This document shows, in pieces, positions 1-64,000 of a stretch of 64,000 nucleotides of DNA. The DNA comes from an uncultured Opitutia bacterium (GTDB taxonomy: Bacteria; Verrucomicrobiota; Verrucomicrobiia; Opitutales; Opitutaceae). The stretch is from contig CAIMFY010000094.1 of assembly GCA_903840415.1 (NCBI GenBank), positions 124,001 through 188,000 on the forward strand. Reading direction: 5' to 3'. How positions within the stretch are numbered: position 1 is the stretch's first letter; each line of letters starts with the position of its first letter. Below the pieces are notes generated by a model. It searched no databases and was not told the origin of the DNA. It saw nothing but the letters and a program-made list of their open reading frames with translations. A program made the translations under genes and the position numbers.

Positions 1-44
1 GGATGATCGAGGGTATGGAATATACGCCTGCCGCGAAACGCTAG
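1..44 (+). CDS. possible C-terminal tail of an upstream gene (partial)
   Basis: From base 3 one plus-strand frame reads about 13 codons (ending ...EYTPAAKR) and stops at the TAG at 42-44, with no earlier stop in that frame. It lies just before the convergent esterase that ends at 54, so it could be the last codons of a gene entering from the left. Nothing about function can be said, and the stretch is short enough to be open by chance. Confidence 0.25.
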   Translation, partial: MIEGMEYTPAAKR

Positions 45-53
45 CCGGAGCGG

Positions 54-971
54 TTAGGACTTCGCTGCGGTCAACCAACCGCCGTTGCGCAGCCATTCTT
101 CAAGGCGATTGGTCCAGGTCGATGGTCCGGGCAGATCCGGCCTCATGCCGAAGCCGTGCGGACCTTTCGGCCAGACGTGGAGTTCGGCGTCGACGCCGGC
201 CTTCCGCAGCGCTTGGAAAAACATGAGGGAGTTTTCAACCGGCACAGTCTTGTCCTCCTCGGTGGCGACCAGAAACGTCGGGGACGTTTCCTTGGTGACG
301 TGCAGTTCCAGCGACATGTGGTCAAGCGCCTCGGGTGTGGGCGTCGCGCCGAGCAGGGCTTTGCGCGAACCGGCGTGGACCAGCGGATCTTTCATCGTGA
401 TGACGGGGTATAGGAGCACGGCGAAATCGGGCCGGCCGCTGACGGCGTCGAGCGCGGCGCCGGTCTTGCCGTCGGGATCGTTGAAGAGCGTGGAGGCGCT
501 CGCCGCGAGATGGCCGCCGGCCGAGGCGCCGAGCACGCCGATGCGTTCCGGTTTCACACCGAATTCAGTGGCGCGCGACCGCACGAGCCGAATGGCGCGG
601 AGCACATCGCGCAACGGCGCGGGGTGGCCGTATTCCACCATGCGGTAGTGGAGCACGAAGGCGGTGACGCCAAGGGCGTTGAGCCGCGCCGCGATGAGCG
701 AGCCTTCGTTTTCGATCGAGAGGCGGACGTAGCCGCCGCCCGGGCAAATGATCACCGCTGTGCCGACGGCCTTGTCGGCGGGAGCGGGGAAGACGGCGAA
801 GTAGGGATGGTGGACATTGGAGGCGCGCGCGCCCTCGATTTTCTCCGGCGTGGCGTCGGCGCGCAGGCCGGGCACGCCTTCGGGCCAAATCTCGATAGTC
901 GCGGGTTCGGCGGCGAGTCCGGCGAGGGGGAGGATTGCAGAGAGCAGAATCAATACGCGGGGTAGCTTCAT
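54..971 (-). CDS. exported alpha/beta-hydrolase, acetyl-xylan-esterase-like
   Basis: A 305-residue exported serine esterase. Residues 1-21 form a signal peptide ending ...LAGLAAEP. The oxyanion-hole motif is CPGGGY (76-81), the nucleophile elbow is GASAG with Ser150, and likely Asp240 (EEDKTVP) and His272 (GPHGFG) complete the triad. The layout is that of the BD-FAE/acetyl-xylan esterase group of alpha/beta-hydrolases, which remove acetyl or feruloyl groups from plant polysaccharides. It shares its fold and motif spacing with the three tandem hydrolases at 41.9-44.6 kb. It is divergent from the xylulokinase gene, with a roughly 115 bp gap between them, which fits a shared sugar-utilisation role. 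Substrate is not determined by the sequence. Confidence 0.8.
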   Translation of the reverse strand: MKLPRVLILLSAILPLAGLAAEPATIEIWPEGVPGLRADATPEKIEGARASNVHHPYFAVFPAPADKAVGTAVIICPGGGYVRLSIENEGSLIAARLNALGVTAFVLHYRMVEYGHPAPLRDVLRAIRLVRSRATEFGVKPERIGVLGASAGGHLAASASTLFNDPDGKTGAALDAVSGRPDFAVLLYPVITMKDPLVHAGSRKALLGATPTPEALDHMSLELHVTKETSPTFLVATEEDKTVPVENSLMFFQALRKAGVDAELHVWPKGPHGFGMRPDLPGPSTWTNRLEEWLRNGGWLTAAKS

Positions 972-1087
972 CGCCGGCCACTATTGGGGGTCTAATGTGC
1001 GAATCAATTCTTCCCGTTTGATTTTGAAGTGGACGGTCCGACCGGGTGAACTGGCCGCGTCATCTCCAAACCCGCAGTATTTTCGCC

Positions 1088-2602
1088 ATGTCCCTTTTCA
1101 TCGGCATCGATTCCGGCACCCAGAGCGTCAAGGCGATCGTCCTCGATCTCGATGCGCGCAAAGTCGTCGCCGAAGCGCGCGCGCCGCACGCACTTATCCC
1201 TGGCTTGCCGGTCGGCCATATGGAGCAGCATCCGGCGGATTGGACGGCGGCGCTCGATACAGTGCTGGCCGAAGTCGCCGCGAAGACCGATCGGTTGCGG
1301 GTGCGCGGCATCGGCGTGTCGGGGCAGCAGCACGGCTTCGTGCCGCTCGATGCGCACGGCGCGGTGATCCGGCCGGCGAAACTCTGGTGCGACACGAGCA
1401 CGACCGTCGAGTGTGCGATCATCACGAGAAAGCTCGGAGGCCCGAAGGCGGCGATTCGTAAGACTGGCAACCTGATCCTGCCGGGGTTCACGGCGCCGAA
1501 GATTCTCTGGCTGAAGCGGCACGAACCGGCGAACTACCGGCGGTTGCGGCACGTGTTGCTGCCGCACGACTACCTGAATTTACATCTCACGGGAAATTAC
1601 TTCATGGAGTGTGGCGACGCCTCGGGCACGGCGTTGATGGACGTGCGCCGGCGTCGCTGGTCGCGCGACGCCGTCAACTCGATCGACCCCCAACTCGCGG
1701 ATTGGCTTCCGGCGATTTCGCAATCGCACGAGGCGGCGGGCACGCTGCGAGCGGAACTCGCCGAGAAATTCGGATTTTCCCGCGACGTCGTCGTCAGCGC
1801 CGGCGGCGGCGACAACATGATGGGTGCTATCGGCACGGGCAACGTCGCGCCGGGCGTCGTGACGGCGAGCTTCGGCACGAGCGGCACGATCTACGCGTTT
1901 GCACGGAAACCGGTAATCGATCCGCAGGGGGAAATTGCGGCGTTTTGTTCTTCGACGAGCGGATGGTTGCCGCTGCTCTGCACGATGAATGTGACGACCG
2001 TCACCGAGCAAATCCGCGCGCTGTTCGGTCAGGATCACGCGGCGCTGGAGGCCGCGGTTGCCAGCATGCCGGCGGGCGCGGACGGTCTGGTGCTGCTGCC
2101 GTATTTTGCCGGTGAACGCACCCCCAACGTGCCGGATGGTTCTGGTGTTTTCCTCGGACTTAATAATCGCACTTTCGATTCCCCCCATTTCGCGCGGGCC
2201 GCGATGGAAGGTGTGACGATGGGTATGAACTACGGGTTGCGGCGCCTCGCGACACTCGGCGTAAAGGCGACGGAAATCCGCGTGACCGGCGGTGGTGCGA
2301 AATCCGCCGTGTGGCGCCAGCTCATGGCCGACATCTTCGGTGTGCCGGTTGTGGCGATGGCCGAGGACGAAGGCGCGGCCCTCGGCGGTGCTTTGCAGGC
2401 GGCGTGGTGTGTTGCGCTCCGCGCTGGGCGCAAAGTGCAGATTTCCGATTTCACGACCGGCACTGTCGCGGTGAACGAGGCGAGCCGGTGCGCGCCCCAA
2501 AAGGCCAACGTGGCGCGCTACCGCGAGCTGCAATCGGTGCAGGATAAAATGAGTCTGGCGCTGCGGCCGGTGTTCTCCGCCCAGCGAAAACTCGCCGGTT
2601 GA
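1088..2602 (+). CDS. xylB: xylulokinase
   Basis: A 504-residue FGGY-family sugar kinase that phosphorylates D-xylulose to xylulose 5-phosphate in the cytoplasm, feeding the pentose phosphate pathway. The N-terminal ATPase motif IGIDSGTQSVKAIVLD is at the very start, the substrate-side motif GVSGQQHGF follows, then GGGDNMMGAIGTG with the probable catalytic Asp, and ASFGTSGT. The C-terminal FGGY half carries VTGGGAKSAVWRQ. Length matches the family. The ATG at 1088 is preferred over the in-frame ATG at 1046, because the conserved kinase N-terminus begins exactly there. Other FGGY substrates cannot be excluded, but the SGQQHG motif favours xylulose. No xylose isomerase is in the window. Confidence 0.88.
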   Translation: MSLFIGIDSGTQSVKAIVLDLDARKVVAEARAPHALIPGLPVGHMEQHPADWTAALDTVLAEVAAKTDRLRVRGIGVSGQQHGFVPLDAHGAVIRPAKLWCDTSTTVECAIITRKLGGPKAAIRKTGNLILPGFTAPKILWLKRHEPANYRRLRHVLLPHDYLNLHLTGNYFMECGDASGTALMDVRRRRWSRDAVNSIDPQLADWLPAISQSHEAAGTLRAELAEKFGFSRDVVVSAGGGDNMMGAIGTGNVAPGVVTASFGTSGTIYAFARKPVIDPQGEIAAFCSSTSGWLPLLCTMNVTTVTEQIRALFGQDHAALEAAVASMPAGADGLVLLPYFAGERTPNVPDGSGVFLGLNNRTFDSPHFARAAMEGVTMGMNYGLRRLATLGVKATEIRVTGGGAKSAVWRQLMADIFGVPVVAMAEDEGAALGGALQAAWCVALRAGRKVQISDFTTGTVAVNEASRCAPQKANVARYRELQSVQDKMSLALRPVFSAQRKLAG

Positions 2603-2626
2603 TCCGCACTGCAGGAGCCGCGCGGA

Positions 2627-2866
2627 CTATTTTACGAGCGAGTGGGGATCTCGCGTTTTATTGACTGACTGATGGCGATCCGTCGAGACCGGCGCTGAAT
2701 CCTGTCGTTGCGAAGATTTCTTGGCGCGCCACTCTGTAAGAAAGATCAGCGCCTCGAATCCGCAGAATATTCCGGTGACCACCGCGCAGATCGCCTCGTG
2801 CGCGAGACGCGATGGCCATCTCATCGGCGGCTCGGTCGCAATGGATTTGGAGGAGGGAGGTTTCAT
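2627..2866 (-). CDS. possible small single-pass membrane protein
   Basis: This is the only coding candidate in the 385-base stretch between xylB and the GH3 gene. It has 79 codons. Residues around 28-46 (AICAVVTGIFCGFEALIFL) are a convincing hydrophobic segment, followed by positively charged WRAKK, as expected of a single-pass inner-membrane protein. The N-terminus is short and polar, and the tail is polar and rich in Ser, Asp and His. An AAGG sequence lies about 9 bases upstream of the ATG. I recognise no family. Overlapping readings on both strands make this uncertain. The rest of 2603-2987 shows no clear terminator or promoter. Confidence 0.35.
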   Translation of the reverse strand: MKPPSSKSIATEPPMRWPSRLAHEAICAVVTGIFCGFEALIFLTEWRAKKSSQRQDSAPVSTDRHQSVNKTRDPHSLVK

Positions 2867-2987
2867 GGGCGGCCTTCATCCCGGTTGACACCCGGACCAC
2901 TGAAAACCGCCATTCGCCTGGTTCAAATTTCAGGCATCGTGCAAACTTGGTTGCGTGCAGCGCGCAAACGCAGTGAGACAATGCGGC

Positions 2988-4754
2988 ATGAGTTTCCCCT
3001 CTTTGCGATGGACGTTCTCCGGGTTAGTCGGTCTGACATTATTGGCTTCATGCGCGGCGCCGCCACCGCCGCCGGCACCGACTGCGGCGAATTCCCCTGC
3101 GAGTGTCCCGATGATCGAGGCGCGTCTCGCCCGCATGACGTTGGAGCAAAAAATCGGTCAACTTATGGTCATCGGTTTCGACGGCGTGACTTACGATGCC
3201 GGGCTGCGCGAGATGGTGGAGAAGCGTCAGGTCGGTGGAGTGATTTTTTTTGCGCGCAACGTCGAGTCGCCGTCCCAAGTCGCCAACCTCACGAACGAAT
3301 TTCAGGCCAGCGCCGTCAAAGCGAGCGGACTCGGTTTGCTCATCGCGATCGATCAGGAGGGCGGACGCGTTGCGCGGCTGACAGCGAACAAAGGCTTCAC
3401 TGAATTTCCTGGCGCGATGGCGCTCAGCGCTACGGCGCAGGACGCCGCGGTGGCGGCGGAAAATGTCCGCCTCGCTGCACAGGCGATGGCGGCGGAGATG
3501 CGCGCGGTTGGCATCAATACCGACTTCTCCCCCGACCTCGACGTGAACAACAACCCCGCGAATCCGGTGATCGGTGTCCGCTCTTTCAGCTCCGATCCGG
3601 CGCGGGTGGCACTGCTCGGCACAGCGTTCATCGATGGTTTGCAGCGCGGCGGAGTCCTCGCATTCGGGAAACATTTTCCCGGCCACGGCGACACCGGCAC
3701 CGACTCGCACTTGGAACTGCCAATCGTGAATCATCCGCGGGCGCGGCTCGACGCCGTGGAGTTCGTGCCGTTCAAAGCGGCGATCGCGGCAGGCGTGGCC
3801 GGCATCATGTCGGCGCACGTCTCGTTTCCGACGATTGACGACACGACGGGGCTGCCCGGCACGCTGTCGGCCAAGGTCCTGACTGGCCTGCTTCGCGATC
3901 AACTTCACTTCGACGGCCTCGTCGTCACCGACTCGCTGGAAATGGGTGCGCTCGGCCGCAGCGGGTTTCCCGTGCCGCGCGCCGCGGCCCGAGCGCTTCA
4001 GGCGGGCGCCGACCTGCTGCTCTTCAACAGCGGCTACAAACTCCACCAAGCCGCCATCGACCAAATCGTCGCCGATGTCCACACCGGCATCATTCCGATT
4101 GCGCGTCTCGATCAAGCCGTGCGTCGCGTGCTGCTGGCCAAGGAGCGTTATGGTTTGTTACAATCCGCACCCGCCGATCCGACGAAGGCGGCCGAGATTT
4201 GTGCGTCGCCCGCACATCGAAATCTGGCGGCCAAACTGGCCGCGGAATCGATCTCGTTGTTGCGCGATCCGGCGGCGGTCCTGCCGCTCGCGAAAGGGGC
4301 GAAGCCCGTCGTGATTGCGGTGCCGGCGGCGGCGAAGCTCGCCGAATTAATCGGCGGCATCGAAGTGCGCGTCGGCGACAATCCTGCTGAGCGTGACATC
4401 ACCGCGGCGCTCGCAGCGGTGCGTGCTCATCCGGGTGCGACCGTGATCGTCACGCTTGCCGGTGCCAACGCCAGCCGGCGTCAGACCGAGCTGGCCCAGA
4501 AGGTCATCGCCGCCGGATCGCCTGTGGTGCTCGTCGCGTTGCGGGAGCCATATGATTTGCTCGCGCTGGCTGGTGAGCGTGGGGCCAGGGCGGCGCCGAC
4601 TTTGGTGGCGACATATGGTTCGAATCCGCCGAGCACGTTGCCGGCACTCGCCGCCGTGCTGCGCGGCGACGCCAAACCCACCGGTCACTTGCCGGTCGAG
4701 CTGCCCGGGCTTTTGCCGCTCGGCGCGGGCTTGGTGGATTTCGCCAAACGGTAG
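2988..4754 (+). CDS. nagZ: GH3 beta-N-acetylhexosaminidase, NagZ-like lipoprotein
   Basis: A 588-residue GH3 enzyme expected to cleave terminal beta-N-acetylglucosamine, classically from muropeptides during wall recycling. The start at 2988 gives a lipoprotein signal ending LLASC (Cys22); a GTG at 2955 would only add a polar extension. The NagZ signature KHFPGHGDTGTDSH spans 228-241 and includes the Asp-His pair that serves as acid/base in NagZ-type GH3. The nucleophile is Asp315 in VVTDSLEMGAL. A second domain of about 200 residues follows, as in Bacillus NagZ and unlike the roughly 340-residue cytoplasmic proteobacterial form. The lipobox implies periplasmic or outer-membrane location. A role in glycan scavenging rather than wall recycling is possible. 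Confidence 0.85.
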   Translation: MSFPSLRWTFSGLVGLTLLASCAAPPPPPAPTAANSPASVPMIEARLARMTLEQKIGQLMVIGFDGVTYDAGLREMVEKRQVGGVIFFARNVESPSQVANLTNEFQASAVKASGLGLLIAIDQEGGRVARLTANKGFTEFPGAMALSATAQDAAVAAENVRLAAQAMAAEMRAVGINTDFSPDLDVNNNPANPVIGVRSFSSDPARVALLGTAFIDGLQRGGVLAFGKHFPGHGDTGTDSHLELPIVNHPRARLDAVEFVPFKAAIAAGVAGIMSAHVSFPTIDDTTGLPGTLSAKVLTGLLRDQLHFDGLVVTDSLEMGALGRSGFPVPRAAARALQAGADLLLFNSGYKLHQAAIDQIVADVHTGIIPIARLDQAVRRVLLAKERYGLLQSAPADPTKAAEICASPAHRNLAAKLAAESISLLRDPAAVLPLAKGAKPVVIAVPAAAKLAELIGGIEVRVGDNPAERDITAALAAVRAHPGATVIVTLAGANASRRQTELAQKVIAAGSPVVLVALREPYDLLALAGERGARAAPTLVATYGSNPPSTLPALAAVLRGDAKPTGHLPVELPGLLPLGAGLVDFAKR

Positions 4755-4842
4755 CGTGGGGCCGCGCGCACCGCGTGAACGAGATCGGCGGCACAGCCCG
4801 TGCGGCGTTGCGGTGCGACGCGAGAAACGTCACATTGGAAGC

Positions 4843-6189
4843 ATGAAAGAGCTGCTCTCTGACGCTTCGGCGCGCGCGATTCGTTATCTCGAAACTTTGC
4901 CGACGCGCTCCGTCGCTCCCGCGCCGAACGCGATCGCCGCACTCCGCGCCTTCGATGAACCGTTTCCCGAAGGATCGTCCGATCCGGCGGCGACGCTGCG
5001 GCTGCTCGACGAGGTGGGTTCGCCGGCGTCGATGGCGATGGCTGGGCCGCGTTTCTTTGGCTTCGTGGTCGGCGGTTCACTACCGGTCGCGCTGGGTGCA
5101 AACTGGCTCGCCGGTGCATGGGATCAAAACAGTGCGCTCTATCGAGCGACGCCGGGCACGGCGTTCATCGAACAAATCGCATTGCGGTGGCTGCTGGATG
5201 TGCTGCGACTGCCGCCTGAGTGTGCCGGGGCGTTTGTGACAGGTGCCACCGTCGCCAATCTTTGCGCGCTCGCCGCGGCGAGGCACGCGGTGCTGCAACG
5301 CGCCGGCTGGCACGTCGAGGCCGACGGCCTTTTCGGTGCGCCGCCGATCACCGTGATCGTCGGGGCGGAGGCTCATCCCTCCGTTACGAAATCGCTCGGC
5401 ATCCTTGGCCTCGGCCGCTCGCGCGTCGTGAAAGTGCCGGTGGACGGGCAGGGAAGAATGCTTGCTGAAAACCTTCCCGCCATTTCCGGCCCGACGATCG
5501 TGTGCCTGCAGGCGGGCAACGTGAACACCGGCGCGTTCGATCCGGCCGGGGAGATTTGCCGGCGAGCGCACGCGGCGGGTGCGTGGGTGCACGTCGACGG
5601 GGCGTTTGGGCTGTGGGCGGCGGCGGCGCCGTCGCGCGCCAGTTACGCCGCAGGGATCGATCAGGCCGACTCGTGGGCGACCGACGCGCACAAGTGGCTC
5701 AACGTGCCCTACGATTGCGGACTCGCGTTCGTCCGAGATTCGCACGCGTTGCAAGCCGCCATGGCGATTACGGCGGAATACCTGCCGACGGAGAGCAGCT
5801 TTCGCAATCCGTCCGACTTCGTGCCCGAACTTTCGCGTCGTGCCCGCGGCGTGGAGGTGTGGGCGGCGCTCCGCTCGCTTGGCCGCGCCGGGGTGGCGGA
5901 CTTGGTGGAGCGGAATTGTGCGCAGGCGCGGCGCTTCGCCGAGAAATTATCCGCCGCCGGTTTTGAGATCTTGAATGACGTCGTGCTCAACCAGGTGCTC
6001 GTCGCGTTTGGTGACGCCTGGAAAACTCAGCGCGCGATCGTGGCGATCCAAGCGGAGGGCACGTGCTGGGCCGGCATCACGGTGTGGCAGGGGCGCACGG
6101 CGATGCGCATCAGTGTGTCGTCGTGGGCCACGACCGAGGTCGACGTCGATCGCAGTGTCGAGGCGATGATTCGAGTTGCGCGGAGCTGA
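4843..6189 (+). CDS. PLP-dependent group II decarboxylase-family protein
   Basis: A 448-residue fold-type I PLP enzyme of the aromatic-amino-acid/glutamate decarboxylase superfamily. It shows the cofactor Asp252 in HVDGAFG and the Schiff-base Lys284 in TDAHKWLNVPYDCG. The N-terminal FFGFVVGGSLP and the GATVANLCALAAAR region are typical. Such proteins decarboxylate aromatic or acidic amino acids or cysteine sulfinate; substrate cannot be read from the sequence, and some members act as aldolases or aldehyde synthases. The ATG at 4843 is preferred because upstream in-frame codons overlap the GH3 gene and are arginine-rich, out-of-frame-looking sequence. GGAAG precedes the ATG. The gene is co-directional with the GH3 gene, about 90 bases downstream. 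Confidence 0.82.
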   Translation: MKELLSDASARAIRYLETLPTRSVAPAPNAIAALRAFDEPFPEGSSDPAATLRLLDEVGSPASMAMAGPRFFGFVVGGSLPVALGANWLAGAWDQNSALYRATPGTAFIEQIALRWLLDVLRLPPECAGAFVTGATVANLCALAAARHAVLQRAGWHVEADGLFGAPPITVIVGAEAHPSVTKSLGILGLGRSRVVKVPVDGQGRMLAENLPAISGPTIVCLQAGNVNTGAFDPAGEICRRAHAAGAWVHVDGAFGLWAAAAPSRASYAAGIDQADSWATDAHKWLNVPYDCGLAFVRDSHALQAAMAITAEYLPTESSFRNPSDFVPELSRRARGVEVWAALRSLGRAGVADLVERNCAQARRFAEKLSAAGFEILNDVVLNQVLVAFGDAWKTQRAIVAIQAEGTCWAGITVWQGRTAMRISVSSWATTEVDVDRSVEAMIRVARS

Positions 6190-6314
6190 ATTTACGGCTG
6201 CCGGCTTTTGACTGTCAGCGGACGCGCTTCGCAACGCTCGCTTTCATGCCACGTCTTTCCGTGCCAGCGTCGCGAATCTTCCGGCGACGATCCTTCGCCC
6301 CTCAGCTCCCTTTT

Positions 6315-9104
6315 ATGAAACCCCTGGTTCCTCGTTCATTTATCATCGGTGCGCTCTCGGTCAGCGTGTGGTTTGCCGCTTCGGCGGCGGATGTTTCTGT
6401 CCGCTGGCTCGACGGCGCTCCCGGCGTCGGCACCGGAGTAAGCTTCGGCGTGCCGTGGGCGCGAGGCAGCCTACAAAAAGATCAAATTGTGGTGCTCGCC
6501 GGAGCCGTTGGAAAAGCGCTGCCCGTGCAGACGTGGCCGCTCGCTTACTGGCCCGACGGCTCGTTGAAATGGACCGGCATAGCGACAGTCGTCGGCGCGG
6601 GTGCGGCGGGGCCGTTTCAAATTCGGGCGGGCAGCGCCACGTCAAGAGATGGCGCGAAAGTAAGCGTGCAAAAAAATGCCACCACAATCGAGGTCGATAC
6701 GGGGAAGTTGGTCTGCCGCGTCGGGCTTTCGGGTCCGAACCTGATCGAGTCGCTCACGATTGGTGGGCGCGAAGTCGCCCGGCAGGGCCGGCTCGTGTGC
6801 ATCGATCAAAACGGGCCGGATGAAGGCATCGGCGATGGGCCGCGCCGCGATCAATCTTTGAGCAACGTCACGAAGGTAACGGTCGAGCAGTCGGGCCCGG
6901 TGCGCGCAGTGTTGAAAATCGAGGGCACGCACAAGGCGGAACGCGTACCGCGCGAGTGGTTGCCGTTCATCGTGCGACTGTATTTCTACGCCGGCGAGGA
7001 AGCGATCCGCGTGGTGCACACGATCGTTTTCGACGGTGATCAGGAGAAGGATTTCATCCGCGGCCTCGGTCTCACGTTTGCCGTGCCGATGCGCGAGCAA
7101 ATCCAGAACCGCCATGTGCGGTTTTCTGGCGCGGACGGCGGCCTCTGGGCCGAACCGATCCAGGCGGGACCGGGCAACGCGACGCAGGCCGCTGGGCAGG
7201 CCATCAGCGGTGGGCGCTACTACGGCGAAGGCACCGCGGGAGACAACTACGCGATTTGGAGCGATTTCAAACTGTCGCAGCCGACGCCGGAAGGTTTCAC
7301 AATCTCGAAGCGCACGAATCCGAAAAGTACCTGGATTTTCTCCGATGCCGGCCGGCGCGCGTCGGGGCTTGCGTTTGTCGGTGACGTCAGCGGCGGACTT
7401 GGCGTCGGGTTGAAAAATTTCTGGCAATCCTATCCGACCGGGCTCGAGGTGCGCGACGCAGACAAAACGACAGCGCAACTGACCGCGTGGCTGTGGTCGC
7501 CCGACGGCCCGGCGATGGACATGCGGCACTACGACACCAAGGCGCATGGCCTCAACGCCACTTACGAAGATGTGCAGTCCGGCATGAGCACGGCCTACGG
7601 AGTAGCCCGCACCAGCGAGCTGACGATTTATCCCCGCGGCGATCTTCCGGGCAAGGAGGTGATGGTCGCGATGGCGCGGGCTACGCAGACCAATCCGCTG
7701 CTCGTGCCCTCGCCGGAATATTTGCATGCGACGGGCGTGTTCGGCGTGTGGAGTGTCGTCGATCGGTCGACACTGTTGAAGGCGGCGGTGGAGGACAAAC
7801 TGGAATCGGTCCTCTCGTTTTATCAGCAGCAAGTGGACGAGCGCCACTGGTATGGCTTCTGGCAGTTCGGCGATTTCATTCACAGCTACAACAACGCGGG
7901 CCACGTCTGGTATTACGACTACGGCGGGCACGCGTGGGACAACACCGAGTTGGGGGCGCCGCTCTGGCTCTGGGAAAGTTTTCTGCGCACGGGGCGCGGC
8001 GACGTGTTTCGGCTCGCGGAAGCGCACACCCGCAACACGAGCGAGACGAACGTCTATCATCTCGGTCCGATGGCCGGGCTCGGTTCGCGGCACAACGTGG
8101 TGAAGTGGGGTGACGGCGCGAAGGAGGCGCGTGTCAGTCAGGCGGCGCACTGGCGGCCGTATTATTACCTGACGACCGACGAACGCACCGGCGACATCAT
8201 GCGCGAGCAACTCACCTCCGATCTCGCCGCGATGAAGCACGATCCGATGCGGCTCGCGCAGCCGGTGCTCCCGCAGGATCCGAAGGTGCCCGGCCGCATC
8301 CGGATCGGGCCGGACTGGTTTGCGCTGGCGGGGAACTGGATGACCGAATGGGAACGCACGGGCGACACGAAGTGGCGCGATCGCATCAATCTCGGCGTGG
8401 ATTCGATCCTCGCGATGCCGTATTGGATTCGCTCCGGTGTGCGCAACGGTCTGAATCCGGACATCGGCGGCGGAAAAATTGGACCGCTTCGGGGTGGTGG
8501 CAGCATGACCATCGGCTACGATCCGGCGACGGGGAAACTTATCCCGATTCCCGATCCCCTCGAGGGCAAGCAGGTGGCGGTAAACTATAATCTCTCGACG
8601 ATTCAGGGCGGCGCTCAGGTGATGTTTGAATTGATCCCGTTGCTCGGTCGCGAGGATTGGGCGAAGGCGTGGCTGCAATATTGCCGGCTCGGCGCTGCGC
8701 CCGCCGACGTGCTCGATCAGGATCGCGCGACGGGCAACGAAGGTGCTGACGCGAGCTACGTCGAGACGGCGCAGGGCGGCCCGCGCCTCGCGGCCTACGC
8801 TTATGCCAAGACGAAGAATCCGGCGTTTGCACGGAAGGCGATCGCCGCACTGAGTCTCGCACGGAGTGCCAATCAGCGGCTCGTGAGCGGTCCGGAATCG
8901 CTCAATCCCGTGCATGAGGCGCCGGGTGTTTCCACCAACGAAGCGGCCCAGACGAGCCTCACGCTGATTGAGATTCTCGAGTTGTGCGGCGATGCCTTGC
9001 CGAACGAATTGCCGCCGGCACCGCCCGTGGAAAGTTTTGGCGGACGGGGCGGACGGAGTGGGGCGCCGTCATCGTCCGGCGCGGCGCCCACCACGAAACA
9101 ATAA
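6315..9104 (+). CDS. exported exo-rhamnogalacturonan lyase-like protein (PL26-like)
   Basis: A 929-residue exported protein. The ATG at 6315 begins a clean signal peptide (MKPLVPRS... ending ASA-AD near residue 24); an in-frame ATG at 6246 would bury it. The N-terminus (VSVRWLDGAPGVGTGVSFGV, then LPVQTWPLAYWPDGSLKW) matches the RIFT-barrel domain of the PcRGLX/YetA group, family PL26. That family releases unsaturated galacturonosyl-rhamnose from rhamnogalacturonan I by beta-elimination. An (alpha/alpha) barrel-like middle and a C-terminal beta region follow. The last 25 or so residues are a Gly/Arg/Ser-rich tail (GGRGGRSGAPSSSG). It is 10 bases upstream of a GH105 gene, which would hydrolyse its unsaturated product. 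The family call is strong; activity is inferred. Confidence 0.8.
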   Translation: MKPLVPRSFIIGALSVSVWFAASAADVSVRWLDGAPGVGTGVSFGVPWARGSLQKDQIVVLAGAVGKALPVQTWPLAYWPDGSLKWTGIATVVGAGAAGPFQIRAGSATSRDGAKVSVQKNATTIEVDTGKLVCRVGLSGPNLIESLTIGGREVARQGRLVCIDQNGPDEGIGDGPRRDQSLSNVTKVTVEQSGPVRAVLKIEGTHKAERVPREWLPFIVRLYFYAGEEAIRVVHTIVFDGDQEKDFIRGLGLTFAVPMREQIQNRHVRFSGADGGLWAEPIQAGPGNATQAAGQAISGGRYYGEGTAGDNYAIWSDFKLSQPTPEGFTISKRTNPKSTWIFSDAGRRASGLAFVGDVSGGLGVGLKNFWQSYPTGLEVRDADKTTAQLTAWLWSPDGPAMDMRHYDTKAHGLNATYEDVQSGMSTAYGVARTSELTIYPRGDLPGKEVMVAMARATQTNPLLVPSPEYLHATGVFGVWSVVDRSTLLKAAVEDKLESVLSFYQQQVDERHWYGFWQFGDFIHSYNNAGHVWYYDYGGHAWDNTELGAPLWLWESFLRTGRGDVFRLAEAHTRNTSETNVYHLGPMAGLGSRHNVVKWGDGAKEARVSQAAHWRPYYYLTTDERTGDIMREQLTSDLAAMKHDPMRLAQPVLPQDPKVPGRIRIGPDWFALAGNWMTEWERTGDTKWRDRINLGVDSILAMPYWIRSGVRNGLNPDIGGGKIGPLRGGGSMTIGYDPATGKLIPIPDPLEGKQVAVNYNLSTIQGGAQVMFELIPLLGREDWAKAWLQYCRLGAAPADVLDQDRATGNEGADASYVETAQGGPRLAAYAYAKTKNPAFARKAIAALSLARSANQRLVSGPESLNPVHEAPGVSTNEAAQTSLTLIEILELCGDALPNELPPAPPVESFGGRGGRSGAPSSSGAAPTTKQ

Positions 9105-9114
9105 TCTGATCACC

Positions 9115-10497
9115 ATGAAGACTCCAACGCTAGCGATCCTGATGTCACTCGGCGGGCCGTTGCTGGCGCAGACGACCCCGCCTGCCACTGGGATGATTAA
9201 TCCGCAGTTCAATGCGTCGCGACCACGGGCGACCTACCCGGTGCCGTATGGCGTGCCGGTGCCCGACGACATCGCTAAGGTGCTGGTGCGCGTGCATGGC
9301 TATCTCGCCGCCAACACGCCGACGCGCCTCGTCGATCGCACCACCGGCGCAGAGATCACCGACTTAACGAAACCGAATCCGAACGCGATGATTGAGCGTG
9401 GCGCCTTCAACCTCGTCGGCTACGAATGGGGCGTGACGTATGCCGGGATGTTGCTCGCGGCCGAATCCACCAGCGATGGGCGCTTCCGCGACTATGTCGA
9501 TCAACGGTTGAAGTTTCTCGCGGAGAAGGCGGAGTATTTCCTCGCGCAGACTCAGGCGGGCGCTGGCCAGAGTGCCGGCGGACGCGGTGGGATGAACCCG
9601 TTGCGTTCAATGCTGAATCCGCGCACGCTCGATGATTCGGGCTCGATGTGTTTTGCGATGCTTAAAGCGAACCACGCTGGAGTTGGTGGCGATCTGCGCC
9701 CGCTGATCGACAATTACATGACCTGGGTTCACGTTAAGCAGCCGCGGCTGGCCGATGGCACGTTATCGCGGAGCCGGCCGTTGCCGGATTCTCTCTGGCT
9801 CGACGATCTCTACATGAGCGTGCCGGCGCTAGCGCAGATGGGAAAGCTCACTGGCCAGCAGGAATATTACGACGACGCCGTGAAACAAATTACCCAGTTC
9901 GCGGCTCGGATGTTCAATCGCGAAAAAGGGCTCTGGATGCATGGTTGGGTGCAGGGCATGGCGGTGCATCCGGAATTTCGCTGGGCACGCGCCAATGGGT
10001 GGGCTCTGCTGGCGATGACCGAATTGCTGGATGTGTTGCCCGAAAGTCATCCGGGCCGTCACGCGATCCTGGATATTTATCGCCGGCAGATTCGTGCGCT
10101 CGCGGAGCTCCAAGGCAAAGACGGGCGCTGGCACCAGTTGCTCGACCGGCCTGATTCCTACTTGGAAACCTCGGCGACCGCCCTCTATGCCTACTGCATC
10201 GCTCGCGGCGTCAACCGCGGCTGGCTCGATCCGCTCGCGCATGCGCCGATGGCGATTTTGGCGTGGCACGCGGTCACGACGCAGGTGAACGAAACCGGCC
10301 AGGTGGAGAATGTCTGCGTCGGCACCGGCATGGGTTTCGATCCGGCATTTTACTATCATCGTCCGGTCAGCCCGCTCGCGGCCCATGGCTACGGCCCAGT
10401 GTTGCTTGCGGGAGCTGAGATGCTGACGCTCGCGAAAAGCGGCAAAGCCGTGATTAACGACGAGGCCATGATGTTCGGCCACGCCACGGGCATGTAA
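9115..10497 (+). CDS. exported unsaturated rhamnogalacturonyl hydrolase (GH105)
   Basis: A 460-residue exported enzyme. The signal peptide is MKTPTLAILMSLGGPLLAQ. The (alpha/alpha)6-barrel GH88/GH105 signature SLWLDDLYMSVPALAQMG lies around 225-242; Asp230/Asp231 include the residue that hydrates the unsaturated sugar in YteR/YesR relatives. Further typical motifs are GLWMHGW and the GRGVNRGWLDP-like region. It removes the unsaturated galacturonate left by rhamnogalacturonan lyases. It sits 10 bases after the PL26-like gene, so the two are almost certainly co-transcribed. A small Gly-rich insertion (GAGQSAGGRGG) falls around 142-152, in a region where relatives normally have a short loop. Bacillus homologues are cytoplasmic, whereas this one is exported. 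Confidence 0.86.
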   Translation: MKTPTLAILMSLGGPLLAQTTPPATGMINPQFNASRPRATYPVPYGVPVPDDIAKVLVRVHGYLAANTPTRLVDRTTGAEITDLTKPNPNAMIERGAFNLVGYEWGVTYAGMLLAAESTSDGRFRDYVDQRLKFLAEKAEYFLAQTQAGAGQSAGGRGGMNPLRSMLNPRTLDDSGSMCFAMLKANHAGVGGDLRPLIDNYMTWVHVKQPRLADGTLSRSRPLPDSLWLDDLYMSVPALAQMGKLTGQQEYYDDAVKQITQFAARMFNREKGLWMHGWVQGMAVHPEFRWARANGWALLAMTELLDVLPESHPGRHAILDIYRRQIRALAELQGKDGRWHQLLDRPDSYLETSATALYAYCIARGVNRGWLDPLAHAPMAILAWHAVTTQVNETGQVENVCVGTGMGFDPAFYYHRPVSPLAAHGYGPVLLAGAEMLTLAKSGKAVINDEAMMFGHATGM

Positions 10498-10533
10498 GAT
10501 CGGCGAAGCGCCGGGCGAGACCAACGCGAGGCC

Positions 10534-11040
10534 TTATCCGGCGTCAACCCGGCGTCCGACGATGATCAAATCGCGATCGACGCCGTCGAGCTCGGCGACG
10601 CGCGGTAGGTGGGCCCAGCGCGCGAAGCCATGCGACTCGAAGAGACGCAGGCTGGGTTCGTTGTGGCCAAAAATGAAACCCAGCAGCGTGTGCACATCAC
10701 ACGCCGGAGCGCGGGCGATGGCGTCGAGCAGCAATCGGCGGCCGAGGCCGCTCCGGCGGTGGGATTCCGCGACATAGATACTGATCTCGGCAGTGTGACT
10801 GTAAGCAGGACGGCCGTAGAAGGAATTGAAGCTGAGCCAGGCGCACACCACTCCGTTGGCGGCTGAGTCGGCCAAAACCCAGAGCGGTCGCGTATGTGGA
10901 TTGTGAGCGTGAAACCACGGGAGCCGGCTCGCGACACTCACCGGTTCGGTGTCAGCCGTGACGAGGCGGCCGGGCACGGTCGCGTTGTAAATTTCGACGA
11001 TGGCCGGCAGGTCGGCTTCGGTCGCGTCGCGGAGCGTCAT
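10534..11040 (-). CDS. GNAT N-acetyltransferase, phosphinothricin-acetyltransferase-like
   Basis: A 168-residue single-domain acetyltransferase using acetyl-CoA. The N-terminus TLRDATEADLPAIVEIYN is typical of the Pat/Bar and YncA group. SIYVAESHRRSGLGRRLL holds the acyl-CoA pyrophosphate-binding motif (RRSGLG), and the FIFGHNEPSLRLFESHGF segment is the usual motif B. In this group substrates include phosphinothricin, methionine sulfoximine or other amino-acid analogues, so detoxification or amino-acid N-acetylation is likely, though the substrate is open. It is last in the minus-strand trpC-to-GNAT run, 23 bases after an exported protein gene, and converges with the GH105 gene. Confidence 0.82.
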   Translation of the reverse strand: MTLRDATEADLPAIVEIYNATVPGRLVTADTEPVSVASRLPWFHAHNPHTRPLWVLADSAANGVVCAWLSFNSFYGRPAYSHTAEISIYVAESHRRSGLGRRLLLDAIARAPACDVHTLLGFIFGHNEPSLRLFESHGFARWAHLPRVAELDGVDRDLIIVGRRVDAG

Positions 11041-11063
11041 GCGCGGAATTATCGCGCTAGAGC

Positions 11064-11768
11064 TTATTTGTTGGGCGCGACCGACGCCGGCGGCGGAGTG
11101 GACGGAGTGGCCGCGGGTGGCTTGGCGAACTGGATCTTATCAACGATGTCATTGAGCCGCTGGCGCAGGAGGTCGTCTTCCTCGGCCGTTGTCTTCTTGT
11201 AGGTTTTCCCCTCGATGACGCGCTCGGCGAGTTCGGTGCTGACGACGAAGATGTGGCCGTTTTTCACGAAGAGCAGATTGCCGCGTTTCGCGACGGGCAG
11301 CTGGCCATCGCCGAACTTCGGAATCTTGTCGGCAAACATCGAGCCGCCCGGGAGGAGGATGTTGGTGATGAGCGCGCCGTCGAGCTGGCTGGGGCTGAAC
11401 TTTGCGCTCTCGATCTGCGTGCCCTCGAAGGCCTGCTTGAAATCATTCAGCACGAAGTTGCTGAAAAAATAAACGAGATACTCCTTCAGGCCGCGGGTGG
11501 ACATTTCCCAGCGCTGCGTCGCATCCTGCGGAAACGCTGCGATGCTGACGTGCGTGTTGAACTCATCCTGGAAGGTGACGACGTTGGCGGTGTCGGTGAT
11601 GCTACCGCCGAGTTCCGCCAGGACGGGAATCGTCACGCGAAAGACGCCGGTCGGCGAAACGTAGCTCTTGCCCTCGATGCGACCGACGAGGGACGGCGCC
11701 GGAGCTACCTGAGCGCGGGCGACGAGAGCGGTGGAGGCGAGGGCGAGGAGGAGCAATACGCGCGACAT
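11064..11768 (-). CDS. exported protein of unknown function
   Basis: A 234-residue protein with a signal peptide (MSRVLLLLALASTALVARA, cleavage before Gln20). The mature part begins with a region mentioning SYVSPTGVFRVTIPV, which resembles the N-terminal strand of periplasmic proteins that bind or sense envelope components. It contains no cysteines or obvious catalytic motif, and ends in a Pro/Ala-rich tail (PPAATPSTPPPASVAP) that could be a linker. I do not recognise the family. An in-frame start far upstream would overlap the whole end of rsmA and carries an arginine-rich, non-native sequence, so the internal ATG with the signal peptide is preferred. It lies 34 bases after rsmA. Confidence 0.75.
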   Translation of the reverse strand: MSRVLLLLALASTALVARAQVAPAPSLVGRIEGKSYVSPTGVFRVTIPVLAELGGSITDTANVVTFQDEFNTHVSIAAFPQDATQRWEMSTRGLKEYLVYFFSNFVLNDFKQAFEGTQIESAKFSPSQLDGALITNILLPGGSMFADKIPKFGDGQLPVAKRGNLLFVKNGHIFVVSTELAERVIEGKTYKKTTAEEDDLLRQRLNDIVDKIQFAKPPAATPSTPPPASVAPNK

Positions 11769-11802
11769 GGTGGAATGGAATAGAATGATCGGCGGCAAGC
11801 TT

Positions 11803-12648
11803 TCAAGCCAAGGGTGCAAGGGCCGCGGCGAGGCGCTGCCAACTCGCCGTTGGAATGGCCTCTGGCCGGATCTGTTCTGAGAGGCCGTCGGCGCGAAGAA
11901 GTTCCCGCCAGATTGCGCCGTCGCCGGCCACTCGGGCGCGCAGGAGCGCACCGATTTGCTTGCGGCGCTGCTGAAAGCACGTCCGCACCAAAGCCTTGAA
12001 TGCCGGTGAAAACACGAAGGGCACCGGACGACGCACAAGGTTGAGCAGGCGCGACTCCACATCAGGCCTTGGAAAAAAACAGGCCGCCGCCACATTATGC
12101 CCCGGTTCGACGTCGTAGGCGGCTTGAAGAAAGACAGAAATCGCACCAAAGGATTTGCTGCCCGGCATGGCGGCGTAGCGCTGGGCCGCCTCTTGCTGGA
12201 GCATAAGCACGAGTCGCGCTGGCAACGGGCCGCTCAACACTGCGTCGAGCCACGGCGTGGCGATGGCGTAGGGGAGGTTGGCGACGACTTTGAACTCCCC
12301 GGTGGCGCCCGTGGCCGGCAGATTTGCGAGCGGATGCTCGACGGCATCGCCTTCCAGCAGATGAAACGTCGTGGGAAACTCTGGCGGGAGGCTCTCAGTC
12401 AGATGCGCGTGGAGCGTGCGATCCATCTCGACCGCCCAGACTGTGGCGCCCGCCTCAAGTAAGGCGGCGGTCAAAGTGCCCAGACCGGGCCCGATTTCCA
12501 CGATGGTGTCGCCGGCGGCCACGCGAGCGAGTTCGAGTGATTTGCGGACGATGTTGCCATCCACGAGAAAATTCTGGCCGAGAAATCGTTTCGGCTGGTG
12601 GCCGAGCGACGCGAGCAGTTCTCGGGTGGCGGTAGGCGAAAGCGGCAT
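11803..12648 (-). CDS. rsmA: 16S rRNA dimethyladenosine transferase RsmA (KsgA)
   Basis: A 281-residue SAM-dependent methyltransferase that dimethylates two adjacent adenosines in the 3' hairpin of 16S rRNA, a late step of small-subunit assembly. Hallmarks are RFLGQNFLVDGNI near the start, the SAM loop EIGPGLGTLT, acidic VEMDR, and the catalytic NLPYAIATP motif. The C-terminal small domain includes FFPRPDVESRLL and the RRKQIGALL segment. The length fits the family. It starts 3 bases after the small membrane protein gene and is thus in the trpC-DUF5069-membrane protein-rsmA minus-strand run. Unusual only in that the partner is not pdxA or apaH as in proteobacteria. Confidence 0.95.
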   Translation of the reverse strand: MPLSPTATRELLASLGHQPKRFLGQNFLVDGNIVRKSLELARVAAGDTIVEIGPGLGTLTAALLEAGATVWAVEMDRTLHAHLTESLPPEFPTTFHLLEGDAVEHPLANLPATGATGEFKVVANLPYAIATPWLDAVLSGPLPARLVLMLQQEAAQRYAAMPGSKSFGAISVFLQAAYDVEPGHNVAAACFFPRPDVESRLLNLVRRPVPFVFSPAFKALVRTCFQQRRKQIGALLRARVAGDGAIWRELLRADGLSEQIRPEAIPTASWQRLAAALAPLA

Positions 12649-12651
12649 GAA

Positions 12652-13002
12652 TCAGCGCGTCGAATCGTCCTCGATGTGAAACTTGTGCAAGGCCCGATGG
12701 ATGACCGGCGCCAGAATCACGCCCGTCGTCGCGATCAAGGCGATGCCGCAATAGATCGCATAACAACCAGCGAAGATTTTCGCCGGGTCGCCGTGCAGCG
12801 GGGAGAGCGGCCCCATGCCCGCCAAAATCATGGCCGCATCGAGAAATGCATCGATCCACGCGAGACCGGCCAATTGGTGATAACCGATCATGCCGATCCC
12901 GAGTGAAAATCCGATCAGCGCGGCACCCGCGGCTAGGCTGCGCGCGAACCGGCGCAAGAACTCACGCCGAGGAAGCAAGGCTTGTTTGCGGTGTTCGAAC
13001 AT
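12652..13002 (-). CDS. small multi-pass membrane protein
   Basis: A 116-residue protein with a basic N-terminal tail (RKQALLPRREFLRRFARS) and hydrophobic segments around 22-42, 50-65 and 78-102. Between the second and third lies a re-entrant-looking stretch ILAGMGPLSPLHG, and the C-terminus reads ILAPVIHRALHKFHI. The arrangement (outer helix, pore-like loop, inner helix) recalls two-TM channel domains, but the TVGYG-type filter is absent, so channel function is only a speculation. Related short proteins are annotated as hypothetical. It is 35 bases after the DUF5069 gene and 3 bases before rsmA. The internal ATG is chosen because the upstream frame overlaps the DUF5069 gene. Confidence 0.75.
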   Translation of the reverse strand: MFEHRKQALLPRREFLRRFARSLAAGAALIGFSLGIGMIGYHQLAGLAWIDAFLDAAMILAGMGPLSPLHGDPAKIFAGCYAIYCGIALIATTGVILAPVIHRALHKFHIEDDSTR

Positions 13003-13037
13003 GGTCGTGATGACAGGATTGATCGTCGTGCGGGCAG

Positions 13038-13466
13038 TCAGCGTGGGGTCGGCGCACGACCTTCGTCGACTTCGTAGTAATCGAAATAGGTCACCAAATC
13101 CTTGCGATCGGCGAGTCCACTGGTGGCTTTGTTTTTCTCCAAACCCTCGCTGGCATCGTCGCGCCATCCGCGCTTCCGTGCAAACGTGCTCCAGATCGCA
13201 ATGTCCTCCTCGGTCACGCCACGGCCGTTTTGCTGGCACCACGCCAGCATTTCCTCGTTGGTGCCACCTTGGAGGGTGCGCGTCTTCAACGCGGTATAGT
13301 AGACGCGTAGGAAGCGGCAGCAACGGCCGTCAAAACCGTTGCCCAGCATCTCGTGGAAATCCTCGCGCAGTTCACCGCGCGCGTGCTTGCGGATCTTGTC
13401 CAGCATCCGCGCAAAATACAGGAGACCGCCGACGGCGACAAAGGGGCTGATGGGCGTTTGTTTCAT
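13038..13466 (-). CDS. DUF5069-family protein
   Basis: A 142-residue soluble protein with no signal peptide. The first half carries the pattern seen in DUF5069 proteins: a short N-terminus followed by GGLLYFARMLDKIRKHARGEL, then a GNGFDGRCCRFL core and a segment rich in aromatic residues. These proteins are common in Verrucomicrobiota and Planctomycetota and have no established biochemical role. The tail (LVTYFDYYEVDEGR) is acidic and aromatic. It lies 6 bases downstream of trpC and 35 bases before the small membrane protein, suggesting co-transcription rather than a tryptophan function. The family assignment is from recalled motif pattern, not a search. Confidence 0.75.
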   Translation of the reverse strand: MKQTPISPFVAVGGLLYFARMLDKIRKHARGELREDFHEMLGNGFDGRCCRFLRVYYTALKTRTLQGGTNEEMLAWCQQNGRGVTEEDIAIWSTFARKRGWRDDASEGLEKNKATSGLADRKDLVTYFDYYEVDEGRAPTPR

Positions 13467-13472
13467 GGAAAA

Positions 13473-14270
13473 TCAGGCATCCCGAAATGCCGCGATGAGT
13501 GCCGCCGGATCGGTGGCCTTCATCAACGCTTCGCCGACGAGCACGGCGTGAGCACCTGCGGCGCGAACCCGCGCGGCATCGGCGGCGGTGTGGATACCGC
13601 TTTCACTCACCGCCACGATTGAGCGCGGAAATTGGGGAATCAGCCGCTCGCTCAAGCCCAGGTCGGTTTTGAAAATTGCGAGATCGCGATTGTTGACGCC
13701 GATGATCGTCGCACCATGGGCAACGGCGCGGGTGAGATCGGCTTCGGTGTGGATTTCGAACAACGCATCGAGTCCGGTAGCGATCGCGGCGGTGGCGAGC
13801 GTTTTGATTTCGTCGTCCGTGAGCGCCCGCACGATAATCAGAATCGCACTCGCGCCGGCCTGCCGCGCCTCCAGCACTTGAATCGGATGCACGAAAAAAT
13901 CTTTCCGAAGGCACGGTCGTGCTGGCTGGCTCGCTGCGAAATAGCCGGTCACTTGGCGCAGGTCGTCCAGCGTGCCACCGAAATATTTTTCGTCCGTGAG
14001 CACGGATAGCGCGTCGGCTCCGGCCGCCTGATAGCGCTTCGCTTGCTCCACCGACGAAGCGCGGGCCTTGATATCGCCCGCCGACGGTGACCGGCGTTTG
14101 ATCTCGGAAATCACGGCGAGCTTTCCATCGGTCCGGCGCAGGGCCGCAGCGAACGGCGGCGGAGGTGGTAACGACGCATTGAGCTGTGTCAGATCCTGCT
14201 CCGAAACGGCGCGAACGTGCGACGCGATCTCGCGTCGCTTCCACGCCATGATTTCGGTGAGCTTGTCCAT
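13473..14270 (-). CDS. trpC: indole-3-glycerol phosphate synthase
   Basis: A 265-residue (beta/alpha)8-barrel enzyme that closes the indole ring in tryptophan biosynthesis, converting CdRP to indole-3-glycerol phosphate. It shows AVISEIKRRSPSAG near residue 62 (with the catalytic Lys), DALSVLTDEKYFGG, PCLRKDFFVHPIQV with the second catalytic Lys, IIGVNNRDL and the phosphate-binding VAVSESGI end. Start is the ATG at 14270, matching the usual short DKLTEIMAWK N-terminus; the upstream in-frame start adds FRVFRGL-type residues from the repeat-rich spacer. It is monofunctional and separate from other trp genes. It diverges from mazG across a spacer holding a long inverted repeat. Confidence 0.95.
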   Translation of the reverse strand: MDKLTEIMAWKRREIASHVRAVSEQDLTQLNASLPPPPPFAAALRRTDGKLAVISEIKRRSPSAGDIKARASSVEQAKRYQAAGADALSVLTDEKYFGGTLDDLRQVTGYFAASQPARPCLRKDFFVHPIQVLEARQAGASAILIIVRALTDDEIKTLATAAIATGLDALFEIHTEADLTRAVAHGATIIGVNNRDLAIFKTDLGLSERLIPQFPRSIVAVSESGIHTAADAARVRAAGAHAVLVGEALMKATDPAALIAAFRDA

Positions 14271-14275
14271 GAAGA

Positions 14276-14345
14276 GCCCACGGAACACACGGAACACACA
14301 GAATTCAAAACAACTTTTTCCGTGTATTCCGGGTGTTCCGTGGGC
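14276..14345. repeat. long imperfect inverted repeat between trpC and mazG
   Basis: The arms GCCCACGGAACAC (14276-14288) and GTGTTCCGTGGGC (14333-14345) are perfect 13-base complements. The pairing continues imperfectly inward: the left side has a second CGGAACACACA and the right side has TCCGTGTATTCCGG. The left arm thus holds two tandem copies of CACGGAACA. The structure fills nearly all of the divergent trpC/mazG spacer. It could be a dispersed intergenic repeat, a paired operator or part of a hairpin in either leader. Nothing in the window shows a second full copy. Confidence 0.6.
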
Positions 14346-14356
14346 AACTTGGCCGC

Positions 14357-15025
14357 ATGAGTGCGATTGAGGATTTGAAAATCACCATGGCTCGGCTGCG
14401 TGAACCGGGCGGCTGCCCGTGGGACCAGGAGCAGTCGCATACGACTCTCGTGCGTTGCCTGATCGACGAGGTGAGCGAACTGATCGACACCATCGATCGC
14501 GCGGATTATCCGCACATGCGCGAGGAACTGGGCGATGTGCTGATCCAAATCGTGTTTCACGCCCGGATCGCCGAGGAGGGCGGGCATTTCAATTTCGGGG
14601 ACGTGGCGCGTGAAATTAACGAGAAACTGGTGCGCCGTCATCCCCACGTCTTTGGCGGCGACAAACTCCAGACATCGGACCAAGTCTTGGCGCAGTGGGA
14701 CGTCATCAAGTCGACAGAGAAAAAAAACGGACCGGTTGCCAAAGGTGTATTCAAGGATTTGCCGCCGCGTTTGCCGGCGCTGATGTTTGCCGAGAACGTC
14801 TGGAAACAGATCGAGAAAAAGTCGCTGCCGGTGGACGGCATCGTGGATGTGCCTCAGGTGGCCGCGCTCGGACGTCACCTCGACGCGGCGACGCTGGGGC
14901 AGATGCTGTTTGAGCTGACGGCGGCGGCCCGCGCGAAGGGCCTCGATCCCGAAGGTGCGTTGCGCCAGCATGCGACGAAGGTGATGCGCGATGTCGAACA
15001 ACGCATCCAAACCGGCACCGCCTGA
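14357..15025 (+). CDS. mazG: nucleoside triphosphate pyrophosphohydrolase MazG
   Basis: A 222-residue all-alpha NTP pyrophosphatase that hydrolyses (d)NTPs to monophosphates and pyrophosphate, clearing non-canonical nucleotides and modulating (p)ppGpp responses in E. coli. The N-terminal helix has CPWDQEQSHTTL; metal-binding acidic motifs follow as CLIDEVSELIDTID and REELGDVLIQIVFHARIAEE. The second, shorter repeat around 150-200 is partly degenerate. The ATG at 14357 is chosen because the earlier ATG at 14333 lies inside the inverted repeat. Its 3' end overlaps xerC by 35 bases, implying translational coupling. Length is slightly shorter than the 263-residue E. coli protein. Confidence 0.9.
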   Translation: MSAIEDLKITMARLREPGGCPWDQEQSHTTLVRCLIDEVSELIDTIDRADYPHMREELGDVLIQIVFHARIAEEGGHFNFGDVAREINEKLVRRHPHVFGGDKLQTSDQVLAQWDVIKSTEKKNGPVAKGVFKDLPPRLPALMFAENVWKQIEKKSLPVDGIVDVPQVAALGRHLDAATLGQMLFELTAAARAKGLDPEGALRQHATKVMRDVEQRIQTGTA

Positions 15026-15947
15026 ACCGCCCCCGGCTGCGGTCGTCGCCGAGTGGTGGGCGCCCTTTGAGGATTTCCTCGCGAAGGAACGGCGCTACTC
15101 GCGTTACACGCTGCGCAATTACCGACAGGCGTTCGACGATCTCCATCGGTGGCTGAGCGGCACTGGATTGTGGGCGCGTGGTTTCGGCGGCATCGGGCCG
15201 CGTGAGGCGCGTGATTTCGTGATCGAGGCCCAGCGGCGTTTCGATCGGCGCACGCTGCACAACCATGTCTCGGGGCTGCGGACGTTTTTCAAATTCTGGA
15301 TGCGGCACGGCAAACTGACCCACAACCCGCTGGCCGGCGTGCCGCTGCCCAAACTCGAGAAACGTCTCCCGAAATTTCTTACCGAGGAGCAGATGAAGCT
15401 GCTGCTCGGCGGCCCGCTGCGGCTGCTCGCCAGCGAAACGATCACACCCGCGGTCGCTTGGCGCGATCGGCTCGCGATGGAATTGCTCTACGGTGGCGGG
15501 ATGCGAGTCAGCGAACTCGTCGATCTCACCTATGGCGCCGTTGATTTCGAGAGCGGCGTCGCGCGGGTGGTCGGCAAGGGTCGGAAGGAGCGGCTGTGTC
15601 CGCTCGGCAGCATGGCGCTCGCGGTGTTGAAGAAATTTCGCGACGAGTTTGCCCAGCGCATCGCGCCGACGAGTCCGGTGCTTGTGAATCCCAACGGCCA
15701 CCGGATGCCGGTGCGCGCGGTCCAAGTCATGTTGAAGCGTTATCTGGTCGATGCCGGCCTGCCGCTCGATCTAACGCCGCACAAGCTGCGGCACAGCTAT
15801 GCCACGCACCTGCTTAACGCCGGCGCCGACCTGCGGCTCGTGCAGGAATTGCTCGGCCACGCGCAGCTCGCGACGACGCAGGTCTACACGCATGTGAGCG
15901 TGGCTCGGCTCAAGGAAATCTACGCCAAAGCGCACCCGCGAGCGTGA
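14991..15947 (+). CDS. xerC: tyrosine recombinase XerC/XerD-type
   Basis: A 318-residue site-specific recombinase that resolves chromosome dimers at dif with its partner. The N-terminal SAM-like core-binding domain includes FLAKERRYSRYTLRNYRQ, and the catalytic domain shows GGGMRVSEL (first Arg), GKGRKER (Lys), HKLRHSYATHLL (His-x-x-Arg), and LLGHAQLATTQVYTHV with nucleophilic Tyr299. That full set and the housekeeping setting argue against a phage integrase. It overlaps mazG by 35 bases. Only one Xer recombinase is in the window, so the C/D label is by similarity. There are no att-like repeats nearby. Confidence 0.87.
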   Translation: MSNNASKPAPPEPPPAAVVAEWWAPFEDFLAKERRYSRYTLRNYRQAFDDLHRWLSGTGLWARGFGGIGPREARDFVIEAQRRFDRRTLHNHVSGLRTFFKFWMRHGKLTHNPLAGVPLPKLEKRLPKFLTEEQMKLLLGGPLRLLASETITPAVAWRDRLAMELLYGGGMRVSELVDLTYGAVDFESGVARVVGKGRKERLCPLGSMALAVLKKFRDEFAQRIAPTSPVLVNPNGHRMPVRAVQVMLKRYLVDAGLPLDLTPHKLRHSYATHLLNAGADLRLVQELLGHAQLATTQVYTHVSVARLKEIYAKAHPRA

Positions 15948-15986
15948 AGTCGCCGAGCGTCGGCGTGCTGGCGCTCCCACATGGAA

Positions 15987-17837
<1,851 letters not shown>

Positions 17838-17902
17838 GCTGGGCCAAACTTGGGGGATGCGGAGCGATTGCAAAAGCCTTTTCGCTTCGGAGCGTAGGCA
17901 AA

Positions 17903-17932
17903 GAAAAACCCGCGACGATAAAGTCGCGGGTT
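17903..17932 (-). terminator. rho-independent terminator of rpmB
   Basis: On the minus strand, about 24 bases past the rpmB stop, AACCCGCGAC (17932-17923) pairs with GTCGCGGGTT (17916-17907) around a six-base loop, and is followed by a TTTTTC run (17908-17903). The stem is GC-rich and perfect. It separates rpmB from the hybrid histidine kinase gene on the same strand, so the kinase needs its own promoter. Confidence 0.85.
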
Positions 17933-17955
17933 GAAAAAGGGCGCGGGTTGACGGA

Positions 17956-18186
17956 TCAGGCCTTCTGCACCAGACCGGCCTTGATGGCCTTAACCGAAAC
18001 CCAGAGGCGCTTGGTGCCACCGTTGGGCAGTTTGACGCGGATCCGCTGAAGATTTGGTCGGAACTTGCGCTTCGTGATGCTAGTCACGTGCGTGCCGATG
18101 CCCCCGCTCTTCTTAGACTGACCCTTGCGGTTGATGATCGAGCCCTTGACGGGACGGCGACCGGTGATTGCACAGATTCTGGCCAT
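17956..18186 (-). CDS. rpmB: 50S ribosomal protein L28
   Basis: A 76-residue ribosomal protein bound in the large subunit near the E site. Its start [15 protein letters not shown], the [12 protein letters not shown] stretch, [13 protein letters not shown] and [11 protein letters not shown] core are diagnostic of bL28. It has the usual four-stranded basic architecture and lacks the zinc-binding CxxC pairs of the other L28 form. The length fits the family. It is 79 bases downstream of the MidA-type methyltransferase gene on the same strand and ends in a strong terminator, so it is probably expressed mainly from its own promoter. No rpmG neighbour is present. Confidence 0.97.
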
Positions 18187-18214
18187 GATGGTTTCGAGTT
18201 GGTTAAAGGGTCAG

Positions 18215-18243
18215 TAGTAAAAGGTCGGAAAGAGGCGAAGCAA
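18215..18243 (-). promoter_or_regulatory. possible sigma-70 promoter for rpmB
   Basis: On the minus strand TTGCTT (18243-18238) and TTACTA (18220-18215) are separated by 17 bases, and lie about 30 bases upstream of the rpmB start. Each matches the consensus at four of six positions. It is a plausible but weak call, supported mainly by the expectation that a ribosomal protein gene has its own promoter. Confidence 0.3.
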
Positions 18244-18265
18244 GGGGAATTTTCTTCGAGGAGAA

Positions 18266-19267
18266 TTAGTCGCGCCACGCATGGAGAACCTGAAATTTTT
18301 GTCCAAGATGAGCCGGATGGAGCAGTTGGAGTAAAGCGAGTTTTCGCGGGTGGAAGGCAGCGGCGGTGGCGGCGATTGTAGAGGCAATAAATGGGCCGGC
18401 GAAGTGAATGAAGAACGCTTCCTGAGACTCGACGGTAGGGGCCGCGAAGTCCTCGCGCGCCAACGCATCGATCAGCCAGTCCCAACAAACGTGGCAGGTA
18501 AGATCCTGTGCGCCGGGGCGGGCCAGTAGGTCGTTCGACTGGGTGTGCCGAAAATACGCCCGGGCGGTGCCGAAGGGTGCAGCCTCGGTGAGTTCACGCC
18601 ACGATTTGCCGTAATCGCATGTGAGGAAAAGGCCCGACCAGGATTGTTCCGCAATCTGCTGGGCGAGTGCAGCGGCAGCGAGCGGTGCATCAATGCGGTA
18701 GCCATCGCGTGCGACCGCCGGTAGGAGGTCGGCGGGGAGTGCGGCAGGTGTGAATTCGATTTCGACGAGCGCCTCGCCGCGGAGCCCGACGCCGAGTTCA
18801 CGCCAAGCATCGTCGCGAAAAACGAAGCGCCGAAACGGCTGGGCGTCGAACAACTCGTTGGAAAACACCACGCACCGTCCCGCGAGCGCTGGCGTTTCGC
18901 CCAACCGAATCGTGCGCGTTCCGGCGAAAGGGTGCGCCACGCCCGCCAGCACACCGCCGGCGGACTCGGCCCCAATCTCGACCAACGTGTAATCGGCGGG
19001 CTCGCGACCGCCCAACAGGTTCACGGCAGCAGCGACGATGAGTTCACCGAAAATAGGGCCGCTCGTGCTCGCGGTGAAAAAATCCGTGCCCGGCGCATAG
19101 CCAACGCGTTGCCCTTCGCGACGATAGTAGCCGACGGCCGGATCATAGAGTGCGAGTTCCATGAACCGGGCGAAGCTCATCACCCCAGTTTCATCCGCAT
19201 GAAAACGAAAAATATCCCGAAACTCAGGTGTAGCGGTCGATGTCGGGATTGGGAGTGACGAACCCAT
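18266..19267 (-). CDS. MidA/NDUFAF7-family class I methyltransferase
   Basis: A 333-residue SAM-dependent methyltransferase of the COG1565/Methyltransf_28 group. Its N-terminus has MSFARFMELALYDPAVGYY followed by GYAPGTDFFTASTSGPIFGELI, a near-signature pattern for the family. The SAM loop is VEIGAESAGG, unusual in that the normal GxGxG-type GPGRG is replaced with GAESAGG, and the partner-binding segment SNELFDAQPFRRF is well conserved. The human homologue methylates an arginine of a complex I subunit; bacterial substrates are unproven. It is divergent from the ctp protease gene, with only 10 bases between start codons. Cofactor binding deserves a check given the altered loop. Confidence 0.85.
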   Translation of the reverse strand: MGSSLPIPTSTATPEFRDIFRFHADETGVMSFARFMELALYDPAVGYYRREGQRVGYAPGTDFFTASTSGPIFGELIVAAAVNLLGGREPADYTLVEIGAESAGGVLAGVAHPFAGTRTIRLGETPALAGRCVVFSNELFDAQPFRRFVFRDDAWRELGVGLRGEALVEIEFTPAALPADLLPAVARDGYRIDAPLAAAALAQQIAEQSWSGLFLTCDYGKSWRELTEAAPFGTARAYFRHTQSNDLLARPGAQDLTCHVCWDWLIDALAREDFAAPTVESQEAFFIHFAGPFIASTIAATAAAFHPRKLALLQLLHPAHLGQKFQVLHAWRD

Positions 19268-19277
19268 TTACAAACCG

Positions 19278-20591
19278 ATGCGGATGGCCACACTCGCGGG
19301 GATGTTCAAACGGATTCTCACTTTGACGGCGGGCATGGTGCTCGGCGTTGCGCTCGTTTTTGCGGGACGGCGCGTCGCGGCGGCGTGGAATTTGTTTCCA
19401 CCGCGTGACCTGTCGAAGTCGTCCGCCTACGTGCGAGAGGTCATGCAGTTGGTGAATGAAAACTACGTCGACGAGAAATCCGCCGCCTACGATCAACTCG
19501 CGAAATACGCGATGCACGGCATGGTCGAGTCGCTGGATCCGCACTCGGAGTTTCTGGAGGCGAAGGACAACAAGGAGTTTGAGGAGGACCTGACCGGGGA
19601 ATTCGGCGGCATCGGAATTGAGGTCGAGTCGCGCAACGGCCGCGCAATCGTCATCGCTTCGATCGCGGATACACCCGGCGCGCGGGCGGGAATTCAGCGC
19701 GGCGATGTCATCGTCAGCATCGACGGCAAGCCAGTCGAAAGCACCGCGGTAGGCGATAGCGTCGTCAGCCAACTCCGTGGCAAACCGAAGACGCATGTGG
19801 CCGTCGGCCTCTACCGACCGGTCACCCACAAGAATCTCAACCTCACGCTCGTGCGCGAGGTCATAAAAATCGCGAGCGTGCGCGACGTGCGCCTGCTAGG
19901 CGAAGGCATTGGCTACGTGCAATTGACGGAATTTTCCGAGCACACCGGCGAGCAATTTGGCAAAGCGCTCGACCAGCTCATCGAGCAGGGTATGACGAGC
20001 CTCGTGCTCGATCTGCGGAACAACCCAGGTGGGTTGCTCGATGCGGCCGTGGATGTGGCCGAGCCGTTTTTCAAAAAAGGCGAATTGATCGTTTACACGC
20101 AGGGTCGCAAGCCGGGCGATCGGGAGGACATGCGAGCGGAACGCGATGGAGCGCCGCTGAATTTGCCTGTCGCGGTGCTCATCAATGCCGGCAGCGCGAG
20201 CGCTGCCGAGGTAGTGACGGGCGCGCTCAAAGACACCGGGCGAGCGGTCGTCGTTGGCGAGCGCTCGTTCGGCAAAGGCTCGGTGCAGTCTGTCTTTACC
20301 CTGAAAAACGGTGAGGGATTGCGTCTGACCACGGCGCGCTATTACACCCCGAGCGGCGTGAGCATTCACGAAAAAGGCATCGCACCGCAGGTTGAGGTGA
20401 TCATGACGCCCGATGAGGACGACAAGCTCAGCCGCCAACACGCTCGCCCGGATCTCGCGAATCCCGTGGAATTCAAGGATCGCTTCGGCTTCGAACCGAT
20501 CGAGGATCGGCAGTTGGATGCGGCGCTCGATGTGCTCAAGGGCGTGCGATTGCTGGGAGAGCGTTCCGTGGTGCGCGTGAGCATGAAATGA
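19278..20591 (+). CDS. ctpA: C-terminal processing protease (S41 family)
   Basis: A 437-residue serine protease with a membrane-anchoring N-terminus (LTLTAGMVLGVALVFAG around 13-29), which places it in the periplasm. A PDZ domain around 110-195 includes GGIGIEVESRNGRAIV and GARAGIQRGDVIVSIDG. The S41 catalytic part has LVLDLRNNPGGLLDAAV, then the Ser in INAGSASAAEVVTGAL and the Lys in GERSFGKGSVQSVF. It trims or degrades envelope proteins and, in other bacteria, controls wall hydrolases. The first ATG (19278) sits 10 bases from a divergent start; the ATG at 19302 (MFKRILTL) is an equally good start. It overlaps tsaD by four bases. Confidence 0.92.
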   Translation: MRMATLAGMFKRILTLTAGMVLGVALVFAGRRVAAAWNLFPPRDLSKSSAYVREVMQLVNENYVDEKSAAYDQLAKYAMHGMVESLDPHSEFLEAKDNKEFEEDLTGEFGGIGIEVESRNGRAIVIASIADTPGARAGIQRGDVIVSIDGKPVESTAVGDSVVSQLRGKPKTHVAVGLYRPVTHKNLNLTLVREVIKIASVRDVRLLGEGIGYVQLTEFSEHTGEQFGKALDQLIEQGMTSLVLDLRNNPGGLLDAAVDVAEPFFKKGELIVYTQGRKPGDREDMRAERDGAPLNLPVAVLINAGSASAAEVVTGALKDTGRAVVVGERSFGKGSVQSVFTLKNGEGLRLTTARYYTPSGVSIHEKGIAPQVEVIMTPDEDDKLSRQHARPDLANPVEFKDRFGFEPIEDRQLDAALDVLKGVRLLGERSVVRVSMK

Positions 20592-21619
20592 TACTCGCGC
20601 TCGAAAGTTCGTGCGACGAGACCGCCGTCGCCGTCTTTGATCCGAAGCGCGGATTGGTGGGTGAATGGGTGCACAGCCAGATCGCGCTGCATGGCAAGCA
20701 TGGCGGCGTGGTGCCGGATCTTGCGACGCGCGAGCATCTGCGGAATTTCGCGCCAATGCTCGAACGCGCGAAGACCGAGGTCGGTTTTGAGAAAGTCACA
20801 CAGATCGCCGTGACCAACGGCCCGGGACTAGCAGCTTGCCTCGCGATCGGGGTGGCGGCAGCGAAGTCGCTCGCACTCGCACTGCGGGTGCCGCTAGCTG
20901 GCGTGAACCACCTGCGCGGCCATGCTTGGTCGTCGTTCATCGCGCTACACGCGGAGGCGCCGCAAGACTTCGATGCGCGGTTGCATGAACTGCTGCCGCA
21001 CCTCGGTCTCATCGTCTCCGGTGGCAACACGCTGCTCTTCACCCTCGATAGCGGGCGTCACATTGCGGTGCTTTCTTCGACGCGCGACGACGCCGCCGGC
21101 GAAGCGCTCGATAAAGGCGCGAAGCTTCTCGGGCTCGGTTACCCTGGCGGTCCTTTGATCGAAAGACTCGCAGCGGATGGGAGGACAGAGGCATTCGATT
21201 TTCCGCGTGGAATCGGTCGGCGCGATGAACTGGATTTTTCGTTTTCTGGCCTCAAGACCAGCCTGCGCTACCTTCTCGAAAAAATGCCGCCTGACGAAGT
21301 GCGGGCCAAGATGCCCGACCTCTGCGCGAGCTACCAACAAGCCGTCGTCGACGCGCTCAAGCGCAAGACCCGCGTGGCATTGGAACAGGGAGGATTTAAG
21401 AGTCTTGGCGTTTCCGGTGGAGTTGCAAACAACCGCACGCTCCGCACTGCGCTGGAATCCGAGTCGAAACGCGCGCGCGTTTCGTTTTTCGCCGCGCAGC
21501 CGCAGCATACGGGTGACAACGCCGGCATGATTGGTTTCGCGGCGTGGGCGGAGCAGACGGGCGCCAGTGATGGGCCCGGCTTGATGCTTGGAGTCGAGCC
21601 TAGCGCCGCGCTGGCGTAG
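20588..21619 (+). CDS. tsaD: tRNA N6-threonylcarbamoyladenosine transferase TsaD
   Basis: A 343-residue metal-containing ASKHA-fold enzyme that transfers threonylcarbamoyl from TC-AMP to A37 of ANN-decoding tRNAs. It shows LALESSCDETAVAV at the start, the metal-binding VNHLRGHAWSSF (HxxxH), IVSGGNTLLF, FSFSGLKTSLRY, and GGVANNRTLRTAL. All active-site motifs are intact. The ATG shares four bases (ATGA) with the stop of the ctp protease gene, so translation is coupled. The partners tsaB, tsaC and tsaE are not in the window. It converges with rpoN, four bases apart, with no room for a terminator. Confidence 0.96.
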   Translation: MILALESSCDETAVAVFDPKRGLVGEWVHSQIALHGKHGGVVPDLATREHLRNFAPMLERAKTEVGFEKVTQIAVTNGPGLAACLAIGVAAAKSLALALRVPLAGVNHLRGHAWSSFIALHAEAPQDFDARLHELLPHLGLIVSGGNTLLFTLDSGRHIAVLSSTRDDAAGEALDKGAKLLGLGYPGGPLIERLAADGRTEAFDFPRGIGRRDELDFSFSGLKTSLRYLLEKMPPDEVRAKMPDLCASYQQAVVDALKRKTRVALEQGGFKSLGVSGGVANNRTLRTALESESKRARVSFFAAQPQHTGDNAGMIGFAAWAEQTGASDGPGLMLGVEPSAALA

Positions 21620-21623
21620 AGTC

Positions 21624-23150
21624 TTACTTGTAGTCGCGCCGCAGGTTGCTCGGGAGGATGCCGAGTTCCTCGCGATATTTGGCGACGGTGCGTCGGGCGA
21701 TCTTGATGCCTTTTTCCTGAAGCTTCGTGACGAGTTCCTGATCGCTCAGCGGTGCGGCCTTGTCTTCGACCGACACGAGTTCGGCGATCATTTCCTTTAC
21801 GCTCGTGTTGGAAACAGAGGCGCCGCTGTCGGCTTGGTAGCCGGGGGTGAAAAAATATTTCACGTCAAACACGCCGTGCGGTGTTTTGATGTATTTATTC
21901 GCGATGGCTCGGCTGACGGTCGTTTCGTGCACGCCGACGACATCAGCGATTTGAGTCATCGTGAGAGGCTTGAGGTGCGAGACGCCATTTTCAAAAAACT
22001 CTTTCTGGGCGTTGATAATTTCGCGGGTGATGCGCTCGATGGTGCGCTGGCGTTGCTCAATGGAATCGATGAGAAATTTGCCGGAGCGCATACGCTCGCG
22101 GAGGTAGTCGCGCTCCTCCTTCGAGAGGGTGCCCTTAGCGATGAGATCGCGGTAGGTGGACGAGATGCGGAGGCGAGGGATGTAATCGCTGTTGAGGTTG
22201 ATTTTCCACTCGTCGCCGTCCTTCTCAACTGTGACATCGGCGATAACGACGCGGTTGTTATCCTCGGCGAACCGCCGGCCCGGCGCTGGATCGAGTTTGC
22301 CGATTTCCTCGATCGCGGACTGCACGTCATCGGCGTCGGCGCCGAGTTTGCGGGCGAGTTCAGGGATACGCCGGCGCGTAAGCAGTTCGAAATGATCCCG
22401 GATCATTCGCATGGCGAGAGAGTGGCCGTGGCCTTTGGAGGCGAGTTGGAGCAGCAGGCACTCCGCGAGATCCTTTGCGCCGATGCCAGCGGGTTCGAAG
22501 CCCTTCAGAACCTTCAACGCTTCCTGCACGGCGTCGAGCGGCAGGCCCGTTTGCAGGGCGACATCGGCGGGTTGCTGCGTGAGAAAACCGCGGTCGTCGA
22601 GACTGCCCACGAGGTGTTTCATCGCGGTGAGCGCGGGCGGTGAGAGCTCGGTCATCTCGGCCTGCTGCATGAGGTGCTCTTGCAGCGAGGTCTCGCTCAC
22701 GAGAGAGTCGAAGAAATGCTGGCGGCGTTCGGCATCATCAGAGGTGTAGGGTTGCGCGCCTCCAGCGCTGGCCATGTGGTCGCGCCAGTCTTCATCCATT
22801 TTGCCGAGGATTTCGAATTCCTTGGACTGCGAGAAATCCATCTCATCACTTTTCTTGACGGCGGACGTGTCAGTGGGCGCCGTGGCATCGGAGTGGTCGC
22901 CTTCAGATTTGTCGCCGCTGTTGTCAGAGTCGCGGTCGGTGGCGTCTTGCTCGGCAGGTTTGTCGAGGCTCTCGCCCTCCATGGGCATTTCTTCAAGGGT
23001 GGGGTTGCTCTGCAACTCCTCCTGAATGACCGAGCGCAAATCCAAGGCGGCCACCTGAAGAATCTTCAGCGAATGCCGGAGTTGGGGCGCGAGGACCAGC
23101 GACTGGGTCTGGCGCTGGCGGAGATCTTGGCTAAAGCCTTGCGCGCTCAT
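21624..23150 (-). CDS. rpoN: RNA polymerase sigma-54 factor
   Basis: A 508-residue sigma-54, which recognises -24/-12 promoters and needs enhancer-binding ATPases. Region I is the Gln/Leu-rich start (LRQRQTQSLVLAPQLRHSLKILQ). An acidic region II around 55-100 is long and rich in Asp, Glu and Ser. The core-binding domain follows, then the helix-turn-helix TQIADVVGVHETTVSRAIA, the VKYFFTPGY segment, and the RpoN box ARRTVAKYREEL at the C-terminus. All functional regions are intact. It follows a Ser/Thr kinase gene by 29 bases rather than the usual hpf/PTS genes. No enhancer-binding protein is found in the window. Confidence 0.96.
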   Translation of the reverse strand: MSAQGFSQDLRQRQTQSLVLAPQLRHSLKILQVAALDLRSVIQEELQSNPTLEEMPMEGESLDKPAEQDATDRDSDNSGDKSEGDHSDATAPTDTSAVKKSDEMDFSQSKEFEILGKMDEDWRDHMASAGGAQPYTSDDAERRQHFFDSLVSETSLQEHLMQQAEMTELSPPALTAMKHLVGSLDDRGFLTQQPADVALQTGLPLDAVQEALKVLKGFEPAGIGAKDLAECLLLQLASKGHGHSLAMRMIRDHFELLTRRRIPELARKLGADADDVQSAIEEIGKLDPAPGRRFAEDNNRVVIADVTVEKDGDEWKINLNSDYIPRLRISSTYRDLIAKGTLSKEERDYLRERMRSGKFLIDSIEQRQRTIERITREIINAQKEFFENGVSHLKPLTMTQIADVVGVHETTVSRAIANKYIKTPHGVFDVKYFFTPGYQADSGASVSNTSVKEMIAELVSVEDKAAPLSDQELVTKLQEKGIKIARRTVAKYREELGILPSNLRRDYK

Positions 23151-23179
23151 GGGCTGGATGAATCTGTTTCGGGTTCATC

Positions 23180-24154
23180 TCAGATGGGAGGGCGCGAAGA
23201 AAGCGATGGGACGACCGGATCTTTGATTCCAAAAAGCTCCTTGATGTAAACGGAGAGCTTCTCGTTGGTGGGGCCGTAGCGGTCACTGTAGAGATACATC
23301 TCCAAGTCCGTCATCATATCGTAGGCGGATTGGTAGCGTTTTTCGCGATCGCGCTGGAGGGCGCGCTGGATGATGGCTTCAAGTTTGGGTTCGATGTCGG
23401 GCCGCAGCGTAACGAATTGCGGAATCTGCATCGTGAGGATGTTGCGGCGTGACTGTGCGCGGTCCGAGGACCGGAATAGATTTTTGCCGAGCAACAACTC
23501 AGTGAGCACAATACCGAGCGGGAAGATGTCGGCGCGGGCATCAGTGATCGCGTAGTTGGCTTGTTCGGGGGAGAGATACTCATCTTTGCCCGCGATCACG
23601 TTGCCTTCTTCATTATACATGAGGTCGAGGGCCTTCGCGATGCCGAAGTCGGTGAGCTTCACGTCGCCCTCAAGTGCGACCAAAATATTCTTCGGGCCGA
23701 TGTCGCGGTGGACGATGTTCAAATGGCGGCCGTCGCGGTCGCATTTCATGTGCGCGTAGGTCAGGCCGCGAGCGATGCGCGAGATGATGAACGCCGCGAG
23801 GTCGAGCGGGATTTGCTTCTCCAGCTTGCGGTGCTGCTCGATAAACTGCTCGAGATTCACACCCTTCACATACTCCATCACCATGAAATACTGCCCGCCC
23901 ACCTGGCCGAGGTGGTAGGTCTGGACGATATTGGTGTGGATAAGATCGGCCACAAGCCGCGCTTCGCCGATAAAATTGTTCTGAAATTCCTCAATCGCCG
24001 AATACTCCTCGCGAATCAGCTTCACCGCGACGACCTTGCGGAAATTACCGGCGCCGAGTTGCACGGCCTCGTAAACGAGCCCCATGCCGCCCTCGGCGAG
24101 CTTGCGCACCATCTCATAGTGCAGCTCGTTGAAAATGTGCTTAATTGCCGCCAC
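23180..24154 (-). CDS. eukaryotic-type serine/threonine protein kinase
   Basis: A 324-residue soluble kinase with little beyond the catalytic domain. The Gly loop is [12 protein letters not shown] (19-30), the ATP-anchoring Lys45 is in VVAVKLI and pairs with Glu64, the catalytic loop is HRDIGPKN (Asp151, Asn156), the DFG motif is TDFGIAK (Asp169), and SPEQANY replaces APE. There is no transmembrane segment or PASTA domain, so it acts in the cytoplasm. The start is a GTG. A 29-base gap separates it from rpoN, implying co-transcription and raising the possibility that it or its substrates modulate sigma-54-dependent transcription; that link is inference. Confidence 0.9.
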
Positions 24155-24232
24155 GGTGATTCAGAAAAGGGCGGGTATGCTCAGCTGGCAAGAGCACAGA
24201 TGAGATTCGGCGCGCAATTTGCTGCACGTCGT

Positions 24233-24272
24233 TTGACATGATCACGCCTCGTCCTACGGTCGGATTGTGATC
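24233..24272 (+). promoter_or_regulatory. possible promoter of a leaderless transcript for the IscA-type gene
   Basis: A perfect TTGACA (24233-24238) is followed after 16 bases by TACGGT (24255-24260), a TAnnnT-type -10 element. The GTG start codon lies six bases after it, at about the expected transcription start. No Shine-Dalgarno sequence precedes the GTG. The arms GATCAC (24240-24245) and GTGATC (24267-24272) are complementary and flank the -10 region, so an operator or hairpin is also possible. Confidence 0.35.
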
Positions 24273-24584
24273 ACCTTGACTCCACGCGCAGCCACGCAGG
24301 TGCGTTCGATGCAGGCCGGGCTTAATGCCCCGGCGAAGCGCCTTCGCGTGTTCGTCGAGGGTGGAGGCTGTTCGGGCTTCCAATATGGAATGTCGTTCGA
24401 CGAAAAAAAAGACGGTGATTCCGAACTCGTCAGCGAAGGCGTGCCGCTGCTGATCGATGCCACGAGCCTTGCTTATCTCGATGGCTCCACGATCGATTTT
24501 GACGATGGGCTACACGGCAAGGGCTTCGAGATTAAGAATCCCAACGCCCAGAGCACGTGCGGTTGCGGCAAATCGTTTAGCTGA
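24267..24584 (+). CDS. erpA: A-type iron-sulfur cluster carrier (IscA/ErpA/HesB family)
   Basis: A 105-residue A-type carrier that delivers Fe-S clusters to apoproteins. The conserved cysteines are in EGGGCSGFQYGM (first Cys) and the C-terminal STCGCGKSF (two Cys). The central FDEKKDGDSE-VSEGVPLLID and LDGSTIDF patterns are typical, and the double C-terminal motif favours ErpA-like naming without proving it. It starts with GTG immediately downstream of a promoter-like sequence. It overlaps the 3' end of the convergent ubiE/menG gene by eight bases. No suf or isc operon genes are near. Confidence 0.93.
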   Translation: MITLTPRAATQVRSMQAGLNAPAKRLRVFVEGGGCSGFQYGMSFDEKKDGDSELVSEGVPLLIDATSLAYLDGSTIDFDDGLHGKGFEIKNPNAQSTCGCGKSFS

Positions 24585-25302
24585 GTCGAGCCCGACCAGA
24601 CACGGTTCCCTTGGCTGCTTCGTGCAGCGCGACAGTGCCGAAGGTCATTCCGGTCGCGACAACGGAAGAAAATCCTGCGGCACGAATTTCTTCCGCGAGG
24701 GCCGCGCGCCCTGGGAAAGCAGCGATGGTGTCGTTGAGATAATTGTAGGCGGCGCGGTCGCCGGTGACGAGGCCGGCGATGCGAGGCAGAACGTGCTTCA
24801 GATAGAAGAAGTAAAAGGGTCGGAACCACGCGTGCGGCTGCGAAAATTCCAACACGAACAGCCGGCCCCCCGGTCGTAGCACGCGGTGCATCTCGCGCAG
24901 CCCACGGTCGCGGTCCGCGAGGTTGCGCAGCCCAAAAGAAATCGTGACGGCATCGACGCTGTCGTTGGTGAGTGGCAGCGCTAGTCCGTCACCTTGGCGG
25001 AAGGCGAGTTTGGCATAGCGACTGTCGACGGATTTTTTTATCTCCGCTTCATCGAGCATCGGCTGGCAAAAATCCATGCCGGTGATGCGCACGGTTGTCG
25101 GCAGACCGCGGCTCAACGCAAACGCGACATCGCCGCTGCCTGTGGCGAGGTCGAGCACGTCATCCGGTGCGGCCCGCTGGACCGCCGCGACTAGTCGCCG
25201 CCGCCACCAGACATCAAGCCCGCCGCTCAAAAGCCGGTTGGCCAAATCGTAGCGCCGCGCGATGCGGCCGAACATGGAATTAACAGCTACAGGGTCTGGC
25301 AT
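24577..25302 (-). CDS. menG: demethylmenaquinone methyltransferase (UbiE/MenG)
   Basis: A 241-residue SAM-dependent C-methyltransferase for the last step of menaquinone synthesis. Motifs are VNSMFGRIARRYDLANRLLSGG, VLDLATGSGDVAFAL (SAM loop), AVTISFGLRNLADRDRGLREMHRVLRPGG, and the C-terminal TGMTFGTVALHEAAKG. No ubiquinone genes are present, and the organism type suggests menaquinone. The ATG at 25302 is chosen because it starts right before the conserved VNSMFGRIA region; in-frame starts at 25383 and 25359 add a tail not typical of the family. Convergent with the IscA-type gene, overlapping its last eight bases. Confidence 0.93.
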   Translation of the reverse strand: MPDPVAVNSMFGRIARRYDLANRLLSGGLDVWWRRRLVAAVQRAAPDDVLDLATGSGDVAFALSRGLPTTVRITGMDFCQPMLDEAEIKKSVDSRYAKLAFRQGDGLALPLTNDSVDAVTISFGLRNLADRDRGLREMHRVLRPGGRLFVLEFSQPHAWFRPFYFFYLKHVLPRIAGLVTGDRAAYNYLNDTIAAFPGRAALAEEIRAAGFSSVVATGMTFGTVALHEAAKGTVSGRARLS

Positions 25303-25364
25303 CAGTCGGGTTTGGAGTGGGGTGGTTCGGTTGGAAAGGTCTATTGCGTGGGGCGTCATAATGG

Positions 25365-25392
25365 TTGACGCAATTTCTCGCATGTAAATACT
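25365..25392 (+). promoter_or_regulatory. possible sigma-70 promoter for the HU/IHF gene
   Basis: TTGACG (25365-25370) and AATACT (25387-25392) are spaced by 16 bases, and the intervening stretch is AT-richer than its surroundings. The putative start would give a leader of about 45 bases before the ATG at 25446, which also has a clear AAGGA ribosome-binding site. Matches are good (five and four of six). This is the best promoter-like sequence found by eye in the window. Confidence 0.4.
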
Positions 25393-25445
25393 CGGAGGCA
25401 GTTCAGTTTCACTGCTATAAGAAAGAATCAGCGAAAGGATTCCCT

Positions 25446-25763
25446 ATGTCCAACCTGACCAAACGCGAAATCGTGCTGGAAATCTACCGCAAGACGGGAT
25501 TCCCGCAAAAACAAATCGTCGACACGGTGCAGCAGACGTTGGACATCATCCAGCGTGCGCTCGCCAATGGACGGAATGTCGAGTTGCGCAACTTCGGTGT
25601 GCTCGAAGTGCAGGTGCGCAAGCAGCGGATCGGCCGTAATCCGAACAAGCCTGAGGCTGAAGTCATCATTCCACAGCGCGCCGTAGTGAAGTTTAAGTCC
25701 GGCAAGATTCTGAAGCAGCAGCTGAAAAAGATCGATTTGGCCAAGCTCCAGACGGGGGATTAG
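25446..25763 (+). CDS. HU/IHF-family DNA-bending protein
   Basis: A 105-residue nucleoid protein. It opens with SNLTKREIVLEIYRKTGFPQ, the usual dimerisation helices, and carries VELRNFGVLEVQ and RIGRNPNKPE, the beta-arm whose Pro residue intercalates in DNA. The sequence is closest to the IHF-like branch found outside proteobacteria. The ATG at 25446 has GAAAGGA nine bases upstream; an in-frame upstream start is only an untranslated leader. It has a good promoter-like site upstream and a terminator downstream, so it forms a single-gene unit. The C-terminal tail is Lys-rich and slightly longer than in HU. Confidence 0.93.
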   Translation: MSNLTKREIVLEIYRKTGFPQKQIVDTVQQTLDIIQRALANGRNVELRNFGVLEVQVRKQRIGRNPNKPEAEVIIPQRAVVKFKSGKILKQQLKKIDLAKLQTGD

Positions 25764-25789
25764 AAAAGACGGCGGAGAAGGGCTGAGTG

Positions 25790-25825
25790 CGCGTGCCGCC
25801 AGCGGCGGCACGCGGATTCGTTTTT
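25790..25825 (+). terminator. rho-independent terminator of the HU/IHF gene
   Basis: GCGTGCCGCC (25791-25800) pairs with GGCGGCACGC (25804-25813) around an AGC loop, with one more C-G pair outside. A TTTTT run lies at 25821-25825, seven bases past the stem, so the T-tract is set a little far. Placed 27 bases after the HU/IHF stop and before the hisS start. Confidence 0.7.
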
Positions 25826-25867
25826 GAGTCGCCCTGAGTCCACGCGCTTTGCAACGTTTCCGCCTCG

Positions 25868-27181
25868 ATGGCCACGTTTCAAACTCTGCCCGGATTTCGC
25901 GAATTCTATCCCGAAGATCTCGCCCGCCGGAACCATATCTTTCGGCGCTGGCGGCAGGCAGCCGGCACCTACGGTTTTGCGGAATACGACGCTCCGGTCC
26001 TTGAACCGCTGGAACTCTACAAGACTAAGTCGGGCGACGAGATCGAGGGGCAGCTTTTCAATTTCACCGACAAGGGCGGCCGGGAGGTCGCGCTCCGGCC
26101 GGAGATGACTCCCACGGTGTGCCGACTCGTCGGCGCCAAGGCCAATGCGCTCAAACGCCCGATCAAATGGTTCAGTATCGCGGAGTTTTACCGCTACGAG
26201 CGTGCGCAGAAGGGGCGTTTGCGAGCGTTTTTTCAGTTCAACGCCGATATTTTCGGTGAGCCGGGTCCCGAGGCGGAAATCGAACTGATCGCGCTGCTAA
26301 TTCAATGTCTCGCCGGTTTTGGCCTGACGAAGGACGATTTCTGCGTGCGGTTGAGCGACCGCGATCTGTGGTTTTTTTATCTCGAAGCGCTTGGCTTCAA
26401 TGACACCCAGGCGCGCGAGCTGCTCGGTGCGATCGACAAGGTCGAGAAACTCGGCGATGCCGCGTTCGAGGCATTTGCCGAAAAGCACGGGCCGCTCGCA
26501 CCGGAGAAAATGGCGGCGATCCTCGGTTTCATGAAAATCCGCAGCCTTGAGGCGCTCGCCGCCGAGATCGGGCGAATCGGTCAGGACAAGTTGGAGGCGA
26601 GGCTTGGCGACTGGCGCAGAGTGATCGCAGGGCTGACCGCGATGAGTCTTGGCGAATTTATCCAAGTGGATTTGAGCGTCGTGCGTGGGCTCGCTTATTA
26701 CACGGGTTTTGTCTTCGAAGCCTTCGATCGCAAAGGCGATCTTCGGGCGCTGGCTGGTGGCGGCCGCTACAACGATCTGGTCAAGAAACTCGGCCTCCCA
26801 GATCTGCCGGCGGTCGGGTTCGCAATCGGTGATGTGACGACGGGATTGCTGCTGGAACAACGCGGGCTGATGCCGACGTTTGTGCAGGCTCCGGATGTCT
26901 ACTGCGTGATCGGCGGCGAAAAGGAGCGAGCCGCGGCGTTTGGCGACATTCAGGCGCTGCGCGCGGCGGGTTACCGTGTCGATTACCCGCTGAAGGAAGT
27001 GGGGTTCGGCAAGCAGTTCAAGGCTGCGGCAGAATCGGGCGCCAAGGTGGCCTTGATCTACGGCGGCGATGAGATCGCGAAGGGTGTCGTCAAGCTGCGC
27101 GATCTCACGGAGCGCAGCGAGCGCGACGTGCCGCGGGCCGATCTGCTGGTGACGGTGCGGGACTTTCTGGCGGGAGCCTGA
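25868..27181 (+). CDS. hisS: histidyl-tRNA synthetase
   Basis: A 437-residue class II aminoacyl-tRNA synthetase. Motif 1 lies in LPGFREFYPEDL and YDAPVLEPLELY. Motif 2 is RPEMTPTVCRL followed by YRYERAQKGRLRAFFQFNADIFG, which is the HisRS-specific part of the active site. The HisA motif is VVRGLAYYTGFVFEAF and motif 3 the AGGGRYNDLV and VGFAIGDVTTG regions. The C-terminal anticodon-binding domain is complete. This is a hisS-proper rather than hisZ, as the catalytic motifs are intact. It converges with cdd 18 bases away. The start has no strong ribosome-binding site. Confidence 0.94.
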   Translation: MATFQTLPGFREFYPEDLARRNHIFRRWRQAAGTYGFAEYDAPVLEPLELYKTKSGDEIEGQLFNFTDKGGREVALRPEMTPTVCRLVGAKANALKRPIKWFSIAEFYRYERAQKGRLRAFFQFNADIFGEPGPEAEIELIALLIQCLAGFGLTKDDFCVRLSDRDLWFFYLEALGFNDTQARELLGAIDKVEKLGDAAFEAFAEKHGPLAPEKMAAILGFMKIRSLEALAAEIGRIGQDKLEARLGDWRRVIAGLTAMSLGEFIQVDLSVVRGLAYYTGFVFEAFDRKGDLRALAGGGRYNDLVKKLGLPDLPAVGFAIGDVTTGLLLEQRGLMPTFVQAPDVYCVIGGEKERAAAFGDIQALRAAGYRVDYPLKEVGFGKQFKAAAESGAKVALIYGGDEIAKGVVKLRDLTERSERDVPRADLLVTVRDFLAGA

Positions 27182-27199
27182 GCGCTCGCGGCGGCGCGG

Positions 27200-27616
27200 C
27201 TAGGGCTTGAGATTTTTCGGCCCGAAGGCTGCGGGCAGCAAACGATCCAGCGTCGTCTCAACCCGTTCGGCGGAATGGCAGATGCTGATGATGCTCGCGT
27301 CCGGACCGAATTCGTTGATGACCTGCCGGCACGCGCCACAGGGCATCGTCGGCGCGGGCGTCGGAGTGAACACCACGACGCAGCGAATCGCGCGTTCGCC
27401 CTGCGAGGCGGCGGTGAAAATGGCGGAGCGTTCCGCGCAATTCGCGAGGCCGTAGGACGCGTTTTCGATGTTCGTGCCGGTGTAGATTTTGCCCGAACTA
27501 GCAAGGACGGCGGCGCCGACGCGAAACTTACTGTAGGGCGAGTAGGATGCTTTGGCGGCGGCCCGCGCAGCTTTTTCGAGGCGCCGGCGAACGGAAAGCG
27601 TGATGGGCGAGGGCAT
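27200..27616 (-). CDS. cdd: cytidine deaminase
   Basis: A 138-residue zinc hydrolase of the tetrameric type that deaminates cytidine and deoxycytidine to uridine and deoxyuridine for salvage. SYSPYSKFRVGAA and NIENASYGL precede the catalytic NCAERSAIF (Cys-Ala-Glu), and PCGACRQVINEF supplies the other two zinc cysteines. Length and motifs match exactly. It starts two bases after kbl stops, so it is transcribed with tdh and kbl, an association that has no obvious metabolic link and may be purely organisational. Confidence 0.94.
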   Translation of the reverse strand: MPSPITLSVRRRLEKAARAAAKASYSPYSKFRVGAAVLASSGKIYTGTNIENASYGLANCAERSAIFTAASQGERAIRCVVVFTPTPAPTMPCGACRQVINEFGPDASIISICHSAERVETTLDRLLPAAFGPKNLKP

Positions 27617-27618
27617 GA

Positions 27619-28809
27619 TTAGAGGCCGAGTTCGGATTTCACTTCGGCAAACGCGCGGATTGCAAACTGCAAATCCTCCCGCGAATGACCGGCGCTCACT
27701 TGGGTGCGGATCCGTGCGGCACCCTGCGGCACCACCGGATAGAAAAACCCGATCACATAGACCCCTTTCTCCAGCATGCGCGCGGCGACTTTCTGTGCCA
27801 GCGCGGCGTCTCCGAGCATCACGGGCACGATGGGATGCGTGCCGGGCTTGAGCGTGAGGCCCGCAGCGGCGAGACCGGCCCGAAAAAACTTCGTGCTGTC
27901 CTCCAACCGATCGCGCAACTCTGTCGATTGCGACAGCAAATCGAGGGCGGCGAGCGACGCAGCCACAATGACGGGGGCGAGCGTGTTGGAAAATAGATAG
28001 GGGCGCGACCGCTGGCGGAGCAGCGCGATGACTTCCTTGCGCCCGCTGACGTAACCGCCGCTCGCGCCGCCTAGGGCTTTGCCGAGCGTTCCGCTGATGA
28101 TGTCGATGCGGCTCGTGACGCCACAGTGTTCGTGCGTGCCGCGTCCAGTCTTGCCCATGAAACCAACGGCATGACTGTCGTCGATCATCACGAGCGCGCC
28201 ATATTTGTCAGCTAGGTCGCAGATTTCCCGGAGCGGCGCGATGAAACCGTCCATCGAGAAGACGCCGTCAGTCACGATGAGTTTGAAACGGACTTTGGCG
28301 GTATCGGCCTCGCGCAACTTTGCCTCAAGGTCAGACATGTCGGAATTTCTGTAGCGATAGCGTTGCGCTTTGCAGAGGCGGATGCCGTCGATGATCGAGG
28401 CGTGGTTAAGTTCGTCGCTGATGACCGCGTCTTCGGCGCCGAGCAACGTCTCAAACACTCCGCCGTTGGCGTCGAAACACGACGAATAGAGAATAGTATC
28501 CTCGGTGCCGAGAAAGGTGCTGAGTTTCGCTTCGAGTTCCTTGTGGATTTCCTGGGTGCCGCAGATAAAGCGCACTGACGAAAGCCCGTAGCCCCAACGG
28601 TCAAGTGAAGCGTGCGCCGCACGAATGAGCGCGGGGTGGTCGGCGAGGCCGAGGTAGTTGTTCGCGCAGAAGTTCAACACCTCGCGTCCGTCGGCGACGG
28701 CGATGTGGGCGCGCTGCGGCGTGGCGATGATGCGCTCGCGCTTGAACAGGCCAGCGGCCTCGATTTCGCCGAGCGTTTTATCAAGGTATGCCCGGTAGAA
28801 AGTGTTCAT
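27619..28809 (-). CDS. kbl: glycine C-acetyltransferase (2-amino-3-ketobutyrate CoA ligase)
   Basis: A 396-residue alpha-oxoamine synthase that splits 2-amino-3-oxobutyrate with CoA into glycine and acetyl-CoA, the second step of threonine degradation. It shows [47 protein letters not shown], and the PLP-lysine motif [10 protein letters not shown]. The ATG at 28809 lies two bases from the tdh stop; the in-frame ATG at 28821 would overlap tdh. Pairing with tdh fixes the function over other members such as KAS/BioF or ALAS. Followed by cdd two bases later. Confidence 0.95.
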
Positions 28810-28811
28810 GG

Positions 28812-29846
28812 TCAGTCCCAATTGAGCACGATTTTACCGCTTTGGCCGGAGCGCATCAGATCGAAGCCTTGTTGGAATTCCGTGAACGCGAACCGATGAG
28901 TGATGATCGGCGAAATATCGAGGCCGCCTTGGATGAGCGCGGTCATTTTATACCATGTCTCATACATCTCACGGCCGTAGATGCCGCGGATCGTGAGCAT
29001 ATTGAAGACAACTTTGTTCCAGTCGATCGCCGCTTTTTCCGGCATAATGCCGAGCAGCGCAATGCGGGCGCCGTGGCACATGTTGTCGATCATATCGCTG
29101 AGCGCGCGAGGATTGCCGGACATTTCGAGGCCGATGTCGAAGCCCTCTTTCATCCCAAGTTCATGCTGCACGTCAGGAAGTTTCTCGCGGGAGACATCGA
29201 CGACGCGCGTCGCGCCCATGCGTTTGGCCAGAGCCAGCCGCGTTGGGTTGACGTCGGTCACCACCACGTTGCGCGCGCCGACCTGCCGGGCGATTGCGGT
29301 CGCCATGCAGCCGATAGGGCCGGCGCCGGTGATAAGCACATCCTCGCCGATGAGATCGAACTGGAGCGTGGTGTGAACGGCGTTGCCGAGCGGATCGAAA
29401 CAGGAGAGGACGTCGAGCGGGATCGAGGCATCGACGGGCACGGCGTTGGTCGCGGGAATGCAGAGATATTCGGCAAACGCGCCGTCGCGATTCACGCCGA
29501 CGCCGCGCGTATCCTTGCAAAGGTGGCGTCGACCCGCGAGGCAGTTGCGGCACACACCGCACACGATGTGGCCTTCGCCATCGACCAGGTCGCCGACCTT
29601 GTGGCTTTGCACATTGGCACCCACTTGCTCGATGACTCCGACGAACTCGTGGCCGATCACCATCGGGGGTTTGATGGTTTTCTCGGCCCAGGCGTCCCAA
29701 TTATAAATGTGAACGTCGGTCCCGCAAATGGAGGTCTTTTTCACCTTGATCAGAACATCGTTGATGCCGGGCGTCGGCACGGGGACTTCGACGAGATCGA
29801 GTCCTGGACCGGCGCGGAGATTGGCGATGGCGTGCATTTTCTTCAT
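28812..29846 (-). CDS. tdh: L-threonine 3-dehydrogenase
   Basis: A 344-residue zinc-dependent medium-chain dehydrogenase that oxidises L-threonine to 2-amino-3-oxobutyrate with NAD. The catalytic zinc ligands are in [16 protein letters not shown] and GHEFVGVI, the structural-zinc cysteines are in [15 protein letters not shown], and the NAD motif is [15 protein letters not shown]. Length matches E. coli Tdh (341). It heads the tdh-kbl-cdd operon, giving the two-step threonine-to-glycine route. It diverges from the dGTPase gene across a 121-base spacer that has no evident feature apart from start regions. Confidence 0.96.
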
Positions 29847-29967
29847 GCGCCAACGCTACGGAATCGAAGGTCCGTGTCGAGAGGCAGGCGTGTCACACCG
29901 CAGAACGGAGACTGCATAAGGGTTTGCATCGAGCGCTTCGAGGGTTTCGTGTCAGAACGAAATCCCG

Positions 29968-31236
29968 ATGAACAACCGCTTCTACACGGCGTTCGACAGC
30001 GAGACGCTCGGCCTCGCCCGCAAGACTGATTACCGCAACGCGTTTCAGATCGACCGGGATCGGATTATCCATGCGCACGCGTTTCGGAAGCTCCAGTCGA
30101 AGACCCAGGTTTTTCTCTCCGGCGAATACGATTTCTACCGCACGCGGCTCACGCACTCGATGGAAGTCGCACAAATCGGCCGATCGATTTGCCTGTTCTT
30201 ACGCTCGGAGGGTGGGGCGTTGGGCGACGATTTCTTCATCGACAGCGATCTGGTTGAGGCGGTGTGCCTCGCGCATGATCTCGGGCATCCGCCTTTTGGA
30301 CATTCGGGTGAACGCACGTTGCAGGAACTAATGCGGCCATGGGGCGGCTTCGAGGGCAATGCGCAGACGCTGCACCTGCTCACGGAAACTATGTATCAGA
30401 CCGAAGCCGGAGTGCACGGCATGGCACCGACCCGCGCGCTGCTCGACGGTGTGCTGAAATACAAAAAACTTTTTCGGGAGTTCGCGACGCCGCCGAGCAA
30501 TCATTTCCTTTATGATCCGCAGGCGGAGGTGCGAGCGTTTGTGTTGGGCGGCGGCAGGATTCCGGACGAGTTGCACGCGGAAGAAAAGCTGAACGTATTC
30601 AAGAGCGTCGAGTGCCAGATCATGGATTGGGCGGACGATGCGGCTTATTCGCTCAACGACATTGTCGATGGCGTGAAAGCGGGATTCCTCACGATTGAGC
30701 GGATCGAGGCATGGGCGGCGGGCGAGGCGCTTGACACGGCGCGCCAGCAGTTGCTCGACGAACTCATCGTCGCGATCCGCGGTGACAACCTGGAAAAGGT
30801 TTTCTCGCAGCGCATCGGCGCCTGTATCAAGGGCTGCCGGCTGCGCGTGCGGGCGAACTTCATGGCATCAAAGACGAACCGCTATCGCTTTGAACTCGTC
30901 GTGTCTCCGGCGGCGGAGCGGGCGGTGTTGTTTTTCAAGAAAATGGCAAACGATATCATCTTCGAGAGTCCCCAACTCCAGCAGATGGAGCACAAGGCGC
31001 GGAAGGTGATGTTCGCGCTGTGGGATTCTTGCTGGGCCAACTATGTCGTGAAGGGTCCGCGGGTGATCAATATTTTGCCGCCACGAGTCGGCCGACTGAT
31101 CGACGCGGAGAAAACCGAGGCGGGCAAGGCGCGGCAGATCTGCGACTGGCTCGCCGGGCTCACCGACGGCATGATCGTGCGGACCTACCGACGCCTGTTC
31201 GATCCGGAGTTTGGATCGATCCGGGACTTGAGCTAA
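29968..31236 (+). CDS. dgt: deoxyguanosinetriphosphate triphosphohydrolase-like HD protein
   Basis: A 422-residue HD-superfamily dNTP triphosphohydrolase that releases triphosphate from dGTP or other dNTPs. Metal ligands are in RLTHSMEVAQIGRSI (His) and LAHDLGHPPFGHSGE (His-Asp). The QSKTQVFLSGEYDFYRTRLTHS entry and the WADDAAYSLNDIVDG region (third Asp) are classic for the type II dGTPase-like family. Length fits the 400 to 440-residue non-E. coli members. It is a single gene between tdh (divergent) and the exported Ig-like gene (convergent). The nucleotide preference cannot be told from sequence. Confidence 0.93.
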   Translation: MNNRFYTAFDSETLGLARKTDYRNAFQIDRDRIIHAHAFRKLQSKTQVFLSGEYDFYRTRLTHSMEVAQIGRSICLFLRSEGGALGDDFFIDSDLVEAVCLAHDLGHPPFGHSGERTLQELMRPWGGFEGNAQTLHLLTETMYQTEAGVHGMAPTRALLDGVLKYKKLFREFATPPSNHFLYDPQAEVRAFVLGGGRIPDELHAEEKLNVFKSVECQIMDWADDAAYSLNDIVDGVKAGFLTIERIEAWAAGEALDTARQQLLDELIVAIRGDNLEKVFSQRIGACIKGCRLRVRANFMASKTNRYRFELVVSPAAERAVLFFKKMANDIIFESPQLQQMEHKARKVMFALWDSCWANYVVKGPRVINILPPRVGRLIDAEKTEAGKARQICDWLAGLTDGMIVRTYRRLFDPEFGSIRDLS

Positions 31237-31265
31237 CGAGCGATGAGTGCCGCGCCGAGTTGCGG

Positions 31266-32888
31266 TTACGGGTATAAGACCTTTGAGACCGGCGCACTAC
31301 TGACCACTTCATGATCGTTGGGCATCCCCGGATTGCTGTGCAGCGTCACGACCACCGAATAGGTGGCGCCTTGGGCAAAGGGATTGTTCGGGGCCGCGTA
31401 GGATCCACCGGCAACATTGACTTGGATCTGCGTGGAGCTGAGCAAGCTGACGCCATTGTAAATGCCCACATTGTTGCGGGTTATCCTGACCAGGCACTTG
31501 GGGATGAAACCAAGCCCGGTGATGGTGAAATGATAAACGTAACCTTTGTCCTGCGTTCCCTCCGGGCCGATGACGGCCGTGACGTCGGTGATGACGGGCC
31601 GGACCATCACTTGCAGAGGTGGAATCGGCGCTACGTCCGCAGAGGTGTCGGTGGAACCGAACATCACCGTCGCCGGGCCGATCACGGTGCCACCGTTGAG
31701 CTGGGCGTTGAGAATTTGCTGTGGGTCGAGTGTAAACAGCGGGCCGATGCTGGCGGTCACCCGCGACGCATCGGAGGACGTCACATTCAGGGCGACGAGC
31801 TGGTCGCTCTTATTCCAGAGTTGGATCTGCTGTGCGGCTTGTGGGCCGCCCGCGACATCGAGCGTGAGTGACGCGGGAGTGACTTGCACGCTATCCGGCG
31901 GCAACACCGTCACGGCCGGCCCCGTGCGGCTGTCCGCGCCATTCACCGTGGCTAGCAGCGTGTAGGTGCCGGGTGTCTGATCGGGCGGAATGGTGCAGAG
32001 CACGAACGCATTGGTCGGATCGAGCGTGCGGCCAATGATCGTCCGGGCGTGAGCGCTGTTTTCCAGTGCGATGGTCGTTGCGCCCGCCACGAAGCCGAGA
32101 CCGGCGACGGCCAACTGGGCTTTGCGATGAATCGGCACAAGGCCGGTCGGCGCGGTGATCACGGGGCGAACGATGACATCGGCACTGGCGTCGTGGCCGT
32201 TGCACGCCGGGCGCACCTGGGCGGTGAGGCGACCCGTGCCCGCGAGCACGCCTTGAACCGGGAGCGTGACCGGCACGACTTGCGGCGGCTGGCCGGTCGG
32301 GGTCAGGCTCACCGCGGGCGTGGGCGACGAACCCGTGAACCGAAGATTGGGCGGGGCCGAGACGGACACGGTCGCGGCGGCCTGCGGCAGGTCCTGCTGT
32401 TCGCCGACCGCGAGCGTGCCCGACTGGCCGAAGTCGAGGTCGACCGTCGCCGGCGAGAGCGTGATCGCCGCGCGCGCGATGGTGAAATAACAGGTGACAT
32501 TGCGCGCGGCCGGCCGCGGGTTTCCCTGCACCGAGACTATACCGTCGGCCTTGAGCGTGTGCTTGCCATCGCTGAGTTCATCGCAGCTCAGCATCGCGAT
32601 CATCGCGGATTGCGCCGCATCCCAGTGAAATGCCGGTGTGATTTCGCGGCCGTCGAGCAGGACATGGAACGTCGCCGCCGACATGGTCTGAAACGGCTTC
32701 ACCACGATGGGAAATGCCCCGGCCGGGCCTGAAAACGGCGGGCTCAAGACGGCATTGTCAACCGGTTGAACTATGGTCAGCCGCGGGATCGGAATTTTCG
32801 GTGTCGTCAACTGGGCGAGAAGATCAAGCGGGGCCAGGAGCGCGACAAACAATGCTACGCATGTGGCAAACGGGTTGCGCGTTTTCAT
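31266..32888 (-). CDS. exported protein with IPT/Ig-like repeats
   Basis: A 540-residue exported protein. Residues 1-25 are a signal peptide (TCVALFVALLAPLDLLA). The rest is beta-rich with at least three similar modules of about 90 residues, each having short strand patterns such as GLGFVAGATTIAL and GLGFIPKCLVRIT, with a TYTLLATVNGADSR/ATYSVVVTLHSNP-type end. These are typical of IPT/TIG or bacterial Ig domains found in cell-surface and carbohydrate-associated proteins. No catalytic motif is visible. It is last in the long minus-strand run, 97 bases after the GH2 gene, so a binding or scaffolding role in the pectin locus is possible but not shown. Confidence 0.7.
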   Translation of the reverse strand: MKTRNPFATCVALFVALLAPLDLLAQLTTPKIPIPRLTIVQPVDNAVLSPPFSGPAGAFPIVVKPFQTMSAATFHVLLDGREITPAFHWDAAQSAMIAMLSCDELSDGKHTLKADGIVSVQGNPRPAARNVTCYFTIARAAITLSPATVDLDFGQSGTLAVGEQQDLPQAAATVSVSAPPNLRFTGSSPTPAVSLTPTGQPPQVVPVTLPVQGVLAGTGRLTAQVRPACNGHDASADVIVRPVITAPTGLVPIHRKAQLAVAGLGFVAGATTIALENSAHARTIIGRTLDPTNAFVLCTIPPDQTPGTYTLLATVNGADSRTGPAVTVLPPDSVQVTPASLTLDVAGGPQAAQQIQLWNKSDQLVALNVTSSDASRVTASIGPLFTLDPQQILNAQLNGGTVIGPATVMFGSTDTSADVAPIPPLQVMVRPVITDVTAVIGPEGTQDKGYVYHFTITGLGFIPKCLVRITRNNVGIYNGVSLLSSTQIQVNVAGGSYAAPNNPFAQGATYSVVVTLHSNPGMPNDHEVVSSAPVSKVLYP

Positions 32889-32985
32889 GGGGTCAAGCTG
32901 GGAAATTGCTCGCTAGGATCTCCGCGATGCTGGCGAACCAATGGCGCTTTGGCCACCCAATTTGAGCGCGCCGCGATCATTGCGG

Positions 32986-35610
32986 TTATTTAGCCGTCAG
33001 CATGACCGCCGCTGACGCGAGGCCATCGCTCGTAGCGCGCACGGTGATTGCGCCGCTTTGGCCGGTCCGGGTGCGGACGATGGCGAGCGCCATACCGTTG
33101 AACGCGGCGCGCTCGGACGATTGGAATGACTCGAAGCTCGTCGCGTCGCCGTTGTCGGTCGCGATGAGATCGGCAGGGCCGGTAACTTCAAATTTGACAC
33201 GGTTCTTCGATCGCGGGACGAGCGTGCCGTCGTTGTCGGCAACGCGCACGGTGACGAAGGCGAGGTCGGTGCCTTCGGCGTGGAGCGCGGCACGATCGGT
33301 GGCGAGCGTGAGCTTCGCGGTGGTGCCGGCAGTGCGGACGGTGTCTTCGGCCCACTTCGCGCCATGTTTGTAGGCGACAACGCGGAGTTCGCCGGGCGCA
33401 TACTTCACATCGTCCCAGCGGAGGCGGTATTCGAGTGCGGCGCGTTTCTTGCGACCGAGCGACTGGCCGTTGAGAAAAAGTTCGGCCTCATCACCCGAGG
33501 TGTAGACGTGGACCGGCGTGGCCTGGCCAATGCGGTCGGGCCAGTTCCAATGCGGCAGGATGTGCGCCATCGGGAAATCGGGCCGCCACCGCGCCTGGTA
33601 GATGTAGTAGCGATCCTTCGGAAACCCGGCGAGGTCGATGATGCCGAAGTAGGAACTGCGCGAGGGCACGGTGATTTTTTTCAGTTCGGCGAGTTCCTTC
33701 GCGACGCGCGCTTGTTCGGCGGGATCGGTGAAGTTGAGGAGGTTGGTCGTGTCGCCGTTGTAGGGCGTGGGCTCGCCGAGGTAGTCGAAACCGGTCCAGA
33801 CAAATTCGCCGGCAGCGAACGGCGCCTCGTCGAGGCCCTTGAACTCGACATCCGGTGGCCACGCCCAGCGCGGTGCGTAGAGATCGTAGCTGCTCATTTG
33901 AAAATCGGCCTTGCCGCCGGCTTTGTCATCGCTGACGGGGAAAAAATATTCACCGCGCGAGCTGACGCACGAAGCGCTCTCGCTGCTGTAGGTGGGGAGT
34001 TGCGGCGCGCTGCGACGGAAGATGGGATATTCGTTCGGCTTGTAATTGAAGCCGGTCACGTCGACGGCGGTTTGGAAACCATTGTAGCCGGAGGCGGTGT
34101 TATTGAATGCCGCGGTGACAAACCGAGTGCGATCTTCCTCGCGCACGATGGCGGCGAGATGGGCGGCGAGTTTCCAGCCTTCGGGCTGGCCCTGTTCACT
34201 GATCTCGTTGCCGATGCTCCAGAGGACAACGCTCGGGTGGTTGCGATCGCGGCGGACGAGCGCGCGCAGGTCGGCTTCGTGCCAGTCGGGGAAGAGGAGG
34301 TGGTAGTCGTTCTTCTTTTTGCCGCGCGCCCAGCAGTCGAACGCCTCGTCCATCACGACGAAACCCATCCGGTCAGCGAGGTCGAGCAGTTCGGGCGCCG
34401 GGGGATTGTGGCTCGTGCGGATGGCGTTGCAGCCCATGTCGCGCAAAATCTCCAGCTGGCGCTCGAGGGCGCGGACGTTGAGCGCGGAGCCAAGTGCGCC
34501 GAGATCGGCGTGATCGCACACACCTTGGACCATGACGCGCTCGCCGTTGATTAGGAAGCCGCGGTCGGCGGTAAACGCGATGGTGCGGATACCGAAGGGC
34601 GTCTCGTAAACATCCACGATTTTTCCGTCCTGGGTGACTGTGGTGACGGCGACGTAGCGCTGCGGAGTTTTGATGCTCCAGAGTTTCGGTTGCGCAAGCT
34701 CGATGGTCTGCGCGAAGAGCGCCTGCTTGCCGGCGGTGATGCGGGCGGCGGGCGATGCCGCGGACGAAGCGACGGCCGCGCCGGTCTTGTTGCCGGCGGC
34801 GTCGAGGGCGAACGCGGTGGTGGTAAGTTGGACGTTCGCATTTGCCGCGGTGTCGTTTTGCAGAGTGACCTTCACATCGACCACCGCTTTTTCCGCGGAA
34901 ACGATCGGGGTGGTGACGAACGTGCCCGATTGTGCGACGTGCACCGGTGAGGTCTTCACGAGCCAGACGTTGCGGTAGATGCCGCCGCCGGGATACCAGC
35001 GCGAGGAGTCGGGCGGGTTGTCGAGGCGGATTGCGAGGACGTTGTCGGCGCCGGGCTTCGCAAACGCCGTGAGATCCACGCGCCACGAGGCGTAGCCGTA
35101 GGGCCAACCGCCGACGAACTGGCCATTGAGCCACACGCTGGCGTAGGACATCGCGCCGTCGATGTCGAGGTAGAGGCGACGGCCGGCGTCGGTCGCAGGC
35201 AGGGTAAATTTTTTCCGATACCAAGCGACACCGAACCACGGCAGCTTGCCGGTTTCTCCGGGCAATTCCTGCGCGAACGGACCCTCGATGCCCCAGTCGT
35301 GCGGTAGATTCAGCGCGCGCCAACCGGTGTCATCGAAAGTTGACTGAGTGTAGCTGACCCCGTCGCCGAGATTACCGGCGGGGCGCGCGGGTTTGGGTGC
35401 GGCAGCATTGAGAAAATCGGCGGCGGAGGGCAGGAGCCAGTCCTTGATTTTCGCGTAGCCCAGCGAGTCGCCCAGGCCGGCCGGATCGCCTTTCGTGAAA
35501 CGCCAGCCGGCATTGAGCGAGAGGCGTTCGCGCGGCGTATCGTCGGCGAAGAGCGCGCCGGCGGCGGAAATAGCCAGCAGTTGCAGGACGAGATGAACGG
35601 GGTTTTTCAT
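32986..35610 (-). CDS. exported GH2 beta-galactosidase-like enzyme
   Basis: An 874-residue exported glycoside hydrolase family 2 enzyme. The signal peptide is residues 1-22. The jelly-roll sugar-binding domain begins RLSLNAGWRFTKGD and includes LPHDWGIEG, WYRKKF and LWLNGQFVGGWPYGY-type motifs. The TIM barrel has NAIRTSHNPPAPELLDLADRMGF and acid/base Glu469 in WSIGNEIS. The nucleophile is Glu544 in YSSESASCVSSRG. C-terminal beta domains end with a BIG/DUF4982-like part. Activity on beta-galactoside side chains of rhamnogalacturonan is a natural fit to its setting, though GH2 also contains beta-glucuronidases and mannosidases. It follows the multi-TM/spermidine-synthase-like gene by 172 bases. 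Confidence 0.9.
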   Translation of the reverse strand: MKNPVHLVLQLLAISAAGALFADDTPRERLSLNAGWRFTKGDPAGLGDSLGYAKIKDWLLPSAADFLNAAAPKPARPAGNLGDGVSYTQSTFDDTGWRALNLPHDWGIEGPFAQELPGETGKLPWFGVAWYRKKFTLPATDAGRRLYLDIDGAMSYASVWLNGQFVGGWPYGYASWRVDLTAFAKPGADNVLAIRLDNPPDSSRWYPGGGIYRNVWLVKTSPVHVAQSGTFVTTPIVSAEKAVVDVKVTLQNDTAANANVQLTTTAFALDAAGNKTGAAVASSAASPAARITAGKQALFAQTIELAQPKLWSIKTPQRYVAVTTVTQDGKIVDVYETPFGIRTIAFTADRGFLINGERVMVQGVCDHADLGALGSALNVRALERQLEILRDMGCNAIRTSHNPPAPELLDLADRMGFVVMDEAFDCWARGKKKNDYHLLFPDWHEADLRALVRRDRNHPSVVLWSIGNEISEQGQPEGWKLAAHLAAIVREEDRTRFVTAAFNNTASGYNGFQTAVDVTGFNYKPNEYPIFRRSAPQLPTYSSESASCVSSRGEYFFPVSDDKAGGKADFQMSSYDLYAPRWAWPPDVEFKGLDEAPFAAGEFVWTGFDYLGEPTPYNGDTTNLLNFTDPAEQARVAKELAELKKITVPSRSSYFGIIDLAGFPKDRYYIYQARWRPDFPMAHILPHWNWPDRIGQATPVHVYTSGDEAELFLNGQSLGRKKRAALEYRLRWDDVKYAPGELRVVAYKHGAKWAEDTVRTAGTTAKLTLATDRAALHAEGTDLAFVTVRVADNDGTLVPRSKNRVKFEVTGPADLIATDNGDATSFESFQSSERAAFNGMALAIVRTRTGQSGAITVRATSDGLASAAVMLTAK

Positions 35611-35636
35611 GGCGGACTAGGGGTAAAATTCGATGC

Positions 35637-35777
35637 TCACGTCGCTGACGCGGGATGCGGATGATCGATGCGCAGAATGTAGGTCGCAGTGATGACCGCG
35701 AGGCTGAATGGCAAAACTTCCACCGATGTGATCGCGAGCCCGGCGGGGCCAAGCGAGATCGCGGTCGAGCTGCGCAT
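35637..35777 (-). CDS. possible small membrane peptide
   Basis: A 46-codon frame whose ATG lies five bases after the stop of the multi-TM/spermidine-synthase-like gene and whose stop is 26 bases before the GH2 start. It contains one hydrophobic stretch (LAITSVEVLPFSLAVITATYIL) and a histidine-rich tail (RIDHPHPASAT). There is no clear ribosome-binding site, but coupling to the preceding stop is possible. No family is recognised. The hydrophobic pattern may be accidental, so this is a low-confidence call. Confidence 0.2.
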   Translation of the reverse strand: MRSSTAISLGPAGLAITSVEVLPFSLAVITATYILRIDHPHPASAT

Positions 35778-35782
35778 GGCAC

Positions 35783-38212
35783 TCACGGCTTGATCCGCGG
35801 GGGCGTCAGCGCGAGGCGCAGTCTGGCGCACGTCTCGAAGGAACCCAGGAAAATGTTTTCAGGAAACGTGCGGTGGCCGACGAGATCGTTGTAAGCGTCG
35901 GCACCGCGGGTGGAGTCGAGTTGCAGTCCGGCGAGATATTGCAGATGGAGGCTGCGATCGGTGTTGAGTTCCGCGCCGGCGAGCCATGGTTGCAACTCGG
36001 CGGCGCAGCCGGCGTAAGTAGCGAGGAGAGCGTGGGCCGAGCCGAGGCTGACATCGGCGAGCGAGTTTGTCACCGCGGCATGGTCTGGGCGTTCGAGGCG
36101 GGCCTGCAAAGCGTCGACCTGAATGTGTAGCGGCACGACTTGGCCGAGCACGACGGTGTCGTAGCCGTAGCCCTCGTCATCATTGCCCCAGATCGTGCCT
36201 TCGGGAAACGCGGCGAAAAACGTCGCGATCTCGCTCTGCACGACGGCGCGGCTGCTTTCGTAGCAGGGCACCCACTGGGTGACGAAGCCGCCCGGGTTGA
36301 GATGCTGGCGGCAGAGTTCGAAATATTCGCGTGAGTAGAGCACCGCCGCGCCCTTCACCCACGGATGAATCGGATCGGAGGTGATGATGTCGAATTTTTC
36401 CCCGATGGTCGCGAGGTAGTGTCGGGCGTCATCATAGACGATTTCGACGCGGCGGTCGTGAACCACATCGTAGTTTTCGGCGATGAATTGCGGTGCAACG
36501 CGCCGCGGAATCAGCGGCTCGATCTCGCAGATCACGATGCGCTCGATGGACGGATGGGGTATGAACGAGCCCGCGGTCACACCGGCGCCGCAACCGACGA
36601 CGAGCACCGATCGCGGGTGCGGGTGGACCAACGCCGGCAGGTGGCCGAGCATCCGCTGGAGCCGCATATCCTTAAAAAGACTCGAGGCCTCGGTCTTGCC
36701 GCTGACATGAAAATACCGGGCGCCGTCGGTGGCCTGGGTGACGGCGACAGTGGCGTTGATGCCTTCGCCGAGGAACAGCACCTTGGCGGTTTGGTCGCCG
36801 CTTAGCAACTGGCGGCCATAAGCGACGAGTTGCCACGGGATGGTGGGCAACGTGACGCCCAGCACGGCAGCCAGCGCCGCCGCTGCACCCGTTGCGCTCC
36901 AGTCGGAAGAATTGCGCGGCCATAGAAGCACGCCGCCCGCGACGGCCGAGGCGGCAATCAATGCCCGCTCGGTATCCACTGTCCCAAGCCACGGGAGCAG
37001 CACGAGGCTTGTGAGCACGGCGCCGACGATTGCGCCGAGGGTGTTGGCGGCGTAAACTCGGCTGACCGTGGCACCGGGATCTTCGCGACAAGTGCTGGCG
37101 GCGAGGGCCAGTGGAAAACTCGCCCCCCACAAAAATGCCGGTGGCAGGATCGCGCAGGCGCAGCGGACGAGATCGATTTGAAACTTGATCCAGTGGCTGG
37201 TGGCCGCGGTGGCGTTGATCGGCCAGAACGGGAGCGAGCTAGCCATGAGGTGCGCCGCCCAGGCGATGGCGGCGACTTGGAGCAGTTGGCAGCAGCCGAG
37301 GCCGAGACGCGGACGCGCGGTGGTGCGGGCGAGGAGCGCCCCGAAACTGCTGCCGAGTCCGAGGCCGGCGAGAAACACCGCGAGAATGATCGAGAACGTG
37401 TAAACCGTCGCGCCGAGCATCAGCGCCAGCAGGCGCGTCCAGATCACCTCGGCGCTCAGAGCGCACAGGCCGGACACCGCGATCGCGGCGAGCACCACGC
37501 GGGTCTTGGGATCAGCGCCGGTTTCGCGCTGCCCGGAGGTTGACGAGGATGCGTGCGCCGCGGCGTGATGCAGCGAAAACCTTGAGAGGATGAGCGCTCC
37601 GGCGGCGACGATCAGATTGAGCGCTACGGCGCACCACGTGGCGTAGTGCAGGTCGTGCACACGGAGCAGATAGAATCCCGCCAACAGGCAGCCGGCGACG
37701 GCGCCGACGGTGTTGCCTCCATAAAAAAATCCGAGCCACGAGACGCCGCGCGGCGTCGCCTCAACCGAGCGCGCGAGTGCCGGCAGCGTTGCACCCAAGA
37801 GAAGCGTGGGCGGCAGCAGGCAAATGGCGGCGGCCGCGCCGCGCAGAAAAATCCCTGGCAATCCGTGTCCGACGACCGCTGTATAGAATCGGGCGACGCC
37901 AGGCATCGCAAACGTCACGACGAGGGCGGTGAGCGCGATCCCAATTTCGAGGGCGGCGTAGATGCGCAACGGATGCCGCGCAGCGGAGACGAAGCGGGGC
38001 AGCGCGAGGCTGCCGAGGCACATGCCCCCCATGAACGTGCCGAGGAGCACCGCCAGCGAGACGGCCGACGATCCGACGACGAGTTGGAGCACTTGCAACC
38101 AGACGACCTCGTAAATCAGCGCGGCACACCCGCTGCCGACAAACAGCACGAAGAGCAGCGGCAGGAAACGCGGTGCGGATGACGGAGTCGGAGCAGAATC
38201 GGAATCGGGCAT
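35783..38212 (-). CDS. fused multi-TM/spermidine-synthase-like protein
   Basis: An 809-residue protein. The first 450 or so residues contain many hydrophobic segments (for example AALIYEVVWLQVLQLVVGSSA and ICLLPPTLLLGATLPALARS, which recur in a second half), an internally repeated membrane part. The last 300 residues have a Rossmann-type spermidine-synthase fold with VVGCGAGVTAGSF, IVICEIEPLI and DIITSDPIHPW. The family is called fused MFS/spermidine synthase, but function is unknown. The polyamine-site DExxYHE-type motif is replaced by SLFKDMRLQRMLGHL, so polyamine synthesis is doubtful. It lies seven bases after the GH43-like gene and is part of the pectin run, where it might serve in export, signalling or sugar-acid chemistry. 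Confidence 0.8.
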   Translation of the reverse strand: MPDSDSAPTPSSAPRFLPLLFVLFVGSGCAALIYEVVWLQVLQLVVGSSAVSLAVLLGTFMGGMCLGSLALPRFVSAARHPLRIYAALEIGIALTALVVTFAMPGVARFYTAVVGHGLPGIFLRGAAAAICLLPPTLLLGATLPALARSVEATPRGVSWLGFFYGGNTVGAVAGCLLAGFYLLRVHDLHYATWCAVALNLIVAAGALILSRFSLHHAAAHASSSTSGQRETGADPKTRVVLAAIAVSGLCALSAEVIWTRLLALMLGATVYTFSIILAVFLAGLGLGSSFGALLARTTARPRLGLGCCQLLQVAAIAWAAHLMASSLPFWPINATAATSHWIKFQIDLVRCACAILPPAFLWGASFPLALAASTCREDPGATVSRVYAANTLGAIVGAVLTSLVLLPWLGTVDTERALIAASAVAGGVLLWPRNSSDWSATGAAAALAAVLGVTLPTIPWQLVAYGRQLLSGDQTAKVLFLGEGINATVAVTQATDGARYFHVSGKTEASSLFKDMRLQRMLGHLPALVHPHPRSVLVVGCGAGVTAGSFIPHPSIERIVICEIEPLIPRRVAPQFIAENYDVVHDRRVEIVYDDARHYLATIGEKFDIITSDPIHPWVKGAAVLYSREYFELCRQHLNPGGFVTQWVPCYESSRAVVQSEIATFFAAFPEGTIWGNDDEGYGYDTVVLGQVVPLHIQVDALQARLERPDHAAVTNSLADVSLGSAHALLATYAGCAAELQPWLAGAELNTDRSLHLQYLAGLQLDSTRGADAYNDLVGHRTFPENIFLGSFETCARLRLALTPPRIKP

Positions 38213-38219
38213 CGCGAAC

Positions 38220-39182
38220 TCACGGTGACACCGGAGCCGCCCGCAGGCGAGCGACGATCTCGGCTGGCACGGCGATGATCGTGCCGTGCTTCATGCGGGT
38301 GGGCGTGCCTTCATCGACAAAGGTCATTTTGGCCGTGACGTCTTCCCATGTTTTCAAATCCCGCGAGCGCATCGCGCAGTAGTGCTTCTTCATGTAGGCC
38401 TCGAAATAAACGAGGTAGTCGTCCCCGATTTTAATGGCGGTCGGCCCCTCGGACCAGAGGCCGGCAGGCGTGAACGGCGCGCCGAGTTCGCCGAATGGTC
38501 CGTGCAGATCGGCGGCGGCGGCGACACGCAAAAATTTTTTCGGCGGGTTGCGTGTCTCGTCCTTCACGATGAGCCAGTGCCGGCCGTCGGCGTGGAGAAA
38601 CGTCGCGTCGATAACACTAAAACCGGGGTCGTAGAAAAGACCGGTCGGAGCAAACGTGGCGAAGTCCTTCGTCGTCGTGGAATAGATCCGGTGGTTGTAA
38701 TTGTCCTCCGACGCGCCGGCAGTCTCGGAAAATTTCCCCGGTATCGTTGAGGCCCAGAAGATGAGAAACTCGCCGCGTTTTTCGTCGTAGTCGATTTCTG
38801 GAGCCCAGGAGTTGCGGACGGTGGGTTCGTGCGCCATCACCGGGAGTTCCCTTTCCGGTGACCAAGTGATGAAATCTTTGGTTGAAGCGTAGCCGATGTC
38901 GTTCTCGGTCCAGCCGGCGGTCCATACCAGATGAAACGTGCCGTCCGGCCCGCGCACCACGCACGGATCGCGCAGGAGTTTGGAACGGCCGACGGTGGGC
39001 GCCAGGTAGCTTTTGCCGTCGTTGAGTTTTTCCCATTTGTAGCCGTTGGCGCTCCACGCGAGGTGCAGGCCGTCTTCGCCGTTTTTGGTAAAGTAAGTGA
39101 AGAGATAAACGGTCGCAGGTGCGGCGGCGCGCACGAGAGACGCGAAGAGGAACAGGAGAAGGCAGGCGCGCAGTGATTTCAT
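38220..39182 (-). CDS. exported GH43-like five-bladed propeller glycosidase
   Basis: A 320-residue exported protein whose signal peptide is MKSLRACLLLFLFASLVRAA. A five-bladed beta-propeller pattern is indicated by repeated HLVWTAGW, STKDFITWSPERELPVM, EFLIFWAST and DYLVYFEAYMKKHYCAMRSRDLKTWEDVT stretches. Candidate catalytic residues are the Asp in LLRDPCVVRGPDG, and the acidic residues of SWAPEIDYDE and SEGPTAIKIG. Family GH43 enzymes act on arabinan, xylan and galactan side chains; the exact substrate is open. The ATG at 39182 overlaps the TGA of the upstream CE12 gene by four bases, so it is translationally coupled. A frame extending upstream is rejected as it lies inside that CE12 gene. 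Confidence 0.8.
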   Translation of the reverse strand: MKSLRACLLLFLFASLVRAAAPATVYLFTYFTKNGEDGLHLAWSANGYKWEKLNDGKSYLAPTVGRSKLLRDPCVVRGPDGTFHLVWTAGWTENDIGYASTKDFITWSPERELPVMAHEPTVRNSWAPEIDYDEKRGEFLIFWASTIPGKFSETAGASEDNYNHRIYSTTTKDFATFAPTGLFYDPGFSVIDATFLHADGRHWLIVKDETRNPPKKFLRVAAAADLHGPFGELGAPFTPAGLWSEGPTAIKIGDDYLVYFEAYMKKHYCAMRSRDLKTWEDVTAKMTFVDEGTPTRMKHGTIIAVPAEIVARLRAAPVSP

Positions 39183-40477
39183 TTGGTAGGGACGACCGGG
39201 GCTTCGTCGCCGAGGGGGCGGATGTTGGTGAAGTTCGGGCTCGCGGGCACCGCGAATTTCTCGACGGCGTCCGGATGCGCCGGATCGATGTCGTTGAAAT
39301 CGTCGACGATAAATTTGGCCAGCGGGAGTTTCAGCTCGCGAATGGACTGCACGATGCATTTCGAGAGCTCGTAGCTGCCGTAGTTTTGGTGATGGGTGTT
39401 GTCCTGTCCCGCGAAGGCGCGGCGCGAAAATTCCGGCCCGTGCGCCTCCAGCGCCTCGTAAAATGGAATGCTCATCGCATTCAGGTCGATGAAAGCGACG
39501 CCGAGTTCCTTCGCCGCCTGCCGCGAGGCTTCGGCATAGTCGGCGAGGGAAAGTTTGATTTTTCCGTGCTCATCGAAATTTCTCCGCTCCATCGGCGACA
39601 CGATGATTGGAGTGCCGCCGTGGGCGCGGACGGCGTCGACGTGCACCTTGATCTCGGCCTTGTAAGTGGTGAACGGCCCGCCGATGCCGGCGGCGATCTG
39701 TTTCTGATCGTTATGGCCGAACTGCATCAGCATCCAATCGCCGGGCTTCATCACGCTCAGCATTTTGTCGAGGCGGCGGCGGCCGATAGAGTCGCGGTAG
39801 GTCTCGCCAGATTCGGCGTGGTTCGCGATCGCGAGGTCGGGCTTGAACCAGCGCGGGAGCATCTGGCCCCAGCTGTTGAAGGGCTCCTTCGATTGATCGC
39901 ACACGGTAGAATCGCCGATGAGGAAGACGGTCGGCACGTTCACCGGCTCGATCGCGATCGCGCTGACGGCGGGGTGGATGCCGTTGAACTCAAGGGTGAG
40001 CGCGTCGTCCCACGCCCAAGCTTCCTGCACACTTTCGCGCGGCGCCTTGAGTTTCACCACGCCGGCCTTGATATCGCCTACTGCGGCGATTTTTGGCGTG
40101 CGGGTGTTAACGATGAAGGTGCGGATCGTGGTCTGGCCCGCGGGCACGGTGACGTGCTCGACCATCAGGCGGCGCAGCTCTGCCTTCACGGTGGCGTCGG
40201 TGCCGCCGGGAAACATGATGGTGACGCGGTAGTTGCCCTCCGCCGGCACGGTGGCGGTGAAATAAAACGGCGTGGTGCTCGTGACGCCGTCGGCGTTGGC
40301 AGTGAGAGTCGCGCCGGGTTCGAAGCCGAATGCGCGACCGCTGGCAAACACAGCATCGGCGACCACGGCACTCGCGCCAGCCGGGGCCACGCGCGAACCG
40401 AAGGAGAACTTCAGCGGCTCGGCAACCGCGGAGCAAAGCAGGGTCAGAGCGAGTGCGAGGAGCAGGCGTGCATTCAT
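39179..40477 (-). CDS. exported rhamnogalacturonan acetylesterase (CE12), copy 2
   Basis: A 432-residue exported SGNH-fold esterase. The signal peptide is MNARLLLALALTLLCSAVA. Residues 20-175 form a beta-sandwich region (FSFGSRVAPAGASAVVADA, GNYRVTIMF). The catalytic domain follows with FLIGDSTVCDQ (nucleophile Ser190), WGQMLPRWF, ANHAESGET (Gly oxyanion), QFGHND (Asn), and the DNTHHQNYGSYEL segment with the Asp-His pair. CE12 enzymes deacetylate galacturonic acid residues in rhamnogalacturonan. It lies 13 bases after its paralogue and overlaps the GH43-like start by four bases. All SGNH residues are intact. Confidence 0.92.
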   Translation of the reverse strand: MNARLLLALALTLLCSAVAEPLKFSFGSRVAPAGASAVVADAVFASGRAFGFEPGATLTANADGVTSTTPFYFTATVPAEGNYRVTIMFPGGTDATVKAELRRLMVEHVTVPAGQTTIRTFIVNTRTPKIAAVGDIKAGVVKLKAPRESVQEAWAWDDALTLEFNGIHPAVSAIAIEPVNVPTVFLIGDSTVCDQSKEPFNSWGQMLPRWFKPDLAIANHAESGETYRDSIGRRRLDKMLSVMKPGDWMLMQFGHNDQKQIAAGIGGPFTTYKAEIKVHVDAVRAHGGTPIIVSPMERRNFDEHGKIKLSLADYAEASRQAAKELGVAFIDLNAMSIPFYEALEAHGPEFSRRAFAGQDNTHHQNYGSYELSKCIVQSIRELKLPLAKFIVDDFNDIDPAHPDAVEKFAVPASPNFTNIRPLGDEAPVVPTK

Positions 40478-40490
40478 AGATTAGGTGAGA

Positions 40491-41786
40491 TCAGTTACCG
40501 CGTGGCACGAGGTTGGTGCGGCCGGGGCTCGCGGCGAGCGTGAAGCTCTCGACCGGGTCGGGATGCGCGGGATCAAAACCGGTGAAATCCGGCGAGATGA
40601 ATTTCGCGAGATCGAGATGGTTCGCGCGCAGTCCCACCACGACGCACTTCGCGATTTCATAGGCGCCGTAGTTATCGTGGTGCGTGGGATCGCGGCGCTC
40701 GCCAGAACCACTGAACGCGAGAGGTGCTTTCGCGGGGCCGAGCGCTTCGTAAAGGACGGCGCTGGCGGAGGACAGGTCGATGAATGCGACACCTTGTTCC
40801 TGCGCGAGCTCGCGGACCGCGGCGGGATAGTCGCCGTGCGAGTTTCTGATTTTGTCCTGCTCATCAAACTGGCGGCGCTGCACGGGCGAGATGAGCACAG
40901 GAGTCGCGCCGCGGAGACGCGCCTCGGCGATGAAGACGCGCAAATAGGCTTGATAGGTCGTGCGCGCCTCGACGTAGGTCTGCGGCCAGCTCTGCTTCTC
41001 GTCGTTGTGGCCAAACTGCATGAGCAAGTAGTCCCCACGTTTCATCTGGCTGAGGATTTTCGCGAGCCGCAGCCCGGCGATGAACGACTTCAACGTTTCA
41101 CCGGACTCGGCGTGATTCGCCACGGCGAGCTCAGGCGTGAACCATCGCGGCAGCATCTGCCCCCAACTCGCCCCCGGCTCGCGCGGCTGATCGGTGACGG
41201 TAGAGTCGCCGGCGATAAAAATCGTCGGAAGGTTTTCGACGCGCAAAATCTCCAGCGCACTGAGGCACGGGCGCGGACCGTCGAACTCCAGCGTGAGTTT
41301 GTCGTCCCAGTGGAGCACGAGGGCGCCACCCGGGCCGCCCTTGAGTTCTCGATCGTTCAGCACGACGTGGTCGCCGCCGGGGGCGTTGAGGGGCGGTGGC
41401 GGAACTTTGGCGTTGCGGACGTTGACGATAAATTCGACGTGCGGCGCCGTAGTGGCCTCGACGGCGAGCCGGCGCGACTCGGCCTTGATGGTCACGGGTG
41501 CCGTGAGCGGACCATCGCCGAGCGTGACGCTCACTCGATAATTGCCTTCGGGCACTTTGGCGGAGAAGAGAAACGGTTTGTCGCTCGAGACCGAATGCGC
41601 GGCGGAGGATAGGGTGGCACCGGGCTCGAAACCGAAACCGCGATCCGCGGAATAAGTGGTGTCGGCGGACACCGTTGTAGAGTTAGACGGTGCCGTTTCG
41701 GAACCGAAGGAAAATTTCCAGCTCGTCGGCTCAGCGGCGAAAACTGATGTGGTGATGAGAAAGGCGGAAGCGAGGGCGAATCTCAT
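40491..41786 (-). CDS. exported rhamnogalacturonan acetylesterase (CE12), copy 1
   Basis: A 431-residue exported SGNH esterase closely parallel to its neighbour. A signal peptide (LASAFLITTSVFAAEP) leads into a beta-sandwich (FSFGSETAPSNS, GNYRVSVTL), then the CE12 domain with FIAGDSTVTDQ (nucleophile Ser195), WGQMLPRWF, ANHAESGET, QFGHND and the DPTHHDNYGAYE region. Compared with the neighbour, it has a GGDHVVLNDREL insertion before the domain junction and shifts in the substrate loops, hinting at differing acetyl positions or substrates. The pair look like a tandem duplication that has diverged. Upstream is a 108-base gap before the first alpha/beta-hydrolase. Confidence 0.92.
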   Translation of the reverse strand: MRFALASAFLITTSVFAAEPTSWKFSFGSETAPSNSTTVSADTTYSADRGFGFEPGATLSSAAHSVSSDKPFLFSAKVPEGNYRVSVTLGDGPLTAPVTIKAESRRLAVEATTAPHVEFIVNVRNAKVPPPPLNAPGGDHVVLNDRELKGGPGGALVLHWDDKLTLEFDGPRPCLSALEILRVENLPTIFIAGDSTVTDQPREPGASWGQMLPRWFTPELAVANHAESGETLKSFIAGLRLAKILSQMKRGDYLLMQFGHNDEKQSWPQTYVEARTTYQAYLRVFIAEARLRGATPVLISPVQRRQFDEQDKIRNSHGDYPAAVRELAQEQGVAFIDLSSASAVLYEALGPAKAPLAFSGSGERRDPTHHDNYGAYEIAKCVVVGLRANHLDLAKFISPDFTGFDPAHPDPVESFTLAASPGRTNLVPRGN

Positions 41787-41894
41787 GGGTGCGCGAAATG
41801 GACGAAATAGCCGCCGATAGAATCTCCGGCTCGGGCGTGCGTTACGGTAATGATCCCTGCGGATAGTGCGGTGTCCGACATGGCGGGAACGTGG

Positions 41895-42884
41895 TTATCG
41901 TTTCAACAGGCCAAGGTCGCCGAGCCAATCGAAGAAGCGCAGGTGCCAGCTCGACACGGCGAAGTCGGGCCGGTCATTGCGCACGCCGAAACCGTGGCCG
42001 CCGCGGTTGTAGATGTGAAGTTCCGCGCTCACGCCGGCTTTGCGCAACGTCGAGAACAGCGCGGTGAGCTGATCGGACATGCGGTCGTCGGCGGCGCACG
42101 CGAGAAACGCCGGGGGCGTCGACTCCTTCGACCACGTAAGGTCGGTGCGTTGCAGGCCGCCGGGATAAATCGGCGCGAAGAAATCCGGCCGCGAACTTAC
42201 GCGCTCTACGGAATCGGCCGCGTTGGGCTGGCCGGCGTCGTGGTGGGCCGCGGTGAGGAGGGCGAGTTCGCCACCCGCGGAAAACCCCATGATGCCGATG
42301 CGGTTTGGCTCCACGCCCCACTCGGCGGCGCGGCTGCGCACGAGCCGGATTGCACGCTGCGCATCGGCCTGCGCGTGGGTTTCAATCGTGTAGGGCTGCG
42401 GCGCACCCTTCGGCGTGGAGGTGTCGTGGGCGAGCCGGTTCTTCAACACGAACGCCGCGATGCCACGTTCGGCGAGCCAACGCGCGAGATCGTAGCCCTC
42501 ACGATCGATCGTGAGCTGCATGTGGCCGCCACCGGGTGCGATGATGACGGCGCAACTGGTCGCCGTGTCTTTCGCCGGCAAAAACGGTGTGAGCGACGGA
42601 CGGTGGATGTTGGAGATGACCGGAAAAACGATGTCGGGCTCTTGGCGCCAGCTGATCTGTTCGGGCTCGGCCGCGCGCGACTCAGAGTCGGGCGCGCCAT
42701 TCGGCCAGAGTGGCAGGGCCGCGACATGCTGGGATTCGACGGCATCCTTCGCCGGAACAACCGGACCGCCCGGCGAAAGATTCTGAGGAAATGGCGGGAC
42801 GGCGCGCGGCGTGAGCGAGTCGGCGGCTCGCAGCAGTGTCAGCATCGCAATCGCGAAAAGCGGAAGCAGGTTTCTTTTCGCCAT
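41895..42884 (-). CDS. exported alpha/beta-hydrolase, third of three tandem copies
   Basis: A 329-residue exported serine esterase. The signal peptide is MAKRNLLPLFAIAMLTLLRAA. Compared with the other copies, it has an additional 30-residue Pro/Gly/Val segment (LSPGGPVVPAKDAV) before the conserved LPLWPNGAP start. The oxyanion motif is APGGGHMQ (116-123), the nucleophile elbow is GFSAGG (Ser202), CAADDRMS holds the likely Asp, and GGHGFGVR the His. The family is the BD-FAE/acetyl-xylan esterase group. The ATG at 42884 is two bases from the preceding stop, so co-translation is likely; the alternative ATG at 42926 would overlap the neighbour. Confidence 0.85.
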   Translation of the reverse strand: MAKRNLLPLFAIAMLTLLRAADSLTPRAVPPFPQNLSPGGPVVPAKDAVESQHVAALPLWPNGAPDSESRAAEPEQISWRQEPDIVFPVISNIHRPSLTPFLPAKDTATSCAVIIAPGGGHMQLTIDREGYDLARWLAERGIAAFVLKNRLAHDTSTPKGAPQPYTIETHAQADAQRAIRLVRSRAAEWGVEPNRIGIMGFSAGGELALLTAAHHDAGQPNAADSVERVSSRPDFFAPIYPGGLQRTDLTWSKESTPPAFLACAADDRMSDQLTALFSTLRKAGVSAELHIYNRGGHGFGVRNDRPDFAVSSWHLRFFDWLGDLGLLKR

Positions 42885-42886
42885 GA

Positions 42887-43756
42887 TCAGGGATTGGCGG
42901 CGAGGAATTTCTGATTCACGAGCCATTCGCGAAACCGATCCGGCCAGCCGACCGACGGACCGGGGCGGAGACCAAAGCCGTGGCCGATGCCAGCGTAAAT
43001 GTGCATCTCAACGGGCACGCCGGCTTGTTTGAAGAGCAGGTAAACTTTCGGCACGCCCTCGGAAATGTCCGGGCGATCATCGGCGCCACAGCACAGAAAA
43101 GCGGGCGCCGCGCCTTTCTCCGGCCTGATCTTCTGCGACTGGCCCGGATAAATCAGGCCCTGAAACGCCGGCCGCGCATCGAGGCGATCGATCGGATCGG
43201 CGGCGTTGGGATTCCCAGCGTCGGGGTGCATGGCGGCGAGCGCGGTCACTTCGCCGCCCGCGGAGAATCCAATGATGCCGACGGTGGCGGCGTTGACGCC
43301 CCACTCGGTAGCGCGGCTGCGCACGAGTCGGATGGCGCGTTGCGCATCGGCGAGCGCGTCGCGTTCGATCGTGTAGGGTTGCGGCGCGCCGGCGGGCGTC
43401 GCGTCGTCGCGGGCGAGTCGGTTTTTCAAGACGAAGCCGGCGATGCCGTGGTCGGCGAGCCATTGGGCGATGTCGTAGCCCTCTTTCTGCATGACGAGGT
43501 TGCGGTGGCCGCCGCCGGGACAAACGATGACCGCTGTGCCCGTGGCCTTGTCCTTCGCAGGAAGATAAACTGTGAGTGTGGGAAAGTGGATGTTCGAGAC
43601 GCTGTTGCCGACGATTTTTTCGGCTTCGTTTTTTCGGGCCTCGGAGCCGGGGGCGCCGTTGGGCCAGAGCGGAACGACGGGCTGGGAGTTGGCGGCGAAG
43701 CCGGAGGTCGTCAGCGCGAGGGCAACGAGCGTGAAGGCAAGTTTTGGGTGACACAT
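42887..43756 (-). CDS. exported alpha/beta-hydrolase, second of three tandem copies
   Basis: A 289-residue exported serine esterase. The signal peptide is residues 1-22 (LAFTLVALALTTSGFAA), with the mature protein starting VVPLWPNGAPGSEARK. The oxyanion motif is CPGGGHRN (79-86), nucleophile GFSAGGEV with Ser165, the likely Asp is in CGADDRPD, and the His in GIGHGFGL. The open frame continues far upstream into the preceding gene, but that sequence is arginine-rich and out of frame with the neighbour, so the internal ATG with signal peptide is used. It starts 17 bases after the first tandem copy and ends two bases before the third. Confidence 0.85.
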   Translation of the reverse strand: MCHPKLAFTLVALALTTSGFAANSQPVVPLWPNGAPGSEARKNEAEKIVGNSVSNIHFPTLTVYLPAKDKATGTAVIVCPGGGHRNLVMQKEGYDIAQWLADHGIAGFVLKNRLARDDATPAGAPQPYTIERDALADAQRAIRLVRSRATEWGVNAATVGIIGFSAGGEVTALAAMHPDAGNPNAADPIDRLDARPAFQGLIYPGQSQKIRPEKGAAPAFLCCGADDRPDISEGVPKVYLLFKQAGVPVEMHIYAGIGHGFGLRPGPSVGWPDRFREWLVNQKFLAANP

Positions 43757-43773
43757 AGAATTGAAGGATGAAA

Positions 43774-44646
43774 TCACGGTGCGGTTGCGTTGATAAATTT
43801 CCTGCTCACGAGCCAGTCGTGAAACCGATCGGGCCAGTCGCGGACGCCGACAGGATTCTTTTCCTGAATACCAAAGCCGTGGCCGACACCAGCGAAGATA
43901 TGCAGTTCCGCGCTGACGCCGGCCTTGCGGCACGCCGCGTAGAACGCCGGATAAGGCTCGGAAATCCGATCGTCGCCGCCGCACGCGAGGAAGAGCGGCG
44001 GCGTTTCCTTGGATAGTGCGAGATTGGCGCGCGTGAGGCCGCCCGCATACATCAGCGCCGCGAAACCGGCTCGTGAGCCCTGGCGATCGATGGGATCGTT
44101 GGCGTCGGGGTTGCCCGCGTCGGGTCGCGTGGCGGCGAGGACGGCGAGTTCGCCGCCGGCGGAGAATCCCATCACGCCAACGCGCGCCGGATCGATACCC
44201 CATTCGGCGGCGTGCGCACGGACCAGGCGAATCGCGCGCTGCACATCGATGAGCGCGTGACCCTCGACGGTGTAGGGCGACTTGCCGCCGGTAGCTTCAT
44301 CGCGGGCAAGGCGGTATTTGAGCGCGAAGCCCGCGATGCCGTGCGCCGCGAGCCATTGCGCGACGGCGTAGCCTTCGTGTGCGATGGTGACGTGGCCGTG
44401 ACCGCGGCCCGGCGCAATGACCGCGGCGCAGCCAGTGGCTCGATCGCGCGGTGGAAGAAAAACCGTCAGCGTGGGAAAATTGACGTTGGTGACGCGCTCG
44501 TTGACCACTTTCTCCGGCTCGTCTTTACGGGACTCGAAACCCGGCGCGCCATTGGGCCAGAGCGGGACGACGGGATGGTCATCCACGGCGACCAGACGTG
44601 CGGCTGAAAGTGCGAGCAGTGCAAGCCGGCAACGCGAGGTGATCAT
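43774..44646 (-). CDS. exported alpha/beta-hydrolase, first of three tandem copies
   Basis: A 290-residue esterase of the same group. A signal-like N-terminus (RLALLALSAARLVAVD) precedes HPVVPLWPNGAPGFESRKDE. The nucleophile elbow is GFSAGG (Ser162), the likely Asp is in CGGDDRIS, and the His in GVGHGFGI. The oxyanion-hole motif reads APGRGHGH, with Arg81 replacing the middle Gly of the GGG found in its paralogues (and in the enzyme at 54-971), which may alter substrate or activity. It follows the PL22 gene by 13 bases and precedes the second copy by 17. Confidence 0.83.
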   Translation of the reverse strand: MITSRCRLALLALSAARLVAVDDHPVVPLWPNGAPGFESRKDEPEKVVNERVTNVNFPTLTVFLPPRDRATGCAAVIAPGRGHGHVTIAHEGYAVAQWLAAHGIAGFALKYRLARDEATGGKSPYTVEGHALIDVQRAIRLVRAHAAEWGIDPARVGVMGFSAGGELAVLAATRPDAGNPDANDPIDRQGSRAGFAALMYAGGLTRANLALSKETPPLFLACGGDDRISEPYPAFYAACRKAGVSAELHIFAGVGHGFGIQEKNPVGVRDWPDRFHDWLVSRKFINATAP

Positions 44647-44659
44647 TTTGCGCAGGGAG

Positions 44660-46120
44660 TCATTTCGCTTTCGCGATTTCGACGGCGTAAACGTGGCGCG
44701 CGCCGTCGAAGTTGCCGGTGAAGATCACCCACTTGCCGTCGGGCGTGATCGAGCCGTTGGGCTCGACGCCGCCGCGCGCGCCGGTGACGTAGTTGTGCTT
44801 CGCCATGTTGACCAGTTTTTCGCGGGCGACGCTCCCGTCGGGCTGCACGCGGAAGAGATTGATCCATTGGCCGTCCTTCGCGAACGCCACCTGCGTGGGA
44901 TCGCCGCCGTCGCCCATGAAGAGCTGGTTGTCGCGTGAGACATTGTAGTGGACGGACCACCAGTCGCGCTGGAGGTGGTAACGCGTTTCCTTGCCGGTAT
45001 CGAGGTTCATGCCCGCGATCCAGAAGTCCTGGCTGCGCGGTGTCTGCAAATCGAACCAGATGGTGCGGCCATCGTAGCTCCAGAATTCGTGGCCGGCGAT
45101 TTCCATGTCCATCGTGCGCTGGTGGCGGAGCGTCATCTCGCTGCCATCGGTGCGGATGGTCCACACGCGATCGACTTCGTGCCAGGTGCCTTCGTGGCAA
45201 TAGAGCATGAGGTTTGGGTCGGTCGGCGAAAACTGCATGTGGTTCAGCCAGCCATATTGGTAACCGACGGTCTTGGCTTCGCCGGTCTTGAGATTAGTGA
45301 ACGTGAAAGCCTGCGAAGTCGGATTGAACACGCGCCGCGAGAGGCCGTCTTCCTTTTGCGCGGCGTAGCGTTCATCAGGCGTGAGGTCTTCGATTTTTTT
45401 GCCGGGAAACATCCGGCCGAGCTGTGGCACGATGGGGCGTTCGGGCGGCTTCGGCGTCTTGCCGGAAGGATCTTCCTGCGTGACCGTCGAGGCGGTGAAG
45501 GTTTCGTCGCAGCTGATCAACGTGCGTGAGGCGTGGGGGACTTGGCGCGTTTCTTTCGTGTCGAGATTATAGGCGAAAACTTCACCACCGCCAAAGCCCC
45601 CGCGGCCACCGCGCGCGCCAGTGTCGGCGGCGGGTGGGGTGGCGGAAGCGGGAGCGCTTCCGTCGCGTTGCGCCTGCGCAGAGGGCGGCTCGGCATCGCC
45701 ACCGCGCGTGCCGCGACCGCGGCCACCACCGCCAGCAGGACCACCGCCGCGCACAAAATAGATTTCACGGGTTCGCCGCGCCATGTAGCCGCCGCGGCCG
45801 CCGGGCACGACGAGTTCGGCCTTCGGCGGCTCCGTGCCGAGCTTCGCGAGGTCGACGATCGCTATGCCACTCGGCGTGCCCATCAAGTATTTATCGCCCT
45901 GCGGCGAATAGGAATTGTCGTGGAAGTAGAGGGTGGAACTGCCCGCCTCGGTTGAAAGCCGGATGACGCGGTGGCCCGTGTCCGGATCGATCCAATCGGA
46001 GGGGGGAGCGGACGAGCCGGCGTTAGGAATGGCAGTGGGGGTGGCACGTGGCAGCGTTTGCGCGGTGGCACCGACGGCAAAGACCGAAAGCAGGAGCAAC
46101 AAACGAGCAGGGGTATTCAT
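44660..46120 (-). CDS. exported oligogalacturonate lyase-like protein (PL22-like)
   Basis: A 486-residue exported propeller protein. The signal peptide is residues 1-20 (LLLLLSVFAVGATA). The family pattern of oligogalacturonate lyases is seen in the start (PPSDWIDPDTGHRVIRLS), GWLNHMQFSPTDPNL, LYCHEGTWHEVDRVWTI and GHEFWSYDGRTIWFDL, with His residues that bind the divalent metal and act as base. The enzyme splits short galacturonate oligomers. Residues 125-179 are a Gly/Arg/Ala/Pro-rich insertion (GGGPAGGGGRGRGTRGG and a similar GGRGGFGGG), unlike normal family members. Most PL22 enzymes are cytoplasmic, and an exported form is a departure. It heads the esterase run and is 89 bases downstream of the HD-protein gene. 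Confidence 0.85.
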   Translation of the reverse strand: MNTPARLLLLLSVFAVGATAQTLPRATPTAIPNAGSSAPPSDWIDPDTGHRVIRLSTEAGSSTLYFHDNSYSPQGDKYLMGTPSGIAIVDLAKLGTEPPKAELVVPGGRGGYMARRTREIYFVRGGGPAGGGGRGRGTRGGDAEPPSAQAQRDGSAPASATPPAADTGARGGRGGFGGGEVFAYNLDTKETRQVPHASRTLISCDETFTASTVTQEDPSGKTPKPPERPIVPQLGRMFPGKKIEDLTPDERYAAQKEDGLSRRVFNPTSQAFTFTNLKTGEAKTVGYQYGWLNHMQFSPTDPNLMLYCHEGTWHEVDRVWTIRTDGSEMTLRHQRTMDMEIAGHEFWSYDGRTIWFDLQTPRSQDFWIAGMNLDTGKETRYHLQRDWWSVHYNVSRDNQLFMGDGGDPTQVAFAKDGQWINLFRVQPDGSVAREKLVNMAKHNYVTGARGGVEPNGSITPDGKWVIFTGNFDGARHVYAVEIAKAK

Positions 46121-46209
46121 TCGCGAGGAGGAAGGGAACTTGCCGGGCCAGACGTGGCGAGTGGGGGTGCGGTGCGCTTCGGAATCGCGGACAGTCCGAC
46201 ACCGCTGGC

Positions 46210-46827
46210 TCAGATTGCGGTGGGACCGGGTGGGAGATGGCCGGCGTCGGCGAGTTCCTGAATCATCTTTTCCGCGTGCACCCAAAGCGCGGCGGAGCCG
46301 TCGGCGATCTGGGAATTGCGGGCGACGACGCGGTCATGCGTGATGCCGTGACGCTTCCAGCCGCCGCCTTGCACGCGGCAGTTGAGCAACATCGGCTGAA
46401 AGCGATCGCAGGCGGTCGCGAAGCGCGACTCAGGCGTTTTCTTTTCCTCAAATTCATCCCAGAGCCCGCGGAACTCATTCGCCTGATCCGCCGGCAACAG
46501 GCCGAAGATGCGGTCCGCGGCGATGGCTTCGCGCTCGTGCTGGTGCGCCATCGCGGCGGTGTCGTAGGCGAAGGTATCGCCGGCATCGATCTCGACGAGG
46601 TCGTGGACGATGAGCATTTTCAACACGTGCAGCACGTCGAGGTTGGGCCAGTTGGCGTGTTCGGCGAGGACGATGACGCAGAGGCAGAGGTGCCAGGAAT
46701 GTTCGGCGTCGTTTTCGGCGCGGCGGCTCTGGGTATTGAGAGTCTGGCGGAAAATTTCCTTCAACTTGTCGCACTCGGCTATGAACCCGACTTGGCGGAT
46801 GAGGCGTTGTGCGGGAGATTCGTTCAT
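46210..46827 (-). CDS. HD-domain phosphohydrolase, YfbR/HDDC2-like
   Basis: A 205-residue soluble HD protein of the 5'-deoxynucleotidase/HDDC2 group. Metal-binding residues appear in RRAENDAEHSWHLCL (His), LIVHDLVEIDAGDTFAYD (His-Asp and Glu), and the RIFGLLPADQ region carries a further acidic set. YfbR-like enzymes dephosphorylate deoxyribonucleoside monophosphates; other members are uncharacterised. Its ATG at 46827 overlaps the TGA of the upstream SGNH hydrolase by four bases, so translation is coupled, though the two functions have no known connection. It has no signal peptide. Confidence 0.85.
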   Translation of the reverse strand: MNESPAQRLIRQVGFIAECDKLKEIFRQTLNTQSRRAENDAEHSWHLCLCVIVLAEHANWPNLDVLHVLKMLIVHDLVEIDAGDTFAYDTAAMAHQHEREAIAADRIFGLLPADQANEFRGLWDEFEEKKTPESRFATACDRFQPMLLNCRVQGGGWKRHGITHDRVVARNSQIADGSAALWVHAEKMIQELADAGHLPPGPTAI

Positions 46828-47465
46828 TGCTGGAGGAGCGGGGTGAGGAGGGGCGTCCAGATCGCGTAGCCGGCGGGTTTCATGTGGAGCATGTCGGCGA
46901 CGAAGAGTTCGGGGCGCGGCTGGCCTTGGGGATCGAGCATCGGCTGCCACACGTCGAGAAACGTGCGACGTTTATCCTTCGCGCAGAGGGCGGCGATGAG
47001 AGCGTTGGCGCGCTGCATTTTTTCGTGGATCTTCCAGCGCGAGGGGCTGGGTTTGATGCCGATGTAAACGAGGCGCGTGGTCGGCAGCGCGACGTGGAGC
47101 TTCGCGCAGAACTCGGCAAAATCCGCCGCGACGGTCTCGGGCGACTTGCCGGCGTTGAGATCGTTTTCGCCGGCGTAGAGGACGACGACACGCGGGTGGT
47201 AGGGAATCGCGATGCGATCGAGGTAGAAGACGCTGTCGGCGAGTTCCGAGCCGCCGAAGCCACGGTTGATGGTGGCGAGGCCGGGAAAATCCTGCACGAG
47301 GCTCTGCCACTTCACAATCGACGAACTGCCGATGAAGAGCACAGCGTCGCGGGCGGGAGCGTGGAGGGCATCGGCCTGCGTGAAGGCGTCGATGGCGTTG
47401 GTCCACTGTGCGGGCGTGGCCCACGCGCTGCCGGTCAGTGCCAGGGCCAGGAAGATTTTTCTCAT
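46824..47465 (-). CDS. exported SGNH/GDSL-type esterase
   Basis: A 213-residue exported lipase/esterase-like protein. The signal peptide is MRKIFLALALTGSAWA. Block I is FIGSSSIVKW (nucleophile Ser48), block II NRGFGGS, block III YAGENDLN, and block V ADMLHMKPAGY (Asp-x-x-His). The pattern matches the small GDSL family with a GSSS variant of GDS. Likely substrates are acetyl groups on sugars or short acyl esters. It lies at the head of the pectin run, 55 bases downstream of the RND permease, and overlaps the HD gene by four bases. Confidence 0.85.
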   Translation of the reverse strand: MRKIFLALALTGSAWATPAQWTNAIDAFTQADALHAPARDAVLFIGSSSIVKWQSLVQDFPGLATINRGFGGSELADSVFYLDRIAIPYHPRVVVLYAGENDLNAGKSPETVAADFAEFCAKLHVALPTTRLVYIGIKPSPSRWKIHEKMQRANALIAALCAKDKRRTFLDVWQPMLDPQGQPRPELFVADMLHMKPAGYAIWTPLLTPLLQQ

Positions 47466-47520
47466 GGTCGCGGACTCAACACGCGATATTTTCCTGGCGC
47501 AATCCGCGAACGCGGCGCGG

Positions 47521-50500
47521 CTATTTTGCGCTTGTAGAGGCGGCTGCGGCGGCTTCGATTTCCGCTTCGATCTCGGCGACGGGCTTGGGCGTGAGGAAAC
47601 GCGTGAACCGCTCCATGTAGAGGTAAACCACCGGTGTGATGTAGAGCGTCAGCGCCTGCGAGACGATGAGACCGCCGACGACGGCGAGGCCAAGCGTGCG
47701 ACGCGCTTCGGCGCCGGCGCCCCAACCGAGCGCGATGGGCAGCGTGCCTGCGAGCGCCGCGAGCGTGGTCATCATGATGGGTCGGAAGCGCACGACGCAG
47801 GCTTGATAAATCGCCTCTTCCGCCGGGCGGTGGCGTTCGCGGCGTTCGGAGAGCGCGAAATCGATCATCATGATCGCATTTTTCTTCACGATGCCGATGA
47901 GCATGATGAGGCCGACGTAGCCGTAGATGTTCAGCTCCTGCCCGAAAATCAGCAGCGTCACGAGCGCGCCGAACGTTGCCGCGGGCAGGCCGGAGAGGAT
48001 CGTGATGGGGTGGATGAAATCCTCGTAAAGAATCCCCAGAACGAGGTAAATGGTCAGCACTGCGATGACGAGCATGAGGCCGAGACCCTGCAGGGAGCTC
48101 GTGAACGCCTGAGCGGTGCCTTGAAAAGTGCCACTCACGGTCGCGGGCAATTCCGCCGCGGCGATTTTTTCGATCCCGCTCGTGACGTCGCTCAGCGAAA
48201 CGCCGGGCGCGAGGTTGAAAGTGATCGTGGTTGCGGGCACTTGCCCAAGATGGCTGACGGAGAGTGGGCCGACCGTCGGTTTCATTTTTGTGACGGCTTC
48301 GAGTGGAATGAGTTTGCCGTCCTTGTTACGCAGGTAGAGCAGCGAGAGCGAACGCGCATCGCGCTGGAACTCATCCTTCAACTGCAGGATCACGAAATAT
48401 TGGTTGGTCGGCGTGTAGATCGTCGAGACCTGCCGCGAACCGAACGCGTTGTAGAGTGTGTCTTCGACCTGCTGGGCGTTGAGGCCGAGCGTCGAGGCTT
48501 TATCGCGGTCGATGTCTACGATAAGCTGCGGGCTCGTGGCGAGGAGATCGGAGGTGACGTCCACGATGCCGGGGATTTCCTTGATCTTGTCCATGACGAT
48601 GGGCGTGACGCGATAGAGATCCGGGAGACTGGCGCCGTAGAGAGTGTATTGGTAGACGGACGAAGAACCGCGGCCACCGAGGCGGATGCTGGGCGGCACC
48701 TGCGGAAACACGCGCACGCCGGGCACGCCGGCGAGATCGCGGCGCATTTGCGCGACGATTTGATCTGCTGACGGCCGCAGCCGGCGATCGATGAGATTCA
48801 CAAACATGCGGGTGCTGTTGCTGCTGCCGAAACCACCGCCGACGGACAGCGAAAACATCCCGATGTAGGGATTCTTGATCAGAATGTCGCCGATCTGTCG
48901 CTGGTAGCGCACCATCGCCTCGTAGGAAACGTCCTGCGCGGCTTCCGTCGAGATGCTGACGCGGCCGTTGTCCTCGGTCGGGATGAAGCCCTTGGGGACG
49001 GCAAGGAGGAGCCACGTGGTGAGGCCGATCATCGAGAGGGCGACGACGAGCGTGGTGAAACGGAAACGCAGCGAGAGTTTGAGCGTGCGTTCGTAAAACC
49101 CGAGCGCGCCCTGGAAAATACCCTCCATCGTTCGATAAAACCGACCGTGCTCCGCGCCGTGCTGCATCGGTTTGAGAAAGCGGCTGCACAACATCGGCGT
49201 GAGCGTGAGCGAAACAAAACCCGACACCAGAATGGCGGCGCTGATCGTGACGGCAAACTCGTGGAGCAAACGGCCCATGACGCCGCCCATGAAAAGCACC
49301 GGGATGAACACGGCGACGAGCGAGATCGTCATCGAGATGATGGTGAAACCGATTTCGCGCGAGCCCTTGAGCGCCGCGATCATGACTGGGTCGCCGTGCT
49401 CGATGTGTCGGACGATATTCTCGAGCATGACGATCGCATCGTCCACGACGAAGCCGACCGAGAGCGTCAGGGCGAGCAGCGAGAGGTTGTCGATCGAGAA
49501 GCCGCAGAAAAACATCACGGCAAACGTGCCGACGACGGCGATGGGCATCGCGATGCTCGGAATCAGCGTGGCCGAGAGCGTGCGCAGGAACAGAAAAATC
49601 ACGAGCACGACCAGGCAGATGGCCATGATCAGGGTGGTCTTGACGTCGCGCACCGAATCCCGGATTGCGAGCGTGCGGTCGATCAGGATTTCGAGGTTGA
49701 TGGACGCGGGGAGTTGCGCGCGGAAGGACGGGAGCAGTTCCTTCACCCCGTCGGCCACCTGAATGGTGTTGGTGCCGGGCTGCCGTTGCACAAAGAGCTG
49801 GATGCCGCGGATGAGTTTGCCGTCGTGCGCGACCCAGCTGATGGATTTGTCGTTCTGCACACTATCCACGACTTCGCCGAGATCGCCGAGGCGGACGGGC
49901 GCGCCGTTGCGGTAGGCGACGATGACTTGGCGGAAGCCGTCGGCGCTGTTCAACTGTCCGGTGGCCTGAAGGGTGACAGATTTGTTGGCCCCGTCGATGG
50001 TGCCGGCGGGGAGGTTGACGTTGTTGGTGTTGAGCGCAGTGCGGACTTCGTCGAGGCCGATGCCGCGGGAGGCGAGCTCGCGCGGATCGAGTTTCACGCG
50101 CACGGCGTATTTTTGCGCACCGTAAACTTGCACCTGCGCGACGCCGTCGACGGTGGAAATGCGCTGAGCGAGCATGGTCTCGGCATACTCGTCCACCTCG
50201 GAGAGCGGCAGCGTTTCCGAACTGAGCGCGAGCATTAGCACTGGATCGTCGGCGGGGTTGGACTTGCTGTAGGAGGGCGGGCTCGGCATGTCCTGCGGGA
50301 GGCGGCGGGCGACGGCGGCGATGGCGGCCTGCACATCCTGTGCGGCGCCGTCGATCGAGCGGTCGAGGTTGAACTGGAGCGTGATTTGGGTTCGGCCGAG
50401 TGAACTCGACGAGGTCATCGAATCGATGCCGGCGATGGTGGAGAGTTGCTGCTCCAGCGGCGTGGCGACGGACGAGGCCATGGTCTCCGGGCTCGCACCG

Positions 50501-50655
50501 GGGAGACTGGCGCTGACGTTGATCGTGGGGAAGTCGATGCTCGGCAGATCGCTCACAGGGAGTGTGCGATAGGCCATGATGCCGAAAATTGTGATGCCCG
50601 CCGTCACGAGCGTAGTCATGACGGGACGGCGAATGAACAATTCGGGGATGTTCAT
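47521..50655 (-). CDS. RND efflux transporter permease (AcrB/MdtB-like)
   Basis: A 1,044-residue inner-membrane proton-driven efflux pump of the HAE1/RND group. It opens with FIRRPVMTTLVTAGITIFG and has 12 predicted TM helices. Proton-relay residues are in FVVDDAIVMLENIVRHI (two Asp, TM4) and GIVKKNAIMMIDFAL (Lys, TM10). The periplasmic porter and docking parts carry LPGASPETMASSVATPLEQQ and VQVYGAQKYAVRV. Substrates are unpredictable from sequence, but drugs, bile-like compounds or phenolics are usual. Its ATG overlaps the adaptor stop by four bases. No outer-membrane factor gene lies in the window, so a TolC-type channel must be encoded elsewhere. Confidence 0.93.
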   Translation of the reverse strand: MNIPELFIRRPVMTTLVTAGITIFGIMAYRTLPVSDLPSIDFPTINVSASLPGASPETMASSVATPLEQQLSTIAGIDSMTSSSSLGRTQITLQFNLDRSIDGAAQDVQAAIAAVARRLPQDMPSPPSYSKSNPADDPVLMLALSSETLPLSEVDEYAETMLAQRISTVDGVAQVQVYGAQKYAVRVKLDPRELASRGIGLDEVRTALNTNNVNLPAGTIDGANKSVTLQATGQLNSADGFRQVIVAYRNGAPVRLGDLGEVVDSVQNDKSISWVAHDGKLIRGIQLFVQRQPGTNTIQVADGVKELLPSFRAQLPASINLEILIDRTLAIRDSVRDVKTTLIMAICLVVLVIFLFLRTLSATLIPSIAMPIAVVGTFAVMFFCGFSIDNLSLLALTLSVGFVVDDAIVMLENIVRHIEHGDPVMIAALKGSREIGFTIISMTISLVAVFIPVLFMGGVMGRLLHEFAVTISAAILVSGFVSLTLTPMLCSRFLKPMQHGAEHGRFYRTMEGIFQGALGFYERTLKLSLRFRFTTLVVALSMIGLTTWLLLAVPKGFIPTEDNGRVSISTEAAQDVSYEAMVRYQRQIGDILIKNPYIGMFSLSVGGGFGSSNSTRMFVNLIDRRLRPSADQIVAQMRRDLAGVPGVRVFPQVPPSIRLGGRGSSSVYQYTLYGASLPDLYRVTPIVMDKIKEIPGIVDVTSDLLATSPQLIVDIDRDKASTLGLNAQQVEDTLYNAFGSRQVSTIYTPTNQYFVILQLKDEFQRDARSLSLLYLRNKDGKLIPLEAVTKMKPTVGPLSVSHLGQVPATTITFNLAPGVSLSDVTSGIEKIAAAELPATVSGTFQGTAQAFTSSLQGLGLMLVIAVLTIYLVLGILYEDFIHPITILSGLPAATFGALVTLLIFGQELNIYGYVGLIMLIGIVKKNAIMMIDFALSERRERHRPAEEAIYQACVVRFRPIMMTTLAALAGTLPIALGWGAGAEARRTLGLAVVGGLIVSQALTLYITPVVYLYMERFTRFLTPKPVAEIEAEIEAAAAASTSAK

Positions 50656-51881
50656 GATTCTTGTTTCTTGGCCTTGCCTTTGCCCTTGCCACGGCCGGGT
50701 TCGGATTTGGGGTCGGTGGCGGGTGCATCGGCCTGCTTGACCTCGACCGGTTTGCCGGGAATCACCCGGAGTTGGCCGTCCGTGACGACGACTTCGGCTT
50801 CAGCGAGGCCCTTGGTGACAACGGCGTCGGCGTCGAGTGTTCGCTCGATGGTGACTGGGCGAAGTTCCGCGGTGTTGTCGGGTTTGACGACGAAGACGTG
50901 CTGGCCGGTCTGGGAAGTTTGCACGGCACTGCTAGCGATCACGAGGACCTCAGGGGCGGCCAGCGTGACGGCAACGGTGGTGAATTGGGCGGGCCAGAGG
51001 CGGTGCTGCGTATTTTCAAATGTCGCTTTCAACTTCAATGTGCCGGTAGAGGCATCGACGGTGTTGTCCATGAAGGTGAGTTCGCCTTTTTCCGGAGTCG
51101 CGTCGATGCCCGGGGGGACGACGTTGACCGTCAGCATGGTATCGCTGTGGTAGCGCGCGAGGATCGCTAGGTATTGCTGGGGCACGCCGAAGGTGACGTA
51201 GATCGGGCTCAGTTGGTTAATTGTGACCATGGCGCCGATGTCGTTGGCGCGGACGAGATCGCCCTCGTGGACACTCAGATTGCCAGTGCGGCCGGCAATC
51301 GGGGCGCGGATGGAACAATATTCAAGTTGAAGCTTGGCATTCGCGACGGCCGAGTCGTTGGAGAGTGCCTGTGCGGATAGGGCGCGCTCGTTGTCCTGGA
51401 TTTGCTGGAATTGTTCCTTCGAGACCATCGACTCATTGCTGAGGTTGCGATAACGCACAACTTGGTTGCGGGCGTTTTCCAGCTGCACACGAATTTTTTC
51501 CCGGTCGGCCTCGGCGGAAGCGAGCGTGTTTTGGAGCGGCCTGGGATCGATTTCGAAGAGGAGATCACCTTGGTTCACGTCCTGACCTTCCTTAATGTCG
51601 ATCTTCATGAGCGAGCCGGTGATTTGCGAGCGGATCATCGCTGAGTGGATAGGTTCAACGGCGCCGATAGCGTCGATCAGGATCGGGACAACTTTGCGGT
51701 GCACCGTGCCGACTAGCACTGGGGCTGGGCCGCCAGCGCCGCCACGCCCCCCGCGACCGCCTCCTCCGGCCGCGGGGGACTTGTCGCCGCAACCAGAGGT
51801 GCTGGCCATCAGCGCTAGTGCCGCGACGGGCGCCAGCCAGTGAATTGATCGGTGCAGCGACGAAGACGAAACGAATATCAT
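50652..51881 (-). CDS. RND efflux periplasmic adaptor (MFP), lipoprotein
   Basis: A 409-residue membrane fusion protein linking an RND permease to an outer-membrane channel. The ATG at 51881 gives a lipoprotein-like signal ending MASTSGC (Cys31), though the lipobox is not fully canonical; the upstream in-frame start would bury it. The Gly/Arg-rich stretch GGGGRGGRGGAGG (about 37-49) follows as a linker. Lipoyl (MIRSQITGSLMKIDIKEGQDVNQGDLLFEID), alpha-hairpin (around LENARNQVVRYR) and beta-barrel parts follow. The tail is Lys/Gly-rich (RGKGKGKAKK). It overlaps the RND permease start by four bases and is the first gene of the long minus-strand run. Confidence 0.9.
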   Translation of the reverse strand: MIFVSSSSLHRSIHWLAPVAALALMASTSGCGDKSPAAGGGGRGGRGGAGGPAPVLVGTVHRKVVPILIDAIGAVEPIHSAMIRSQITGSLMKIDIKEGQDVNQGDLLFEIDPRPLQNTLASAEADREKIRVQLENARNQVVRYRNLSNESMVSKEQFQQIQDNERALSAQALSNDSAVANAKLQLEYCSIRAPIAGRTGNLSVHEGDLVRANDIGAMVTINQLSPIYVTFGVPQQYLAILARYHSDTMLTVNVVPPGIDATPEKGELTFMDNTVDASTGTLKLKATFENTQHRLWPAQFTTVAVTLAAPEVLVIASSAVQTSQTGQHVFVVKPDNTAELRPVTIERTLDADAVVTKGLAEAEVVVTDGQLRVIPGKPVEVKQADAPATDPKSEPGRGKGKGKAKKQES

Positions 51882-52087
51882 GGAAAAGTGGGCAACGGAC
51901 GAAAATACCTCGTGTTGAACGGGCAGGACGGATTGGCGGAGGGGAAGGTTGCGATGAAAACCCGGCGGCGAGAAGCCCGAAAGTGTAGGGGTCAAGACGC
52001 ACGTCACAGTGCGAAGGCGCCGTCATACGGCACGCTTTTCCTTGCTTGCGGCCAGCGCGAAGATTTCCCTTGAAGGCTTTTGCCATC

Positions 52088-53677
52088 ATGAAAGTCCTCG
52101 TCGCCGACAAGATCTCACCCAAGGGAGTCGCCTATCTGCGTGCGCAGCCGGGCTTGGAGGTTATGGAGGCCTACGGCTCCTCGCCCGAAAAAATGCTGGA
52201 CTTGGTGAAAGACGTGCACGCGATCGCGGTCCGCTCGGAGACGAAGATCACGGCGGCGGTGTTTGCCGCGGCGCCGCTGCTCAAGGTCGTCGGCCGCGCC
52301 GGCGTGGGGGTGGACAACGTCGATGTCGAGGCGGCCACTGAGCACGGAGTCGTCGTAATGAACACACCCGCGGGCAACACCATCGCGACCGCCGAACTGA
52401 CCTTCACGCACATCCTCTGCGGCGCGCGCCCCGTGCCGCAGGCCGCGGCTTCGATGAAGGCCGGCCAATGGGACCGGAAAACCTTTTCGGGTATCGAGCT
52501 TTTTCGCAAAACGCTCGGTATCGTCGGTCTCGGCCGCATCGGCGGCGAAGTGGCGAAGCGGGCGCAGGCGTTCGGCATGAGAGTGCTCGCCTACGATCCG
52601 TATCTCGCGCCGAGCCGTGCGAAGGCGATGCAGGTCGAGGGTGTCACGCTCGACGAACTCCTCAAGCAGTCGGACTATATCACCGTCCACATGCCGCTAA
52701 CCGACGACACGAAATACATGATCGACGAGGCGGCGTTCGAGAAGTGCAAGAAGGGCGTCCGCATCTTCAACTGCGCTCGTGGCGGCATCGTGAAGGAGAC
52801 GGCGCTCGTCGCCGCGCTCAAGAGCGGCAAGGTCGCCGCGGCTGGCTTCGATGTCTTTGAAGACGAGCCGCTCGCGAAGGATAGCGAACTCCGCTTGCTC
52901 CCGAACGTCACTCTCACGCCGCATCTCGGCGCCTCGACCGCCGAAGCGCAGGAATCCGTCGGCATCGAAATTGCCGAGCAAATCGCCGACGTCCTCAACG
53001 GCGGCGTCATCCGCAACGCCGTCAACGTCCCCTCGATCGACGCCGCCGCGTTGAAAGTGCTCGGGCCCTATCTCGATCTCGGCGCGAAGCTTGGCACGCT
53101 CGTCCAGCAAATCGCTCCCGCGCAGATCGCCTCTCTCCGCATTTCCTACTGGGGCAAGATTGTCGACGTCGACGTCAACGCCGTCACGCGTGCGATCCTG
53201 CGTGGGTTCTTGCGCCGCATCAGTGGCGACTCGGTCAATTTCGTCAACGCGCCCTCGATGCTCGAGCGTCTTGGAGTTCGCGTCGAGGTTGTGAAATCCA
53301 CTGACGACTCCGGCTACACGGATCTGATCAAAGTCGATGCGACCACCGCCGACGGCACGAGCTACTCCGCCACGGGCACTCTCATCGGCAAAGGCAACCA
53401 AGCCCGGATCGTCGAGATCAATGGCCGGGAGGTTGAAGTTGTCGCCGACGGAAAACTCCTCGTCCTCGAGAATCTCGATCAACCCGGCATGGTTGGCCAG
53501 ATTGGCACAATCCTCGGTCAGGATCAGGTCAACATCGCCGATATGTCGCTCTCCCGCCTCACGCCCGGTGGCACTGCCTACATGGTGGTGCGCGTTGACA
53601 CGGAGCCCAGCGAATCGGCGCGAAAAATCATCAAAGACCACCGCGCGATCAAGCTCGCGAAGTTCGTGCAGTTGTAA
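52088..53677 (+). CDS. serA: D-3-phosphoglycerate dehydrogenase
   Basis: A 529-residue long-form PGDH, the first step of serine biosynthesis, oxidising 3-phosphoglycerate with NAD. It shows VGRAGVGVDNVDVEAATEHG, the NAD loop GIVGLGRIGGEVAKRAQAF, the catalytic Arg in NCARGGIVKE, Glu in FDVFEDEP and His in TPHLGASTAEAQE. The C-terminal half has the ASB domain (from about 315) and a regulatory ACT domain (MVGQIGTILGQDQVNIADMSLSR), so serine feedback is likely. The ATG at 52088 fits the usual KVLVADKI start; an upstream ATG adds an Arg-rich tail. It heads the serA-plsY-hom-lysC-thrC run. Confidence 0.94.
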   Translation: MKVLVADKISPKGVAYLRAQPGLEVMEAYGSSPEKMLDLVKDVHAIAVRSETKITAAVFAAAPLLKVVGRAGVGVDNVDVEAATEHGVVVMNTPAGNTIATAELTFTHILCGARPVPQAAASMKAGQWDRKTFSGIELFRKTLGIVGLGRIGGEVAKRAQAFGMRVLAYDPYLAPSRAKAMQVEGVTLDELLKQSDYITVHMPLTDDTKYMIDEAAFEKCKKGVRIFNCARGGIVKETALVAALKSGKVAAAGFDVFEDEPLAKDSELRLLPNVTLTPHLGASTAEAQESVGIEIAEQIADVLNGGVIRNAVNVPSIDAAALKVLGPYLDLGAKLGTLVQQIAPAQIASLRISYWGKIVDVDVNAVTRAILRGFLRRISGDSVNFVNAPSMLERLGVRVEVVKSTDDSGYTDLIKVDATTADGTSYSATGTLIGKGNQARIVEINGREVEVVADGKLLVLENLDQPGMVGQIGTILGQDQVNIADMSLSRLTPGGTAYMVVRVDTEPSESARKIIKDHRAIKLAKFVQL

Positions 53678-53686
53678 ACACGCCCC

Positions 53687-54337
53687 GTGTTCACCCCGCT
53701 TCTCATCGCCGCCGCTTTTGGGTATCTGCTGGGCTCGCTGCCCTTCGGCTACCTCGTTGCGCGAGCGAAGGGCGTGAACATCTTCGAGGTCGGCAGCAAG
53801 AATCCCGGGGCGACCAACGTTCGCCGCGTGCTTGGTAACGGACCGGGCAATATCGTCTTGGCACTTGATGTGGCGAAGGGTGCTGCAGCGGTGTTTGCGC
53901 CGTGGGGCTGGCGACTCGCACACGGTCCGCATTCCCACCAGTTTGGCTCCGAGGAATACGGCTATTTCGCGATCGTCGGGCTCATTGGGGCGATTCTCGG
54001 GCATAGCTTTTCGTGCTTCACGAAATTCCGGGGCGGCAAGGGTGTCGCTACCGGCGCGGGTGGTTTTATCGTGCTGTTCCCGCTTGGTGCTCTGATGGCT
54101 CTCGCCGTCTGGGGCGCGACCGCCGCGGTCACGCGCTACATCTCACTCGCCTCAATGCTTGCGGCCGTGACGTTGCCGATCGCTGCGTATGCCCTGCACC
54201 GGTCCCCGTTCTTAATCGGTGCGTCGGTCGCGGTGGCGGCGTTTGTCGTCGTTCGCCACCGGGCGAACGTCGCCCGTCTGCTTGCCGGCACGGAAAACAG
54301 AATCGGTCAGAAGAAATCTCCTCGTCCCGCCGCATGA
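53687..54337 (+). CDS. plsY: glycerol-3-phosphate acyltransferase PlsY
   Basis: A 216-residue integral membrane acyltransferase that uses acyl-phosphate to acylate glycerol-3-phosphate, the first step of phospholipid synthesis. GYLLGSLPFGYLVARAKG, VGSKNPGATNVRRVLG, and FRGGKGVATGAGGF are its three conserved loops, and about five TM segments fit the fold. The start is a GTG nine bases after serA. It ends in a four-base overlap with hom, so it is translated with the amino-acid genes. An acidic/His insertion (RLAHGPHSHQFGSEEYG around 78-94) lies in a loop that is shorter in typical PlsY. Confidence 0.93.
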   Translation: MFTPLLIAAAFGYLLGSLPFGYLVARAKGVNIFEVGSKNPGATNVRRVLGNGPGNIVLALDVAKGAAAVFAPWGWRLAHGPHSHQFGSEEYGYFAIVGLIGAILGHSFSCFTKFRGGKGVATGAGGFIVLFPLGALMALAVWGATAAVTRYISLASMLAAVTLPIAAYALHRSPFLIGASVAVAAFVVVRHRANVARLLAGTENRIGQKKSPRPAA

Positions 54338-55656
54338 GCGCACCTGCGACCATCAACATCGGACTGTGCGGATTCGGCACGGTGGGGCAGGGCGTCTGGA
54401 AGCACCTATCGGCCAATCGCGCCGACCTCGAGTCGCGCCTTGGCGTGAAACTCCACTTATCCCGCGCCGCCGTCCGCGACCTGCGCAAAGCGCGCGCCGT
54501 AAAAATTCCCGCTGCCAAACTCTGCTCCGACCCGCTCGCGGTCGCCACCGATCCGTCGATCCACATCGTGTGCGAGTTGATGGGCGGCACGACGCTCGCG
54601 CGCAAAGTCACGCTCGCGGCGTTGCGGGCGGGAAAGATCGTCGTCTCCGCGAACAAGGCGCTTATCTGCGAGCACGGCGCCGAGATTTTTGCCGCGGCGC
54701 AAAAACACGGCGGTCACTTTTTCTTTGAGGCGAGCGTCGCCGGCGGCATTCCGATCATCAAAGCGCTCCGCGAGGGCCTGGTCGCGAACCGCTTTCCGCG
54801 CATCTACGGCATTCTGAACGGCACGTGCAATTACATCCTCACGCAGATGGAGGAGCGCGATGCGCCCTATGCCAGCGTGCTCGCAGAAGCGAAGCGCCTC
54901 GGTTACGCGGAGGCTGACGAATCGCTCGATGTCGATGGCTGGGATACTGCCCACAAAGCCTGCGTGCTCGCTTGGCTCGCGCACGGTGTGTGGGTGAAGA
55001 CCGATCAGATGATTGTCGAAGGTATCTCGCGCCTGACGCCCGACGATTTCAAAAACGCCTCGGTGCTTGGCTTTGGCATCAAGTTGCTCGCGGTCATCAC
55101 CCGCGACTTTGCGCGCAACGAACTTTGCGTCCGCGTGCACCCGACGCTCCTCCCGGCGGGCAATGTCATCGCGAACGTCAGCGGCGTGTTCAACGCGATC
55201 TCCGTCACGGGCGATGTCGTCGGCACCACCCTCTACAGCGGCCGCGGCGCCGGTCAGGATGCGACCGCGAGTGCCGTCATTAGCGACATCGCCGACGGCG
55301 CCGCGCTCCTCACCTACTGCAAGGGCACGCATCTCATAAGCGAGGCCACGCCACCCGAGAGCCAGCGCTGCCGGCTCGCGCCAGCGGAGAGCATCCGGTC
55401 GCGTTACTATCTCCGCCTCACCGTCAAGGATCAGCCCGGCGTGCTCGCGCGCGTGGCGTCGGTCATGGCGAAACATCGCGTGAGCATCGCGAGCGTGATT
55501 CAAAATCCCGCCGAGCACGCGGACGCCGCTTCGCTCGTGCTCACGACCCACGAAAGCAACGAACGGGCAATGTGCACGACGCTCCAGCAACTCGCCGCGC
55601 TGCCGAGCACGCTCGACGAACCGCTCCTCCTGCGCATTGGCGACTTCAACGACTGA
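54334..55656 (+). CDS. hom: homoserine dehydrogenase
   Basis: A 440-residue NAD(P)-dependent enzyme that reduces aspartate semialdehyde to homoserine for threonine and methionine. NAD motif GLCGFGTVGQGVW, VVSANKALICEHGAE, the FFEASVAGGIPIIKALREGL region and the GILNGTCNYILTQM motif are diagnostic. A C-terminal ACT domain begins at RYYLRLTVKDQPGVLARVASVMAKH, implying threonine feedback. The ATG lies four bases inside the end of plsY (ATGA), so translation is coupled. The longer frame reaching back to 54013 overlaps plsY and is rejected. Confidence 0.95.
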   Translation: MSAPATINIGLCGFGTVGQGVWKHLSANRADLESRLGVKLHLSRAAVRDLRKARAVKIPAAKLCSDPLAVATDPSIHIVCELMGGTTLARKVTLAALRAGKIVVSANKALICEHGAEIFAAAQKHGGHFFFEASVAGGIPIIKALREGLVANRFPRIYGILNGTCNYILTQMEERDAPYASVLAEAKRLGYAEADESLDVDGWDTAHKACVLAWLAHGVWVKTDQMIVEGISRLTPDDFKNASVLGFGIKLLAVITRDFARNELCVRVHPTLLPAGNVIANVSGVFNAISVTGDVVGTTLYSGRGAGQDATASAVISDIADGAALLTYCKGTHLISEATPPESQRCRLAPAESIRSRYYLRLTVKDQPGVLARVASVMAKHRVSIASVIQNPAEHADAASLVLTTHESNERAMCTTLQQLAALPSTLDEPLLLRIGDFND

Positions 55657-55674
55657 GTTTTTCAAAACCCTGAC

Positions 55675-56889
55675 ATGGCCAGAATCGTCCAAAAATATGG
55701 CGGCACCTCCGTCGGTGACGTCGACCGCATCAAGAACGTCGCGAACCGCATCAAAGCTATCCGTGACGCCGGCAATGAACTGGTTGTCGTTGTCTCCGCT
55801 CGCGCCGGTGTGACCAACGAACTCATCGCCCGCGCGAAGGCGGTGAATCCAAATCCCAGCGAGCGCGAAATGGATCAGCTCCTCTCGATCGGCGAGCAGG
55901 AGACGATCGCCCTGACCGCGATGGCGCTCCACGGCGTCGGCGTCAACGCCGTCAGCTACACCGGCGCGCAGGCCGGCATCTTCACCGACAAGGTCCACAC
56001 CAAGGCCAAAATCAAAACGATCGACGCCAAGCCCCTCGAAAAAGATCTGAAGGCGGGCAACGTGATAATAGTCGCAGGGTTTCAAGGCATCGACGAAGCG
56101 GGTCAGATCACAACGCTCGGTCGCGGTGGCTCCGACCTCACCGCCATCGCGCTCGCGGCGGCCATCCACGCCGACAAGTGCGAGATCTACACGGACGTCG
56201 ATGGTGTTTACACTGCCGACCCTCGCGTCGTGAAGGATGCGAAGAAACTCGAGGAAATTAGCTACGACGAGATGCTCGAACTCGCCTCGCTCGGCTCGAA
56301 AGTCATGCAGACCCGCTCTGTCGAGTTTGCGGCGAAATACGGCGTCGTCTTTGAAGTCCGCTCCTCTTTTAACCACAACCTAGGAACCATCGTGAAACAA
56401 GAAGTCGCCTACATGGAGAAGGTCGTCGTCCGCGGCGTTGCCGTCGACAAAGACCAAGCGAAAATCGTCGTGAGCAGCATCGCCGATAAGCCCGGCACCG
56501 CCGCGAAAGTTTTCCGCGCCCTCGCCGATGCGAACATCAACGTCGACATGATCGTCCAGAATGTCGGCCGCGGCGGCGTCGCGAATCTAACTTTCACCGT
56601 GCCGCAGACCGAAACCGCGAAAGCGCAGAAGGCACTGGCGCCTGTGCTCAAGGACGTTGGTGGCGAGGTCGAAATCGACGACGGGATTGCGAAGCTCTCC
56701 GTCGTCGGCGTCGGCATGAGGACGCATAGCGGCGTGGCTGCGACACTCTTCGACGCGCTCGCCAAAGCCAGCGTCAACCTCGAACTTATCAGCACCTCCG
56801 AGATCAAAATTTCCGTCGTGATCGCGAAGGACAAGGCGGATGAAGCGGCGCGGGTCGCACACGCGGCGTTCAATCTGTCAGAACTCTGA
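55675..56889 (+). CDS. lysC: aspartate kinase
   Basis: A 404-residue monofunctional aspartokinase, the entry to the aspartate family (lysine, threonine, methionine). The kinase domain begins RIVQKYGGTSVGDVDRIKNVA and includes QEQTIALTA-like LLSIGEQETIALTAMAL, and TTLGRGGSDLTAIALAA, with EIYTDVDGVYTADPRVV. Two ACT-type regulatory domains follow (VKVVSSIADKPGTAAKVF-like segment and SVVGVGMRTHSGVAATLF), fitting allosteric lysine and/or threonine control. It is 18 bases downstream of hom. The gene order hom-lysC-thrC makes a threonine-biosynthesis unit lacking only homoserine kinase and the semialdehyde dehydrogenase. Confidence 0.95.
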   Translation: MARIVQKYGGTSVGDVDRIKNVANRIKAIRDAGNELVVVVSARAGVTNELIARAKAVNPNPSEREMDQLLSIGEQETIALTAMALHGVGVNAVSYTGAQAGIFTDKVHTKAKIKTIDAKPLEKDLKAGNVIIVAGFQGIDEAGQITTLGRGGSDLTAIALAAAIHADKCEIYTDVDGVYTADPRVVKDAKKLEEISYDEMLELASLGSKVMQTRSVEFAAKYGVVFEVRSSFNHNLGTIVKQEVAYMEKVVVRGVAVDKDQAKIVVSSIADKPGTAAKVFRALADANINVDMIVQNVGRGGVANLTFTVPQTETAKAQKALAPVLKDVGGEVEIDDGIAKLSVVGVGMRTHSGVAATLFDALAKASVNLELISTSEIKISVVIAKDKADEAARVAHAAFNLSEL

Positions 56890-56908
56890 GTCGCCAAACG
56901 CGGCTGCC

Positions 56909-58273
56909 ATGCGCTTTCTCAGCACCCGCGGTCAGGCGCCATCGCTCGGATTTTCCGATGCGGTGGCCACTGGGCTGGCTCCGGACGGCGGATTATTTCT
57001 GCCCGAAACGCTGCCGGATTTCTCGCATGACCTAGGGCGCTTTGAGAAACTCAGTTATGCCGAGCTTTGCTTTGAATTCCTGCGCGTCTTCGCGACGGAC
57101 ATTCCGGCCGCGACGCTCCGAGAGATCGTCAACGCCAGTTACACCAAGTTTGAGGATCCGGCCATCGCGCCGCTGAAGCCGCTCGGAAAAAATCTTTATG
57201 TGTTGGAGCTGTGGCACGGACCGACGCTCGCGTTCAAGGATTTCGCACTCCAACTCCTCGGCAATCTATACGCTCACCAGTGTCGCGAGCGCCGCGAGAC
57301 GATCAACGTCCTCGGTGCCACCTCCGGGGACACCGGCGCGGCGGCGATTCACGGGTTGCTCGGCAGGCCGGGCACCGCCATTTTCATACTCTATCCCGAT
57401 GGACGGGTCTCGCCGCTGCAGGAGCGGCAGATGACTTGCACCGGTGTGGACAATGTCTTCGCCCTCGCGATCGACGGCACGTTCGACGATGCGCAACATT
57501 CGTTGAAGGAAATTTTCGGCGATCAGGATTTTCGGACCAAGCACCGACTCTCCGCGGTCAACTCGATCAATCTCGCGCGGGTGTTGGCGCAGTGCGTTTA
57601 CTATCTTTACGCTTGGCTCAAACTGCCGGCGGGCGAGCGCGGCAATGTCGAGTTCGTCGTGCCGACGGGAAATTTCGGCAATGTGCTCGCCGGCTGGCTG
57701 CTCCAGAAAATGGGCGTGCAGATCCGAGGATTTCGGGTCGCGACGAACCAGAACGACATTCTCTACCGGATGTTCGCGACCGGCGAATATCGCGTCGGCG
57801 CGGTGCAGCCCAGTCTAGCCCCGTCGATGGATATCCAGGTGGCATCGAACTTCGAGCGCTTCATCTATTTCGCCGTTGGCCGAGATGCCTCGAAGGTGCG
57901 CGAGGTGATGGCCACGTTTCAGCGCACCGGCGCCTACGCCTTTCCGAACTTCGATCGCAGCAGCTTCAGCGCATCGCGCTGCACCGATGCGGAGATTCCC
58001 GGCATCATGGCGCACGTCTACCGCGAGCACGGTTACGTCTGCGATCCGCACACGGCGTGCGGCTTCAAAGAACTGAATCCCGACCGCGTGAACGTCGTTC
58101 TATCGACGGCGAGTCCAGCAAAATTCCCGGAAACGATCCGGGCCGCCATCGGCCTTGAACCGACGCACCCGAGCCTCGAAGCGTTGAAAGCGAAACCGGT
58201 GGTGCGGCACCGGCTCAAGCCCGACCCCGCGACTATCCGTGCGTTTATCGACGCCCACGCGGTGGCGCGCTGA
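56909..58273 (+). CDS. thrC: threonine synthase
   Basis: A 454-residue PLP enzyme converting O-phosphohomoserine to threonine. The start MRFLSTRGQAPSLGFSDAVA is typical of the long thrC type (fungal and E. coli-like). The PLP lysine is in HGPTLAFKDFALQLLGNL, and phosphate and substrate contacts are in GATSGDTGAAAIHG. The tail motif VLSTASPAKFPETI is well preserved. The ATG at 56909 is chosen over the in-frame ATG at 56840, which overlaps lysC and starts with an Arg-rich stretch. It is the last plus-strand gene of the cluster and lies 20 bases after lysC. No homoserine kinase (thrB) is in the window. Confidence 0.94.
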   Translation: MRFLSTRGQAPSLGFSDAVATGLAPDGGLFLPETLPDFSHDLGRFEKLSYAELCFEFLRVFATDIPAATLREIVNASYTKFEDPAIAPLKPLGKNLYVLELWHGPTLAFKDFALQLLGNLYAHQCRERRETINVLGATSGDTGAAAIHGLLGRPGTAIFILYPDGRVSPLQERQMTCTGVDNVFALAIDGTFDDAQHSLKEIFGDQDFRTKHRLSAVNSINLARVLAQCVYYLYAWLKLPAGERGNVEFVVPTGNFGNVLAGWLLQKMGVQIRGFRVATNQNDILYRMFATGEYRVGAVQPSLAPSMDIQVASNFERFIYFAVGRDASKVREVMATFQRTGAYAFPNFDRSSFSASRCTDAEIPGIMAHVYREHGYVCDPHTACGFKELNPDRVNVVLSTASPAKFPETIRAAIGLEPTHPSLEALKAKPVVRHRLKPDPATIRAFIDAHAVAR

Positions 58274-58300
58274 GGTGCTGTTTGGTTGGTGTTTGGCAAC

Positions 58301-58327
58301 AAAAAGCCCGCGGCGAAAACCGCGGGC
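58301..58327 (-). terminator. rho-independent terminator of efp
   Basis: On the minus strand GCCCGCGG (58327-58320) pairs with CCGCGGGC (58313-58306) around a TTTTCG loop, and is followed by TTTTT (58305-58301) about 25 bases past the efp stop. On the plus strand no T-run follows, so it does not act as a normal terminator for thrC. Confidence 0.8.
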
Positions 58328-58351
58328 GAAGTTGGCGAAACGATGCGGCGC

Positions 58352-58909
58352 TCAGACGCGGCCGAGGTAGCTGCCGTCCGCCGTGCTGATTTTGATGATC
58401 TCGCCTTCCTTGATGAAGAGCGGGACTTGCACGACCAGACCGGTTTCGAGCTTGGCGGGCTTTTGCACGTTGCTCGCTGTATCGCCCTTGATGCCGTCGG
58501 AGCTTTCGACGACTTTGAGCGCGACCGTCGAGGGCAGTTCGATCGTGAGCGGTTTGTCGTCCACGAACAGCACGTCCACTTTTCCGCCGGCTGTGAGATA
58601 GTGCTTGGTTTCGCCGAGGAGTTGAGCGCTCAGCTCGATCTGATCAAACGTGTCGGGATCGATGAAGGCGAACGCGTCGCGGTCGGCGTAGCTAAACTCG
58701 AGGGTGCGCTTGTCGGTTGGAAGCACCTCGATCGTGTCGGTCGAGGCGAAGCGTTGGTCGAGCGCTTTGCCGTAGCGGAGATTGCGCATCTTGATTTGCA
58801 CAAACGCGCGGAGATTTCCGGGCGTGCGGTGCTGCGTCTCCATGACGAGGTGCGGTTCGCCGTTAAATTTAATGACTTGGCCTTTGCGGATATCGTTGGC
58901 TGCGGGCAT
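58352..58909 (-). CDS. efp: translation elongation factor P
   Basis: A 185-residue three-domain factor that rescues ribosomes stalled at polyproline. Domain I begins NDIRKGQVIKFNGEPHLVME, the KOW-type domain and the S1-like OB domains end with FIKEGEIIKISTADGSYLGRV, the typical tail. The tip of the loop between the third and fourth strands reads HRTPGNLRAF, so the residue at the position of E. coli Lys34 is Asn32, and lysine-modifying EpmA/B-type modification is not possible there. The ATG at 58909 is used; an in-frame upstream start adds about 48 non-native residues. A terminator follows. The gene stands alone, divergent from lpxC-fabZ. Confidence 0.95.
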   Translation of the reverse strand: MPAANDIRKGQVIKFNGEPHLVMETQHRTPGNLRAFVQIKMRNLRYGKALDQRFASTDTIEVLPTDKRTLEFSYADRDAFAFIDPDTFDQIELSAQLLGETKHYLTAGGKVDVLFVDDKPLTIELPSTVALKVVESSDGIKGDTASNVQKPAKLETGLVVQVPLFIKEGEIIKISTADGSYLGRV

Positions 58910-59044
58910 GACGGTGGTCTGCGGATCGAGGGTTTTGAGTCGTGAAAGGGTTGAGAGTGAGGAATCGCGCCGAACGGTGTCAAGGCCGGGCCCATCTCCG
59001 CGCTTGCGCTCCGCGGTGGGCCTTTCCGAGACTTGGCCAAACCT

Positions 59045-60385
59045 ATGAAACAACGCACTCTGGCGCGCGAGGTGTCCATCAAGGGCAACTCACTGCACAC
59101 GGGCGACGCCGTCACCCTGACCATGAAACCCGCTCCCGCGGGCCACGGCATCGTGTTCAAGCGCACGGATGTGCACGGCAGTCCGGAACTGCGTCCGCGC
59201 ATCGATCTCGTCGGCGATCTCGTGCGGGCGACGACGATTCAGTCAGGCCATGTGAAGATCCACACCGTCGAGCACGTGCTGAGTGCACTCAGCGGCTGCG
59301 GGGTCGACAATGTCATCATCGAAATGGACGCCTCCGAGCCGCCGATCATGGACGGATCGGCTCGGCCCTTCGTGAACATGATTCTCCAGGGCGAACCCGT
59401 GGAGCAGGACAAGGAACGCGAATATTTCGAACTCGACGCGCCCGTATCCGTGACTCGCGGCAACTCCTCACTCATTGCGCTGCCCTGCGATCACCTCAAA
59501 ATTTCGTGCACCTCGGCTGACGACCGCGGCATCCACACCCAGCATTTATCGCTTTCGATCGATCCGGAAGTCTACCAGTCGCAGATCGCGGCGGCGCGGA
59601 CGTTCACGATTTACGAGGACATCGAGGAGTTGTTGAAGCTTGGCAAGATTCGCGGCGGCTCGCTCGACTCCGCCATCGTGCTGCGCGGTGACAAAATCAT
59701 TTCCAAGGAACCGCTGCGGTTTAAGGACGAACTCGTCCGCCACAAAATTCTCGATATCATCGGCGACATCGTGCTGCTCGGCATGCCACTCAAGGCGCAC
59801 ATCGTCGCGACCCGCCCCGGCCACGCGATCAACGCCGAACTCACGAAGTTGCTTTACGCGAAATTGCAGGAGCGCAAGTCGGGTGGGGGAAAGAAAAAAG
59901 CCCCGACCACCGGGGGGCCGATGGTCCTCGCCACGGAAACGTCGCTCGACATTCACCGCGTGCTCGAATCGCTGCCGCACCGCTATCCGTTTCTGATGGT
60001 GGACCGTGTCCTCGAGTTCAAAGGCGAGGAAGAGATTGTCGCGTTGAAAAACGTGACGATTAACGAGCCGTATTTTCAGGGACATTTCCCGGGCAATCCG
60101 GTGATGCCGGGCGTGCTGCAACTCGAGGCGATGGCGCAAGTCGCGGGCATCCTCATGCTCCGGCGCACGACGACCGAGGGCAAGACGACGTTCTTCATGA
60201 GCGCCGACAAAGTGAAATTCCGGAAGCCTGTCCGTCCTGGTGATCAATTAGTGATCACAGCGAAGCTGCTGAAAGCCCGCGGCAACAAACTCGCGACGGC
60301 GGAAGCGGAGTGCACGGTGAACGGCCAACCCGTCTCATCGGCCGAACTGATGTTCATGATCGTCAGCACCGCTGATGTCGAATAA
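59045..60385 (+). CDS. lpxC-fabZ: bifunctional LpxC/FabZ (UDP-acyl-GlcNAc deacetylase and hydroxyacyl-ACP dehydratase)
   Basis: A 446-residue fusion. LpxC (about 1-280) is the zinc deacetylase committing to lipid A: it shows [15 protein letters not shown]-like start, [20 protein letters not shown] (zinc His), [21 protein letters not shown] and [15 protein letters not shown] (zinc His/Asp). A Gly/Lys linker ([13 protein letters not shown]) joins FabZ (about 295-446), a hot-dog dehydratase with [39 protein letters not shown], His347 and Glu361. Thus one chain serves both lipid A and fatty-acid supply. The ATG at 59045 is preferred over the TTG at 59033. It is four bases before lpxA. Confidence 0.94.
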
Positions 60386-60389
60386 GCGC

Positions 60390-61178
60390 ATGGCCGAAAA
60401 AATTCATCCTACCGCTATCGTCGAACCCGGTGCGCAGCTCAGTGGCGGCGTTGAGATCGGTGCGTATGGCTATGTCGGTGGTGGCGTCACGCTGGGTGTG
60501 GGCACTCGGGTGCACCACCATGCGTCGGTCGAGGGGAATACCGTGCTCGGCGGCGGCTGCGAAATTTTTCCCTACGCGTGCATCGGCGGCAAAACGCAGG
60601 ATTTGAAATACAAGGGCGGTTCACCCGGCCTGATCGTCGGCGATCGGAACGTCTTCCGTGAATATGTCACCGTGCATTGTGCGACGAACGACGGGGAATT
60701 CACCCGCGTCGGTTCCGACAACACGCTGCTCGCGAGTTGCCACATCGCGCATGACTGCGTGCTCGGCGATCACATCGTCATGAGCAACGGCGCCGTGCTC
60801 GCCGGCCACGTCGTCGTCGAGGACCACGTCGTAATCGGCGGCTACGGCGGCATCCACCAATTTTGTCGGCTCGGCGCCTATGCGATGCTTTCCGCGACGG
60901 CGAAGCTCGTGCAGGACCTCCCGCCGTTCTTTATCGCCGACGGCACGCCTGCTGTCGTTCGCGCGTTTAACAAGGTCGGCCTTGAGCGCAATGGTTTCAC
61001 CACGGCGCAACTCGACCGGGTAAAACAAATCTATCGGATCTTCTACCGCGACGGACTCAACCGCACGCAGGCGCTCGAAAAACTCGCCACACACCCCGAT
61101 GCCCAGAGCGCGGAATTTCAGCGGGTGCTCGTCTTTGCGAAAGCAAGCGAACGCGGTCTCACACCGGGCGGAAAATAG
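60390..61178 (+). CDS. lpxA: acyl-ACP:UDP-N-acetylglucosamine O-acyltransferase LpxA
   Basis: A 262-residue left-handed beta-helix acyltransferase for the first step of lipid A synthesis. It has the hexapeptide repeats throughout (IHPTAIVEPGAQLSGGVEIG, VTLGVGTRVHHHASV), the catalytic-His region NTLLASCHIAHDCVLGDH, IGGYGGIHQFCRLGAYAML, and the C-terminal helical domain with RIFYRDGLNRTQALEKL. The ATG at 60390 lies four bases past lpxC-fabZ; the in-frame ATG at 60375 overlaps it and is an alternative. Together the two genes supply the first committed lipid A steps. It converges with the ADP-heptose epimerase gene across a 9-base gap. Confidence 0.94.
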   Translation: MAEKIHPTAIVEPGAQLSGGVEIGAYGYVGGGVTLGVGTRVHHHASVEGNTVLGGGCEIFPYACIGGKTQDLKYKGGSPGLIVGDRNVFREYVTVHCATNDGEFTRVGSDNTLLASCHIAHDCVLGDHIVMSNGAVLAGHVVVEDHVVIGGYGGIHQFCRLGAYAMLSATAKLVQDLPPFFIADGTPAVVRAFNKVGLERNGFTTAQLDRVKQIYRIFYRDGLNRTQALEKLATHPDAQSAEFQRVLVFAKASERGLTPGGK

Positions 61179-61187
61179 GTCGGTCGC

Positions 61188-62234
61188 TTACGTGCCGAGT
61201 TTCTTGGAGGAGACGAGGTAGTTCTGCACGTAGTCGCGGACCGCTTCGGTGAGCGGAGTCATCGGGCGCGTGTAGCCGGTGGCGCGGAGTTTCGAGACGT
61301 CGGCGCGCGTGAAGTATTGGTATTTGCCGCGGAGCACCTCGGGCATGTCGATGAAGTCGATCACCGGCTCGCGGCCCAGCGCGCCAAAGATCGCGCGCGT
61401 GAGCGTGAGCCAGGTGTTGGCTTCGCCGCTGCCGAGGTTGTAGAGGCCGCCGACGGTCTTTCCCTGCGCATGCTCGGCGAAGTGGAGCGTCATCTCGATC
61501 GCGTCCTTCACGTAGAGGAAGTCGCGCATCTGCTCGCCGTCCTTGAACTCGGGCTTGTGGCTCTTGAAAAGCTGCACGCGACCCGTCGCCAGGATTTGCT
61601 GGTAGGCTTTGTTTACGAGCGAACGCATATCGCCTTTGTGATCTTCGTTTGGGCCAAAGACGTTGAAATATTTCACACCGACGATGCGAGATAACCAGCC
61701 TTCGCGCTGTGCGAACACGTCGAAGTCCTGCTTCGACTGACCATAGAGATTGAGCGGATGAAGTCGCGAGAGGTTGTCGTCTTTGTCGTCCATTCCCGCG
61801 GTGCCGTCACCGTAGGTGGCGGCGGAGGAGGCGTAGATGAACCGCGCGCCTTGCGCGAGTGACCATTCGGCGAGCTGGCGAGTGTAGTCGTAGTTAATAT
61901 CGCACAGGTAGGCGGCGTTCTTCTCCGTCGTGGACGAGTTGGCGCCGAGATGAAAAACCGCGGAGAATCGGCCGAAAGCAGTCGGATCGGTGAGCAGGCG
62001 GGCGCGCAAGACATCGGCCTCAATGAAGGAGGAAAACTTAAGCGGACGGAGATTGTGTGCCTTTTCCGGTGCGTTGTGCGTGAGCGGCACCGAGTCGCGC
62101 CAGAGCGCGTCGGGATTTAGGAAATCGGCAACGACAATATCTGTGAGGCCGCGGCGGTTGAGCGCCCAGACAAGAGCGCTGCCGATAAAGCCTGCGCCAC
62201 CAGTGACAAGAATACGTCCGTGCAGCGGGCTCAT
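61188..62234 (-). CDS. hldD: ADP-L-glycero-D-manno-heptose 6-epimerase
   Basis: A 348-residue extended SDR epimerase providing ADP-L-glycero-D-manno-heptose for the LPS core. The NAD(P) loop is VTGGAGFIGSALVWALN, FHLGANSSTTEKN is diagnostic of HldD, the catalytic triad is in SSAATYGDG and YGQSKQDFD, and KYFNVFGPNEDHKGDMRSLV and RDFLYVKDA are conserved. The start overlaps proC by four bases, so the two are coupled. An open frame extends upstream into proC and is rejected. Along with lpxC-fabZ and lpxA nearby it places an LPS role in this part of the window. Confidence 0.94.
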   Translation of the reverse strand: MSPLHGRILVTGGAGFIGSALVWALNRRGLTDIVVADFLNPDALWRDSVPLTHNAPEKAHNLRPLKFSSFIEADVLRARLLTDPTAFGRFSAVFHLGANSSTTEKNAAYLCDINYDYTRQLAEWSLAQGARFIYASSAATYGDGTAGMDDKDDNLSRLHPLNLYGQSKQDFDVFAQREGWLSRIVGVKYFNVFGPNEDHKGDMRSLVNKAYQQILATGRVQLFKSHKPEFKDGEQMRDFLYVKDAIEMTLHFAEHAQGKTVGGLYNLGSGEANTWLTLTRAIFGALGREPVIDFIDMPEVLRGKYQYFTRADVSKLRATGYTRPMTPLTEAVRDYVQNYLVSSKKLGT

Positions 62235-63034
62235 GAGTCGCACGACAATTCTTCCGAGCGCGCCTTTGCGGCGAGCACAGTTTCGCGGATGAGACCGCGA
62301 AAATCGCTCGCGCCCATCCGTTGGAGGCCGGCGAAGGTGGTGCCGTTGGGCGAAGTGACGGCGTCGCGGAGTTTTTCCGCTTCGATATTTTTGTGCGCGA
62401 GGAGGCGCGAGGCGCCAAGCAGAGTCTCGACTGCGAGCAGGTTGGCTGTGCTGGGTGCGAGTCCGGCGGCGATTCCCGCGTCGCGCAGCGCAGCCGCAAA
62501 TTCGAACACATAGGCCGGGCCGCTGCTGCTGACGGCCGTGAGCGCGTCCATCTGCGCTTCGGGAACCTCCACCGTGCGACCGAGTGCGCCGAGCAGCTGC
62601 TCGACGAGCGCCCGGTCGTTTGGCGCGAGCGGTTGGGCCACGCACCATCCCGTGATACCGGCGCCGATCGAGCCGGGAGTGTTCGGCATCGTCCGGACAA
62701 TGGCCCGGGCGCGCGGAAACAACTTCGTAAGCGTGGCAAGCCGCTTTCCCGCGAGGATAGAAACGACGAGTTTGTCCGCCGTCAGCTCGGCGAGCTGGGG
62801 ATCGGCGGACGCGAGGTGCTGGGGTTTGAAGGCGATGACGAGCATGTCGGCATCGGCGAGGAGTTCGTCGAGCGATCGTGCGTGCGTGATGCCGGTGCGA
62901 GCGGCGAGTCCGGCGGCGGATTTGCCGGAGGCCGTATGGCAGCTGAGATCGGTGGACGCGAAATTCTTGGCGCGCAGCCCGTCAACCATCGCGGCGGCCA
63001 TGTTGCCGGCACCGAGAAAAGCGATTTTAGGCAT
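62231..63034 (-). CDS. proC: pyrroline-5-carboxylate reductase
   Basis: A 267-residue NAD(P)H-dependent enzyme making proline from pyrroline-5-carboxylate. The Rossmann loop is IAFLGAGNMAAAMVDGL, followed by VIAFKPQHL, IVRTMPNTPGSIGAGITGW, and the C-terminal ALTAVSSSGPAYVFEFAAAL, the dimer-domain signature of ProC. It overlaps the histidine kinase gene's 3' end by eight bases and the hldD start by four bases, forming a tightly packed minus-strand group. Length fits the family. Confidence 0.95.
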   Translation of the reverse strand: MPKIAFLGAGNMAAAMVDGLRAKNFASTDLSCHTASGKSAAGLAARTGITHARSLDELLADADMLVIAFKPQHLASADPQLAELTADKLVVSILAGKRLATLTKLFPRARAIVRTMPNTPGSIGAGITGWCVAQPLAPNDRALVEQLLGALGRTVEVPEAQMDALTAVSSSGPAYVFEFAAALRDAGIAAGLAPSTANLLAVETLLGASRLLAHKNIEAEKLRDAVTSPNGTTFAGLQRMGASDFRGLIRETVLAAKARSEELSCDS

Positions 63035-64000
63035 CGCTGATTTTCCTCTGCCGTTTCTCGAGCGGGTGCATCAGGATCGCAGTCGCGCCGCCGCCGGCGG
63101 TGTCAGTCATCGTGACTTCACCACCCAGATTGCGCAGGGCATGGCGCGCGACCGTCATACCCATGCCTACGCCGACGGTGTTCTTCGTGCTGACGAACGG
63201 CTCGAACATCTTGTCCCTGATTTCCGGATCGATGCCGCGACCATGATCGGTGACGCGGATTTCAACGAATTTTCCTTCGTCAGGTTTTTCGAGGAGCACG
63301 GTGTGGATTGAAATGGGCCGCGGGTCGGTGGGCTTGTTGTCGTAGGATTCCCACGCGTTGATCAACACTTTGGCGATCACCTCTTCGGCGATTTCGTAGT
63401 TGGTGTCGATCATGAGTTCGTCGAGGGGATTGTCGATCGTCACGGGGGCGGTCAGCCGGTAGTCGGTGTGAAAACGCGCAATTCCTCCCTCCAGAATCTC
63501 CTGCACTCCGGCCTTGATTAGTGGGGGGCGCGACTTCACGACGAGCGTGCTGAGTTGCTTGATGATCGTGACAATGCGCTGGACGGCATCCTCGACGTGT
63601 TGCGCGTTCTTTTTCACCTGCTCGGGCTTGTCGTAGTAGGCTTTGACGAGATCCAAGTAACCGATGACGACGCCAAGGAGGTTGTTGAGATTGTGGGCGA
63701 TGCCCTGCGTGACGGCGCCGATGGTCGTGGCGCGGCGCGACTCTTCCAGGCGGCGGGTGAGATCGACCAACTGGCGGTTGATGGAGACGAAGCGGAGCTG
63801 CGTTTGCACGCGGGCGAGGGTCTCGTCGAGGTCGATCGGTTTGGTAATGTAGTCGACGGCACCGACACCGAGGCCCTCAAGTCTGCTTTCCTTGTTGGTG
63901 CGCGCCGTGATGAAGATAACCGGAATGCCGCGCGTAGTTTCGTCGGCTTGCAGTCGCTGGCAGACCTCGATGCCATCCATGTCCGGCATCATCACATCCA
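63027..64000 (-). CDS. receiver-histidine kinase hybrid protein (partial, cut by window end)
   Basis: The C-terminal 324 or so residues of a protein whose N-terminus lies beyond 64000. It opens in a receiver domain at DVMMPDMDGIEV, where the Asp encoded at 63998-63996 is the likely phosphoacceptor, continues with PVIFITARTNK (Thr) and DYITKPID (Lys), then a coiled region and an H-box GIAHNLNNLLGVVIGYLD, and an HATPase with INAWESYDNK (N box), DHGRGIDPEI (G1) and GVGMGMTVARHAL (G2). Receiver first, kinase last, is a less common order. It appears soluble, likely relaying from another kinase. It overlaps proC by eight bases. Confidence 0.88.
   Translation of the reverse strand, partial: DVMMPDMDGIEVCQRLQADETTRGIPVIFITARTNKESRLEGLGVGAVDYITKPIDLDETLARVQTQLRFVSINRQLVDLTRRLEESRRATTIGAVTQGIAHNLNNLLGVVIGYLDLVKAYYDKPEQVKKNAQHVEDAVQRIVTIIKQLSTLVVKSRPPLIKAGVQEILEGGIARFHTDYRLTAPVTIDNPLDELMIDTNYEIAEEVIAKVLINAWESYDNKPTDPRPISIHTVLLEKPDEGKFVEIRVTDHGRGIDPEIRDKMFEPFVSTKNTVGVGMGMTVARHALRNLGGEVTMTDTAGGGATAILMHPLEKRQRKISDA

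Follow-up and report, generated by a model that had tools for sequence, protein, structure and literature searches.

In the spermidine synthase (SPDS) of Datura, the single exchange D103I was reported to end spermidine synthesis and to bring about methyl transfer at a low level, which the exchanges Q79T and V106T increased (Junker et al. 2013, PMC3725402). According to Kozbial and Mushegian (PMC1282579), the carboxyl group of SAM cannot be accommodated beside the glycine-loop Asp, and nicotianamine synthase, which is without the acidic residue, moves the aminocarboxypropyl group. A membrane-bound case is the fungal NHMT (AN4663), in which seven transmembrane helices are joined to a SpdSyn-like domain with Ile at the acidic position; this enzyme adds a methyl group to the histidine at the N-terminus of secreted LPMOs and needs its membrane part to do so, and the authors of the study raise the problem of SAM supply to the ER (PMC10349129). 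A 7TM-fused relative is described in PMC11237479 by its gene context (PspA/DUF350 operons) and not by its function. Proteins built like the one studied here are collected in the NCBIfam family NF037959, 'fused MFS/spermidine synthase'; our literature search on this subfamily and on the fused protein found no tested function or functional study, in keeping with the original prediction that such fusions have no established function.

The gene lies in a window of 64,000 nucleotides (the whole stretch of DNA that was analysed) from an uncultured Opitutia bacterium, where it forms a single intact ATG-started frame of 809 aa (35783..38212, minus strand) encoding an MFS transporter and a spermidine-synthase-like transferase. 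The product scores 113 bits against NF037959 (cut-off 40), which makes it a member of that family, and we noted no difference from its architecture. No paralogue was found in the genome to which the window belongs (G000). A wide scan of one genome per species confirmed at least 535 relatives among at least 596 stretches, and the best 80 of these (51-72% identity in the best segment, mostly near full length) were analysed. The reading that we favour, with a probability of roughly 0.6, is an MFS fold fused to a SAM-dependent transferase that most likely N-methylates an amine or guanidine substrate handled by the transporter half. The protein would then sit in the inner membrane as a 12-helix MFS transporter fold, an extra hydrophobic helix and a spermidine-synthase-fold transferase; the last of these would be suited to SAM, not to decarboxylated SAM (dcSAM), and would methylate an amine- or guanidine-bearing substrate at nitrogen, the transporter half handling or delivering that substrate. 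The membrane-linked transfer reaction proposed at the outset is likely.

The structure was modelled with AlphaFold, as the original prediction had suggested (alignment of 36 sequences; pLDDT 88.1, pTM 0.88), and an MFS fold and a spermidine-synthase fold were obtained. The first MFS half (residues 17-212; 37577..38164, minus strand) is made up of helices 1-6 at residues 17-46, 50-73, 81-113, 118-147, 154-185 and 188-212, and the second (residues 235-429; 36926..37510, minus strand) of helices 7-12 at 235-266, 270-297, 301-329, 340-373, 379-409 and 411-429. Both were assigned from the AlphaFold helices, the MFS fold and an internal repeat in the membrane half (33% identity over 163 positions, E 2e-12), which bears out the repeated multi-TM region expected there. 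A 13th hydrophobic helix (residues 435-453; 36854..36910, minus strand), assigned from the AlphaFold helices, loop charges and hydropathy, precedes the alpha/beta domain. On the predicted model, the N-terminal half is thus a complete pseudo-symmetric MFS fold of 6+6 helices followed by a 13th hydrophobic helix. Structure matches were taken from a Foldseek list and then aligned with VIA-align; residues 16-431 resemble MFS transporters, for instance 8x3k (VMAT2; Z 31.6, rmsd 3.4, 352 aligned, 10% identity), and monoamine carriers are among the top matches. A shared fold is no proof of function, and these matches give nothing certain on the cargo; Pfam MFS_1 gave no match to the protein. Charged residues of the MFS half are conserved in the best 80 of at least 535 relatives (E89 and R124 in 79 of 80 each; R260, D347 and R350 in all 80), and the transporter half therefore looks functional. 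That the transferase is coupled to transport seems to us an even question.

The spermidine-synthase-fold domain covers residues 459-779 (35876..36838, minus strand). Residues 459-766 align structurally with aminopropyltransferases (VIA-align, 1uir_B: Z 30.1, rmsd 2.9, 289 aligned), the match to 7xif_A spans model residues 459-779, and PF01564 matches residues 518-662 (E 2.2e-21). By motif position and alignment, SLFKDMRLQRMLGHL (residues 511-525; 36638..36682, minus strand) replaces DExxYHE, just as had been claimed; the substrate segment reads K-D-x-x-L-Q-R, against DExxYHE in SpeE, and Gln519, at position 79 of Datura SPDS, is retained. In the glycine loop GCGAGVT (residues 540-546; 36575..36595, minus strand) the alignment puts A543 where the dcSAM-selecting Asp/Glu would be and T546 at +3; by their place in the loop these two residues correspond to positions 103 and 106 of the Datura enzyme. 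EIE (residues 563-565; 36518..36526, minus strand), placed by motif position and alignment, supplies the acidic residues that end the second Rossmann strand, and SDPIHPW (residues 612-618; 36359..36379, minus strand) carries a DxxDP motif with His for its second Asp: in the alignment to 1uir, D613 falls on the first and H616 on the second Asp of DLTDP in Thermus thermophilus SpeE. EIE (563) and SDPIHP (612) stand where the original prediction had them, but the glycine loop (540) is not of the spermidine-synthase type that it named, because GCGAG is without the D/E of GxG(D/E)G.

Among the best 80 of at least 535 relatives, Ala543 is found in 79 and Ser543 in one, Thr546 in 79 and D613 in all 80, and position 616 holds His in 68 sequences, Asp in nine and Asn in three; K620, Y651, E652, D685 and N750 are each conserved in 76-80 of these sequences. 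Since CGAG was part of one scan pattern of the two, these rows were to some extent chosen for Ala543. In the 26 rows without Cys541, reachable only through the other pattern and hence the fair subset, Ala543 is found in 26/26 and residue 546 is Thr in 25 and Ser in one. Ten more distant family members have Ser or Thr at 543, never an acidic residue. It could be argued that the domain is non-catalytic and senses SAM, SAH or a polyamine so as to gate the MFS transporter as the working part, and both the conserved charges of the MFS half and the loss of the substrate-side motifs of spermidine synthase would suit this. We consider such a sensor rather unlikely, as D613 and the five residues just named are conserved beyond the apparent need of a cofactor-sensing pocket.

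A SAM-dependent enzyme, most likely a methyltransferase, is the reading to which the Datura mutants, the clash between the glycine-loop Asp and the SAM carboxyl group and the Ile of NHMT lead us. SAM is quite probably the cofactor, and a methyl group is somewhat favoured as the group transferred; a point against this reading is that putrescine N-methyltransferase (PMT) has Thr where the Gln is retained here as Q519. Since nicotianamine synthase is also without the acidic residue (PMC1282579), the domain might instead transfer a 3-amino-3-carboxypropyl group from SAM and make an exported metal chelator or a modified amine, and an MFS fusion would suit chelator export as the non-acidic motif I would suit the chemistry. 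We find this unlikely: T546 falls at the SAM-carboxylate contact modelled for methyl transfer (PMC3725402), and metal-uptake families are missing from the 25 listed, out of 122, for the 90 immediate neighbours surveyed below, the rest having at most one member each.

The methyl transfer predicted here has parallels in two described systems. In plant PMT, as is likely for the present protein, a spermidine-synthase fold is turned to SAM through exchanges where A543 and T546 stand here; it differs in being soluble, in having Ile at the 543 position and Thr at the Gln79 position, where Gln519 stands here, and in acting on putrescine, the DExxYHE segment being lost in the 809-aa protein (PMC3725402). 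Judged by analogy, the best experimental analogue is the fungal NHMT, with N-terminal membrane helices, a C-terminal SpdSyn-like domain and a GxG(D/E)G motif whose D/E has given way to a non-acidic residue; likened from its published description, it differs in being fungal and in having seven helices against 13 here (PMC10349129).

That the protein is a spermidine synthase can be dismissed with near certainty, to judge from its sequence and its genomes, since it carries A543 and T546, has lost DExxYHE and comes from a group of 34 close-orthologue genomes in which no AdoMet decarboxylase (PF02675) was found. These 34 genomes, counted by hand at a matched piece of at least 46% identity, include that of the window, which is 98% complete; PF02675 is present in 7/200 genomes of the bacterial family and in 8/14 control genomes. 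For the carboxyspermidine route, the NspC model gave no more than a weak match in the window's genome (25.2 bits, cut-off 409), and this route was rejected. All speE equivalogs fell far under their cut-offs, the best being polyamine aminopropyltransferase (150.7 against 472 bits). Each of these tests speaks against a spermidine synthase, in line with the missing polyamine motif of the original prediction: DExxYHE and the glycine-loop acid are gone, the equivalog cut-offs are not reached, and PF02675 was not found in the 34 genomes. A second PF01564 match in the window's genome (G000:C14, 23 bits, cut-off 22.9) was rejected as a second SpeE because it sits in a 413-aa RlmI-like rRNA methyltransferase.

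As an internal control, we used the membrane SpeE proteins L073, L074, L075 and L077, all four of which come from that bacterial family too. Each has a PF02675 (SpeD) match within 6 kb, and GGGDG, DExxYHE and DFPDP are each kept in all four; PspA lies beside L074, L075 and L077, and DUF350 was found at both loci tested for it, L073 and L074. The two proteins run against the polyamine aminopropyltransferase model (cut-off 472) passed it, L073 with 666.8 and L074 with 597.6 bits. Residues 229-645 of the 809-aa protein, that is its second membrane half and transferase, align on residues 12-415 of the 7TM membrane SpeE (PRK03612 type) of PspA/DUF350 operons, which shares the loop-charge pattern in the three proteins examined and has seven helices in a low-confidence model (pLDDT 59). 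It differs in having one membrane half, not two, in keeping GGGDG, DExxYHE and DFPDP, in lying near SpeD and in passing the aminopropyltransferase cut-off. The spermidine-synthase fold of the 809-aa protein, N-terminal beta domain included, and the retained D613 could still point to a genuine aminopropyltransferase serving some non-standard polyamine; with PF02675 absent from 34/34 orthologue genomes, three speE-type signatures lost or altered and every speE equivalog far under its cut-off, we hold this to be highly improbable. The name 'spermidine synthase' is misleading for this branch of NF037959, and polyamine reconstructions relying on it would be wrong.

The side of the membrane on which the transferase domain lies was approached through loop charges and hydropathy in 96 orthologues. 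The N-terminus and loops 2-3, 4-5, 6-7, 8-9, 10-11 and 12-13 carry a mean of 1.6-3.2 K+R per sequence and the remaining inter-helix loops 0-1, so that N-inside is favoured by the loop charges in 96/96. If helix 13 spans the membrane after 12 MFS helices, N-inside, the transferase would lie outside, and the same would hold for 7TM SpeE. The segment after helix 12 reaches a 19-residue hydropathy window of at least 1.2 in 96/96 orthologues and of at least 1.6 in 86/96; hydropathy alone is nevertheless weak proof of helix 13, because the transferase domain itself reaches these values in 89/96 and 44/96 and helix 12, although accepted, gets to 1.2 in no more than 63/96. Residues 451-476, after helix 13, carry 2.4 K+R and 1.84 D+E per sequence, a K+R content like that of the cytosolic loops, which lowered our estimate for an outward domain slightly. 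The SpeD-linked 7TM proteins L073, L074 and L077 show an N-inside, C-outside charge pattern, though dcSAM is made in the cytosol; since proteins that depend on cytosolic dcSAM share the pattern, it may be that the last helix does not traverse the membrane. An outward domain is further disfavoured since free SAM is not known from the periplasm.

It is nonetheless possible, though doubtful, that the protein is a self-fed extracytoplasmic SAM transferase, in which the MFS half would carry SAM outward and remove SAH, and surface lipids, polysaccharides or secreted proteins would be methylated outside the cell. If true, this would explain how SAM chemistry proceeds outside the cytoplasm, the supply problem that was raised for the ER (PMC10349129). 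By analogy, the half-MFS plus one helix of 7TM SpeE and the action of NHMT on proteins of the secretory route could be instances of a common design. An N-terminal PAP2_3 domain, which would suit chemistry at the membrane surface, is present in two remote members of the family, L066:7576-11241 and L067:8755-12543.

The surroundings of the gene fit the pectin locus that the original prediction described. A GH43-like gene, considered here as context only and assigned by profile match and codon-model call, lies upstream (38220..39182, minus strand, or as far as 39359 if an earlier start is taken), and the gap of seven bases between it and the fused gene was confirmed by measurement. Nearby are a GalB beta-galactosidase (1233.6 bits, cut-off 900), two GDSL esterases, three PaeX/BD-FAE-like esterases and an oligogalacturonate-lyase (PF14583) domain; although every NCBIfam esterase equivalog fell under its own cut-off, these neighbours would, on their profile matches, be compatible with pectin or galactan breakdown. 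The three tandem PaeX/BD-FAE-like esterases (41895-44646, minus strand) adjoin the two tandem GDSL esterases (39179-41786, minus strand), which looks like local duplication. The same run contains a 540-aa protein (31266-32888, minus strand) whose start, read from the sequence, resembles a signal peptide and for which no Pfam match was obtained at a threshold as loose as E 0.1, nor any NCBIfam match at 0.001; it may represent an unclassified secreted protein belonging to this pectin locus.

Whether this placement reflects the function of the fused gene can be judged from its relatives. Counting GDSL esterase, GH43 and PL22 clusters as pectin-type, such neighbours occur within three genes at 7/81 loci (the window and the best 80 of at least 535 relatives); all seven fall inside one 17-row clade of Opitutaceae, and over the tree the label changes six times. 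Among the bacterial family's 31 close loci, pectin-type neighbours (here with PaeX-type esterases added and L053, whose gene is uncalled, dropped) lie within four genes in 11. These counts are lower bounds because many loci are short. The site as such is common to several of these loci, with an HD-domain gene nearby in 13/31 close loci, and the pectin run is therefore a local arrangement. A working part in pectin breakdown, in which the protein would move or modify degradation products or secreted CAZymes, draws on the GH43-like gene seven bases away and on the same GH43 cluster standing immediately upstream in L033, L037, L038 and L039 too. The share of 11/31, the confinement of the 7/81 to a single clade and the neighbours elsewhere, where GH95, with a single member, is the one glycoside hydrolase family among the families listed for the 90, make this role very unlikely, and the part of the original prediction that concerned pectin was not upheld. 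The pectin-locus placement is a lineage-specific neighbourhood, not a function of the fused gene.

A further pair, DUF1552 with PSCyt/PSD (DUF1592/1588/1587/1585), or one member of it, is near the fused gene in 14/31 close loci (L033-L037, L039-L042, L049, L050, L052, L059 and L060) and in the Bryobacterales-type L142 and L154, one member per cluster having been tested by Pfam. Such pairs are common in these phyla; for this reason the pair was not relied on and was set aside as a partner.

Homologues lie largely outside polysaccharide loci, which speaks against the earlier view; the pattern seen outside the pectin clade is a recurring dimethylargininase-like gene and not a CAZyme. It is adjacent to the fused gene at 10/80 loci (best 80 of at least 535 relatives): L108, L118, L120, L122, L126, L134, L142, L143, L154 and L162, all outside the pectin clade. 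In L118, L126 and L162 it overlaps the fused gene by 4 bp on the same strand. In all ten the best model is NF045660 dimethylargininase, at 205-239 bits, and as 10/10 score below the cut-off of 340 the substrate is unproven. The neighbour scan excluded 21/80 loci (near relatives of the window, near-duplicates and a poor gene call), proteins shorter than 100 or longer than 800 aa, and 14/104 others, mostly partial, which left 90 immediate neighbours; PF02274 has nine and PF19420 eight of these, and the next family four. The gene is apparently not one inherited block, because on the FastTree tree of 95 rows, some of whose branches are weak, the label changes seven times.

The occurrence of NF045660 (E 1e-20) was also compared with that of the fused gene across genomes. 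Among 200 genomes of the bacterial family it was matched in 14/34 with a close orthologue against 9/166 without (Fisher p 3.7e-7, ignoring relatedness); by genus, counted by hand, the figures are 7/12 against 5/37 (p 0.004), and in one of the seven, g37, the NF045660 match and the fused gene are in different species. No dimethylargininase homologue was found in the window's own genome, and in the phylum sample NF045660 was matched in 0/43 genomes with a family match and in 4/387 overall. As far as gene order and profile matches go, we take the association as a hint at guanidine or amine chemistry, and an amine or guanidine as the substrate of the predicted methyltransferase is accordingly a tentative assignment.

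The best 80 of at least 535 relatives come from Verrucomicrobiota, Planctomycetota, Acidobacteriota, Gemmatimonadota, Latescibacterota, Aminicenantes and others. Some family match was found at 1e-10 in 60/200 genomes of the bacterial-family sample and at 1e-20 in 43/387 of the phylum sample, most of the 43 being remote homologues. G030 holds three full-length paralogues and a distant one, and G061 two paralogues; one paralogue of each groups with a Gemmatimonadota branch. C-terminal TPRs are present in L063 and L070. The metagenome-bin titles 'Bordetella parapertussis' and 'Akkermansia muciniphila' (L142, L096 and L111) look misnamed, L142 grouping with Bryobacterales.
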